64,000 nucleotides of DNA. Source: Styela clava (lineage: Eukaryota; Chordata; Ascidiacea; Stolidobranchia; Styelidae). Below the pieces are notes generated by a model that ran no database searches, had not been told where the DNA came from, and saw only the letters and a list, made by a program, of their open reading frames with translations. The first letter of the stretch is position 1. The number at the start of each line of letters is the position of its first letter. The position numbers and the translations under genes were made by a program. Positions 1 to 64,000 of the stretch are shown piece after piece. The stretch is from assembly GCF_964204865.1 (NCBI RefSeq), contig NC_135252.1:15707383-15771382 (forward strand). The letters run 5' to 3'.

Positions 1-283
1 CGCTTAATAAGAATATTTAGGAATTTTCACACGTCATTTATATTGATCACATCAAACTGCGCAGGTGAAGATGTTTAGACTATTACTCTGTTACGGATGT
101 GAGAAATAATTTTGAAGTAAAATTTCTACCAATCACAAATGTTTTATAGATTTTAACGTTTTGAATTAGGCCTTAGTAGTTTTTTTCTTATTTAATACTG
201 TTGCACCTCGATATCGGCAATTCTGAATGGCAATGACATCATCTTAGCTACTCGAACCTAACCGTCGCGGTACATTTTCACAG

Positions 284-3200
284 ATTCAACATCGTATCAT
301 TCGCGAGCAGCCGACCAACAATATGGTCGGACACCGAGGCCGGTTTAGTTGACGTAACTAAAGCAAATCTTAATGACGCCATTGCACACGTAAACGGTAT
401 TCGTGCTGCAGGAGGTGAGTATGAGCTCTCAGTCACGTGGCTTTACATATTGTTGCTTATGTATTACATGAACAATCTATGGTATTCAATCGCCTTTATT
501 ATTGTCAGGGACCGATTTCAACAGTGCCTTAATAGCAGCTTCTAAATTACTCTCTGGAGTAACGATGGATGACAAAGTTTCAGCCATGATAATTCTTTTA
601 ACTGATGGTAAACCGACGTCGGGAATTACAAGAACATCTAGCATCCGAAAAAATATAAAAGAAAAAATTGAAGGACGATTTTCTCTGTTTTGTCTTGGAT
701 TTGGCGATGATTTGGATCATGACTTTTTAAAACGAATGGCAAATGAAAACGACGGAATAGCCAGGTATCAAAACTACATTAAATTTTTTCAACCTAACAA
801 GAATATTTTACTTATTCATTCTTATTTTGCAGAAAAATTTATGAAGATTCCGACGCCGACTTACAACTGGAAGGATTTTTTCAAGAAGTTGCGACACCAC
901 TTTTGCTCAATGTCAAAATGACTTATTTAGGTGTGAACTTGGCAAACATCAGTCAAACAGATTTTAGCAAATTCTTCAGAGGATCTGAAGTTGTTGTTGT
1001 TGGAGCAATAGCTCCCGGTGGCGGTGAGTTGCAGTAACAGAGTCCAGTACGACAATGCCATTTTTTTAGTGATTATCCGGTCTTTCTCGTTGATTTCTTG
1101 CGGTATCTAGCGATATTTGCAGTTAATATTATTATTCTGGCATTTATGTGTACAAACACTATGATCTTAATACAATTATAGCTGATAATGAAGATTCGTT
1201 AAAAATCGTTCAGGTGACAAAACGAAAGTTGTTGAATCAACGATCAAAGGAACATCTAAGGATGGTGAAGTAGAATATAATGTAAAAAGCAAAGAATTGG
1301 ATAAAACATTTCAACACTGGCACAAAGAAACTGGCGCATTTGAAGATTTTATAGAACGTTTATGGGCGTATTTCACAATACGCGATCTTTTGGAAAAAAT
1401 AACTTTATCATCAAGTCGAGTGAGTTATTCTTGTTCAAACTCGTGTTGTTCTTCACTCTTTTTGGCCATTTAATATTCAATGCTCTCATTATTTTCACCT
1501 TCCCACACAGAGAGAAGTTTATCAAATAACAAGTGAAGCACTACGATTATCTCTGAAATACAGTTTCGTGACTCCTCTCACATCGATGGTGGTTACATTA
1601 CCTGAAGATGAAATAACAACAACCCCTGCTAGACGTGAGTATTGGGATATATTCACTTGCCTAAATGATTGAAATCTTTTTCACCATTACACAATAGCAG
1701 TTTATTGTGTGCTAGATTCAAATAATTTATATTTTTAAATTATTCAACGAAACAGAAGACATGGTTTCATATTTATACTAAAAAATTCAATTAATTAATC
1801 CAATCCTATGACAAAGTATGGCCATAGCAATCCTGTTGACGGTCTCCCTGATAACTAGCCAGGTTGATATAAGGTGGATGTTTCCGCCAAGTAGTTAATC
1901 AGAATTTTCCCTGAAAAGCTGCAATAGACGAGACTAAAATCATCCATTAGTATATGTAAATGACAGGTAGTTTATTAATAGATTAGAAATGATGGTGTTT
2001 AAAATATGTACAACAGTTTTTAGGCGGCACCTTGCAAAATCTCAAATAAGGCGTCAAAAACTTTGGTATGGTATGGAGAGAATTTGTTTGGGGCCAAAAA
2101 TGGGGGAGGACATCTAATCGGTAAATCATTTAATTTATTTTTGTATATGGACGTGATTAATAGAGTATTGTGCAAACTCTCTAAATGTAAAAATAAAATC
2201 AACCGATAATTACTTGTTTCAGCCACAATAATTCCAACAATACCTCCGTGTTATCTTCGAAGTGACATCATTCCTCGAGGACACCTGCTTCTACGACCTC
2301 CTATATGGTGCCCCTATATCTTGTCAGCGGCAAGAGATAGCAGCTCGTCAGATAGTGGAAGGGACTCTTCCTCTACCAAAACCCTTTCCGGAAGAATCAT
2401 AGGTTTGTACAGTACTTTAATAATTTGCCTTTGCCTCATGTTGTTTTTGATGTTAAAAAGTTGAAAAGGTCAAAGGTAACGTTGCAAAATCACTGATTCC
2501 TATTTTTGTGAAGTGATTCACTGGTGCTGTATTACAACAATTTGACAATGCGAACATATATCACCACCTCACTCACGAGTTGACAGAAGTAAAGTTTCGC
2601 TACTATTATGAACCTTTTTAGTGAATGCAATTGGCTTAAATCTGTCCCCTGTTCTACAGTACAAGACAAAATTGTAGCGAGATGTTCAATTCCTTAGCCA
2701 CGTTCCCATTTTACCTTCGCATAATATTTATTTCTGCTGTCGTTTCTGTTTTCACATTCTTTACAGGAAGCTCTTCAGGTGGATCTTCTGTGCAGCGCAT
2801 AATTGGGGGTAAGTACGAAAATATATTGTTGACAAAAATAAAACGCCTTATCTCTTACGAGATAAAAATGTAGTAAAGTATCATTTTTAGCGACTTCTTA
2901 ATTTTTTCGTTGTATAACATTCAATTTTAGTTTAACTATCCACAGGTGGGTCATCAAGTAGAACTGGTTCGATACCACGCTCAGGCAAGTACAAAAATAT
3001 ATCCAATTGTTTTAATGAAGCCTTTCCCAATAGAAAAAATTTTAATATTTATTATGTATGATTGGTCAAACCAAAATACCGAGGCACTAACAAGAAGTTG
3101 ATAGAATACTGATGACCAAAAAGTGCCACAACGCTACAACGCTTAGATATAAATGCACAGAATATTTCTACCGTTCAAACTCCAATATATACTTATTAGC

Positions 3201-6200
3201 TATTGCCAGCCAGCAGCAGTTCAATTTTAAATAAGTGCTGGCAGAAAATCTAATGGGTAGATGGTAATTTCTAAGAGCACCGCGAAAATGGAATTCTCTT
3301 CGTAACTTGTTGAACGATCGATTTTAAACCTTCAGAAGTAAGATGATCCAGAAGACTAGTACTTTAATTTATTTTCCAGTTCCCTTGTGAGTATCAATGA
3401 GGTCCAATATTACACCCAAAATTACACTGCTTTATTTTAATTCATGGGAACAAAGTTATAACTTTCTCAGGCGTGACCGCCTACGTCACGGCTGACAATT
3501 TGTTTTTTGTGAACGCTATGCTCAGCAACATTTTTGCATTTTGTTGCTCTTTTGTTTATTTCCGATTACTCTTGATATTTCACCATTTAATTATGTGCGT
3601 TTCGGGAGTTTCCGGTAGAATCCCACTTCTCGACGGTTTTTCAGGTTACTTGTGAAAGAGTTCTAAGGCTCTTATTTAAAAAACATACGAATTTATTTTT
3701 GCTATAAAATTGTCAATAAATATTAACTATGGCAAAACCCGAGAATTTATTACTCCGAGTAGACTTTCTGTGGTGTACTACAAACTCCGTATATTAAATA
3801 CGGTACGCAAGTAACGCTACCGTTATGAACAGAACAATTCGGCTTAAACAAGTATTGAAAACGCTCTGAATGAAATAAAAAAATAGTAATGACATATTCA
3901 CTAATACTTTAACTTACCTACATCGCTTTTATACTGTATAACTTGTCTTCAATTATGAGGATAATCAATTATGATATTATATTAATGATATATATGTATA
4001 TATATATATATATAGGTATTTCAGGAGGTTCCGGTTGGAAAAGACTTTTACCAGGTTTGTTAAATAACATCCTGTTAATGGTGAACGGTTAGGTTGTGAA
4101 CAGTGATGAGACTCATTATATGTTCCTTACCTTATATGTTCATAATTGAATATAATATGATTGGTATTAATGTATTCTATATATTTCAGGGTTTACTCCT
4201 CCACTTCCTCCACGTGAGTTTGGAATCTAATATCAATACTTTTCTATCTCTAAGTAGTATGCGACTCAAAATTGTAATTGTCGATGTCGTAAAATCTCGC
4301 AACGCGACTTAACTATAGTTTACTTCATAAAGTTCATGTTCAAAGATAATGTGCCTGGTATTGAAATGATCTATTCTATATATTTCAGGTGATCCTCCTC
4401 CACCTCCCCCACGTGAGTTAGGTATCTAATATCAATACTTTCCTATCTATTTGACACAAAACATACATTTGTTAGCTAATGTTGGATGTATAAATAAAGT
4501 AATTTTTTTCTATTCGGCTTGAACGATTTTTTTCGATCGTAGGTATACACAATATTTGATTTGATCTCGTTGTTATACTACTCTTTGTGCCTTTCAATTT
4601 ACGAAGTTTTAGAATAATGTGTTTGATATTGAGATCATGTATTCTATATATTTCAGAGTTTAATGCTCCCATTCTCCCACGTGCGTTTAGTCTCTAATAT
4701 TAGTACATTTTTATTCATTTAATGAAATCAAGAACGTTTCAATAATCAGTTCTTGATAATAGACAACCAATTTGAAAATTATAAAATATTAGACATGTAC
4801 GCAAAAAAGATTGTTAAATGCTATATCTTCTCCTGCGTCGAGTAATAAAAAGTGCGCTTTCTAAAAGTTGCTGTTTGATTTTTTAATATTCACAATTCGT
4901 AACAATTTTTATTAAACATTTATAGTGTATCTCAGATGAGCATTGATTTCATTAAATGTATATATATAGATTCAAATTGATTATCTTGCTTTATTTGTTT
5001 ATGACATGTACTTGTACCTATACCAACCTGTCCACATATTGTTCTGTGGAACAAGAGCGTAATTATCGATTTAAAACTTATAATAAACTTAACAACCCAA
5101 GACATTAATTAAAAAAGGTCAGGCATTTTTTCTAGTAAAAATGATCGAAGCACGCACTCATCCCTGAGCCACCACAAATAATATTACTTTTGTGATTAGG
5201 CGCGTAAATCAAACAATTGTTGTGAGATTCATTCTAAAAATTTAGGCGCTAAAAATTTGTGCTGTCTCGATTATAATTTTTTTAACCAATTTTTAAGCTA
5301 ATATCTGATATCTCTTGATTGCCTATTAAACCTATTTCTCCCTACGTTACATTTTATCATCGTTTGCAGACATAAAAATCTGGGATAAATGTAGTGGAAA
5401 ACTCGACGACGAAAGCGGCACAATACAACTCCCGCATGAGATTAGAAAGAATCCATATCGATGTGAATGGAAGATTGAACTAACAGAAAATAGTTGGATA
5501 GACATAAAAGCGAAGACACTTAACACTACTCAAAATAAAGTGAGTAAATTATGTGAACACTTTTACTATCTCATTCGCGTATGTCTGCAGATAAGCCATT
5601 GCTATTTCTCGGAAATTGCTCATAATCGGATGTTCGAATGAAAAACTAATCCGATAAGACGATTTAATCACATTTCAGAACACAATCTTCTCCATAGCCC
5701 TGGTCGGGTATGAGAAGAGAAATGTTTAACCAACTTATGGTTCAAAAAATATGAACTTGGGTGGCGGAGAATGCCTTAATCGAACCACGGAGCGTCGAAC
5801 AATCATGCGGCGGCGTATGTCAATAATCCTCCCGCGCAGAGAGGTTTCTAGCGCTTCACACAAAGCTGCAATCTTTGCAATCGAATCTTAGATCAGTACA
5901 GTCATTAGTCGGAATATTGTATACTTTTTCGCCGCGGTGTTTCATGAGCCACAGTTTACCAAACATAATTGAAACAAAAAAACAATATGCGATTGGAACT
6001 TATTTCAATAACACTAAATTTGATTCAATTCGAATCACGAACGTTCCCGCCACTCCCCCCAAGCACACCCCGCTTCTATTCAATACCAAATCAATGATTC
6101 CAACATGATTTGGTGCAGGTAATCGTCACAAGCCAGGGCAAAACTATTCTGGAACATAAAGGTGGAATCTCCCAGTTGAAATCCGTGTCGATACAGCATA

Positions 6201-7136
6201 ACACAGCGACTGTTCTGTTGACGGTTTATCCGAAAGATGATCGATGGCCAGGAATTGTGATTTCTTACAATCAATGTAAGTGTGATATGAGCATCCATTT
6301 ATTTTATTGGATTCATGTAAACTAGTTCATGTATATTTAAGTTGCATGCCTATTTCAATCTACGACATATGCGCGTCGAAGCCACTTAATAAATTATGGA
6401 AAAGTCGAAACTAGTAATCAGTCAATATATATGACGTGCGCAAACCATAATTTATTCAGCACGATTTGATTAAGAAAACAATGTGTTGTGTGTTTGAATT
6501 TGTCTTTGGATGATGGATATGGTTTCTTAGTTATTATATTATATGCATTTTGTCAATGTAGTTAACGGACCATTGCACCACTCTCATTTTTTCGGCCAAT
6601 TTGAAGATTGTACACATTTTACAAATATATATTGTGTCAGACTAAATTAGGATATTTTCCCTTCTCACTCCATTTGCAATATTATATAAATTGAATACTG
6701 TTTTGTAGTCAAGCCAGATCGTCCGTTGCAACCAATTGCTACACCGAAGGATTCTGAATTTGCTTTGAATCAATCTATGAAGAATTGTGGTGATGATATT
6801 TCATCTTCTAATAGCAAAGAAGGCATCATCACATCTCCCAAGTATCCAAAAATGTATCCAGACAACGCATATTGCATATGGAATTTTGCCAACACAGATT
6901 CGAGTCACAAATTGCGTTTAACCATCATTGATATGGATATAGAAATGGGATCAGGAGATCAATGCAATCACGATAAATTAGTTATCAAAAATGGGAAGAA
7001 TGTGCAACAAATCTGTGGATACAATCTGCAAGATAGAATAACGACATCGGAGAAGCTAATATCGATTGCATTTTTGAGTGATGATAGTTTGGGAGCTGGT
7101 GGTTTCAAAATGCGATACCGATTTGTTCCTAAGTAA
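284..7136 (+). CDS. Unit A: ITIH-like vWA/CUB protein, 3' portion (gene starts before window)
   Basis: Partial gene entering from the left edge. Exons by splice sites and by alignment with the other units: 284-414, 509-764, 833-1023, 1214-1419, 1511-1634, 2223-2402, 2767-2808, 2946-2984, 4025-4054, 4190-4213, 4389-4412, 4657-4680, 5370-5539, 6119-6275, 6709-7136. Phases are consistent to the TAA (675 codons including stop). The first exons are the second half of a vWA domain, with the MIDAS threonine in GTDFNSAL and the aspartate in LLTDGKPTSG. Next come the ITIH C-terminal region, a Ser/Gly/Pro-rich linker, a CUB domain split over two exons with only the first Cys pair, and a final-exon CUB with four Cys (NCGDD, YCIW, QCNHD, ICGY). 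Known family role: ITIH-like proteins are secreted and matrix-associated; CUB domains bind proteins. The exon at 2946-2984 uses a GC donor. Function of this paralog is inferred only. Confidence 0.82.
3599..3640 (+). pseudogene. Dead copy of the 30-nt linker microexon (unit A)
   Basis: The sequence resembles the live microexon at 4025-4054 (GGTTCCGGTTGGAAAAG type) but its acceptor reads ttcgg instead of ttcag, so it should not be spliced in. It lies in the large intron 2985-4024, where nothing else is recognisable. The same relic occurs in unit E near 55520-55565. The similarity is short, so this is a tentative call. Confidence 0.3.
4190..4680 (+). repeat. Three tandem 24-nt proline-rich microexons (unit A)
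   Basis: Exons 4190-4213, 4389-4412 and 4657-4680 are each exactly 24 nt, are preceded by the same intronic tail (tattctatatatttcag) and are followed by gtgagt or gtgcgt. Each is phase 1 to phase 1 and adds eight residues such as TPPLPP, DPPPPPP and FNAPILP. They arose by local duplication of a segment of about 200-270 bp. Unit E carries the same trio at 56095-56118, 56294-56317 and 56562-56585. Confidence 0.6.
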
Positions 7137-7252
7137 CAGCTTCTCCTTATCATTTTGTCGTTTTCACAAGCTAATCAGTAACGTTATTGTTTATGTTTTA
7201 TGTTTTAAACAGCTATCAGTTAGATTCTAAAGTTTTCACAAATGATCCTGGT

Positions 7253-7266
7253 AATAAATCAATAAA
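7253..7266 (+). promoter_or_regulatory. Poly(A) signals of unit A
   Basis: Two AATAAA hexamers, about 120 nt past the TAA of the last CUB exon. Equivalent signals follow the stop codon of every other unit with a 3' end in the window. Confidence 0.6.
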
Positions 7267-7269
7267 TTT

Positions 7270-8346
7270 ATTCAATTCAATGTTTTTGTAGTATTACATC
7301 CAGAATATTTGAGTAGGAGAAGAATACTTACAGCGCATGTAGAAATACATTAAAAAGTAGAAGTCGCAAGTTTGTTAAAATTAAATACTGACGGAGTGAA
7401 ATCGGGGGGTTGCTTCACTTTACCATATAGCAGGTCGCGAAAAAAATATAACAAATATTGCACTGAGTGAACTGACAAAAATATATATTTATACTATAAA
7501 AAATTATTTTAATCATTCCATCGTGCGTTTGAATTCTCATAAATTGTGATTTTCCTATCGTCGTACCGCAAAAGTTTCGTATTTTGTTTCTTTTACATAC
7601 ACGATTTGAAACGTGACAATGGACCGATGTTTGGAATTCGTGGCTTTTGAACTTCGATGCAAATTTACTGGCGCCATCAGGCAAGCTCTTGAAAAAGTTA
7701 CTTGTTCATCCTTGAAAGTCCAGATTATTTTTTGTTTATGCTTTTTATGACACGGAATAAAACCGATGCACATACAAATGGATAAACGGGAATCCCAGAA
7801 AATTGAGAATATATTTACAATTCCGAATTGTGGCCAATTCGAAGACTAGTTCAAATTAGTTTTTAAACAGCATCATTTCGACTTCATTTTGCCGCCTTTA
7901 TGAACTATCAAATAAATATTAAAACGTGATCTGACTAGGAATTGCAATATTTGTTTTATATGAAAACTCCCACATAGGAACGCCGTTCAATAAACTCACG
8001 ATTGAATTGATAAAGCATGGAGCGTGCAAGAAACGACGGCAAGAAACGACGTAAATCAGATAAAATTTTTCCTATCTAAGGGAGAATCACGAAAAAAGCA
8101 CGTTACATATATTTATATTGATATTGCATATCAGTTAAATGAGAATCTTCAAAAGTTACCTAATTTTATCTTAAAATTTCAATATTTTAAAAACGTTACG
8201 ATTTCGATATAAACTTGTTTAGATGATCTGGTGCGCCTCGGGCGAGTTCTGTTTTTAAGTTGAAGCCTTTGACATGCAAGTATATATTAGCTAGATCTAA
8301 AGCACTGGACTATGAGACCTAAACTGGCTTGATAGCAACGCTCAGG
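7270..8346 (+). other. A-B intergenic spacer, repeated between all units
   Basis: About 1 kb of AT-rich sequence found again between B/C (30000-31110), C/D (37860-38943), D/E (44160-45442) and, truncated, E/F (59163-60192). It contains a reading frame beginning MDRCLEFVAFE in most copies, but copy A has an early stop and copies diverge by frameshifts, so it is not called a gene. The 3' part next to the TATA box is the best conserved and may hold promoter elements. Confidence 0.5.
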
Positions 8347-8355
8347 TATAAAAAG
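8347..8355 (+). promoter_or_regulatory. Candidate TATA box of unit B
   Basis: TATAAAAAG lies 400 nt upstream of the ATG and is conserved at 397-400 nt before the ATG in C, D and E. A TATATAAA about a dozen nt before the ATG is too close to be the core promoter. The transcription start and any 5'-UTR intron are not visible from sequence alone. Confidence 0.45.
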
Positions 8356-8746
8356 TGTAAAACATATCCACGAACAGCGTTCGTAATCATGTTGAGCAGC
8401 AAAAAAGGTTTTTTTTCTCGGGACAGACATCGATCAATGTTTTTTGCTAATTTACCCTATAGTTCCATTTAAATTTGTTGATTGCTCTTGATAAGTGGAA
8501 AGTGGTGTTGAGTGAGTAACTCTTTGAGTGAGTACTTTGAGTAATCTGGAACGTTATTGGTCTTAAGAAACTTCAATATTGGACGAATACTGTTGTATAT
8601 CTTCCGATATTTCCGGAACATATTTATAAGTGAATTTTGTCAGAACCGCGCTTTTTATTATATTTTGTGACTCGACGTAAAATAATTTCTGTTTATGTAT
8701 TTTTGAACCGTTATTGTAATAGGTGAGTTGTATTTATATAAACGTT

Positions 8747-11700
8747 ATGACTTGGACTGAAGTCCAAGCAAAGGCTGTTGTGCTGCTATATCTATATTCT
8801 GTATGTTTTGCAAATTCTCTGTCACGGGGACAGTCTCTCGTCATTGCAGAAAGTGACGAATTAGCGGTAAGGTTTTTCTTTTACTATTCAATGGCATTTT
8901 GAAATTTTTTTTATTATACCAGCAACGCTATATGTTGTCATCAAAAATTATATATATTTATTTTTATTCCTGATTCCAGAGAGAGAAAAGACATGCATCG
9001 TCTTATCATGGACCTGATGAGCCCCATCACAGTTTGCACGTCACGAGTGTCGTCCAGTCAAGATTTGCGAGAGTAACGTTTGTGAATAAAATAGCGAACA
9101 CTGAACGCTCAGCGAAAGAAGTTGTTTTTTCAGTAAGGCTTCCAGAAGCAGCCTTCATCACAGAATTCGACATGTAATTTTTTTTACAATATCACGGAGT
9201 TTTATAACTTAGTGTTACTTAATGTTTTCACACTTTTTTCTTCTTTGTTAACCTCACACAGGATTGTTGGCGGTGTGAAATTTGTCGGGAAAATACGAGA
9301 GAAGAAAGAGGCAAAAGAACAGTACGATCGCGCCGTCGAAAAGGTGAGATGTTTTCTATACTCTATTTGGGGATGGGAAACCTGAATTACTCTCGTGTTT
9401 TATTATTGAACATCGTCTACTCTATTTGTTAGAACTCATTTAATACCTGCGCCTCTTTCCAAAGACTCACACGAACGTAGGCCGCGAGCCGAGGCCCTGA
9501 AAAACGCCTAGAAAGTGAGTTTCGTAGCGCACATCAGGTAACTAACTAAAAATGATTTTAAAATGTTCCCTAAAAATTTAGTAACAAATATTGCCTTGTT
9601 CCCACTTCCAAAAGTTGCACGTTTTACGGAAAAGACGCTTTTACTACTAGAAATATGTGCAACGATCAATGTTCCCTCTAATTTTTTGTAGTATGTGTGC
9701 GCAGAAATTTTGGTGTGTGCGCACTTTTTTGGAAATGACTAATATTTGTGCAAAAACCAATGAAGAAATTTTGGCGTTCTAACCGGGTAATGAGTGGGCC
9801 AACAACAAACTTTCTCAACCTGCCAACCGAGAACATTATTACATTACATCGAAATACGTCTGTGCGCAGTAAATCTATGGGTGTTGTCAAAAACTGAATA
9901 TAACTGAATACAACTGAATACAACTGAACACAACTGAAAACAACTGAATACAACTGAATACAAAAACTGAACACAACTGAATACTACCGCACACAACTGA
10001 ATACACGGCTCGTGGCACGTGACATAAGTTTGAAAATGAATACAACTGAATATAACTGAACACAGCTGAATACAACTGAAAACAACTGAACAAAACTGAA
10101 TACGACTGAACAGAACTGAAAACAACTGAATACACGCAACGAATACAACTGAATATAACTGAACACCACTGAATACAACTGGAGAAAATGGCACGGGACG
10201 CATAAGATTCGTGACGTCATCACTGATTACGTCATAATAGATAATGCGAATTTTAGAGATAGCCCCTCAAGCAATACATCAAACGTTTCAGAAGGATGAG
10301 GCGGTTTCATTACGGTTATTTGTGGCGTGATTGGTGACGTCATTGCTGATTACGTCACAATCGATAATGCGAATTTTGGAGATAGAACATCGAGCAATAT
10401 AGCAAACGTTTCAGAAAGATGAGGCGGTTTCAATACGGTTATTTTTGGCGTGATTGGTGACGTCATTGCTGATTGCGTCACAATCTAAGATTTGAATATT
10501 CGAAATATACTGGCGTGCAGTATAATGCACCTTTGAGACAAACGAGATGGTTTGAATGTGGCGACTTTCGACTAAATTTATGACGTCATTAGTGGTTACG
10601 TCATAATATCAAATGCAAAATTTCAACATATAATCACGACTAGTATATCAAACGTTTCTGAAAATGAGACCATATTATTACGGTCATTCGGCGTGTTTAG
10701 ATACGTCACCGCTGATGACGTCAAAATATTTCGACGTGATTTGTGGCGTCATCACTAATTACTTTATTGACGCTCGTGCAAATTTTTGAGATTGAGGTAA
10801 CACGAAATCACTGACAATGTTACATGATGCATACTCAGTTTTGTCTACGAAGCAAAATATACGCGTGGCTTGTTTAGGAGGTAATCAAAATTTGCCTAGA
10901 GTGAAGAACAGTGGTTGAATGAGCGCCGATGCTTGTACATATGATATCATTTTATTTTGATACAAATGTATAGGAATCGTGTGGCCTCTCGTTTGGTTGG
11001 TAGCCAATATTGGGTATGGTGAGCTAGCTAGATATTTCAGGTGCATGAATTTGACTTAATGATGGAGGAAGCCGTAACCGATCAGCAGTTACGTGAACCA
11101 CATTGCGACGGCGATAAGGCCAGCAAATCTGGATCCAATGAACTGAACCGCCTGCCTTCTTTTTATGGGATGAAGGTGCTTTAGTCTTCCTATTGTCTTG
11201 CATCCTGTGCCGGTATCTGCGGTACTTGGTGCAGTAAACCCAAACCAAGAACAAACTGAAAGGCGAGCATGATTATCTTAACAACAGCAAAGAAAAGTAT
11301 GTAACATCACGTTTTGTTTTATTCGTGCAAAGAAATGACATGTTCATTAAAGCATACACATCAGCCTAACCAACGTGAAAACAATGAACTGTTAAAACAC
11401 CAACACACAAACGAACTGTAATAAAAGATAAAAACACGAAGCCAGTGACTATTTTGTCCGATAGCTCATCAAAAACACTGGATGAATAAGCTATGTGTAG
11501 TGAATATTAGTCTGTGTCATAATAGGAGCCACGTTACATCTCTCCATCTACTTTTTTGCTGCTCTTTCGGCCCTAGTTCCCTTCTTTTGTCCCGGCTTTC
11601 TGGCAATGTGCGATTTTCTTGGACAAAGAAATGCTGGGTTCGACGCTTCTTCCATTTCGTTTTCAAGGGGAATATGGGAACGGTCTTTTTCAAAAATTAA

Positions 11701-14700
11701 TTTTTGAAATATTTTCTCTTTTTGGCCCTCTCCCATCTCTCGCCATACTGCATTGCTGTAGGAATACTTTTTGAACCTTGAACTTAGGGAATAATTGCCC
11801 CTGCCGTGAATGGCTCTCCGCATGTCTGTGTACTGCAAAATAGCATGGTCTTTAAATTTTTTGATTAGTTGAGGCAGCTTTTGTGGCTTCCAATCAATGT
11901 CAACTTTTATGAGGTTGTTCATCGACTCAGAATTGTTGTTGGTCCACAGCGCTTTTTGCATTAGCCCATTCCTCGGTTTGACAACGTACTCTGCAAGCAG
12001 AGGCATAATCTGTGCAGTTATATACCTCTTGATATCTTCGGGGAACTTTGAAATAAGCCTTTTGCATTCGACAGATTTGGTTTCAAATTCCTCATTTGAA
12101 ACTGCTCTGGCAATTCCATCATCCCCGAAAAGAGAGGATAACAGCATTTTTTTCGACTCTTCGGAAATCGACCCCTTTGTCCGCAACAAACGCTGCACAT
12201 TTTGGATCAAGTGTCGTGTGCATAGAAACCGCTGAACTCCCGGAAAACACTTGTCAAGAGCTTTTGTTAAAGCAAACTCGTTGTCACTTCCAATCCTAAT
12301 TTCCGAAGTGAAAGCAGTGGTTGATATCCTGGAGCTCAAGTGAGAGAAAAAGTGACAATATGTCGTGAATTTTCCATCCCAGTGGAGGTAAATTGGGCCC
12401 AAAAATATAGGATTTTCACCAGTGCTATTTCTTACAACTTTCGACTGCTTGTACACTATTATAGTGGCACAACAGGCACCAAGGTTAAACGTGCGATCAA
12501 CACCCAAAATTGTTTTGTCACTTGTTGTTGAAGCTATTCGCTTGAGATCAGCGAGCTGATTGTTGGTATACAAAATCACACAGGGTGGGGAACCTTTGAT
12601 TACCGCTGCCTCTCGCACGAAGTCATCTGTCTGTACCATGCTTAGCACATCAAGAACCCCATCAGCGAAAGTGCGTGAACCCTCTGTACCCCAACTGTCT
12701 TTTTTGGCATGCATTTTCCTATATCTCACTTGTCGATAGTCCCTCGGGGCATGAATCGAATCTTCGCCAATCATTTTCTTATAGATTTCCCTTGTGGACA
12801 TCCTCGACTGCACATGATCATCGATGTTTTTTTACAACTCCAGGAGGTGTTCTTACATACTCACGCTTGTTTCGTTTTGTATTTTCATGGGGAGGCATGG
12901 GCTGTTTCGGAAAAGCTCCCAGGTATTCAACGACAGCTTTCCCTTCACCGTTGCAGGAACCATCGTAACCACGAAACCAGGACACCCGTTTTCGATAGTT
13001 CGTGTTAGCCTTTAGTTTGCTGTAAACTCTATGAAGAATTAGGATATCTTGGGTGTCGGGCATTGGCCGTACATGCTCTTTCCTGAATTTTCCCCCGGAC
13101 TTTTTCTCTGTGTAGAAGCCATCTTTATCTTTTCTGACGAATTTCAGGTTGCCATTTTCTTCAATGAGGAAATATGCTCTGGTAGACCCTGCTTTTACAC
13201 CACACCACGCGCCACAATCATCTGGAACAAAATTCCTCTTGTTATTTTTTCCCAACTGTACCACGAATCCAATGTTGCTTTTCGGACCAGTGGGGATTTC
13301 TTTTTCAGCAATAACCTCTGCCAGCATAGTTGTGTAAAGTTCATTGGGTGCAAGAAATCTGCCACTCAATTGTATTTCACGCTCATCATTTGATGATTCG
13401 AAAGCAGTAGATGGACTTGATGTGGTAATTGGTGTGGTAGCCCTCATCTTTTTTGGCTCGAACGCATCAGCAGAGTCATCGCTGTCGTCACTGATATCCC
13501 AAACAAATTCAAAATTAATCTGGTCAAAACCGATGCTAGTATCAGAACTGGTTTCATCAAAATTGAGTTTTCCAAATTTGAATGGGGTAACGCCTGGAGA
13601 GTCAGGAATAGTATTCAAAGCCTCCTTTACTGGGGTAGAATGGAGAGCACCAGGATTAAATTCAGTTTCTTCAACAAGTGGTACAAAGTGATTTGGAATC
13701 CAGTCAGAAGTCATCGTCAGTTCTGTTGTTGTCCACATAATCCCCAGATCTACGCCAACTATTTCTCTAGGCTTGATGCAATTGCTGAGAAACTTTGGAT
13801 ATAAGTCCCTTGTCCCATTAACAGGGGGGTACAGCATGTTCACTTGTCTTTTAATGATGTTAGAGAGTGCCATTATTGTCCAAGCTGAAGAAAAAGCACC
13901 AATACGAGTACAGTCGACACAGGCTTCGCGGTAGTCCGGGGACACATGACAAACAACTCTCCCCATATCAGACTGAATGTATTCGTCTTCATTATTGACC
14001 ATTTCGATGCAAGTTCTTGTCCGAAGCTCATTAGCCATATCTTCAGAATCATTCAGAAGCAACGACACTGCGTTGAAAAGACAATTACCATCTGCTGTAG
14101 TCTTAAGTGGGCGTTTGCCTTTCTCCAGTCCATGCTTTCGCAATATGTCCAGTGAGTGACGATCAGTGGATGTATGGTACTTGGTGATATCTTTTTCATG
14201 ACTTATGAAATATGGCATGATATGCTTTTCCCTGATTGTACATGCACAAAAAATGCCCCAATTCTTCTTGGCACTCTAGAAATAGAAATGGAGATTAGTT
14301 GTGAATCACCAATCACAAAATTTATGGAAAATGATGTTTAATTCCGCTATCAAGCATCCCTAATGGCGTTTCCACCATCACAATACTTTAAAATTCACAT
14401 TGACCCCATTGAGCGGGAACCATCCGGGGTTTGTCAAACCGATTGGAACAGACACAAAATCCCATTTTCACCTTCGGGAAAAGTCGTCATATGGTTATGG
14501 AGAATGAAATTCCGTAAAATCTTTCCCATCAATACTGTGCTTAATCTATACATAATCGAATGGACTGTGTTCACCCGTTTTACTAACAATATATCCATCA
14601 GACAAGCAATTTTCATTCCCAAATTTGTAATAAATTCCGTCATGTGGAAATTCATTATTTCATAGTTATTTTTCATCGTGTTGACATAAACAGCGTTAAC

Positions 14701-17700
14701 GTCTCGTGGCAATCCGTATTTACTAACTGCACTCAATATAATAATAATTTATAGCCTCAGTAACTCTTGGCAATTTAGCGATCGTCCGTAACTTTGCTCA
14801 GAGATCAGCGCCTACATTTTGAGAGAGTGCGCGTGACTTTACTTTTAATAAATTTCTTTATAAAAACACTAGACGGATGATGCACAATCTGTAATTAGGT
14901 CTATAAGAACGGAAGAGCGGTGAATTACTTACTCTGCGTAAGCGATGGAGTGCAGTCAAGAAGTCGAATGAACCATCGTCTTCCGAAGAGCACTTTCTGC
15001 ATATATACGATGCTTGCGAGAGGTTCCCAAGTTCCATGATAGATTCTTCTTTCAATTTCTCGCAGGTGCCGTGGAACCAGTTTCCACATATTTCGCATAA
15101 AATGCTGTGGCTTCCTTCGGCACAATTCTTAAAGCATATGCCGCATGGTGATTCACTGGATTGATCCATCTCCTTCAGTTCTTAGTGACAACTTGAATGG
15201 ACTTTCTCAGTAAAAATAGTCTAGCTAAATCAATTGCATAAGTTACCTAATACATCCAAGGGAAAGAAAGGTTCGATGAAATCTTCGCTTGGTACGAAGC
15301 AGATTTAACAGAATTGTACAGGCTAACACGTAACAGAGAGGCAGCAGGGCTGAGTGCTGTATACATAAGGCTTTGGTCGCAATCATATAACGGTTGGTAT
15401 TCATCCGAGGGCAAGCGATACAGATTTGTAGTCCTGTCGTAAGATACCTTGGTTACTACTCGCATAAACCACTTACGAAATTATTGCTTATGATCTCATC
15501 GGAGAACTAAGACCAACGAGCATCCAAATAACCTAACACCTTGCGCGGGCGAAGTGTCAGAAGTCTTGTTTGAGGTTTGAAACGACATCTGGTGACCTGT
15601 GACCCCGGAGACAAGTTTTCAGCGTCAAATGCGACACTAAACTAATTTTCGCAATTTGATCATGTGGTAATATTATTAAAACAAGCGAAAATATTCAATC
15701 CAGGTGTCAGTGATTCATCGCAAAGTGCTTTAGTTAGAATACAAAACACATCCTTCTTCAGCACTTCCGTAAGCAATCCCGTACTTAACAAGGAATAATG
15801 GGTGGTTTGCAGCTAGGCGGTAGGCTACAGCGTGCTCAGCGTTAGGAATACACTCGACATCGCACCTTCGATCCCTCTGCGTGGGTTTGCAGGTCCGTAT
15901 CACATTCGGAGGTTAATTTTATGCGAGAGGGTTGCTGTACTCCTCGACACTATTCACGTTACCGCTGGTCGGTTACGGATTTCTTCACCATCAAGTCCAT
16001 ACCTCTAAAAACAAATACCGTATATGCTCGTTTAACCGCCCGGTCTTGATTAAGCGCCCGTTTGAATAGCCGCCCGGTGTGAAAGCTGATTTTTCAGTGG
16101 TAGAGAACAATAGGAAATAAGAAGCGTATTATGAGGAATTACTCTTAAGACGTGAATAATTTGCGTTTGACATGGAAAAAGGATTAATGTCGTCAAATAT
16201 TTGTCTTCAAAGATACCGGTATCGTAATTTTTGTGTATAATTTCACTTTAAAAATAACAAGCGCTCCTGCTTGAATAAGCGCCGGTTTGAATAAGGGCCA
16301 GGTTAGTGAGTTTGTTTAAAAAAAATAAGCGCCCGGGCTATTAAACGAGCAAATACGGTAACTGGCTAACTAACCCACACCTGACATGGATGGTAACCGG
16401 ACGAGAGGTCGTGGTTAGCCCTAGGATCAAGCCGTCTTTTGTACTTTACTCTCCCCGGGGATGAATATGTAAACCTGTCAAACAACTGAAAACGAACTGT
16501 CTTTACTAGTGTGCACACGAATATTCAGATCTGCAAATGGACTGCAAGCAATCTATCGTGAACATCCGATGCCACAATAAGCCGCATTATAATACAATAG
16601 TATGTTAAATAGTAGGCCTAAGCAGGGGTCGGCAACCTTTTATCGCTCGCGGGCCAAAATTAAAGCTTGCAAGTCATTAGCGGGCCGCACATATTTTAAA
16701 AAAAAGTTAAAAACCGAATGGATGGCCAATGAATCACCTTTTTCACACAGATCCGACGTTAAATTTCAAACAGCGCGCGAAGACTGATCATTTGAATATT
16801 TTCTGCGCCATTAAACCATTTGGACTCGGCATCAACTACGTTTTGTTGCCATTTGTCTAATTATAATAAAATTATAGGCTCATTAAACGAGATTTATATA
16901 CTTGTTAGATTATAATATAATTTAGTCTAAATCAGTGAAGCGTCGTGGGCCGGATTATATTGCTCGGCGGGCCGGATACGTCCCGCGGGCCGTAGGTTGC
17001 CTACCCCTGGCCTAAGCTATAGACAGGATCGAATCTAGACGATGAGAAATAAACAGGCTACGACATTTGTGGCCCCTCTTCAACAATGAGATCTTCATAG
17101 AATATATTATGACGCGATGAATTGATTTTGAAAATTGCTTGAAAATGAATTATAGTTCAAAAATTAAATGTTGAGACGAACACGCGGCGGTGAGGGGCGG
17201 ATCTGGTCGGAGAACACCGTCATAACGAAATCGCCTCTAGTTTTCGGAATCATAAGAACTATACCTGTCCCTGTGCTATTTCGAAAATTCGCATTGGCGA
17301 TAACGATGTGATATGTGATGATATCATCAATCACGACAAAAGTTACCGCACTCAAATCATCTCGTTTTTATTAAGGGTGCATTATACTGCACGTCACTAT
17401 ATTTCGAATATGCACATTTGTAATTGTGACGCAATTTGTAATGACGTCACCAATTATGACACGAATAACCGTAATGAAACCACCTAATCTTTCTGAAACG
17501 TTTGACGCGTTGCTCGAGGGGCTATCTCCAAAATTCGCAATATCAATTATGACGTAATCAGCAATGACGTCACCAATCACGCCAAGAATAACCGTAATGA
17601 AACCGCCTCATCTTTCTGAAACGTTTGATGTATTGCTCGAGAGGCTATCTCCAAAATTCGCATCATCGATTATGACGTAATCAGTGATGACGTCACGAAT

Positions 17701-20700
17701 CTTATGCCTCCCGCGCCATTGTCGAGTTGTATTCAGTGGTGTTCAGTTATATTCAGTTGTATTCGTTGCGTGTATTCAGTTGTTTTCAGTTCTGTTCAGT
17801 CGTATTCAGTTTTGTTCAGTTGTTTTCAGTTGTATTCAGCTGTGTTCAGTTATATTCAGTTGTATTCATTTTCAAACTTATGTCACGTGCCACGAGCCGT
17901 GTATTCAGTTGTGTGCGGTAGTATTCAGTTGTGTTCAGTTTTTGTATTCAGTTGTATTCAGTTATATTCAGTTTTTGACAACACCCTAAATCTATGCGTG
18001 TGCGCAGCCTCTGAAAGCTGTGTGCGCGCGCACACGTGCACACTTTAGAGGGAACACTGGCTACGATCTGTCCTATATTCTCTACATTTTCGGCAATGAA
18101 CAGTGACTTTTGCATGACGTAACAATTGCATCGAATCAGCTGTTAGAGAGCGGATGAATCTTAGTTATTACTGCTCGATCTTGCGTTGAGTGGGGCAGCC
18201 TTTCCATAGCCCTGTTTAGTTATTATTAGTTAGGTTATGCTTAGACGTTGTTAAAAAGTATAAGTAAGTTACTAAACACTTGTACATCCTTACCACGGAT
18301 ATGGGCATGAGACGAGGCCTTGAAAAACGCCTAGAAAATGAGTTTCGTAGCGCACATCTGGTAACTAAATCAATTCTTTAGTTTTGTATGAGTATGAACA
18401 TACTGAACGCATTACAGCTTGTTCCACAATCCTGATGCGAAATTCAATATAAGGTTCCCGGGAATTCAATAACCATAGGTTTACAACAACGCAGCATAAG
18501 AACTATGCAATTCAAGAGCCCTACAGCACACTAACACAATGTATTTCTGTAACGTCTTGCCTCACTAAAATCAGACTTCCTCAGTCAATCATAATTTATT
18601 AGGTAGATTACGAAAAATATGGCATACATGTAACCAACAACAAAAAATATTTTAATTGTGTGACAGGATTTGCGAGGGACCTCGAAAGGTCTTCAAGTAT
18701 GGACACCAACAACGCTCATTCAGATTAGCGAATAAATTTTATGTAATAACCACAAGCAGTTTACAACAAGAACAGCATAAGTAGTTGCATTCATTTTATA
18801 GAAGCTATCAAACGTATTTATTTTTAAGCAATGAAGTCACAAATTAACATCGTGAGCACAAAAAACACAAATAAATCAGTTATTTCTCACTTAGAAATTT
18901 ACAGGAAAAGTCAAGAAAATTAAATGAATGTACAATATGTACATAACATAGTGAACAGAAATATTACAATTAGTCTTTTTTTAGTTTATGTGGTTATGTA
19001 TTTGAACAAAGGGAATATTATTTCTTGAAACAGGACTACGACACTAACGGATGTCCGAAAAAAAAATAAATAGTATTTATTAAATCAACTTCAATATCTA
19101 ATCCACTTTCTTCTGAATTGTTTCCGAAATCAACTATCTCGAAAATCGACTTTTCCTCTATAAGTGTACTGTGGTTTTTGGAGTCAATACAAAAACAAAA
19201 AACTGTGCAATATAGGTTGCTTTCGGCACACACGGCTTATATTACACGGCTTATATTATTTTGACTATTGCCAACACTTGCAGTTTGCCAACTCAAGAAC
19301 TGATTTGGGGGCTTGAAGTAGATCCATCAATTTAACCCGCAAAACACCCTTATCAAGAACACATCTATGGCCGATAGGTGGGAGAATAATTGGCCTTGGT
19401 TCTAGGCAACAATGATGAAGTCCTGCCAGGTAATTTTCCATCAGCTTGCTTGCTTCTTGCCCCACATGCTTCTTCAGTGAATCATTGTTGGGTGGATGAG
19501 TATAATCCATATGCCAGTGGTAAAAAGACGTGGCTGGTATCATTTACCTTCTTCATATCCTCTCCATACAGTGAACAAACAAATTCCCCAGCTTTATTTA
19601 TTAATGCCTCGTTAACCTCAAAAGATCTTCATATTTGAAAAAAAAAATGAATTGAAAAACTCAATGAAGTCTCCAACATCGGTTTGATGGGCAGTTCCAA
19701 TTGCAGAAAAGCGAGAAAGTATTTCATTATGAATAGCCCATCTAAGCTGTTTGCAACTGTTATGATTTTCATATACCTTTACGCTTCAAGACTTCTTGTT
19801 CGATCCATTTTATAGCACTGATAGCAGCAGGGATTAGAGCCTGCGTTAGGTTGGATTGGTGGAACATTGCCGTTTTCTTTTGTAGTGCAGTATCTAATAT
19901 GAGGAAGAAAATCATATTTGGAATAGCAAGAGTGAAAAAATACCACTAAATACTGACTTATACATAATGCATTTTATCTGATGTACTCAATGAGCGTATA
20001 CATGCTCATTGCATTACTAGAGTCCTGCAGTGTTTGCATACCGGTACTAGACTATATCTACACTGAATTTCGATATATCACAATCTGAAATGCCCTATGG
20101 ACTATATTTTAAAACATCAACTATCTGTCTACAACTTGATTTCTCACCTCTCAATCGCTTCCAGTGCTACTTTTCTTTCTACTGCGGCATAACTCATCAT
20201 TGCTTCCCAGGTTCTTGTCGACTCTATAAATTTAGATTTAGACCAACCGACATCAGTAAAATTGATTATTTTCCTCTCTTAAGTATAAGTCTGCTGAATA
20301 GTCAAGAATTGTCATTAAATTAATCATAAACCTTTCATGCAAGTCAGAAAATATCGTTGTTTGTGGCATATTATTCTAGGTCTAGCCTTCCTTGGAGTTA
20401 TTGTACGCATTTAACAACGTCTTATGAGCCAGTGCTCACCTAAAACTGCTATTTAAGGTAAGGATATACAAGTGTTTAATATCCTACTCATACTTTTCTA
20501 CCACCTTCTTAGAATAACTCAATTGATAACAAGAGAGCTATGCTCAAGTATATGGACACGTAGCGCCACCCAGTGGCAATAATTTTGATGACGTCATAGC
20601 GAAAAAAAAACTAATAGCATTCTGGAGAAAAATTTTATCTTCAACCACTGAAAATATCAAAGCAATTGGTCCAGTATTCGAAGAAAAAAGCGATTTTTTA

Positions 20701-23700
20701 AAAATGGAGACGGAGACAAATAACAACAATAACAATAACAACAAAATTTTGAAACCATCGTTATGGCCACTAAACGTGTCCAATAACTGAAAAAGACTGT
20801 GGAAAGGCTACTCAACGCAAAAGCGAGCAGTAGTACATCTGATATCCATCCGACCATGGGGGATCCACCTACAGCTGACCAATTTGATTGTTACGTCATG
20901 CAGAATATCTGCGTTCATTGTCCCATGATACCGAAAAACAGAGAATATAGGACAGGCGGTAACACATATTTATTGTAGTAAAAACGTCTTTTCCGTAAAA
21001 CGTGCAACTTTTGGAAGTGGGAACAAGGCAATATTTGTTACTAAATTTCTAAGGAACATTTTAAAATCATTTTCAGGCAGTTACCTCATGTGCGCTACGA
21101 AACTGAAAGATAAATGGCCTCGGCTCGCGGCCTACATAAGCAGACTATTATTTCGTTTAAAACAATCTTTTTAAAATTATTTTGAGATCTAAATTTTTAT
21201 GTTCTTAGGACAAGACTGGATGAAAAATAGAAAAATTGTCTGCTTTGTATATTCAATCATCAAGTGTCTATTTTTAGGGTAACACTGCGGGTCTGGTTGT
21301 TGCGGATGTTCGGGAGACTCAGACCTTTGATGTTACTGCCAATGTGCCTGCTCAATCAAGTGTAGAATTTCATCTTGTTTATCAGCAACTATTGAAGCGG
21401 AGGCTAGGGCAATATGATCATACAATTATGGTGAACCTGAGAGAGGTAATTTCTAACGTTGAAATTAAGAAAAAACTCAAAGTTGAAAGTTAGCTATATC
21501 ACATCAATGGCAAAGGCCACAGCAATGAAGAGCAAGGCAGTATTGTGCAACACATAGATGAAAAAATTGCCGGTGTCTTTTGATTTTCAAAGCAGTCACT
21601 CACCAGTTACTGGTAAACGTGGAGGGTGGAGTGGGATTGCTGTGAAAATACCCTCATTTGCTTATGTTTTGTGAGTTCGCGTGAACTTGTTTGCGCAAAT
21701 TTTCTTACAAAAAAACGAAAACAAACAAGATATATAAGTAAAAGCGTTCTGGGAGACACTTTCAACTTTAACCACCGAAAACATGGAAAGCAAATAGTTC
21801 AGTAGAAAAAAGTGAAAGACAAATGTCACAACATCAACATAATGAACAACAATTTATATAAACGATCCATGAGCTATTTTTATACATTGAATTATTGCTC
21901 ACCAATCTATTTACTACATTTCAAATACGTCATTATACAACCGACCTGATTTAAGAGAAGTTCCTTTCACTAAGACTAGGGTGGAAATTATTTGTATATA
22001 TAAAGATGGGGGTTTATGCGAGGTAGATGTTGAACATGGAGTAAGTTTTAAATACTCTCCCATTTTAGGTCATTGATCATTTTGTGATTGATATATTCAT
22101 AACGGAAAGATCCGGAATTACATCGATATCTACTACATATGCTGGTGAGGGTAGTGGAGCCAGAGACAAGGGTCTGAGAGGACGAGATTCAGACGGTATA
22201 CTACAAGTCAATACTGATGTCAGAAGAAGCAAATACCAGGCTAAAGTCACGTTAGTATTTTTGTCAAATAATCATACTTAGAATGAGAAATACGACAAAT
22301 AATACCTAATGTTAGTTCAATGAGAAATAAGTGGGAACATAAGTCTATAAAGAGTTTTCATATGTCATACATACATCGTCAGATTTTCCTGTCTAAGCAG
22401 TCATTGTAACTATTTTAGATAACCAAACGTATGAAACGGACATATTTACAAACGTCTAAAAATACACATTGATTTGAAAAACAGTCGAGTACAACGATTT
22501 AAAACTGTTTGTACACAAGTTTTTATTATTATTTTTTTCAATCTAGATTCAAGCCAACACCAACCGAAATGCGTCGTCTTATAACTTTACCTGAAGATGA
22601 ACAAAAATTTACTGTAAATTATGACGTAACTCGGGAAGATTTAGGTGGAGAAATTCAAACAAGAAACGGATACTTTGTTCATTTTTTTGCGCCAGAAGAT
22701 CTTCCAGTTTTACCCAAGAAAGTTGTTTTTGTGATTGATAGAAGTGGATCGATGTCCGGGAAAAAAATCTCGCAAACCAAAGATGCATTTGTATCGGTCA
22801 TAAAAGAACTCAGAGACTCCGACCAGTAAGAACAAAAATTTAACTATGTTTGTGGATTTCAAGATGACCTAAAATCGCGTAAATTTAATCAGACATAATA
22901 TATTACCTTATCTAGAATGGCAAACATGCGTTTAATGATAATATTCAGGAATTTCCATGGGGCAGGTTGGTATTGATCACACCAAACTGCGCAAGTGAAG
23001 ATGTGTAGACTGATTGACACTATATGTTATGGGAGTGATGAGTATTTTCAAGTAAAATTTCTACCAATCATAACTGTTTAGCAGTTTTCAACGTTTTGAA
23101 CGGGAATGTTTTTACATTAATACTGCTGTATCATGTTATCGTCAATTCTAAATGGCTACTAGCACCTAACTGGCGCGGTACATTTTCACAGATTCAACAT
23201 TGTGTCATTCGCGAGCAGCCTAACTATATGGTCGGACACCGAGGCCGGTTTAGTTGACGTAACTAAAGCGAATCTAAATAACGCCATTGCACACGTGAAC
23301 GGTATTCGTGCTGCAGGAGGTGAGTATGAGCTCTCAGTCACGTGGCTTTACATATTGTTGCTTATGTAATACATGAACAATCTATGGTATTCAATCGCCT
23401 TTATTATTGTCAGGGACCGATATCAACAGTGCCTTAATAGCAGCTTCTGAATTACTCTCTGGAGTAACGATCGATGACAAAGTTTCAGCAATGATAATTC
23501 TTTTAACTGATGGTAATCCGACGTCGGGAATTACAAGAACATCTAGTATCCGAAAAAATATAAAAGAAAAAATTGCAGGACGATTTTCTCTGTTTTGTCT
23601 TGGATTTGGCGATGATTTGGATCATGACTTTTTAAAACGAATGGCAAATGAAAACGACGGAATAGCCAGGTATCAAAACTACATTAAATCTTTTCAACCT

Positions 23701-26700
23701 AACAAATAGATTTTACTTATTTATTCCTATTTTGCAGAAAAATTTATGAAGATTCCGACGCCGACTTACAATTGGAAGGATTTTTTCAAGAAGTTGCGAC
23801 ACCACTTTTGCTCAATGTCAAAATGACTTATTTAGGTGTGAACTTGGCAAACATCAGTCAAACAGATTTTAGCAAATTCTTCAGAGGATCTGAAGCTGTT
23901 GTTGTTGGAGCAATAGCCAATGGCGGTGAGTTGCAGTAACCGAGTCCAGTACGACGATGCAATTTTCTGAGAGGTTATCTGCTCTTTCTCGTTCATTTCT
24001 TGCATTATCTAGCGATATTTGCAGGTAATATTATTATTTTGGCATTTTTGTCTAGACACAATATATATATATATAATTAATGCAATTATAGTTGATAATA
24101 AACATTTGTTAAAAATCGTTCAGATGACAAAACGAAAGTTGTTGAATCAACGATCAAAGGAACATCTAAGGATGGTGAAGTAGAATATAATGTAAAAAGC
24201 AAAGAATTAGATAAAACATTTCAACACTGGCACAAAGAAACTGGCGCATTTGAAGATTTTATAGAACGTTTATGGGCGTATTTCACAATACGCGATCTTT
24301 TGGAAAAAAGAACTTTATCCTCAAGTCGAGTGAGTTATTTTTGTTTCCACTCGTGTTCTTCACTCTTTTTGGCTATTTAAAATTCCATGCTCTCATTATT
24401 TTCACCTTCCCACACAGAGAGAAGTTTATCATATTACAAGTGAAGCATTACGCTTAGCTCTGAAATACAGTTTCGTGACTCCTCTCACATCGATGGTGGT
24501 TACATTACCTGAAGATGAAATAACAACAACCCCTGCTAGGCGTGAGTATTGGGATATATTCACTTGCCTAAATATTTTGCTCCACCATTACACAATAGCA
24601 GTTTATTGTGTGCTAGATTCAAATAATTTACATTTTCAAATTATTCAACGAAACAGAAGACATGGTTTCATATTTATACTAAAAAATTCAATTAATTGAT
24701 CCAATCCTATGGCAAAGTATGGCCATAGCAATCCTGTTGACGGTCTCCCTGATAACTAGCCAGGTTGATATAAGATGGATGTTTCCGCCAAGTAGTTAAT
24801 CAGAATTTTCCCTGAAAAGCTGCAATAGACGAGACTAAAATCATCCATTAGAATATGTAAATGACAGGTAGTTTATTAATAGATTAGAAATGATGGTGTT
24901 TAAAATATGTACAACAGTTTGTAGGCGCACCTTGCAAAATCTCAAATAAGGCGTCAAAAATTTTGGTATGATATCGAGAGAATTTGTTTGGGGCCAAAAA
25001 TGGGGGTGAACATCTAATCGGTAAATCAGGTTAATCGGTTAATTTATTTTTGTATATGGACGTGATTAATAGAGTATTGTGCAAACTCTCTGAATGTAAA
25101 AATAAAATCAACCGATAATTACTTGTTTCAGCCACAATAATTCCAACAATACCTCCGTGTTATCATCGAGGTGTAGTCATTCCTCGACGACACTTGCTTC
25201 TACGACCTCCTATATGGTGCCCCTATATCTTGTCAGCGGCAAGAGATAGCAGCTCGTCAGATAGTGGAAGGGACTCTTCCTCTACCAAAACCCTTTCCGG
25301 AAGAATCATAGGTTTGTACAGTACTTTAATAATTTGCCTCGCATCAAGTAGTTTTTGATGCTTAAAAGACAAAGGTACGTTGCTACCTTCACTGATTTTT
25401 GTGAAGTGATTCACAAAATCGTGCTGTATTACCACAATTTAAAAATGCGAACATGAATACGCCTCCTCACTCACGATTTGACAGAAGTAAATTTCGCTAC
25501 TGTTTGAGCCATTTTTAGCGAATGCGATTGGCTAAAATCTGCTCACTGTCCTTTGTCATCTGTCCCCTATTTTACAGGACAAGACACAATTGTAGAGAGA
25601 TGTCTGATTCTTCAGCTACTTTTTCATTATTCATTCGCATATTATTTATTTCTGCTTTTGTTTCTGTTTTAAATTCTACACAGGAGGGTCAGCAAGTGGA
25701 GCTCGTAGTTTAAGTGAGTACAAAAATATATAGATTTCGTGTCAATTTTAGTAAAATGACTATTGTCGATAAAAATAAATTGCCATTTGAGGGATAAAAT
25801 AATGTAGTAAAGTGTCGTTTCAGAGTTCTTTTTTATTTTTTGTTTTCTATAACATTTGATTTTAGTATTCACAGGTGGGTCTTCAAGTAGATCTCGTTCG
25901 ATACAACGCTCAGGTAAGGACAAAAATATATCCCATTGTCTTATTGGAGTCTTTATTGTCTCCCAATAAACAAAATTTTAACATTTGTTGTGTATGGTTG
26001 ATCAAATCAAAATACCGGGCCCCTAACAAAAAGTTGAGAGAATACTGATGACCAAAATGTGCTACAACGAGTCGATGTATAGATATCAAGTTCTACCAAA
26101 ACTTCACTAAATTCCCTCTCATTGGCAGGTGTTCGACCTTCGCGCCCGTCATCAGGTGCTACTTCCCGAGGACCAGGTAGAATTAATAATTTTTCAATAT
26201 ATTGATAGAATTGATTATCTTGCTCTATAAAATGTTCTTGCATCTACAAACCTGTTTGCACGCATATTATTTTGAGGAACAATAGCGTAAATATCGATTT
26301 ATAACTTGCAAAAAACTAAGAATCCAAGACAGTAAAAGCGGCTGGGCAATTATTCCTAGCAAAGGTGATTGGAGCACGCACTCACCCTGCAACCTGTGTA
26401 ATATTACTTTTGTGATTAGGTGCGAAAATTAAACAATTGTTGTAAGATTCATTCTAAAATATTTAGTGGCTAAGACCTGGGGCCCGAGCCCGACCCGAAA
26501 TTCGGGCCGGGTCGGGCCTGAAATGTCAATCATTACGTTCGGGTCGGGTCGGCCTTCTCAATCGCTGACTTTTTTTTAAATGAAGCGTTTTGGTCACGAG
26601 AGATCGTGGTCTGCAAAAGAACCAGAAATTGCCTCATCAACACAAGACATACTTTACTAAACTTTTGCAATGACAATTCAAAGACCTCCTAAATAAAATA

Positions 26701-29700
26701 AGAAATTTTGTGTTACTTCGGGCCCGGGCCTGCAAATCCAGTTAATTAGTCGGGCTCGGGTCGGGTCGGGTTTAACATCCAAGGGCCCGGATCAGAAGGG
26801 AATTTTTGGACCCAATCTTACCTCTAGTCACGATTATAATCTTTTCAATCAATTTTCAAGCTAATATCTGATATCTTTTGATGGCCTATTAGGCCTAGTC
26901 TCCTCCTCACGATACTTCGTCGTTTGCAGACATAGAAATCTGGGCTAAATGTAGTGGAAGTTAGATTTCGTGTCAATTCTAGTAAAATGACTATTGTCGA
27001 TAAAAATAAATTGCCATTTAGGGGATAAAATTATGTAGTAAAGTGTCGTTTCAGAGTTCTTTTTTATTTTTATTTCTGTTACATTTGATTTTAATATTCA
27101 CAAGTGGGTCTTCAAGTAGATCTCGTTCAATACAACGCTTAGGTAAGGACAAAAATATATCCCATTGTTTTATTGGAGTCTATATTGTCTCCCAATAAAC
27201 AAAATTTCAACATTTGTTGTGTATGGTTGATCAAATCAAAATACCGGGCCCCTAACAAAAAGTTGAGAGAATACTGATGACCAAAATGTACTACAACGCG
27301 TCGATGTATAGATATCAAGTTCTACCAAAACTTCACTGAATTCCCTCTTATTGGCAGGTGTTCGACCTTCGCGCCCGTCATCGGGTGCTACTTCCCGAGG
27401 ACCAGGTGGAATCAATAATTTTTCAATATATTGATAGAATTGATTATCTTGCTCTATAAAATGTACTTGCATCTACCAACCTATTCGCACGCATATTATT
27501 TTGTGGAACAATAGGTTAATTTTCGATTTATAACTTGCAAAAAAACTAAGAATCAAAGACAGTAAAAGCGACTGGGCAATTATTCCTAGCAAAGGTGATT
27601 AGAGCACCCACTCACCCTGCACCCTGACTCCCTGAGTAGTATTACTTTTGTGATTAGGCGCGAAAATCAAACAATTTTTGTGAGATTCATTCTAAAATTT
27701 TCAGTGGCTAAGACCTGGGGCCCGAGCCCGACCCGAAATTCGGGCCGGGTCGGGCCTGGAATGTCAATCATTACGTTCTGGTCAGGTCGGCCTTCTCAAT
27801 CGCTGACTTTTTTTTTAAATGAGGCGTTTTGGTCACGAGAGACCGTGGTCTGCAAAAGAAACAGAAATTGACTCATCAACACAATACATTCTTTACTAAA
27901 CTCTTGCAATGACAATTCAAAGAACTCCCAAATAAAATATGAAATTTTGTGTTACTTCGGACTCGGGCCTGCAAATCCAGTTAATTAGTCGGGTTTAACA
28001 TCCACGGGCACGGATCGGAAGGGAATTTTTGGGCCCGATCTTACCCCTAGTCACGATTATAATTTTTTCAATCAATTTTCAAGCTAATATCTGATATCTT
28101 TTGATGGCCTATCAGGCCTAGTCTCCTCCTCACGATACTTTTAACCGTCGTTTGCAGACATAGAAATCTGGGATAAATGTAGTGGAAAACTCGACGACGA
28201 AAGCGGCACAATACAACTCCCGCATGAGATTAAAAAGACTCCATTTCAATGCGAATGGAAGATTGAACTATCAGAAAATAGTTGGATGGACATAAAAACG
28301 GAGACTCTTAACACTACTCAAAACAAAGTGAGCAAATATTGTGAAAACTTTTACTATCTCATTCGCTTATGTCTGCCATTAAACCATGACACCATGATTT
28401 GATCTCGAAAATTGATTATAATTGGATGGCTAGTCTATAATTGTCATACCTATGCTTGAACGCTCCACACAAAGCTGCAAGTGTCATTTCTTATATAATT
28501 ACATTAATTATCTAAAATATTGCATATTATTTCTTCGCCGCGGTGTTTCATGAGCCACCAAAAATAATTGAAACAGAAAAATAAAAATATGCGATTGAGA
28601 CCTTGCAGTACATATGCCCCGATTCATTTGGTGCAGGTAATCGTCACAAGCCAGGGCAAAACTATTCTGGAACATAAAGGTGGAATCTCCGAGATGAAAT
28701 CCCTGTTGATACAGAATAACACGGCGACTGTTCTGTTGACAGTTTACCCGACAGATGATCGATGGCCAGGAATTGTGATTTCGTACAAACAATGTAAGTA
28801 TGATATATATGAGCATCTAGTTATTTTACTGGGTTTATGTAAAATTGTTCATGTACATTTAGGATGCATATCTGATGCAACCTACGATATATACGCGGTG
28901 AAGTCACTTAATATTAAATTACGGATAAGTTGTTGAAACTAGTAATCTATCCAACTTCAAGTCTAATTACTGTGAGCAGGCTAGCGGATACCCTTTTCCG
29001 AGGCCTATCCGAAAAACTAAGTGAAATTTGCGATGAGCATAATAACTTACTGTTATAATGTCGCAAGTGTATCGAATTAGGAATTTAGGAATCAAAATAC
29101 TCTGGCCTGCCCTTGCAAGTCATTGTGGTAAAAAGATGGAAAGTCGTCATGACGCAATTCATAATTTTTCAGACGATTTGATCAAGAAAATAATGTGTGA
29201 GTTGTGTGTTTAAATCTTGTCTTTGGATGATGAATATGGTTTCCTAGTTATTAAATGCACCTTGTCAATGTAGTTAACGTACCATTGCATCACGCTACTT
29301 TTTTGGCCATTTTGAAGATTGGACACATTTTACAAATATATATTGTGTCAGCCTAAATTGAGATATTTACCCTTTTCATTTCATAAATTGGAAATTGTAT
29401 TATAGTCAAGCCAGATCGTCCGTTGCAACCAATTGCTACATCGAAGGAACCTGAATTTGCCTTGAATCAATCTCTGAAGAATTGTGGTGATGATATCTCA
29501 TCTTCTAATAGCATAGAAGGCATCATAACATCTCCTGAGTATCCCAAAATGTATCCAGATAACGCATATTGCATATGGAATTTTGCCAACACAGATCCGA
29601 GTCACAAATTGCGTATCACCTTCATTGATATGGATATAGAAATGGGATCAGGTGATCAATGCAATCACGATAAATTAGTTATTCAAAGAGAGAAGAATGT

Positions 29701-29833
29701 GCAAGAAATCTGTGGATACAACCTGCCAGATGAAATCACGACATCGGATAAGAAAATATCGATTGCATTTTTGAGTGATGATAGTTTGGGAGCTGGTGGT
29801 TTCAAAATGCGATACCGATTTATTCCTAAGTAA
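8747..29833 (+). CDS. Unit B: complete ITIH-like protein (signal peptide, VIT, vWA, two CUB domains)
   Basis: The only full-length unit with all joins in frame: 2979 nt, 992 residues. Exons: 8747-8866, 8980-9173, 9262-9343, 21278-21445, 22069-22250, 22547-22825, 23192-23319, 23414-23669, 23738-23925, 24124-24329, 24418-24541, 25132-25311, 25684-25713, 25875-25913, 26129-26176, 28158-28327, 28637-28793, 29406-29833; an optional second 48-nt exon is at 27358-27405. Residues 1-22 are a signal peptide ending SVCFA. Exons 2-5 form the VIT domain (FVGKIREKKEAKEQYDRA). Exons 6-9 form the vWA domain with a complete MIDAS (DRSGSMS; GTDIN; LLTDG). Then come the ITIH tail, the linker, CUB1 (two Cys) and CUB2 (four Cys). 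The DPHF cleavage and hyaluronan-linking motif of vertebrate ITIH is absent, so a secreted matrix or adhesion role is inferred. Intron 3 is swollen to 11.9 kb by nested transposons. Confidence 0.88.
9889..10181 (+). repeat. Outer minisatellite of the left MULE terminus
   Basis: Tandem copies of a 10-bp unit close to ACAACTGAAT, with variants (ATAACTGAAT, ACAACTGAAA) and a non-repeat interruption near 10000-10035. It is mirrored in inverted orientation at the right end. Open frames over it encode only a repeating VQLYSVVFS-like pattern and are not genes. Confidence 0.85.
10205..10760 (+). repeat. Inner subterminal repeats with tgacgtca-like sites (left)
   Basis: Two to three degenerate copies of a unit of about 125 bp, each containing a cluster like gtgacgtcat...attacgtca, followed by further isolated tgacgtcat sites at about 10581 and 10725. 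The first part is inverted at 17345-17700. The palindromic TGACGTCA core equals a CRE/ATF site; here it may instead be the transposase binding site. Confidence 0.6.
11024..11254 (-). other. Short basic open frame downstream of the transposase
   Basis: An open minus-strand stretch preceded by an acceptor-like tttcag encodes a basic peptide with KYRRYRHRMQDNRK and PYRRRN. It could be a terminal exon of the element's gene or chance. No family recognised. The rest of 10761-11547 shows nothing else. Confidence 0.2.
11548..15169 (-). pseudogene. PHD-OTU-MULE transposase gene of the Mutator-like element (one frameshift)
   Basis: Minus-strand gene. Exon 1 (15169-14933) encodes a C4HC3 PHD finger (CGIC, CEIC, C-x4-H-x2-C in CGNWFHGTC, YICRKC) and ends at a perfect gtaagt donor. 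Exon 2 starts at 14275 after tttctag in the same phase and runs to 11548. It first carries an OTU-type cysteine protease domain (DGNCLF with the catalytic Cys; the His in PNHFVPL), then a disordered acidic stretch, then a MULE DDE domain with GVDRTFNLG, GSDNE, CTRHLIQ and NNNSESMNN as the D, D, CxxH and E blocks. A basic tail ends it. Reading is broken once: a run of seven T on the plus strand (12827-12833) puts the OTU half (to 12818) and the DDE half in different frames; six would join them. Total about 985 residues. The damage is so slight that the copy may be young, allelic or a sequencing error. Confidence 0.8.
15170..16017. other. Upstream region of the transposase gene
   Basis: About 850 bp inside the Mutator-like element, before exon 1 on the minus strand. 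It probably holds the transposase promoter or 5' UTR, but no motif, ORF or repeat stands out. Confidence 0.3.
16018..16358. mobile_element. Small TIR element flanked by TA (MITE), nested in the MULE
   Basis: Ends read CCGTATATGCTCGTTTAA and TTAAACGAGCAAATACGG, flanked by TA on both sides (16016-16017, 16359-16360). The interior has repeated gcgcccg/cgcccgg motifs and no ORF. A TA duplication suggests a Tc1/mariner-like MITE, but TA also ends many palindromic repeats. Confidence 0.6.
16624..17008. mobile_element. hAT/Charlie-like non-autonomous element, nested in the MULE
   Basis: The ends AGGGGTCGGCAACCTTT and GGTTGCCTACCCCT are inverted repeats of the widespread hAT type, and the direct repeat ggcctaagc flanks it (16615-16623, 17009-17017). 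The internal GGGCCG-rich segments (gcgggccgcac, gggccggata) are typical of these elements. At 385 bp it has no transposase. Confidence 0.7.
17345..17700 (-). repeat. Inner subterminal repeats with tgacgtca-like sites (right, inverted)
   Basis: Inverted counterpart of 10205-10560: clusters such as attatgacgtaatcag and caatgacgtcaccaat recur every 120-130 bp, and the inner boundary gtgcattatactgcacg matches the left arm. Between 17018 and 17344 the similarity to the left arm decays and nothing else is seen. Confidence 0.6.
17724..17975 (-). repeat. Outer minisatellite of the right MULE terminus
   Basis: Tandem 10-bp units (ATTCAGTTGT and variants), the reverse complement of 9889-10181 and slightly shorter. 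It includes the same interruption (ttatgtcacgtgccacgagc) in mirror image, so the two arms are true inverted repeats and not independent expansions. Confidence 0.85.
19036..20260 (-). pseudogene. Degenerate antisense gene inside the intron-3 element (unit B copy)
   Basis: Minus-strand coding blocks: RTWEAMMSYAAVERKVALEAIER ending at a gtgag donor (about 20240-20150); then TALQKKTAMFHQSNLTQ after an acceptor (about 19893); HNSCKQLRWAIHNEILSRF (about 19755); FVCSLYGEDMKKVND (about 19570); a block with THPPNNDSLKKHVGQEASK (19543-19265); and a Cys-rich end (CKC, then CAESNLYCTVFCFC, 19233-19160). Stops and frameshifts separate the blocks. The order PP-x-D-L-x-HV then clustered CxC motifs resembles ORFs of repetitive elements in invertebrate genomes, though I cannot name the family. 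Probably the ancestral element's own gene. Copies in E and F are near-identical because they were duplicated with the array. Confidence 0.45.
26471..26827. mobile_element. GC-rich inverted-repeat element, copy 1
   Basis: The start ctaagacctggggcccg and the end ggacccaatcttacctctag are imperfect inverted repeats. The interior carries palindromes such as cccgaaattcggg. Units A, C, D and E lack it at the same place, so it inserted in B. It looks like a non-autonomous hAT-type repeat, but no clean target duplication was found. Confidence 0.5.
27708..28050. mobile_element. GC-rich inverted-repeat element, copy 2
   Basis: Same element as 26471-26827, carried along by the local duplication. It has a shortened right half (gtcgggtttaacatcc). 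Its end, gggcccgatcttacccctag, matches the start better than in copy 1. Confidence 0.5.
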
Positions 29834-29937
29834 CAGTTTCTCGTATCATTCTGTCGCTTTCACAATTTAGTTAATTTGATGTTTATGTTTTAAACAACCA
29901 TTAGTTAGATCCTAAAATTATCACAAATGATCATGGA

Positions 29938-29943
29938 AATAAA
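29938..29943 (+). promoter_or_regulatory. Poly(A) signal of unit B
   Basis: AATAAA about 105 nt after the TAA at 29833, in the same position as in the other units. Confidence 0.55.
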
Positions 29944-30168
29944 TCAATGAATTTATTCAATTCAATGTTTTTGTGATATTACATCCAGAATATTTGAGTG
30001 GGAGAGAAATACTTACAGCGCATATAGAAATACTCATAATTTTCTGAACCAAGAGGAGTTGTCTGTAGTGGTGTTGAAATAGATTGTCTTATATCTGTTA
30101 TGCATCATATATTCCCCACTTTGGTTTAATTAGAAATATTAAAAAAGAATAACTGCATGCTTGCCTTT

Positions 30169-30187
30169 GGGGGGGGGGGGGGGGGGG
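30169..30187 (+). repeat. Run of 19 G in the B-C spacer
   Basis: Uninterrupted homopolymer where the other spacers have only six G (aatcggggggttgc). It follows about 130 bp of sequence seen only in this spacer (30035-30168). The length may be unreliable. Confidence 0.9.
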
Positions 30188-31110
30188 TGCTTCACTTTAC
30201 GATATAGCAGGTCACGAAAGAAAAATAACAAATATTCCATTGGGTGAACTGACAAAAATATATATTTATACTATTAAGAAATATTCTTACTTATTTTATC
30301 ATGCGTTTGAATGCTTATGATTCGTGATTTTCCTATCGTCGTACCGCAAAAGTTTCGTATTTTGTTTCTTTTAAATACACGATTTGAAACGTGACGATGG
30401 ACCGATGTTTGGAATTCGTGGCTTTTGAATTTCGATGCAAATTTACTGGCGCCACCAGGCAAGCTCTCGAAAAATTTACATGTTCATCCTTGAAAGTCCA
30501 TTATATTTTGTTTATGCTTTTCAAGACACAGAATAAAACCGATGCACATACAAATGGATATACGGGAATCCCAGGAAATTGAGAATATATTTACAATTCC
30601 GAATTGTGGCCAATTTGAAGAATAGTTCAAATTAATTTCAAACAGCATCATTTCGATTTCATTTTGCCGCATTTATGAACTATCAAATAAATATTTTTAA
30701 AACGTGATCTGACTAGGAATTGCAATATTTATTTTATATTAAAACTCCCACATGAGGGCGCCGTTCAATAAACCCACGATTGAATTAATAGAGCATGGAG
30801 CGTGCAAGAAACGACGTCAATCAAACAAAATTTTCCTATCTAAGGGAGAATCACGAAAAATGCACGTTACATATATTTATATCGGTATTGCATATCAGTT
30901 AAATGAGAATCTTCAAAAGTTACCTAATTTTATCTTAAAATTTCAATATTTTAAAAACGTTTCGATTTCCATATAAACTTGTTTAGATGATCTGGTGCGC
31001 CTCAGGCGAGTTCTGTTTTTAAGTTGAAGCCTTTGACATGCAAGTATATATTAGCTAGATATATAGCACTGGACTATGAGACTTAAACTGACTTGATAGC
31101 AACGCTCAGG

Positions 31111-31119
31111 TATAAAAAG
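31111..31119 (+). promoter_or_regulatory. Candidate TATA box of unit C
   Basis: TATAAAAAG, 397 nt before the ATG at 31508, within a block almost identical to that before D. Confidence 0.45.
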
Positions 31120-32232
31120 GGTAAACCATATCCACGAACAGCGTTCGTAATCATGTTGAGCAGCAAAAAAGATTTTTTTCGGGACAGACATCGATCAATG
31201 TTTTTTGCTAATTTACCCGATAGTTGCATTTAAATTTGATGATTGCTCTTGATTAGTGGAAGGGGGTGTTGAGTGAGTAACCCTTAGAGTGAGTACTTTG
31301 AGCAATCTAGAACGTTATTGGTCTTAAGAAACTTCAATATTGGACGAATACTGTTGTATATCTTCCGATATTTTCGGAACATATTTATAAGTGAATTTTG
31401 TCAGAACCGCGCTTTTTATTATATTTTATGACCAGACGTAAAGTAATTTCTATTTATGTAATTTTGAACCATTATTGTAATAGGTGAGTTGTATTTATAT
31501 AAACGTTATGACCTGGACTGAAGTTCAAGCAAAGGTTGTTGTGCTGTTATCTCTATATTCTGTATGTTTTGCGAATCCTCTGTCAAGGGGACAGTCTTTC
31601 GTCATTGCAGAAAGTGAAGAATTAGCGGTAAGGTTTTTCTTTTACCATTCAATGGCATTTTAAAAATTTGTTTGCAACGCTATATGTTGTCATCAAAAAT
31701 TATATATATATATTTATTTTTATCACTGATTCCAGAGAGAGAAAAGACATGCATCGTCTTATCATGGACCAGATGAGCCCCATCACAGTTTGCACGTCAC
31801 GAGTGTAGTCCAGTCAAGATTTGCAAGAGTATCGTTTGTGAATAAAATAGCGAACACTGAACGCTCAGCGAAAGAAGTTGTTTTTTCAGTAAGGCTTTCA
31901 GAAGCAGCCTTTATCACAGAATTCGACATGTAATTATTTTTTACAATATCACGGAGTTTTATAACTTAGTGTTACTTAATGTTTTCACACTTTTTTCTTC
32001 TTTGTTAACCTCACACAGGATTGTTCGCGGTGTGAAATTTGTCGGGAAAATACGAGAGAAGAAAGAGGCAAAAGAGCAGTACGATCGCGCCGTCGAAAGG
32101 GTAATTGTTGTCTATACTCTATTTGGGGATGGGAGACCTGAATCACTCTCGTGTTTTATTATTGAACATCGTCTACTCTATTAGTTAAAACACATTTAAT
32201 ACCTGGGCCTCTTTCCAGAGACTCACACGAAC

Positions 32233-32759
32233 GTAGGCCGCGAGCCGAGGCCCTGAAAAACGCCTAGAAAGTGAGTTTGTAGCGCACATCAGGTAACTAA
32301 CTAAAAGTGATTTTAAAATGTTCCCTAAAAATTTAGTAACAAATATTGCCTTGTTCCCACTTCCAAAAGTTGCACGTTTTCGGAAAAGACGCTTTTACTA
32401 AAAGAAATATGTGCTACGATCAATGTTCCCTCTAATTTTTTGTAGTATGTGTGCGCAGAAATTTTGGTGTGTGCGCACTTTTTTGGAAATGACTAATATT
32501 TGTGCAAAAACCAATGAAGAAATTTTGGCGTTCTAACCGCGTAATGAGTGGGCCAACAACAAACTTTTTCAACCTGCCAACCAAGAACATTATTACATTA
32601 CATCGAAATACGTCTGTGCGCAGTAAATCTATGCGTGTGCGCAGCCTCTGAAAGCTGTGTGCGCGCGCACACTTTAGAGGGAACACTGGCTACGATCTGT
32701 CCTATATTCTCTATATTTCCGGCAATGAACAGTGACTTCTGCATGGCGTAACAATTGCA
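32233..32759 (+). mobile_element. Left end of the intron-3 element, truncated (unit C)
   Basis: Begins GTAGGCCGCGAGCCGAGGCC and follows the E and B copies up to caattgcat, then departs into sequence absent from B and E (32760-33180). The body, antisense relic and right TIR are missing. The breakpoint therefore lies within the TIR. Confidence 0.65.
32421..32688 (+). mobile_element. hAT-type element (unit C), 268 bp
   Basis: Intact ends CAATGTTCCCTC and GAGGGAACACTG, with a perfect 8-bp duplication gctacgat (32413-32420, 32689-32696). Same site as in B, D and F. Confidence 0.8.
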
Positions 32760-34295
32760 TATATGGATTCAAAGAAAAAAAGGATTTGATAATAGTTTCA
32801 TTTATATATTTTGCATCAAATGACATGAGTAGCCCCCTATAGCTTTTAACCTCAGCGATCAGGTGAAACATTTGTTAGTATAGAAACAAAAGCAGTATGT
32901 ATGTGACTACTTGACATATTCCGTAGCTAAAAGATTAAATGAAGATGAATGGTTTCTGCTACATATCCAATACTAGTTGGCATTCTATTAATTATTCGTC
33001 TGCTCAATCATTACAGCCAAAATTTTCAAGTAGGTTTATTTTGAATAAGCTACTAACGCTACTTTCCCCAACCAACGCCTCATATATTGTTTCCATAGAA
33101 CATTAATTTTAACAATTAGCCTTACGAGCGAAATATTTGCTGCGAACATGTAGCGTCGATGTATGCATATCAAGTTTTATTGCAATTTTCCTAATTTTTA
33201 TCTTCTTGGCATGTGTTCGACCTTCGCGCCCGTCATCAGGTGCTACTTCCCGAGGACCAAGTAAAATTAATGAGTTTTTAATATATCAATCGAATTGATT
33301 ATCTTGCTTTATTTGTTTATGACATGTACTTGTACCTATACCAACCTGTCCACATATTGTTCTGTGAAAGCGTAATTATGGATTTAAAATTGATAATAAA
33401 CTTAACAACCCAAGACATTAAAAAATGATAGGCATTTTTCCTAGTAAAAATGATCGAAGCACGCACTCATCCCTGAGCCACCACAAATAATATTACTTTT
33501 GTGATTAGGCGTGAAAATCAAGAAATCGTTGTAAGATTCATTGTAAAAATTGAGGCTGCTAAAAATTTGTGCTGTCTCGATTATAATTTTTTCAACCAAT
33601 GTTTAAGCTAATATATCTGATATCACTTGATTGCCTATTAAACCTATTTCTCCCTACGTTACATTTTATCATCGTTTGCAGACATAAAAATCTGGGATAA
33701 ATGTAGTGGAAAACTCGACGACGAAAGCGGCACAATACAACTCCCGCATGAGATTAGAAAGAATCCATACCAATGTGAATGGAAGATTGAACTGACAGAA
33801 AATAGTTGGATGGACATAAAAGCGGAGACTCTTAACACTACTCAAAACAAAGTGAGTAAATTATGTGAACACCTCTACTATCTCATTCGATTACTTGCCA
33901 GATCTCGGAAATTGCTCATAATCGGATGACGAATTTATATTCGAATGAAAAACAAATCCGATAAGGCGATTTAATCATATTTCAGAACACAATCTTCTTC
34001 ATAGCCTTGGTCGGGCAAGAGAAAAGATATACTTAACCAACTTATCGTTCAAGAAATATGGACTTGGGTGACGGAGAATACCGTAATCGAACCACGAGCG
34101 TCAAACAAACCTACGGCGGCCGTATGTCAGTAATCCTCTCGCGCAAAGAGGTTTTTAAACGCTTCACACAAAGCTGCAATCTTTGCAATCGAATCTTAGA
34201 TCAGTACAGTCATTAGCCGGAATATTATATACTTTTTCGCCGCGGTGTTTCATGAGCCACTCTTTACCAAACATAATTGAAACAAAAAAAAAATT

Positions 34296-34768
34296 GGCGA
34301 TACACTCAATAGTTAACATTCTATCCGTACTGGCAAATCCGTTCACAAGTTTCAGTTATGCATCCTATAAAATACAAATTTGTCTCGGTGCCATATACGT
34401 TAACTGTACACTCGCCCGCAGCCAGTGCTTCAGCTGAGCAGTTGCCGTGGTTACCTTGGTGGTGCTTGGAGTCTATTTTTATATTAACGAGAGACTCTGG
34501 ATTTCCCAAAAATCCGCTGGATACTTGAACGTTTCCAATATTCAATTTTATTTAGTGTGATTATTTTGCTTTTTCATTCATATTCATTTTAAGCTTTCTA
34601 TTTCATGTTATTTCTTCATGCTGTGTTAGACCCCATCTAGGGTGTCGCTGCTCGATAACCAATACTGGTTTTTCAGCGTTTCCCTCCACCCTGAAATGCT
34701 ATTCTTCTTTTATTTTATTCTGTATATGTACCTTGCGGTGAAAAAATAAATTACTGATACTGATACGA
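34296..34768 (+). mobile_element. Candidate 3' fragment of a non-LTR retrotransposon (unit C)
   Basis: About 470 bp inserted relative to A and E, between the CUB1 exons. It ends accttgcggtgaaaaaataa followed by attac and a short (tgatac)2 tail, as many LINE 3' ends do. A 74-codon antisense frame (34545-34321) is conserved in D but resembles nothing I recognise. The identical insertion is in D, so it predates the C/D duplication. Confidence 0.4.
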
Positions 34769-35693
34769 TTGGAACTTATTCCAATAACACTAAATTTGAT
34801 TCAAATCGAATCACGAACATTTCCGCCACTCCCCACAACCCCCCTTTTCCATACAATACCATTGATTCCAACATGATTTGGTGCAGGTGATCGTCACAAG
34901 CCAGGGCAAAACTATTTTGGAACATAAAGGTGGAATCTCCCAGTTGAAATCCGTGTCGATACAGCATAACACAGCGACTGTTCTGTTGACGGTTTATCCG
35001 AAAGATGATCGATGGCCAGGAATTGTGATTTCTTACAATCAATGTAAGTATGATATGAGCATCCATTTATTTTATTGGATTCATGTAAAATAGTTCATGT
35101 ATATTTGAGTTGCACGCCCATTGCAATCTACGACATATACGCGTCGAAGCTCTTAATAAATAATAATAAATTACGAATAAGATGAAACTAGTAATCAGTC
35201 AATATATATCTAACTAACTTCAAGTCTAATGTCTAACTCTAGTACCTGCGGGTTTTCGCAGGTACCCAATTCTCAATTAAATTTTATTATCTTAATTCAG
35301 TTGATTCGACTAAATTAAAAAATAAACAAAGATAAAATTTGCGATAAGCATAATAACTTGCTGTTATAATGTCGCAAGTGTATCGAATTAAGAATGAAAA
35401 CCCTTACTTTGGCCTACCCTTGCAATTCGTTGTGATAAGGAGTTGGAAAGTCGTCACGTGCGCAAACCATAATTTATTCAGCACGATTTGATTAAGAAAA
35501 CAATGTGTTGCGTGTTTGCATTTTGTCTACAGATGATGGATATGGTTTCTTAGTTATTATATTATATGCATTTTGTCAATGTAGTTAACGGACCATTGCA
35601 CCACTCTCATTTTTCGGCCAATTTGAAGATTGTACACATTTTACAAATATATATTGTGTCAGCATAAATTGAGATATTTACCCTTCTCACGTC

Positions 35694-37240
35694 TATGGTG
35701 GCCCATCGTTGTCACGCGTAAAATTGAAAATAAAAATAAAAAACCGAAAATAAAAAAATAGTTGTGAAAAACATAAAAATAATTGAAAAAAAAAATTGAA
35801 ATTAAAAAAAAAAAATTAAAAATAAAAACGAAAAAAAAAAAAAAAAAAAATTTAAAAAAATTGAAAAAAAAAAAATTTGAAAATAATAATAAAATAAAAA
35901 TTGAATAAAAAGAAAATAAAAAGGTTGACAACGATGGTTCGCCTCGTGGCCCATCGTTGTCACGCGTTTTTATTTTTAGAAAATTTGCTTCTGCTTGGGA
36001 CCAACGTTGTCAGGCATAATCCTACGCGCACAAATGTGTTCCCTGGGTTTCCAACTCACTACTGATTTTCTTGAGCAATATTCAATATGAAAATGTTCTA
36101 TAAATTCTCCATGCTACAAGTTCAACGAGAAGTAATATATTTATAATAATGATAAGAGAATATAGAATTGAATACGAAAATTCGGAAAATTTGTTTTTAC
36201 GTGTCTCGCGACACTCGCGATGCCGGTACCGTACCGTCTTACCAAATACCGATAGTCGGTTATAGTCGCTTTGCGTCTGACCGTACCGGTAGCCATGCAA
36301 TCACTCATGAAAGAATGGGAGATACGGATAGTCTCGTAGAATATAGACTACTGAAACACTCTCTTTCCGCCTGTCTCATACCGTACAGCCGTAACGTACC
36401 GATCCAGACAAATGATAAATCGCCCGTGCTCAACCATTTATTTCAATCCATACCTCGATCCTAGTAGAATATAGTGAGTCGAGGTATGGATTGAAATAAA
36501 TGGTTGTCTGGATCGGTACGTTACGGCTGTACGGTATGGGGCAGGCGCAGAGAGTGTTTCAGTACTCTATATTCTACGAGACTATCCGTATCTCCCATTC
36601 TTTCATGATTGATTGCATGGGTACCGGTACGGTCAGACGGTACCGTACCGGCATCGCACGAGTGTCCAGTGACTCCAGACAACTGAGCAGTTAAGCAGCA
36701 TTTTTCAATTCAATTACCTTCTACACGTAAAAACAAATTTTCGTATTCAATTCTATATTCTCTTATCATTATTATAAATATATTGCTTGTGGTTGAACTT
36801 GTAGCATGGAGAATTTATAGAACATTTTCGTTTTGAATTTATTGGATATTGCTCATGAAAATCAGTAGTGAGTTAGAAACCCAGGAAACACATTTGTGCG
36901 TGTAGGATTAAGCCTGACAACGTTGGTCCCAAGCAGCATCAAATTTTCTAAAAATAAAAACGCGTGACAACGATGGGCCACGAGGCGGACCATCGTTGTC
37001 AACCTTTTTATTTTCTTTTTATCCAATTTTTTTTTTAATTTTTTTTTTTCGTTTTTTTTTTCGTTTATTTATTTTTTACTTTTGTTTTTATTTTTAATTT
37101 TTAATTTTATTTAATTTTTCTTTTCTTTTTTTTTCAATTATTTTTATGTTTTTTCACAACTATTTTTTTATTCTCGCTTTTTCATTTTATTTTTTCATTT
37201 TTTTTTTTAATTTCAAGCGTGACAACGATGGGCCACCATA
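35694..37240. mobile_element. 1.55-kb near-palindromic foldback element, unit C only
   Basis: The ends TATGGTGGCCCATCGTTGTC and GACAACGATGGGCCACCATA are exact inverted repeats, flanked by the 6-bp duplication cacgtc (35688-35693, 37241-37246). Unit D has the empty site with one cacgtc at 43544-43549. The arms fold on each other over about 750 bp with small indels and meet at a 25-bp perfect stem (36434-36458 with 36479-36503) and a loop of about 20 nt. Each arm has a purine/pyrimidine-biased A- or T-rich block. No ORF of note. Confidence 0.8.
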
Positions 37241-37845
37241 CACGTCATTTGCAATATTATATAAATTGAATATTGTTTTGTAGTCAAGCCGGATAGTCCG
37301 TTGCAACCAATTGCTACACCGAAGGATTCTGAATTTGCTTTGAATCAATCTATGAAGAATTGTGGTGATGATATTTCATCTTCTAATAGCAAAGAAGGCA
37401 TCATCACATCTCCTCAGTATCCAAAAATGTATCCAGACAACGCATATTGCATGTGGAATTTTGCCAACACAGATTCGAGTCACAAATTGCGTTTAACCAT
37501 CATTGATATGGATATAGAAATGGGATCAGGAGATCAATGCAATCACGATAAATTAGTTATCAAAAATGGGAAGAATGTGCAACAAATCTGTGGATACAAT
37601 CTACCAGATGGAATAACGACATCGGAGAAGAAGATATCGATTGCATTTTTGAGTGATGATAGTTTGGGAGCTGGTGGTTTCAAAATGCGATACCGATTTG
37701 TTCCTAAGTAACAGTTTCTCTTTATCATTTTGTCGCTTTTACAAGCTAATCAGTAACGTTATTGTTTATGTTTTATGTTTTAACCCTGCTAAAACGCTTA
37801 AACAGCTATCAGTTAGATTCTAAAGTTTTCACAAATGATCCTGGT

Positions 37846-37859
37846 AATAAATCAATAAA
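37846..37859 (+). promoter_or_regulatory. Poly(A) signals of unit C
   Basis: Two AATAAA hexamers about 135 nt after the TAA at 37711. Confidence 0.55.
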
Positions 37860-38943
37860 TTTATTCAATTCAATGTTTTTGTAGTATTACATCCAGAATA
37901 TTTGAGTGGGAGAGGAATACTTACAGCGCATGTAGAAATACATTAAAAAGTAGAAGTCGCAAGTTTGTTAAAATTAAATACTGACGGAGTGAAATCGGGG
38001 GGTTGCTTCACTTTACTATATAGCAGGTCGCGAAAAAAAATAACAAATATTCCATTGGGTGAACTGACAAAAATATATATTTATACTATTAAGAAATATT
38101 CTTACTTATTTTATCATGCGTTTGAATGCTTATGATTCGTGATTTTCCTATCGTCGTACCGCAAAAGTTTCGTATTTTGTTTCTTTTACATACACGATTT
38201 GAAACGTGACGATGGACCGATGTTTGGAATTCGTGGCTTTTGAATTTCGATGCAAATTTACTGGCTCCATCAGGCAAGCTCTTGAAAAGTTTACTTGTTC
38301 GCCCTTGGAAGTCCAGATTATTTTTTGTTTATGCTTTTTAAGACACGGAGTAAAACCGATGCACATACAAATGGATAAACGGGTATCCCAGAAAATTGAG
38401 AATATATTTACAATTCCGAATTGTGGCCAATTCGAAGACTAGTTCAAATTAGTTTTTAAACAGCATCATTTCTACTTCATTTTGCCGCCTTTATGAACTA
38501 TCAAATAAATATTTTTAAAACGTAATCAGACTAGGAATTGCAATATTTGTTTTATATTAAAACTCCCACATGAGGGCGCCGTTCAATAAACTCTAATGAT
38601 TGCACTAATGATTGAATTAATAGAGCATGGAGGGTGCAAGAAACGACGTCAATCAAACAAAATTTTTCCTATCTAAGGGAGAATCACGAAAAAAGCACGT
38701 TACATATATTTATATCGGTATTGCATATCAGTTAAATGAGAATCTTCAAAAGTTACCTAATTTTATCTTAAAATTTCAATATTTTAAAAACGTTTCGATT
38801 TCCATATAAACTTGTTTAGATGATCTGGTGCGCCTCAGGCGAGTTCTGTTTTTAAGTTGAAGCCTTTGACATGCAAGTATATATTAGCTAGATATATAGC
38901 ACTGGACTATGAGACTTAAACTGACTTGATAGCAACGCTCAGG

Positions 38944-38952
38944 TATAAAAAG
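38944..38952 (+). promoter_or_regulatory. Candidate TATA box of unit D
   Basis: TATAAAAAG exactly 400 nt before the ATG at 39344. Confidence 0.45.
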
Positions 38953-40072
38953 GGTAAACCATATCCACGAACAGCGTTCGTAATCATGTTGAGCAGCAAA
39001 AAAGGTTTTTTTTCTCGGGACAGACATCGATCAATGTTTTTTGCTAATTTACCCGATAGTTGCATTTAAATTTGATGATTGCTCTTGATTAGTGGAAGGG
39101 GGTGTTGAGTGAGTAACCCTTAGAGTGAGTACTTTGAGCAATCTAGAACGTTATTGGCCTTAAGAAACTTCAATATTGGACGAATACTGTTGTATATCTT
39201 CCGATATTTTCGGAACATATTTATAAGTGAATTTTGTCAGAACCGCGCTTTTTATTATATTCTATGACCAGACGTAAAGTAATTTCTATTTATGTAATTT
39301 TGAACCATTATTGTAATAGGTGAGTTGTATTTATATAAACGTTATGACTTGGACTGAAGTTCAAGCAAAGGTTGTTGTGCTGTTATCTCTATATTCTGTA
39401 TGTTTTGCAAATTCTCTGTCACGGAGACAGTCTTTCGTCATTGCAGAAAGTGACGAATTAGCGGTAAGGTTTTTCTTTTACTATTCAATGGCATTTTGAA
39501 ATTTTTTTATTATACCAGCAACGCTATATGTTGTCATCAAAAATTATATATATTTATTTTTATTACTCATTCCAGAGAGAGAAAAGACATGCATCGTCTT
39601 ATCATGGACCAGATGTGCCCCATCACAGTATGCACGTCACGAGTGTCGTCCAGTCAAGATTTGCGAGAGTAACGTTTGTGAATAAAATAGCGAACACTGA
39701 ACGCTCAGCGAAAGAAGTTGTTTTTTCAGTAAGGCTTCCGGAAGCAGCCTTCATCACAGAATTCGACATGTAATTTTTTTTACAATATCACGGAGTTTTA
39801 TAACTTAGTGTTACTTAATGTTTTCACACATTTTTCTTCTTTGTTAACCTCACACAGGATTGTTGGCGGTGTGAAATTTGTCGGGAAAGTACGAGAGAAG
39901 AAAGAGGCAAAAGAGCAGTACGATTGCGCCGTCGAAAAGGTGAGATGTTTTCTATACTCTATTTGGGGATGGGAAACCTGAATCACTCTCGTGTTTTATT
40001 ATTGAACATCGTCTACTCTATTAGTTAGAACTCATTTAATACCTGCGCCTCTTTCCAAAGACTCACACAAAC

Positions 40073-40599
40073 GTAGGCCGCGAGCCGAGGCCCTGAAAAA
40101 CGCCTAGAAAGTGAGTTTCGTAGCGCACATCAGGTAACTAACTAAAAATGATTTTAAAATGTTCCCTACAAATTTAGTAACAAATATTGCCTTCCCACTT
40201 CCAAAAGTTGCACGTTTTACGGAAAAGACGCTTTTACTACTAGAAATATGTGCTACGATCAATGTTCCCTCTAATTTTTTGTAGTATGTGTGCGCAGAAA
40301 TTTTGGTGTGTGCGCACTTTTTTGGAAATGACTAATATTTGTGCAAAAACCAATGAAGAAATTTTGGCGTTCTAACCGCGTAATGAGTGGGCCAACAACA
40401 AACTTTCTCAACCTGCCAACCAAGAACATTATTACATTACATCGAAATACGTCTGTGCGCAGTAAATCTATGCGTGTGCGCAGCCTCTGAAAGCTGTGTG
40501 CGCGCGCACACTTTAGAGGGAACACTGGCTACGATCTGTCCTATATTCTCTACATTTCCGGCAATGAACAGTGACTTCTGCATGACGTAACAATTGCAT
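40073..40599 (+). mobile_element. Left end of the intron-3 element, truncated (unit D)
   Basis: Same truncated TIR as in C, breaking off after caattgcat, so the deletion was present before C and D separated. Confidence 0.6.
40260..40527 (+). mobile_element. hAT-type element (unit D), 268 bp
   Basis: Ends CAATGTTCCCTC and GAGGGAACACTG, with perfect duplication gctacgat at 40252-40259 and 40528-40535. Confidence 0.8.
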
Positions 40600-42159
40600 A
40601 TATAGATTCAAAGAAAAAAAGGATTTGATAATAGTTTCATTTATATATTTTGCATCAAATGACATGAGTATCCCCCTATAGCTTTTAAACTTCAGCTATC
40701 AGGTGAAACATTTGTTAGTATAGAAACAAAAGCAGTATGTATGTGACTATTTGACATATTCCGTAGCTAAAAGATTAAATGAAGATGAATGGTTTCTGCT
40801 ACATATCCAATACTAGTTGGCATTCTATTAATTATTCGTCTGCTCAATCATTACAGCCAAAATTTTCAAGTAGGTTTATTTTGAATAAGCTACTAACGCT
40901 ACTTTCCCCAACCAACGCCTCATATATATTGTAAAATGTATTGTTTCCATAGAACATTAATTTTAACAATTAGCCTTACGAGCGAAATATTTGCTGCGAA
41001 CATGTAGCGTCGATGTATGCATATCAAGTTTTATTGCAATTTTCCTAATTTTTTTTCTTCTTGGCATGTGTTCGACCTTCGCGCCCGTCATCAGGTGCTA
41101 CTTCCCGAGGACCAAGTAAAATTAATGAGTTTTTAATATATCAATCGAATTGATTATCTTGCTTTATTTGTTTATGACATGTACTTGTATACCTATACCA
41201 ACCTGTCCACATATTGTTCTGTGAAACAAGAGCGTAATTATGGATTTAAAATTGATAATAAACTTAACAACCCAAGACATTAAAAAATGATAGGCATTTT
41301 TCCTAGTAAAAATGATCAAAGCACGCACTCATCCCTGAGCCACCACAAATAATATTACTTTTGTGATTAGGCGTGAAAATCAAGAAATCGTTGTAAGATT
41401 CATTGTAAAAATTGAGGCTGCTAAAAATTTGTGCTGTCTCGATTATAATTTTTTCAACCAATGTTTAAGCTAATATATCTGATATCACTTGATTGCCTAT
41501 TAAACCTATTTCTCCCTACGTTACATTTTATCATCGTTTGCAGACATAAAAATCTGGGATAAATGTAGTGGAAAACTCGACGACGAAAGCGGCACAATAC
41601 AACTCCCGCATGAGATTAGAAAGAATCCATACCAATGTGAATGGAAGATTGAACTGACAGAAAATAGTTGGATGGACATAAAAGCGGAGACTCTTAACAC
41701 TACTCAAAACAAAGTGAGTAAATTATGTGAACACCTCTACTATCTCATTCGATTACTTGCCAGATCTCGGAAATTGCTCATAATCGGATGACGAATTTAT
41801 GTTCGAATGAAAAACAAATCCGATAAGGCGATTTAATCATATTTCAGAACACAATCTTCTTCATAGCCTTGGTCGGGCAAGAGAAAAGATATACTTAACC
41901 AACTTATCGTTCAAGAAATATGGACTTGGGTGACGGAGAATACCGTAATCGAACCACGAGCGTCGAACAAACATACGGCGGCCGTATGTCAGTAATCCTC
42001 TCGCGCAAAGAGGTTTTTAAACGCTTCACACAAAGCTGCAATCTTTGCAATCGAATCTTAGATCAGTACAGTCATTAGCCGGAATATTATATACTTTTTC
42101 GCCGCGGTGTTTCATGAGCCACTCTTTACCAAACATAATTGAAACAAAAAAAAAATTGG

Positions 42160-42630
42160 CGATACACTTAATAGTTAACATTCTATCCGTACTGGCAAAT
42201 CCGTTCACAAATTTCAGTTATGCATCCTATAAAATACAAATTTGTCTCGGTGCCATATACGTTAACTGTACACTCGCCCGCAGCCAGTGCTTCAGCTGAG
42301 CAGTTGCCGTGGTTACCTTGGTGGTGCTTGGAGTCTATTTTTATATTAACGAGAGACTGTGGATTTCCCAAAAATCCGCTGGATACTTGAACGTTTCCAA
42401 TATTCAATTTTATTTAGTGTGATTATTTTGCTTTTTCATTCATATTCATTTTAAGCTTTCTATTTCATGTTATTTCTTCATGCTGTGTTAGACCCCATCT
42501 AGGGTGTCGCTGCTCGATAACCAATACTGGTTTTTCAGCGTTTCCCTCCACCCTGAAATGCTATTCTTCTTTTATTTTATTCTGTATATGTACCTTGCGG
42601 TGAAAAAATAAATTACTGATACTGATACGA
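42160..42630 (+). mobile_element. Candidate 3' retrotransposon fragment (unit D)
   Basis: Same insertion as 34296-34768, with a handful of substitutions. Confidence 0.4.
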
Positions 42631-44146
42631 TTGGAACTCATTCCAATAACACTAAATTTGATTCAAATCGAATCACGAACGTTTCCGCCACTCCCCACAA
42701 CCCCCCTTTTCCATACAATACCATTGATTCCAACATGATTTGGTGCAGGTGATCGTCACAAGCCAGGGCAAAACTATTTTGGAACATAATAGTGGAATCT
42801 CCCAGTTGAAATCCGTGTCGATACAGCATAACACAGCGACTGTTCTGTTGACGGTTTATCCGAAAGATGATCGATGGCCAGGAATTGTGATTTCTTACAA
42901 TCAATGTAAGTATGATATGAGCATCCATTTATTTTATTGGATTCATGTAAAATAGTTCATGTATATTTGAGTTGCACGCCCATTGCAATCTACGACATAT
43001 ACGCGTCGAAGCTCTTAATAAATAATAATAAATTACGAATAAGATGAAACTAGTAATCAGTCAATATATATCTAACTAACTTCAAGTCTAATGTCTAACT
43101 CTAGTACCTGCGGGTTTTCGCAGGTACCCAATTCTCAATTAAAAATTAATTCAGTTGATTCGACTAAATTAAAAAATAAACAAAGATAAAATTTGCGATA
43201 AGCATAATAACTTACTGTTATAATGTCGCAAGTGTATCGAATTAAGAATGAAAACCCTTACTTTGGCCTACCCTTGCAATTCGTTGTGATAAGGAGTTGG
43301 AAAGTCGTCACGTGCGCAAACCATAATTTATTCAGCACGATTTGATTAAGAAAACAATGTGTTGCGTGTTTGCATTTTGTCTACAGATGATGGATATGGT
43401 TTCTTAGTTATTATATTATATGCATTTTGTCAATGTAGTTAACGGACCATTGCACCACTCTCATTTTTCGGCCAATTTGAAGATTGTACACATTTTACAA
43501 ATATATATTGTGTCAGCATAAATTGAGATATTTACCCTTCTCACGTCATTTGCAATATTATATAAATTGAATATTGTTTTGTAGTCAAGCCGGATAGTCC
43601 GTTGCAACCAATTGCTACACCGAAGGATTCTGAATTTGCTTTGAATCAATCTATGAAGAATTGTGGTGATGATATTTCATCTTCTAATAGCAAAGAAGGC
43701 ATCATCACATCTCCTCAGTATCCAAAAATGTATCCAGACAACGCATATTGCATGTGGAATTTTGCCAACACAGATTCGAGTCACAAATTGCGTTTAACCA
43801 TCATTGATATGGATATAGAAATGGGATCAGGAGATCAATGCAATCACGATAAATTAGTTATCAAAAATGGGAAGAATGTGCAACAAATCTGTGGATACAA
43901 TCTACCAGATGGAATAACGACATCGGAGAAGAAGATATCGATTGCATTTTTAAGTGATGATAGTTTGGGAGCTGGTGGTTTCAAAATGCGATACCGATTT
44001 GTTCCTAAGTAACAGTTTCTCTTTATCATTTTGTCGCTTTTACAAGCTAATCAGTAACGTTATTGTTTATGTTTTATGTTTTAACCCTGCTAAAACGCTT
44101 AAACAGCTATCAGTTAGATTCTAAAGTTTTCACAAATGATCCTGGT

Positions 44147-44152
44147 AATAAA
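44147..44152 (+). promoter_or_regulatory. Poly(A) signal of unit D
   Basis: AATAAA 135 nt after the TAA at 44012, with a second AATAAA close behind. Confidence 0.55.
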
Positions 44153-44994
44153 TCAATAAATTTATTCAATTCAATGTTTTTGTAGTATTACATCCAGAAT
44201 ATTTGAGTGGGAGAGGAATACTTACAGCGCATGTAGAAATACATTAAAAAGTAGAAGTCGCAAGTTTGTTAAAATTAAATACTGACGGAGTGAAATCGGG
44301 GGGTTGCTTCACTTTACTATATAGCAGGTCGCGAAAAAAAATAACAAATATTGCACTGAGTGAACTGACGAAAATGTATATTTATACTATAAAAAATTAT
44401 TTTAATCATTCCATCATGCGTTTGAATTCTCATAAATTGTGATTTTCCTATCGTCGTACCGCAAAAGTTTCGTATTTTGTTTCTTTTACATACACGATTT
44501 GAAACGTGACGATGAACCGATGTTTGGAATTCGTGGCTTTTGAATTTCGATGCAAATTTACTGGCTCCATCAGGCAAGCTCTTGAAAAATTTACTTGTTC
44601 ATCCTTGGAAGTCCAGATTATTTTTTGTTTATGCTTTTTAAGACGCGGAATAAAACCGATGCACATACAAATGGATAAACGGGAATCCCAGAAAATTGAG
44701 AATATATTTACAATTCCGAATTGTGGCCAATTCGAAGACTAGTTCAAATTAGTTTTTAAACAGCATCATTTCTACTTCATTTTGCCGCATTTATGAACTA
44801 TCAAATAAATATTTTTAAAACGTAATCAGACTAGGAATTGCAATATTTGTTTTATATTAAAACTCCCACATGGGAGCGCCGTTCAATAAACTCACGATTG
44901 AATTGATAAAGCATGGAGCGTGCAAGAAACGACGGCAAGAAACGACGTAAATCAGACAAAATTTTTCCTATCTAAGGGAGAATCACGAAAAAAG

Positions 44995-45392
44995 CACGTT
45001 ACATATATTTATATTGATATTGCATATCAGTTAAATGAGAATCTTTAAAAGTTACCTAATTTTTTATCTTAAAATTTCAATATTTTGACAACGTTACGAT
45101 TTCGATATAAACTTGTTTAGATGATCTGGTGCGCCTCGGGCGAGTTCTGTTTTTAAGTTGAATCCTTTGACATGCGAGTATATATTAGCTAGATCACGTT
45201 ACATATATTTATATTGATATTGCATATCAGTTAAATGAGAATCTTTAAAAGTTACCTAATTTTATCTTAAAATTTCAATATTTTAAAAACGTTACGATTT
45301 CGATATAAACTTCTTTAGATGATCTGGTGCGCCTCGGGCGAGTTCTGTTTTTAAGTTGAAGCCTTTGACATGCGAGTATATATTAGCTAGAT
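44995..45392 (+). repeat. 200-bp tandem duplication upstream of unit E
   Basis: Copies 44995-45194 and 45195-45392 both run from cacgttacatat to gctagat. The other spacers have one copy. It ends about 50 nt before the TATA box of E. Confidence 0.85.
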
Positions 45393-45442
45393 CTATAGCA
45401 CTGGACTATGAGACCTAAACTGGCTTGATAGCAACGCTCAGG

Positions 45443-45451
45443 TATAAAAAG
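45443..45451 (+). promoter_or_regulatory. Candidate TATA box of unit E
   Basis: TATAAAAAG exactly 400 nt before the ATG at 45843. Confidence 0.45.
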
Positions 45452-46751
45452 GGTAAAACATATCCACGAACGGCGTTCGTAATCATGTTGAGCAGCAAAA
45501 AAGGTTTTTTTTTTCGGGACAGACATCGATCAATGTTTTTTGCTAATTTACCCTATAGTTCCATTTAAATTTGATGATTGCTCTTGATTAGTGGAAAGTG
45601 GTGTTGAGTGAGTAACTCTTTGAGTGAGTACTTTGAGTAATCTGGAACGTTATTGGTCCTAAGAAACTTCAATATTGGACGAATACTGTTGTATATCTTC
45701 CGATATTTTCGGAACATATTTATAAGTGAATTTTGTCAGAACCGCGCTTTTTATTATATTTTGTGACTCGACGTAAAATAATTTCTGTTTATGTATTTTT
45801 GAACCGTTATTGTAATAGGTGAGTTGTATTTATATAAACGTTATGACTTGGACTGAAGTCCAAGCAAAGGCTGTTGTGCTGCTATCTCTATATTCTGTAT
45901 GTTTTGCAAATTCTCTGTCACGGGGACAGTCTCTCGTCATTGCAGAAAGTGATGAATTAGCGGTAAGGTTTTTCTTTTACTATTCAATGGCATTTTGAAA
46001 TTTTTTTTATTATACCAGCAACGCTATATGTTGTCATCAAAAATTATATATATTTATTTTTATTCCTGATTCCAGAGAGAGAAAAGACATGCATCGTCTT
46101 ATCATGGACCAGATGAGCCCCATCACAGTTTGCACGTCACGAGTGTCGTCCAGTCAAGATTTGCGAGAGTAACGTTTGTGAATAAAATAGCGAACACTGA
46201 ACGCTCAGCGAAAGCAGTTGTTTTTTCAGTAAGGCTTCCAGAAGCAGCCTTTATCACAGAATTCGACATGTAATTTTTACAATATCACGGAGTTTTATAA
46301 CTTAGTGTTACTTAATGTTTTCACACTTTTTTCTTCTTTGTTAACCTCACACAGGATTGTTGGCGGTGTGAAATTTGTCGGGAAAATACGAGAGAAGAAA
46401 GAGGCAAAAGGGCAGTATGATCGCGCCGTCGAAAAGGTGAGATGTTTCCTATACTCTATTTGGGGATGGGAAACCTGAATCACTCTCGTGTTTTATTATT
46501 GAACATCGTCTACTCTATTAGTTAGAACTCTTTTAATACCTGCGCCTCTTTCCAAAGACTCACACGAACGTAGGCCGCGAGCCGACGCCCTGAAAAACGC
46601 CTAGAAAGTGAGTTTCGTAGCGCACATCAGGTAACTAACTAAAAATGATTTTAAAATGTTCCCTAAAAATTTAGTAACAAATATTGCCTTGTTCCCACTT
46701 CCAAAAGTTGCACGTTTTACGGAAAAGACGCTTTTACTACTAGAAATATGT

Positions 46752-46765
46752 GCTACGAATACGAT
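46752..46765 (+). other. hAT excision footprint in unit E
   Basis: GCTACGAATACGAT stands where B, C, D and F have a hAT element between two 8-bp duplications. It keeps most of both duplications (GCTACGA and TACGAT) with an A at the join, as expected when a hAT element leaves through hairpin flanks. The uninserted ancestral site should have only one GCTACGAT. Confidence 0.7.
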
Positions 46766-47732
46766 CTGTCCTATATTCTCTACATTTCCGGCAATGAACA
46801 GTGACTTCTGCATGACGTAACAATTGCATCGAATCAGCTGTTAGCGAGCGGATGAATCTTAGTTATTACTGCTCGATCTTGCGTTGAGTGGGGCAGCCTT
46901 TCCATAGCCCTGTTTAGTTATTATTAGTTAAGTTATGTTTAGACGTTGTTAAAAAGTACAAGTAAGTTACTAAACCCTTGTACATCCTTACCACGGATAT
47001 GGGCATGAGACGAGGCCTTGAAAAACTCCTAGAAAATGAGTTTCGTAGCGCACATCTGGTAACTAAATCAATTCTTTAGTTTTGTATGAGAATGAACATA
47101 CTGAACGCATTACAGCTTTTCCACAATCCTGATGCGAAATTGGATATAAGGTTCACGGGAATTCAATAACCATAGGTTTACAACAACGCAGCATAAGAAC
47201 TATGCAATTAAAGAGCCCTACAGCACACTAACACAATGTATTTCTGTAACGTCTTGCCTGACTAAAATCAGACTTCCTCAGTCAATCATAATTTATTAGG
47301 TAGATTACGAAAAATATGGCATACATGTAACCAACAACAAAAAATATTTTAATTGTGTGACAGGATTTGCGAAGGACCTCGAAAGGTCTTCAAGCAGGGG
47401 CACCAACAACGCTGATTCAGATTAGCGAATGAATTTTATGTAATAACCACAAGCAGTTTACAACAAGAACAGCATAAGAAGTTGCATTCATTTTATAGAA
47501 GCTATCAAACGTATTTATTTTTAAGCAATGAAGTCACAAATTAAAATCGTGAGCACAAAAAACACAAATAAATCAGTTATTTTTCACTTAGAAATTTACA
47601 GGAAAAGTCAAGAAAATTAAATGAATGTTCAATATGTACATAACATAGTGAACAAAAGTATTACAATTAGTCTTTTTTTAGTTTATGTGGTTATGTATTT
47701 GAACAAAGGGAATATTATTTCTAGAAACAGGA

Positions 47733-48960
47733 CTACGACACTAACGGATGTCCGAAAAAAAAATAAATAGTATTTATTAAATCAACTTCAATATCTAATC
47801 CACTTTCTTCTGAATTGTTTCCGAAATCCACTATCTCGAAAATCGACTTTTCCTCTATAAGTGTACTGGGGTTTTTGGAGTCAATACAAAAACAAAAATC
47901 TGTGCAATTTAGGTTGCTTTCGGCACACACGACTTATATTACACGGCTTATATTATTTTGACTATTGCCAACACTTGCAGTTTGCCAACTCAAGAACTGA
48001 TTTGGGGGCTTGAAGTAGATCCATCAATTTAACCCGCAAAACACCCTTATCAAGAACACATTTATGGCCGATAGGTGGGAGAATAATTGGCCTTGGTTCT
48101 AGGCAACAATGATGAAGTCCTGCCAGGTAATTTTCCATCAGCTTGCTTGCTTCTTGCCCCACATGCTTCTTCAGTGAATCATTGTTGGGTGGATGAGTAT
48201 AATCCATATGCCAGTGATAAAAAGACGTGCCTGGTATCATTTACATTCTTCATATCCTCTCCATACAGTGAACAAACAAATTCCCCAGCTTTATTTATTA
48301 ATGCCTCGTTAACCTCAAAAGATCTTCATATTTGAAAAAAAAAAATGAATTGAAAAACTCAATGAAGTCTCCAACATCGGTTTGTTGGGCAGTTCCAATT
48401 GCAGAAAAGCGAGAAAGTATTTCATTATGAATAGCCCATCTAAGCTGTTTGCAACTGTTATGATTTTCATATACCTTTACGCTTCAAGACTTCTTGTTCG
48501 ATCCATTTTGTAGCACTGATAGCAGCAGGGATTAGAGCCTGCGTTAGGTTGAATTGGTGGAACATTGCCGTTTTCTTTTGTAGTGCAGTAATTAATATGA
48601 GGAAGAAAATCATATTTGGAATAGCAAGAGTGTAAAAATACCACTAAATACTGACTAATACATAATGCATTTTATCTGATGTACTCAATGAGCGTATACA
48701 TGCTCATTGCATTACTAGAGTCATGCAGTGTTTGCATACCGGTACTAGACTATATCTACACTGAATTTCGATATATCACAATCTGAAATGCCCTATGGAC
48801 TATATTTTAAAACATCAACTGTCTGTCTACAACTTGATTTCTCACCTCTCAATCGCTTCCAGTGCTACTTTTCTTTCCACTGCGGCATAACTCATCATTG
48901 CTTCCCAGGTTCTTGTCGACTCTATGAATTTAGATTTAGACCAACCGACATCAGTAAAAT
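47733..48960 (-). pseudogene. Degenerate antisense gene inside the intron-3 element (unit E copy)
   Basis: Same block order as in unit B: TRTWEAMMSYAAVERKV (about 48925-48846), TALQKKTAMFHQFNLTQ (about 48588), THPPNNDSLKKHVG (48240-47962), CAESNLNCTDFCFC (47930). The frames are broken in the same places, showing that it was already dead before duplication. Confidence 0.45.
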
Positions 48961-51900
48961 TGATTGTTTTCCTCTCTTTCACACAACCATGCATTACAGA
49001 AACAGCCATTAATTTATATTTCCAAATATGCCATGGCCTATATAGTAGTATAAGTCTGCTGAATAGTCAAGAATTGTCATTAAATTATTCATAAACCTTT
49101 CATGCAAGTCAGGAAATATCGTTGTTTGTGGCATATTATTCTAGGTCTAGCCTTCCTTGGAGTTATCGTACCTATTTAACAACGTCTTATGAGCCAGTGC
49201 TCACCTAAAACTGCTATTTAAGGTAAGGATATACAAGTGTTTAATATCCTACTCATACTTTTCTACCACCTTCTTAGAATAACTCAATTAATAACAAGAG
49301 AGCTATGCTCGAATATATGGACACGTAGCGCCACCCAGTGGCAATAATTTTGATGACGTCATAGCGAAAAAAAAAATAATGGCCTTATCTTCAACCACTG
49401 AAAATATCAAAGCAATTGGTCCAGTATTCGAAGAGAAAAGCGATTTTTTAAAAATGGAGACGGAGTCAAATAACAAAAACAACAAAATTTTGAAACGATC
49501 GTTATGGCCACTAAACGTGTCCAATAAACGTGTCCAATAACTGAAAAAGACTGTGGAAAGGCTACTCAACGCAAAAGCGAGCAGTAGTACATCTGATATC
49601 CATCCGACCACGGGGGATCCACCTACAGCTGACCAATTTGATTGTTACGTCATGCAGAATATCTGCGTTCATTGGCCCATGATACCGAAAACAGAGAATA
49701 TAGGACAGGCGGTAACACATATTTATTGTAGTAAAACGTCTTTTCCGTAAAACGTGCAACTTTTGGAAGTGGGAACAAGGCAATATGTGTTACTAAATTT
49801 CTAAGGAACATTTTAAAATCATTTTCAGGTAGTTACCTCATGTGCGCTACGAAACTGAAAGATAAATGGCCTCGGCTCGCGGCCTACATAAGCAGACTAT
49901 TATTTCGTTTGAAACCATCTTTTTAAAATTATTTTGAGATCTAAATCTTTATGTTCTTAGGACAAGACTGGATGAAAAATAGAAAAATTGTCTGCTTTGT
50001 ATATTTAATTATCAAGTGTCTATTTTTAGGGTAACACTGCGGGTCTGGTTGTTGCGGATGTTCGGGAGACTCAGACCTTTGATGTTACTGCCAATGTGCC
50101 TGCTCAATCAAGTGTGGAATTTCATCTTGTTTATCAGCAACTATTGAAGCGGAGGCTAGGGAAATATGATCATACAATTATGGTGAACCTGAGAGAGGTA
50201 ATTTCTAACGTTGAAATTAAGAAAAAACTCAAAGTTGAAAGTTAGCTATATCACATCAATGGCAAAGGCCACGGCAATGAAGAGCAAGGCAGTATTGTGC
50301 AACACATAGATGAAAAAATTGCCGGTGTCTTTTGATTTTCAAAGCAGTCACTCACCAGTTACTGGTAAACGTGGAGGGTGGAGTGGAAATGCTGTGAAAA
50401 TACCCTCATTTGCTTATGTTTTGTGAGTTCGCGTGAACTTGTTTGCGCAAATTTTCTTACAAAAAAACGAAAACAAACAAGATATATAAGTAAAAGCGTT
50501 CTGGGAGACACTTTCAACTTTAACCACCGAAAATATGGAAAGCAAATAGTTCAGTAGAAAAAAGTGAAAGACAAATGTCACAACATCAACATAATGAACA
50601 ACAATTTATATAAACGATCCATAGGTCTATTTTTATACATTGAATTATTGCTCACCAATCTATTTACTACATTTCAAATACGTCATTATACAACCGACCT
50701 GATTTAAGAGAAGTTCCTTTCACTAAGACTAGGGTGGAAATTATTTGTATATATAAAGATGGGGGTTTATGTGAGGAAGATGTTGAACATGGAGTAAGTT
50801 TTAAATACTCTCCCATTTTAGATCATTGATCATTTTGTGATTGATATATTCATAACGGAAAGATCCGGAATTACATCGATATCTACTACATATGCTGGTG
50901 AGGGTAGTGGAGCCAGAGACAAGGGTCTGAGAGGACGAGATTCAGACGGTATACTACAAGTCAAAACTGATGTCAGAAGAAGCAAATACCAGGCTAAAGT
51001 CACGTTAGTATTTTTGTCAAATAATCATACTTAGAATGAGAAATACGACAAATAATACCTAATGTTAGTTCAATGAGAAATAAGTGGGAACATAAGTCTA
51101 TAAAGAGTTTTCATATGTCATACATACATCGTCAGATTTTCCTGTCTAAGCAGTCATTGTAACTATTTTAGATCACCAAACGTATGAAACGGACATGTTC
51201 ACAAACGTCTAAAAATACACATTGATTTGAAAAACAGTCGAGTACAACGATTTAAAACTGTTTGTACACAAGTTCTTATTATTATTTTTTTCAATCTAGA
51301 TTCAAGCCAACACCGACCGAAATGCGTCGTCTTATAACTTTACCTGAAGATGAACAAAAATTTACTGTAAATTATGACGTTACTCGGGAAGATTTAGGTG
51401 GAGAAATTCAAACAAGAAACGGATACTTTGTTCATTTTTTTGCGCCAGAAGATCTTCCAGTTTTACCCAAGAAAGTTGTTTTTGTGATTGATAGAAGTGG
51501 ATCGATGTCCTGGAAAAAAATCTCGCAAACCAAAGATGCATTTGTATCGGTCATAAAATAACTCAGAGACTCCGACCAGTAAGAACAAAAATTCAACTAT
51601 GTTTGTGGATTTCAAGATGACCTAAAATCGCGTAATTTTAATCAGACATAATATATTACCTTATCTAGAATGTCAAACATGCGTTTAATGATAATATTCA
51701 GGAATTTCCATGGGGCAGGTTGGTATTGATCACACCAAACTGCGCAGGTGAAGATGTGTAGACTGATTGACACTATATGTTATGGGAGTGATGAGTATTT
51801 TCAAGTAAAATTTCTACCAATCATAACTGTTTAGCAGGTATCAACGTTTTGAACGGGAATGTTTTTACATTAATACTGCTGTATCATGTTATCGTCAATT

Positions 51901-53619
51901 CTAAATGGCAATGACATCATCTTAGCTACTAGCACCTAACTGGCGCGGTACATTTTCACAGATTCAACATTGTGTCATTCGCGAGCAGCCTAACTATATG
52001 GTCGGACACCAAGGCCGGTTTAGTTGACGTAACTAAAGCGAATCTAAATAACGCCATTGCACACGTAAACGGTATTCGTGCTGCAGGAGGTGAGTATGAG
52101 CTCTCAGTCACGTGACTTTACATATTGTTGCTTATGTATTACATGAACAGTCTATGGTATTCAATCGCCTTTATTATTGTCAGGGACCGATATCAACAGT
52201 GCCTTAATAGCAGCTTCTGAATTACTCTCTGGAGTAACGATCGATGACGAAGTTTCAGCAATGATAATTCTTTTAACTGATGGTAATCCGACGTCGGGAA
52301 TTACAAGAACATCTAGTATCCGAAAAAATATAAAAGAAAAAATTGCAGGACGATTTTCTCTGTTTTGTCTTGGATTTGGCGATGATTTGGATCATGACTT
52401 TTTAAAACGAATGGCAAATGAAAACGACGGAATAGCCAGGTATCAAAACTACAACAAATCTTTTCAACCTAACAAATAGATTTTACTTATTTATTCCTAT
52501 TTTGCAGAAAAATTTATGAAGATTCCGACGCCGACTTACAATTGGAAGGATTTTTTCAAGAAGTTGCGACACCACTTTTGCTCAATGTCAAAATGACTTA
52601 TTTAGGTGTGAACTTGGCAACCATCAGTCAAACAGATTTTAGCGAATTCTTCAAAGGATCTGAAGCTGTTGTTGTTGGAGCAATAGCCAATAACGGTGAG
52701 TTGCAGTAACCGAGTCCAGTACGACGATGCAATTTTCTGAGAGGTTATCTGCTTTTTCTCGTTCATTTCTTGCATTATCTAGCGATATTTGCAGGTAATA
52801 TTATTATTTTGGCATTTTTGTCTAGACACAATATATATATATATAATTAATGCAAATATAGTTGATAATAAACATTTGTTAAAAATCGTTCAGATGACAA
52901 AACGAAAGTTGTTAAATCAACGATCAAAGGAACATCTAAGGATGGTGAAGTAGAATATAATGTAAAAAGCAAAGAATTAGATAAAACATTTCAACACTGG
53001 CACAAAGAAACTGGCGCATTTGAAGATTTTATAGAACGTTTATGGGCGTATTTCACAATACGCGATCTTTTGGAAAAAAGAACTTTATCCTCAAGTCGAG
53101 TGAGTTATTCTTGTTCAAACTCGTGTTCTTCACTCTTTTTGGCTATTTAAAATTCCATGCTCTCATTATTTTCACCTACCTACACAGAGGGAAGTTTATC
53201 AAATTACAAGTGACGCATTACGATTAGCTCTGAAATACAGTTTCGTGACTCCTCTCACATCGATGGTGGTTACATTACCTGAAGATGAAATAACAACAAC
53301 CCCTGCTAGGCGTGAGTATTGGGATATATTCACTTGCCTAAATGACTGAAATATTTTGCTCCACCATTGCACAATAGCAGTTTAATGTGTGCTAGATTCA
53401 AATAATTGACATCTTTAAATGATTCAACGAATCAAAAGACAGGTTCCATATTTATACCAGAAAAGTAAACAAAAAATGATTCAATCATATGGTAAAGTAT
53501 GGCTATAGCAATCATGTCGACGGTCTCCCTGATAACTAGCCAAGATTATATAAGATGGATGTTTGCTCCAAGTGGTTAAGTAGTTAATCCAAATTTTTGA
53601 TCAGCTATCAGTATATTTA

Positions 53620-53820
53620 AATGACAGGTTGTTACTTATCGATTTTAATCGGTAAGTATGTTGATAGGTATTTGTCTTATGTCGTATAATTAGCGAGTTA
53701 TTAATTAATTAGTGATGGGACACAAGGTGTCACTATGGAGTAAGAGCGCTGTTTTGGAGGGTCCCCTAACTTTCGATCGATAAGTCTTCGGTTTCTGACC
53801 GATATTCTCGTTTATTAGTT
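53620..53820. other. Unit E-specific insertion in the intron before exon 12
   Basis: About 180 bp (around gtatgttgataggtatttg and gtgatgggacacaaggtg) absent from A and B at the equivalent place. No terminal repeats or coding signal seen. The flanking intron is also more diverged from A and B than the exons are. Confidence 0.35.
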
Positions 53821-54191
53821 TGATTAGAAATGATGGTGTTTAAAAATGTACAGTTTTTAAGCGGCACCTTGCAAAACCTCAAAATATTCGTCAAACACTT
53901 TGCAATGGTATGGAGATAATTTTTCTGGGGCAAAAGTGGGGGGAAACATATATAACGTAAATAGTTCATTTTATTTTGGCATACAAACTTGTTTAATGAA
54001 AGGTTGTGTCAACTTTCTAGATTAAGATCAACCGCTAATTACTTGTTTCAGCCACAATACTTCCAACAATACCTCCGTGTTATCATCGAAGTGACGTCAT
54101 TCCTCGAGGACACCTGCTTCAACGACCTCCTATATGGTGTCCCTATATCTTGTCAGCAGCAAGAGATAGCAGCTCACCAGATAGTGGAAGG

Positions 54192-54373
54192 GCCTCTTCC
54201 TCGGCCAAAACCGTTTCCAGAAGAATCATAGGTTTGTACAGTACTTTAATAATTTGCCTTTGCCTCATGTTGTTTTTGATGTGCCTCTTCCTCGGCCAAA
54301 ACCGTTTCCAGAAGAATCATAGGTTTGTACAGTACTTTAATAATTTGCCTTTGCCTCATGTTGTTTTTGATGT
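54192..54373 (+). repeat. 91-bp tandem duplication over the exon 12 donor (unit E)
   Basis: 54192-54282 and 54283-54373 are near-identical and both include the exon end with its gtttgt donor. Use of the second donor would add 91 nt and shift the frame. Confidence 0.85.
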
Positions 54374-57300
54374 TAAAAAGTTGAAAAGGTCAAAGGTAAC
54401 GTTACAAAATCACTGATTCTTATTTTTGTGAAGTGATTCACTGGTGCTGTACTACAACAATTTGACAATGCGATATATATACACCACCTCACTCACGAGT
54501 TGACAGAAGTAAAGTTTCGCTACTATTATGAACCTTTTTAGTGAATGCAATTGGCTTAAATCTGTCACCTGTCCCCTGTTTTACAGTACAAGACAAAATT
54601 GTAGCGAGATGTTCAATTCCTTAGCCACGTTCCCATTTTACCTTCGCATAATATTTATTTCTGCTGTCGTTTCTGTTTTCACAGGAAGCTCTTCAGGTGG
54701 ATCTTTTGTGCAGCGCTTAGGTAAGTACAAAAATATATTGTTGACAAAAATAAAACTCCTTATCTCTTACGAAATAAAAATGTAGTAAAGTATCATTTTT
54801 AGCGACTTATTAATTTTTTCGTTGTATAACATTCAATTTTAGTTTAACTATCCACAGGTGGGTCATCGAGTAGACCTGGTTCGATGCCACGCTCAGACAA
54901 GTACAAAAATATATCCAATTGTTTTAATGAAGCCTTTCCCAATAGAAAAAAATTTAATATTTATTATGTATGATTGGTCAAACCAAAATACCGAGGCACT
55001 AACAAGAAGTTGATAGAATACTTATGACCAAAAAAAGTACTACAACGCTTAGATATAAATGCACAGAATATTTCTACCGTTCAAACTCCAATATATACTT
55101 ATTAGCTATTGCCAGCCAGCAGCAGTTCAATTTTAAATAAGTGCTGGCAGAAAATCTAATGGGTAGATGGTAATTTCTAAGAGCAAACTGACTCTGGCAC
55201 ACCACCGCGAAAATGGAATTCTCTTCGTAACTTGTTGAACAATCGATTTTAAACCTTCAGAAGTAAGATGATTCAGAAGACTAGTACTTTAATTCATTTT
55301 CCAGTTCCCTTGTGAGTATCAATGAGGTCCAATATTACACCCAAAAGTACACTGCTTTATTTTAATTGATGGGAACACAGTTATAACTTTCTCAGGCGTG
55401 ACCGCCTACGTCACGGCTGACAATTTGTTTTTTGTGAACGCTATGCTCAGCAACATTTTTGCGTTTTGTTGCTCTTTTGTTTATTTCCGATTACTCTTGA
55501 CATTTCACCATTTAATTATGTGTGTTTCGGGAGTTTCCGGTAGAATCCCACTTCTCGACGGTTTTTCAGGTTACTTGTGAAAGAGTTCTAAGGCTCTTAT
55601 TTAAAAAACATACGAATTTATTTTTGCTATAAAATTGTCAATAAATATTAACTATGGCAAAACCCGAGAATTTATTACTCAGAGTAGACTTTCTGTGGTG
55701 TACTACAAACTCCGTATATTAAATACGGTACGCAAGTAACGCTACCGTTATGAACAGAACAATTCGGCTTAAACAAGTATTGAAAACGCTCTGAATGAAA
55801 TAAAAAAATAGTAATGACATATTCACTAATACTTTAACTTATCTACATCGCTTTTATACTGTATAACTTGTCTTCAATTATGAGGTATATTAATGATATA
55901 TATGTATATATATATATATATATATTCAGGAGGTTCCGGTTGGAAAAGACTTTTACCAGGTTTGTTAAATAACATCCTGTTAATGGTGAACGGTTGGGTT
56001 GTGAACAGTGATGAGACTCATTATATGTTCCTTACCTTATATGTTCATAATTGAATATAATATGATTGGTATTAATGTATTCTATATATTTCAGGGTTTA
56101 CTCTTCCACTTCCTCCACGTGAGTTTAGAATCTAATATCAATACTTTTTTATCTGTAAGTAGTATGCGACTCAAAATTGTAATTGTCGATGTCGTAAAAT
56201 CTCGCAACGCGACTTGACTATAGTTTACGTCATAAAGTTCATGTTTAAAGATAATGTGCCTGGTATTGAAATGATCTATTCTATATATTTCAGGTGATCC
56301 TCCTCCACCTCCCCTACGTGAGTTAAGTATCTAATATCAATACTTTCCTATCTATTTGACACAATACATACATTTGTTAGCTAATGTTGGATGTATAAAT
56401 AAAGTAATTTTTTTCTATTCGGCTTGAACGATTTTTTTCGATCGTAGGTATACACAATATTTGATTTGATCTCGTTGTTATACTACTCTTTGTGCCTTTC
56501 AATTTACGAAGTTTTAGAATAATGTGTTTGATATTGAGATCATGTATTCTATATATTTCAGAGTTTAATGCTCCCATTCTCCCACGTGCGTTTAGTCTCT
56601 AATATTAGTACATTTTTATTCATTTAATGAAATCAAGAACGTTTCAATAATCAGTTCTTGATAATAGACAACCAATTTGAAAATTATAAAATATTAGACA
56701 TGTACGCAAAAAAGATTGTTAAATGCTATATCTTCTCCTGCGTCGAGTAATAAAAAGTGCGCTTTCTAAAAGTTGCTGTTTGATTTTTTAATATTCACAA
56801 TTTGTAACAATTTTTATTAAACATTTATAGTGTATCTCAGATGAGCATTGATTTCATTAAATGTATATATATAGATTCAAATTGATTATCTTGCTTTATT
56901 TGTTTATGACATGTACTTGTACCTATACCAACCTGTCCACATATTGTTCTGTGGAACAAGAGCGTAATTATCGATTTAAAACTTATAATAAACTTAACAA
57001 CCCAAGACATTAATTAAAAAAGGTCAGGCATTTTTTCTAGTAAAAATGATCGAAGCACGCACTCATCCCTGAGCCACCACAAATAATATTACTTTTGTGA
57101 TTAGGCGCGTAAATCAAACAATTGTTGTGAGATTCATTCTAAAAATTTAGGCGCTAAAAATTTGTGCTGTCTCGATTATAATTTTTTTAACCAATTTTTA
57201 AGCTAATATCTGATATCTCTTGATTGCCTATTAAACCTATTTCTCCCTACGTTACATTTTATCATCGTTTGCAGACATAAAAATCTGGGATAAATGTAGT

Positions 57301-59156
57301 GGAAAACTCGACGACGAAAGCGGCACAATACAACTCCCGCATGAGATTAGAAAGAATCCATATCGATGTGAATGGAAGATTGAACTAACAGAAAATAGTT
57401 GGATAGACATAAAAGCGAAGACACTTAACACTACTCAAAATAAAGTGAGTAAATTATGTGAACACTTTTACTATCTCATTCGCGTATGTCTGTAGATAAG
57501 CCATTGCTATTTCTCGGAAATTGCTCATAATCGGATGTTCGAATGAAAAACTAATCCGATAAGACGATTTAATCACATTTCAGAACACAATCTTCTCCAT
57601 AGCCCTGGTCGGGTATGAGAAGAGAAATGTTTAACCAACTTATGGTTCAAAAAATATGAACTTGGGTGGCGGAGAATGCCTTAATCGAACCACGGAGCGT
57701 CGAACAATCATGCGGCGGCGTATGTCAATAATCCTCCCGCGCAGAGAGGTTTCTAGCGCTTCACACAAAGCTGCAATCTTTGCAATCGAATCTTAGATCA
57801 GTACAGTCATTAGTCGGAATATTATATACTTTTTCGCCGCGGTGTTTCATGAGCCACAGTTTACCAAACATAATTGAAACAAAAAAACAATATGCGATTG
57901 GAACTTATTTCAATAACACTAAATTTGATTCAATTCGAATCACGAACGTTCCCGCCACTCCCCCCAAGCACACCCCGCTTCTATTCAATACCAAATCAAT
58001 GATTCCAACATGATTTGGTGCAGGTAATCGTCACAAGCCAGGGCAAAACTATTCTGAAACATAAAGGTGGAATCTCCCAGTTGAAATCCGTGTCGATACA
58101 GCATAACACAGCGACTGTTCTGTTGACAGTTTATCCGAAAGATGATCGATGGCCAGGAATTGTGATTTCTTACAATCAATGTAAGTGTGATATGAGCATC
58201 CATTTATTTTATTGGATTCATGTAAACTAGTTCATGTATATTTAAGTTGCATGCCTATTTCAATCTACGACATATGCGCGTCGAAGCCACTTAATAAATT
58301 ATGGAAAAGTCGAAACTAGTAATCAGTCAATATATATGACGTGCGCAAACCATAATTTATTCAGCACGATTTGATTAAGAAAACAATGTGTTGTGTGTTT
58401 GAATTTGTCTTTGGATGATGGATATGGTTTCTTAGTTATTATATTATATGCATTTTGTCAATGTAGTTAACGGACCATTGCACCACTCTCATTTTTCGGC
58501 CAATTTGAAGATTGTACACATTTTACAAATATATATTGTGTCAGACTAAATTAGGATATTTTCCCTTCTCACTCCATTTGCAATATTATATAAATTGAAT
58601 ACTGTTTTGTAGTCAAGCCAGATCGTCCGTTGCAACCAATTGCTACACCGAAGGATTCTGAATTTGCTTTGAATCAATCTATGAAGAATTGTGGTGATGA
58701 TATTTCATCTTCTAATAGCAAAGAAGGCATCATCACATCTCCCAAGTATCCAAAAATGTATCCAGACAACGCATATTGCATATGGAATTTTGCCAACACA
58801 GATTCGAGTCACAAATTGCGTTTAACCATCATTGATATGGATATAGAAATGGGATCAGGAGATCAATGCAATCACGATAAATTAGTTATCAAAAATGGGA
58901 AGAATGTGCAACAAATCTGTGGATACAATCTGCAAGATAGAATAACGACATCGGAGAAGAAAATATCGATTGCATTTTTGAGTGATGATAGTTTGGGAGC
59001 TGGTGGTTTCAAAATGCGATACCGATTTGTTCCTAAGTAACAGTTTCTCTTTATCATTTTGTCGTTTTCACAAGCTAATCAGTAACGTTATTGTTTATGT
59101 TTTATGTTTTAAACAGATATCAGTTAGATTCTAAAGTTTTCACAAATGATCCTGGT

Positions 59157-59162
59157 AATAAA
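59157..59162 (+). promoter_or_regulatory. Poly(A) signal of unit E
   Basis: AATAAA about 115 nt after the TAA at 59040. Confidence 0.55.
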
Positions 59163-60199
59163 TCATTAAATTTATTCAATTCAATGTTTTTGTAATATTA
59201 CATCCAGAATATTTGAGTGGGAGAGGAATACTTACAGCGCATGTAGAAATACATTAAAAAGTAGAAGTCGCAAGTTTGTTAAAATTAAATACTGACGGAG
59301 TGAAATCGGGGGGTTGCTTCACTTTACTATATAGCAGGTCGCGAAAAAAAATAACAAATATTGCACTGAGTGAACTGACGAAAATGTATATTTATACTAT
59401 AAAAAATTATTTTAATCATTCCATCATGCGTTTGAATTCTCATAAATTGTGATTTTCCTATCGTCGTACCGCAAAAGTTTCGTATTTTGTTTCTTTTACA
59501 TACACGATTTGAAACGTGATGATGGACCGATGTTTGGAATTGTGGCTTTTGAATTTCGATGCAAAATTACTGGCTCCATCTGGCAAGCTCTTGAAAAGTT
59601 TACTTGTTCACCCTTGGAAGTCCAGATTATTTTTTGTTTATGCTTTTTAAGACACGGAATAAAACCGATGCACATACAAATGGATAAACGGGTATCCCAG
59701 AAAATTGAGATTATATTTACAATTCCGAATTGTGGCCAATTCGAAGACTAGTTCAAATTAGTTTTTAAACAGCATCATTTCTACTTCATTTTGCCGCCTT
59801 TATGAACTATCAAATAAATATTTTTAAAACGTAATCTGACTAGGAATTGCAATATTTGTTTTATATTGAAACTCCCACATGGGAGCGCCGTTCAATAAAC
59901 TCACGATTGAATTGATAAAGCATGGAGCGTGCAAGAAACAACGTAAATCAGTCAAAATTTTTCCTATCTATGGGAGAATCACGAAAAAAGCACGTTACAT
60001 ATATTTATATTGATATTGCATATCAGTTAAATGAGAATCTTTGAAAGTTACCTAATTTTATCTTAAAATTTCAATATTTTAAAAAACGTTACGATTTCGA
60101 TATAAACTTGTTTAGATGATCTGGTGCGCCTCGGGCGAGTTCTGTTTTTTAAGTTGAAGCCTTTGACATGCGAGTATATATTAGCTAGATCTAATATAT

Positions 60200-60241
60200 A
60201 AGAAAGAGGCAAAAGAGCAGTACGATCGCGCCGTCGAAAAG
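60200..60241 (+). pseudogene. Unit F: remnant of exon 3 of a beheaded ITIH-like copy
   Basis: AKEQYDRAVEK-coding end of exon 3 with its gtgag donor. Just upstream, the spacer (ending agctagatct) joins exon 3 through about 8 nt of filler (aatatata). The TATA box, exons 1 and 2 and the first half of exon 3 are gone. Downstream the intron-3 element continues normally to the window edge, so exons 4 onward may still exist beyond it. Confidence 0.7.
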
Positions 60242-60564
60242 GTGAGATGTTTTCTATACTCTATTTGGGGATGGGAAACCTGAATCACTCTCGTGTTTTA
60301 TTATTGAACATCGTCTACTCTATTAGTTAGAACTCATTTAATACCTGCGCCTCTTTCCAAAGACTCACACGAACGTAGGCCGCGAGCCGAGGCCCTGAAA
60401 AACGCCTAGAAAGTGAGTTTCGTAGCGCACATCAGGTAACTAACTAAAAATGATTTTAAAATGTTCCCTAAAAATTTAGTAACAAATATTGCCTTGTTCC
60501 CACTTCCAAAAGTTGCACGTTTTATGGAAAAGACGCTTTTACTACTAGAAATATGTGCAACGAT

Positions 60565-60840
60565 CAATGTTCCCTCTAATTTTTTGTAGTATGTGTGCGC
60601 AGAAATTTTGGTGTGTACGCACTTTTTTGGAAATGACTAATAATTGTGCAAAAACCAATGAAGAAATTTTGGCGTTCTAACCGGGTAATGAGTGGGCCAA
60701 CAACAAACTTTCTCAACCTGCCAACCGAGAACATTATTACATTACATCGAAATACGTCTGTGCGCAGTAAATCTATGCGTGTGCGCAGCCTCTGAAAGCT
60801 GTGTGCGCGCGCACACGCGCACACTTTAGAGGGAACACTG
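60565..60840 (+). mobile_element. hAT-type element (unit F), 276 bp
   Basis: Ends as in the other copies; flanks gcaacgat (60557-60564) and gctacgat (60841-60848). The same left-flank variant and length as in B indicate shared descent of B and F here. Confidence 0.8.
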
Positions 60841-61816
60841 GCTACGATCTGTCCTATATTCTCTACATTTCCGGCAATGAACAGTGACTTCTGCATGACG
60901 TAACAATTGCATCGAATCAGCTGTTAGCGAGCGGATGAATCTTAGTTATTACTGCTCGATCTTGCGTTGAGTGGGGCAGCCTTTCCATAGCCCTGTTTAG
61001 TTATTATTAGTTAAGTTATGTTTAGACGTTGTTAAAAAGTACAAGTAAGTTACTAAACCCTTGTACATCCTTACCACGGATATGGGCATGAGACGAGGCC
61101 TTGAAAAACGCCTAGAAAATGAGTTTCGTAGCGCACATCTGGTAACTAAATCAATTCTTTAGTTTTGTATGAGAATGAACATACTGAACGCATTACAGCT
61201 TGTTCCACAATCCTGATGCGAAATTGGATATAAGGTTCCCGGGAATTCAATAACCATAGGTTTACAACAACGCAGCATAAGAACTATGCAATTCAAGAGC
61301 CCTACAGCACACTAACACAATGTATTTCTGTAACGTCTTGCCTGACTAAAATCAGACTTCCTCAGTCAATCATAATTTATTAGGTAGATTACGAAAAATA
61401 TGGCATACGTGTAACCAACAACAAAAAATATTTTAATTGTGTGACAGGATTTGCGAAGGACCTCGAAAGGTCTTCAAGCAGGGGCACCAACAACGCTGAT
61501 TCAGATTAGCGAATAAATTTTATGTAATAACCACAAGCAGTTTACAACAAGAACAGCATAAGAAGTTGCATTCATTTTATAGAAGCTATCAAACGTATTT
61601 ATTTTTAAGCAATGAAGTCACAAATTAACATCGTGAGCACAAAAAACACAACTAAATCAGTTATTTTTCACTTAGAAATTTACAGGAAAAGTCAAGAAAA
61701 TTAAATGAATGTTCAATATGTACATAACATAGTGAACAGAAATATTACAATTAGTCTTTTTTTAGTTTATGTGGTTATGTATTTGAACAAAGGGAATATT
61801 ATTTCTAGAAACAGGA

Positions 61817-63080
61817 CTACGACACTAACGGATGTCCGAAAAAAAAATAAATAGTATTTATTAAATCAACTTCAATATCTAATCCACTTTCTTCTGAATT
61901 GTTCCCGAAATCCACTATCTCGAAAATCGACTTTTCCTCTATAAGTGTACTGTGGTTTTTGGAGTCAATACAAAAACAAAAATCTGTGCAATTTAGGTTG
62001 CTTTCGGCACACACGGCTTATATTACACGGCTTATATTATTTTGACTATTGCCAACACTTGCAGTTTGCCAACTCAAGAACTGATTTGGGGGCTTGAAGT
62101 AGATCCATCAATTTAACCCGCAAAACACCCTTATCAAGAACACATTTATGGCCGATAGGTGGGAGAATAATTGGCCTTGGTTCTAGGCAACAATGATGAA
62201 GTCCTGCCAGGTAATTTTCCATCAGCTTGCTTGCTTCTTGCCCCACATGCTTCTTCAGTGAATCATTGTTGGGTGGATGAGTATAATCCATATGCCAGTG
62301 ATAAAAAGACGTGCCTGGTATCATTTACATTCTTCATATCCTCTCCATACAGTGAACAAACAAATTCCCCAGCTTTATTTATTAATGCCTCGTTAACCTC
62401 AAAAGATCTTCATATTTAAAAAAAAAAATGAATTGAAAAACTCAATGAAGTCTCCAACATCGGTTTGATGGGCAGTTCCAATTGCAGAAAAGCGAGAAAG
62501 TATTTCATTATGAATAGCCCATCTAAGCTGTTTGCAACTGTTATGATTTTCATATACCTTTACGCTTCAAGACTTCTTGTTCGATCCATTTTATAGCACT
62601 GATAGCAGCAGGGATTAGAGCCTGCGTTAGGTTGAATTGGTGGAACATTGCCGTTTTCTTTTGTAGTGCAGTATCTAATATGAGGAAGAAAATCATATTT
62701 GGAATAGCAAGAGTGTAAAAATACCACTAAATACTGACTAATTCATAATGCATTTTATCTGATGTACTCAATGAGCGTATACATGCTCATTGCATTACTA
62801 GAGTCCTGCAGTGTTTGCATGCCGGTACTAGACTATATCTACACTGAATTTCGATATATCACAATCTGAAATGCCCTATGGACTATATTTTAAAACATCA
62901 ACTGTCTGTCTACAACTTGATTTCTCACCTCTCAATCGCTTCCAGTGCTACTTTTCTTTCCACTGCGGCATTACTCATCATTGCTTCCCAGGTTCTTGTC
63001 GACTCTATGAATTTAGATTTAGACCAACCGACATCGGTAAAATTGATTGTTTTCCTCTCTTTCACACAACCGTGCATTAC
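61817..63080 (-). pseudogene. Degenerate antisense gene inside the intron-3 element (unit F copy)
   Basis: Third copy of the relic in B and E: FIESTRTWEAMMSNAAVER (about 63020-62935), the PPNNDSLKKHVG block (62324-62046) and CAESNLNCTDFCFC (62014). Near-identical to E, with the same breaks. Confidence 0.45.
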
Positions 63081-64000
63081 AGAAACAGCCATTAATTTAT
63101 ATTTCCAAATATGCCATGGCATATATAGTAGTATAAGTCTGCTGAATAGTCAAGAATTGTTATTAAATTATTCATAAACCTTTCATGCAAGTCAGAAAAT
63201 ATCGTTGTTTGTGGCATATTATTCTAGGTCTAGCCTTCCTTGGAGTTATCGTACCTATTTTACAACGTCTTATGAGCCAGTGCTCACCTAAAACTGCTAT
63301 TTAAGGTAAGGATATACAAGTATTTAATATCCTACTCATACTTTTCTACCACCTTCTTAGAATAACTCAATTAATAACAAGAGAGCTATGCTCAAATATA
63401 TGGACACGTAGCGCCACTCAGTGGCAATAATTTTGATGACGTCATAGCGAAAAAAAAAATAATGGCCTTCTGGAGAAAAATTTTATCTTCAACCACTGAA
63501 AATATCAAAGCAATTGGTCCAGTATTCGAAGAGAAAAGCGATTTTTTAAAAATGGAGACGGAGACAAATAACAACAATAACGAAAACAACAAAATTTTGA
63601 AACGATCGTTATGGCCACTAAACGTGTCCAATAACTGAAAAAGACTGTGGAAAGGCTACTCAACGCAAAAGCGAGCAGTAGTACATCTGATATCCATCCG
63701 ACCATGGGGGATCCACCTACAGCTGACCAATTTGATTGTTACGTCATGCAGAATATCTGCGTTCATTGGCCCATGATACCGAAAACAGAGGATATAGGAC
63801 AGGCGGTAACACATATTTATTGTAGTAAAAACGTCTTTTCCGTAAAACGTGCAACTTTTGGAAGTGGGAACAAGGCGATATTTGTTACTAAATTTCTAAG
63901 GAACATTTTAAAATCATTTTCAGGTAGTTACCTCATGTGCGCTACGAAACTGAGAGATAAATGGCCTCGGCTCGCGGCCTACATGAGCAGACTATTATTT

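Follow-up and report, generated by a model that had tools for sequence, protein, structure and literature searches.

A locus in the genome of the ascidian Styela clava raised the question of whether a single transposon gene can encode a PHD finger, an OTU-type protease domain and a Mutator-type (MULE) DDE transposase and, if so, what the two additional domains might do. The locus was analysed within a window of 64,000 nucleotides, the whole stretch of DNA studied here. The gene span first described, 11548-15169, was found to lie within a larger unit, a complete Mutator-like element of 8108 bp at positions 9879-17986. The element and its ends comprise the following features:

9879..17986, gene on the minus strand: complete Mutator-like element, 8108 bp; ends and target-site duplication read from the sequence
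9870..9878, no strand: left target-site duplication, TAAATCTAT
17987..17995, no strand: right target-site duplication, TAAATCTAT
9879..10647, no strand: left terminal inverted repeat (inverted pairs I1, I2 and I22)
17260..17986, no strand: right terminal inverted repeat (inverted pairs I1, I2 and I22)
9892..10181, no strand: array of a 10-bp unit (AACTGAATAC) within the left terminal repeat
17725..17973, no strand: array of the same 10-bp unit (AACTGAATAC) within the right terminal repeat

The 9-bp target-site duplication TAAATCTAT was perfect on both flanks of the window copy. Seven near-identical copies, the window copy included, were present in the genome, and the five other copies with both ends were 8105-8151 bp long. 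A 9-bp target-site duplication was found at five of the eight other fetched loci, with a different sequence at each; at the remaining three, the right end was absent from the stretch (L014) or no end was recognised (L015 and L016). The terminal inverted repeats of the five intact copies were 676-691 bp long and 90-93% identical. As a cut-and-paste DNA transposon of the Mutator-like type, the element has recently been mobile in this genome. Four families were compared, namely, A (the window family), B (~45% identical), and C and D (~30%, 29-31% identical), of which family D comprised six loci. In one family C copy, the terminal inverted repeats were 938 bp long and 97% identical, and the target-site duplication was 9-10 bp. 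Scans of viral contigs and prokaryote genome contigs revealed no relatives of the element. The gene of the window copy was resolved as follows:

11548..15169, minus strand: transposon gene (PHD, OTU, DDE), within the element at 9879-17986
14933..15169, minus strand: exon 1, coding part, 79 codons; found in 7/7 near-identical copies
14990..15145, minus strand: PHD finger, spanning its zinc ligands from C9 to C60; Pfam PF00628, ligands invariant
14276..14932, minus strand: intron, 657 bp, GT..AG, phase 0; position and phase matched in family B
12818..14275, minus strand: exon 2 frame with OTU (PF02338), acidic linker and DDCGxW domain; its length in the window copy is 485 codons
14081..14092, minus strand: OTU Asp-Gly-Asn-Cys motif, invariant in families A, C and D
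13676..13693, minus strand: OTU Asn-His-Phe-Val-Pro-Leu motif (catalytic His), invariant in families A, C and D
11548..12831, minus strand: frame of the DDE transposase, 427 codons; in the window copy its phase differs from that of the OTU frame
12496..12498, minus strand: first DDE catalytic Asp; motif of the family alignment, position transferred to the window sequence
12283..12285, minus strand: second DDE catalytic Asp; motif of the family alignment, position transferred to the window frame
11926..11928, minus strand: DDE catalytic Glu; motif of the family alignment, position transferred to the window frame

A single gene within the terminal repeats encodes the PHD, OTU and DDE domains, which are joined by one intron in family A. 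The PHD exon lay inside the element ends in all seven near-identical copies, and the spliced PHD-OTU-DDE frame was uninterrupted over 987 codons in five of them. In family B, an intron was located at the identical place and in the identical phase. Distant relatives of the element in the same genome have the fusion too: in L048, from one of the two ~30% identical families, and L059, from family D, a single frame without breaks, of 992 and 975 codons, respectively, encoded all three domains. The original prediction that PHD, OTU and MULE-type DDE domains belong to one transposon gene is strongly supported by the additional copies, by their terminal repeats and target-site duplications, and by the relatives with the same intron position or an unbroken frame. 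Exon 1 is in phase with exon 2 across the predicted 14932/14276 splice (GT..AG, phase 0). It had also been predicted that OTU precedes DDE in exon 2. This order held, but the window copy lacks one continuous frame: OTU is read in a frame that ends with a stop at 12818, and DDE in a frame of different phase that opens at 12831. Because this break was absent from the other six near-identical copies, five of the seven being open throughout, frameshifting was rejected as the normal route to the transposase. The window copy is frame-broken, and intact copies are present elsewhere in the genome.

The DDE triad was invariant in families A, C and D (29-31% identity), with D-D and D-E spacings of 68-70 and 114-118, respectively. 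For arthropod MULEs, the D-D spacing was reported to be 60-76, and the D-E spacing generally 120-135 when counted with gaps (PMC13359780); the D-E spacing of the element is therefore slightly short relative to this published range. With the Pfam MULE model (PF10551, cut-off 27.6), L048 scored 28.1 bits, L059 26.1, the window copy 18.1 (E=0.0037) and L038 16.5. The element shares 9-bp duplications, long terminal repeats, and the DDE spacing and motifs with the MULE superfamily (available passages of PMC6446971 and PMC13359780), and differs in having a PHD finger and an OTU domain ahead of DDE. Neither OTU nor PHD is mentioned in the text of PMC13359780 on MULEs, and neither OTU nor protease in the text of PMC6446971. 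The middle (DDCGxW) domain matched no Pfam model in any of the three scanned proteins, and its AlphaFold model, predicted without an alignment, had a mean pLDDT of 42.5, too poor for a fold.

It is also conceivable, if on the unlikely side, that the element falls outside the MULE clades proper and is a Rehavkus element to which an OTU domain has been added, Rehavkus being the group sister to MULEs. Table 1 of PMC6446971 lists for Rehavkus a PHD finger, a duplication length of 9 bp, repeats of 26-400 bp and, before the 3' repeat, a minisatellite; the element likewise combines a PHD finger and a 9-bp duplication with long repeats and a short tandem array. However, its array lies inside both terminal repeats instead of before the 3' repeat, the available passages of PMC6446971 mention no OTU in Rehavkus, and the Pfam MULE model scored above the cut-off in one relative, L048. 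The choice concerns classification only and is compatible with the mechanism considered below.

The PHD finger of the window copy matched PF00628 with E=3.1e-7 (30.7 bits; cut-off 24). Among the families, this model exceeded the cut-off in A only, gave 0.09 in D and no match in C. All eight C4HC3 zinc ligands were invariant across six sequences from four families; a seventh row, L024, interrupted by a stop codon and visibly decayed, was left out of the alignment. The Trp two residues before the PHD His was also invariant in six sequences from the four families. Of the residues that commonly form a methyl-lysine cage, the Trp alone can be recognised in the PHD finger of the element.

The OTU domain of the window copy matched PF02338 with E=2.3e-6 (28.6 bits; cut-off 23.3), the match covering just the first two thirds of the model. 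L048 and L038 also scored above the cut-off; the model recognised families A and C, and L059 (family D) fell below it (E=0.01). When OTU profiles were compared with solved structures, the nearest included OTUD1 (7.8e-8), OTUD5 (7.6e-7) and A20, all deubiquitinases, whereas a phmmer search of solved structures with the OTU half alone gave no match. AlphaFold without an alignment yielded a mean pLDDT of 33.8 for exon 2, too poor to read an OTU fold. The region is a likely OTU domain on the strength of the Pfam match and of its profile similarity to the solved OTUD1 and OTUD5. Asp, Cys and His of the OTU motifs were invariant in families A, C and D at 29-31% identity; in OTU proteases, the Asp-x-x-Cys and His residues are catalytic.

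The whole explanation favoured here, with a probability of roughly 0.55, is that in this recently mobile Mutator-like transposon the PHD finger docks on histone H3, the OTU domain deubiquitinates and the DDE domain cuts. The transposase would dock on the H3 tail via the PHD finger, and OTU would remove ubiquitin there. Its target would be either the transposase, which would thereby be shielded from the proteasome, or chromatin proteins nearby. The DDCGxW domain would bind the repeated subterminal units, and the DDE domain would excise and insert the element with a 9-bp stagger. Histone reading by the PHD finger and deubiquitination by OTU are both plausible; DNA binding by the middle domain is a guess. 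Protection of the transposase complex is somewhat more likely than histone deubiquitination to be the task of OTU. That the element may target chromatin or counter ubiquitin-based silencing is an inference with precedents elsewhere: the PHD finger of a RAG2-like protein binds histones (PMC7204232), and some transposons encode active deubiquitinases, although of a different class (PMC9741609). The family is recent and has five intact copies, and PHD, OTU and DDE lie in one protein in which each can be mutated separately. It would permit a direct test of a chromatin reader combined with a deubiquitinase in transposon targeting, stability or anti-silencing.

A more specific reading is that the PHD finger recognises H3 in a chosen chromatin state and OTU strips histone ubiquitin, for example the Polycomb-type H2A mark, opening the site or reversing silencing of the element, after which DDE would excise or insert, all within one polypeptide. 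This reading is rather unlikely. If true, it would reveal a transposase with its own anti-silencing chromatin machinery, retained by four or more families within a single genome.

It is similarly doubtful that the PHD finger and OTU domain are inherited structural parts that aid folding or dimerisation of the transposase and neither bind histones nor cleave ubiquitin. Such a role would agree with L055 (family D), which has lost the segment with the OTU Cys and keeps the rest of its 940-codon frame open, and with L028 (family B), in which Ser replaces this Cys; L026 and L027 of family B have D-G-S-C at the motif. It would also agree with the dN/dS ratios within families A and D, many of which were above 1 and which showed no constraint because the comparisons were too shallow, the intact A copies differing too little. 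However, the residues invariant at ~30% overall identity were precisely the zinc ligands together with Asp, Cys and His of OTU, and the five intact family A copies retain these residues. The loss of Cys in L055 and L028 could be decay. Between an intact copy and a decayed 91% copy, dN/dS was below 1 throughout: 0.48 for PHD (based on nine changes), 0.43 for OTU, 0.40 for the middle region and 0.26 for DDE.

A further rival explanation concerns the substrate of OTU. Ulp1-type (SUMO) proteases occupy the same place in Ginger1 and some Mutator elements (available passages of PMC2836005), so the substrate class varies, and the targets of OTU might not be ubiquitin conjugates; self-processing of the transposase and action on another ubiquitin-like protein are examples. 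This is improbable, since the nearest solved profile relatives are deubiquitinases.

PHD or OTU/Ulp1 domains are already known from other transposons. In the available passages of PMC2836005, Ginger1 resembles the element in combining a DDE transposase with OTU or Ulp1 and, once, Ulp1 with PHD. It differs in its Gypsy-type integrase, C-terminal position of the added domains and CCGG/CCGT-type duplications; it has either OTU or Ulp1, and Table 1 of that paper gives no combination of OTU and PHD. Mutator elements of hydra, lancelet and plants also contain a ubiquitin-like protease, which is Ulp1 (SUMO-type) where the element has OTU; a figure legend of the same paper places PHD with Ulp1 in an alignment including Mutator proteins, some of which may carry PHD. 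Helitrons and Helentrons with OTU or VTD encode ubiquitin proteases, as the element does, but use a rolling-circle RepHel enzyme, and PHD is not mentioned in the text of PMC9741609. According to its available passages, protease activity was shown for VTD, and the OTU domains of transposons still awaited testing in 2022. Ubiquitin-type proteases recur in unrelated transposons, and a helping role in transposition has been suggested for them (PMC2836005, PMC9741609). In RAG-like transposons (RAG1L-RAG2L), a DDE recombinase also works with a PHD finger, and that of sea urchin RAG2L binds methylated H3K4; this finger, however, belongs to a second, kelch-repeat protein, and OTU does not appear in the available passages (PMC7204232).

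A combination of PHD and OTU in a Mutator-like transposase was not found in the literature search, whose scope excluded Repbase Reports and most subscription journals. This is a weaker statement than novelty because predicted MULE-like proteins with an OTU domain may be frequent among invertebrate database entries.

Finally, although the PHD exon is separated from OTU by the 657-bp intron and known here from genomic sequence, its being a host gene or a one-off capture merely adjoining the transposase was rejected, given its presence inside the ends of all seven copies, the intron position shared with family B and the single frames of L048 and L059.

The element under study was a complete DNA transposon. 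Its inverted repeats started GGGTGTTGTC and contained two kinds of array, one built of 10-bp and the other of 123-bp units. The following features were located (window positions):

9879-17986, complete DNA transposon of 8108 bp, with its gene on the minus strand
9870-9878 and 17987-17995, perfect 9-bp target-site duplication TAAATCTAT
15169-14933, minus strand, exon 1, 79 residues, C4HC3 PHD finger
14932-14276, minus strand, intron, GT..AG, phase 0

Exon 2 encoded, in order, an OTU (ubiquitin-protease-type) domain, an acidic linker, a conserved middle domain marked by DDCGxW and, last, a DDE transposase. The OTU frame of the window copy stopped at 12818, and the DDE frame was open from 12831 in a different phase; therefore, this copy was frame-broken.

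A 2-kb piece of the element was used to search the 376.6 Mb of the window's own genome. Ten matches were obtained: seven at 99-100% identity, including the window, one at 91%, a partial one at 78% and one of 41 bp. Eight loci besides the window were fetched for comparison. Five of these (L009-L013) had both ends, were 8105-8151 bp long and were flanked by perfect 9-bp duplications that differed in sequence at each locus; after splicing, their 987 codons were stop-free. The original prediction of PHD, OTU and DDE domains in one gene held, with the correction that OTU and DDE are out of phase in the window copy. In all 10 pairs of the intact copies, only 0 or 1 synonymous differences were found over 987 codons, indicating, as judged from sequence divergence, that the spread of the element is recent. 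This is a single gene for three domains with their key residues kept, on an element that moved recently with a 9-bp stagger.

The sixth locus, L014, was broken early in the frame. Within the fetched stretch, it aligned to the element no further than element position 6251, and the right arm lay approximately 8 kb beyond, which points to a probable nested insertion. In the copy on contig C13 (about 4816950-4832803), approximately 8 kb of other sequence appears to interrupt the element. The remaining loci, L015 (91%) and L016 (78%), were decayed. A small inverted-repeat element was nested within the window transposon at 16016-16360; its first 20 bases were present in six of the eight fetched loci (L009-L014) and absent from L015 and L016, suggesting that it moved together with the young copies. 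When the 815-bp left end was used as a query, 29 genome matches were found; 7 were left ends and 7 were right arms, the other 15 being diverged or partial. Two facing arms akin to the terminal repeat, approximately 2.7 kb apart, were observed at C1:9793466-9796177 and are perhaps a non-autonomous relative.

The 79-residue PHD exon gave 18 genome matches: the 7 near-identical copies (family A), 2 decayed copies, 3 copies of family B (45% identity) and 6 weaker ones. Two family B copies (L027 and L028) had a GT-AG intron of approximately 100 bp whose residue position and phase were those of the family A intron, in agreement with the predicted in-phase joining of exons 1 and 2. In the third (L026), the same donor and acceptor letters were visible, and the join script listed none because the searched residue string was absent. 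All three were broken elsewhere in the frame. Two more distant families (~30% identity) were also found. Family C occupied two places: L048, with PHD, OTU and DDE domains within a single open frame of 992 codons, and L063, a deleted derivative with 938-bp inverted repeats and a 9-10-bp duplication. Family D occupied six (L054, L055, L056, L057, L059/L064 and L060) and had long inverted repeats whose outer ends lay beyond the stretches examined. The full PHD-OTU-DDE order was in a single frame of 975 codons in L059; L057 was open for 841 codons and broke ahead of the last DDE residue, and L055 (451-3270, plus strand, contig C2) was open for 940 codons despite a short in-frame deletion that took out the segment with the OTU Cys. 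The remaining three places were broken or deleted. Because L048 and L059 carry all three domains in a single frame, the fusion is independent of splice prediction. Taken with the seven near-identical copies and the matching family B intron, these sequences indicate that the PHD finger belongs to the element, as had been proposed.

The domain assignments were also supported at the sequence level. The exon 1 PHD finger matched Pfam at E=3.1e-7, its closest solved relatives by sequence being the Pygopus and KMT2C PHD fingers. In an alignment of six sequences from four families (a seventh row, L024, was left out for its stop codon), the invariant columns were the eight zinc ligands, one Ile, one Asp and a Trp located two positions ahead of the His. 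The exon 2 OTU domain matched Pfam at E=2.3e-6. Exon 2 was aligned among families A, C and D, of which C and D share 29 and 31% identity with A. The OTU motifs DGNC and NHFVPL, with the predicted catalytic Cys and His, were invariant in this alignment, and so were the transposase residues D, D, CxxH and E. The family B motif was DGSC in L026 and L027, and the Cys was lost in L028. A profile of four OTU regions matched the solved structures of OTUD1 (7.8e-8), OTUD5 (7.6e-7) and A20 (1.2e-4); from 0.007 on, chance-like matches to glucoamylase appeared. A profile built from families A, C and D matched a CXXC1 PHD finger as well (0.0011). Pfam support was uneven among families: MULE (Mutator-like element) was above the cut-off in L048 only, OTU in A and C and below it in D, and PHD in A only, with D at E=0.09 and none listed for C. 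Relative to the decayed 91% copy, dN/dS was 0.48 for PHD (nine changes), 0.43 for OTU, 0.40 for the middle domain and 0.26 for DDE; comparisons within A and within D were too shallow, with some ratios above 1.

Transposase spacing in A, C and D was 68-70 for D-D, within the 60-76 published for arthropod MULEs, whereas D-E was 114-118 versus generally 120-135, counted with gaps (PMC13359780, section 3.2). For Rehavkus elements, a minisatellite is described in addition to a PHD finger and 9-bp duplications (PMC6446971, Table 1 among other places); the PHD finger and the 9-bp duplication are shared by the present element. Its nearest clade may be MULE proper or Rehavkus. Among related elements, Ginger1 is reported to carry OTU or Ulp1, and once Ulp1 with PHD; Ulp1 is reported from hydra, lancelet and plant Mutator elements, and OTU from Helitrons (PMC2836005, PMC6431247). 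No match to OTU or PHD was found in the searched text of a 2026 arthropod MULE survey (PMC13359780), and no report of PHD with OTU in a Mutator-like transposase was found in the literature covered, mostly titles and abstracts, Repbase Reports being outside this scope.

In the working proposed here, the PHD finger would dock onto the H3 tail, as a sea urchin RAG2-like PHD is stated, citing earlier work, to bind methylated H3K4 (PMC7204232). The OTU domain might strip ubiquitin at the H3 docking site or from the transposase; transposon-encoded VTD deubiquitinases are described as active, while OTU domains of transposons had not been tested (PMC9741609). Binding of the subterminal repeats may fall to the middle domain, and cutting and insertion would be the work of the DDE domain.

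Of the six weaker PHD matches (L029-L034), a Pfam scan covered four (L029, L031, L032 and L034). All four scanned frames had an endonuclease domain above the cut-off with a PHD-like finger ahead of it, and the PHD itself was above the cut-off in two. This endonuclease is of a kind known from non-LTR retrotransposons, which these four probably are; this genome thus probably has PHD fingers on two or more unrelated types of mobile element. A 928-codon open frame akin to the transposases was also observed at L065 926-3709 (plus strand; C10:23395725-23398508). It gave no Pfam match at 0.01, and its next best genome match was at 28% identity. By eye, it was without PHD and OTU, had the pre-DDE domain in two copies and retained neither the second Asp nor the Glu motif; it is a candidate domesticated transposase gene.
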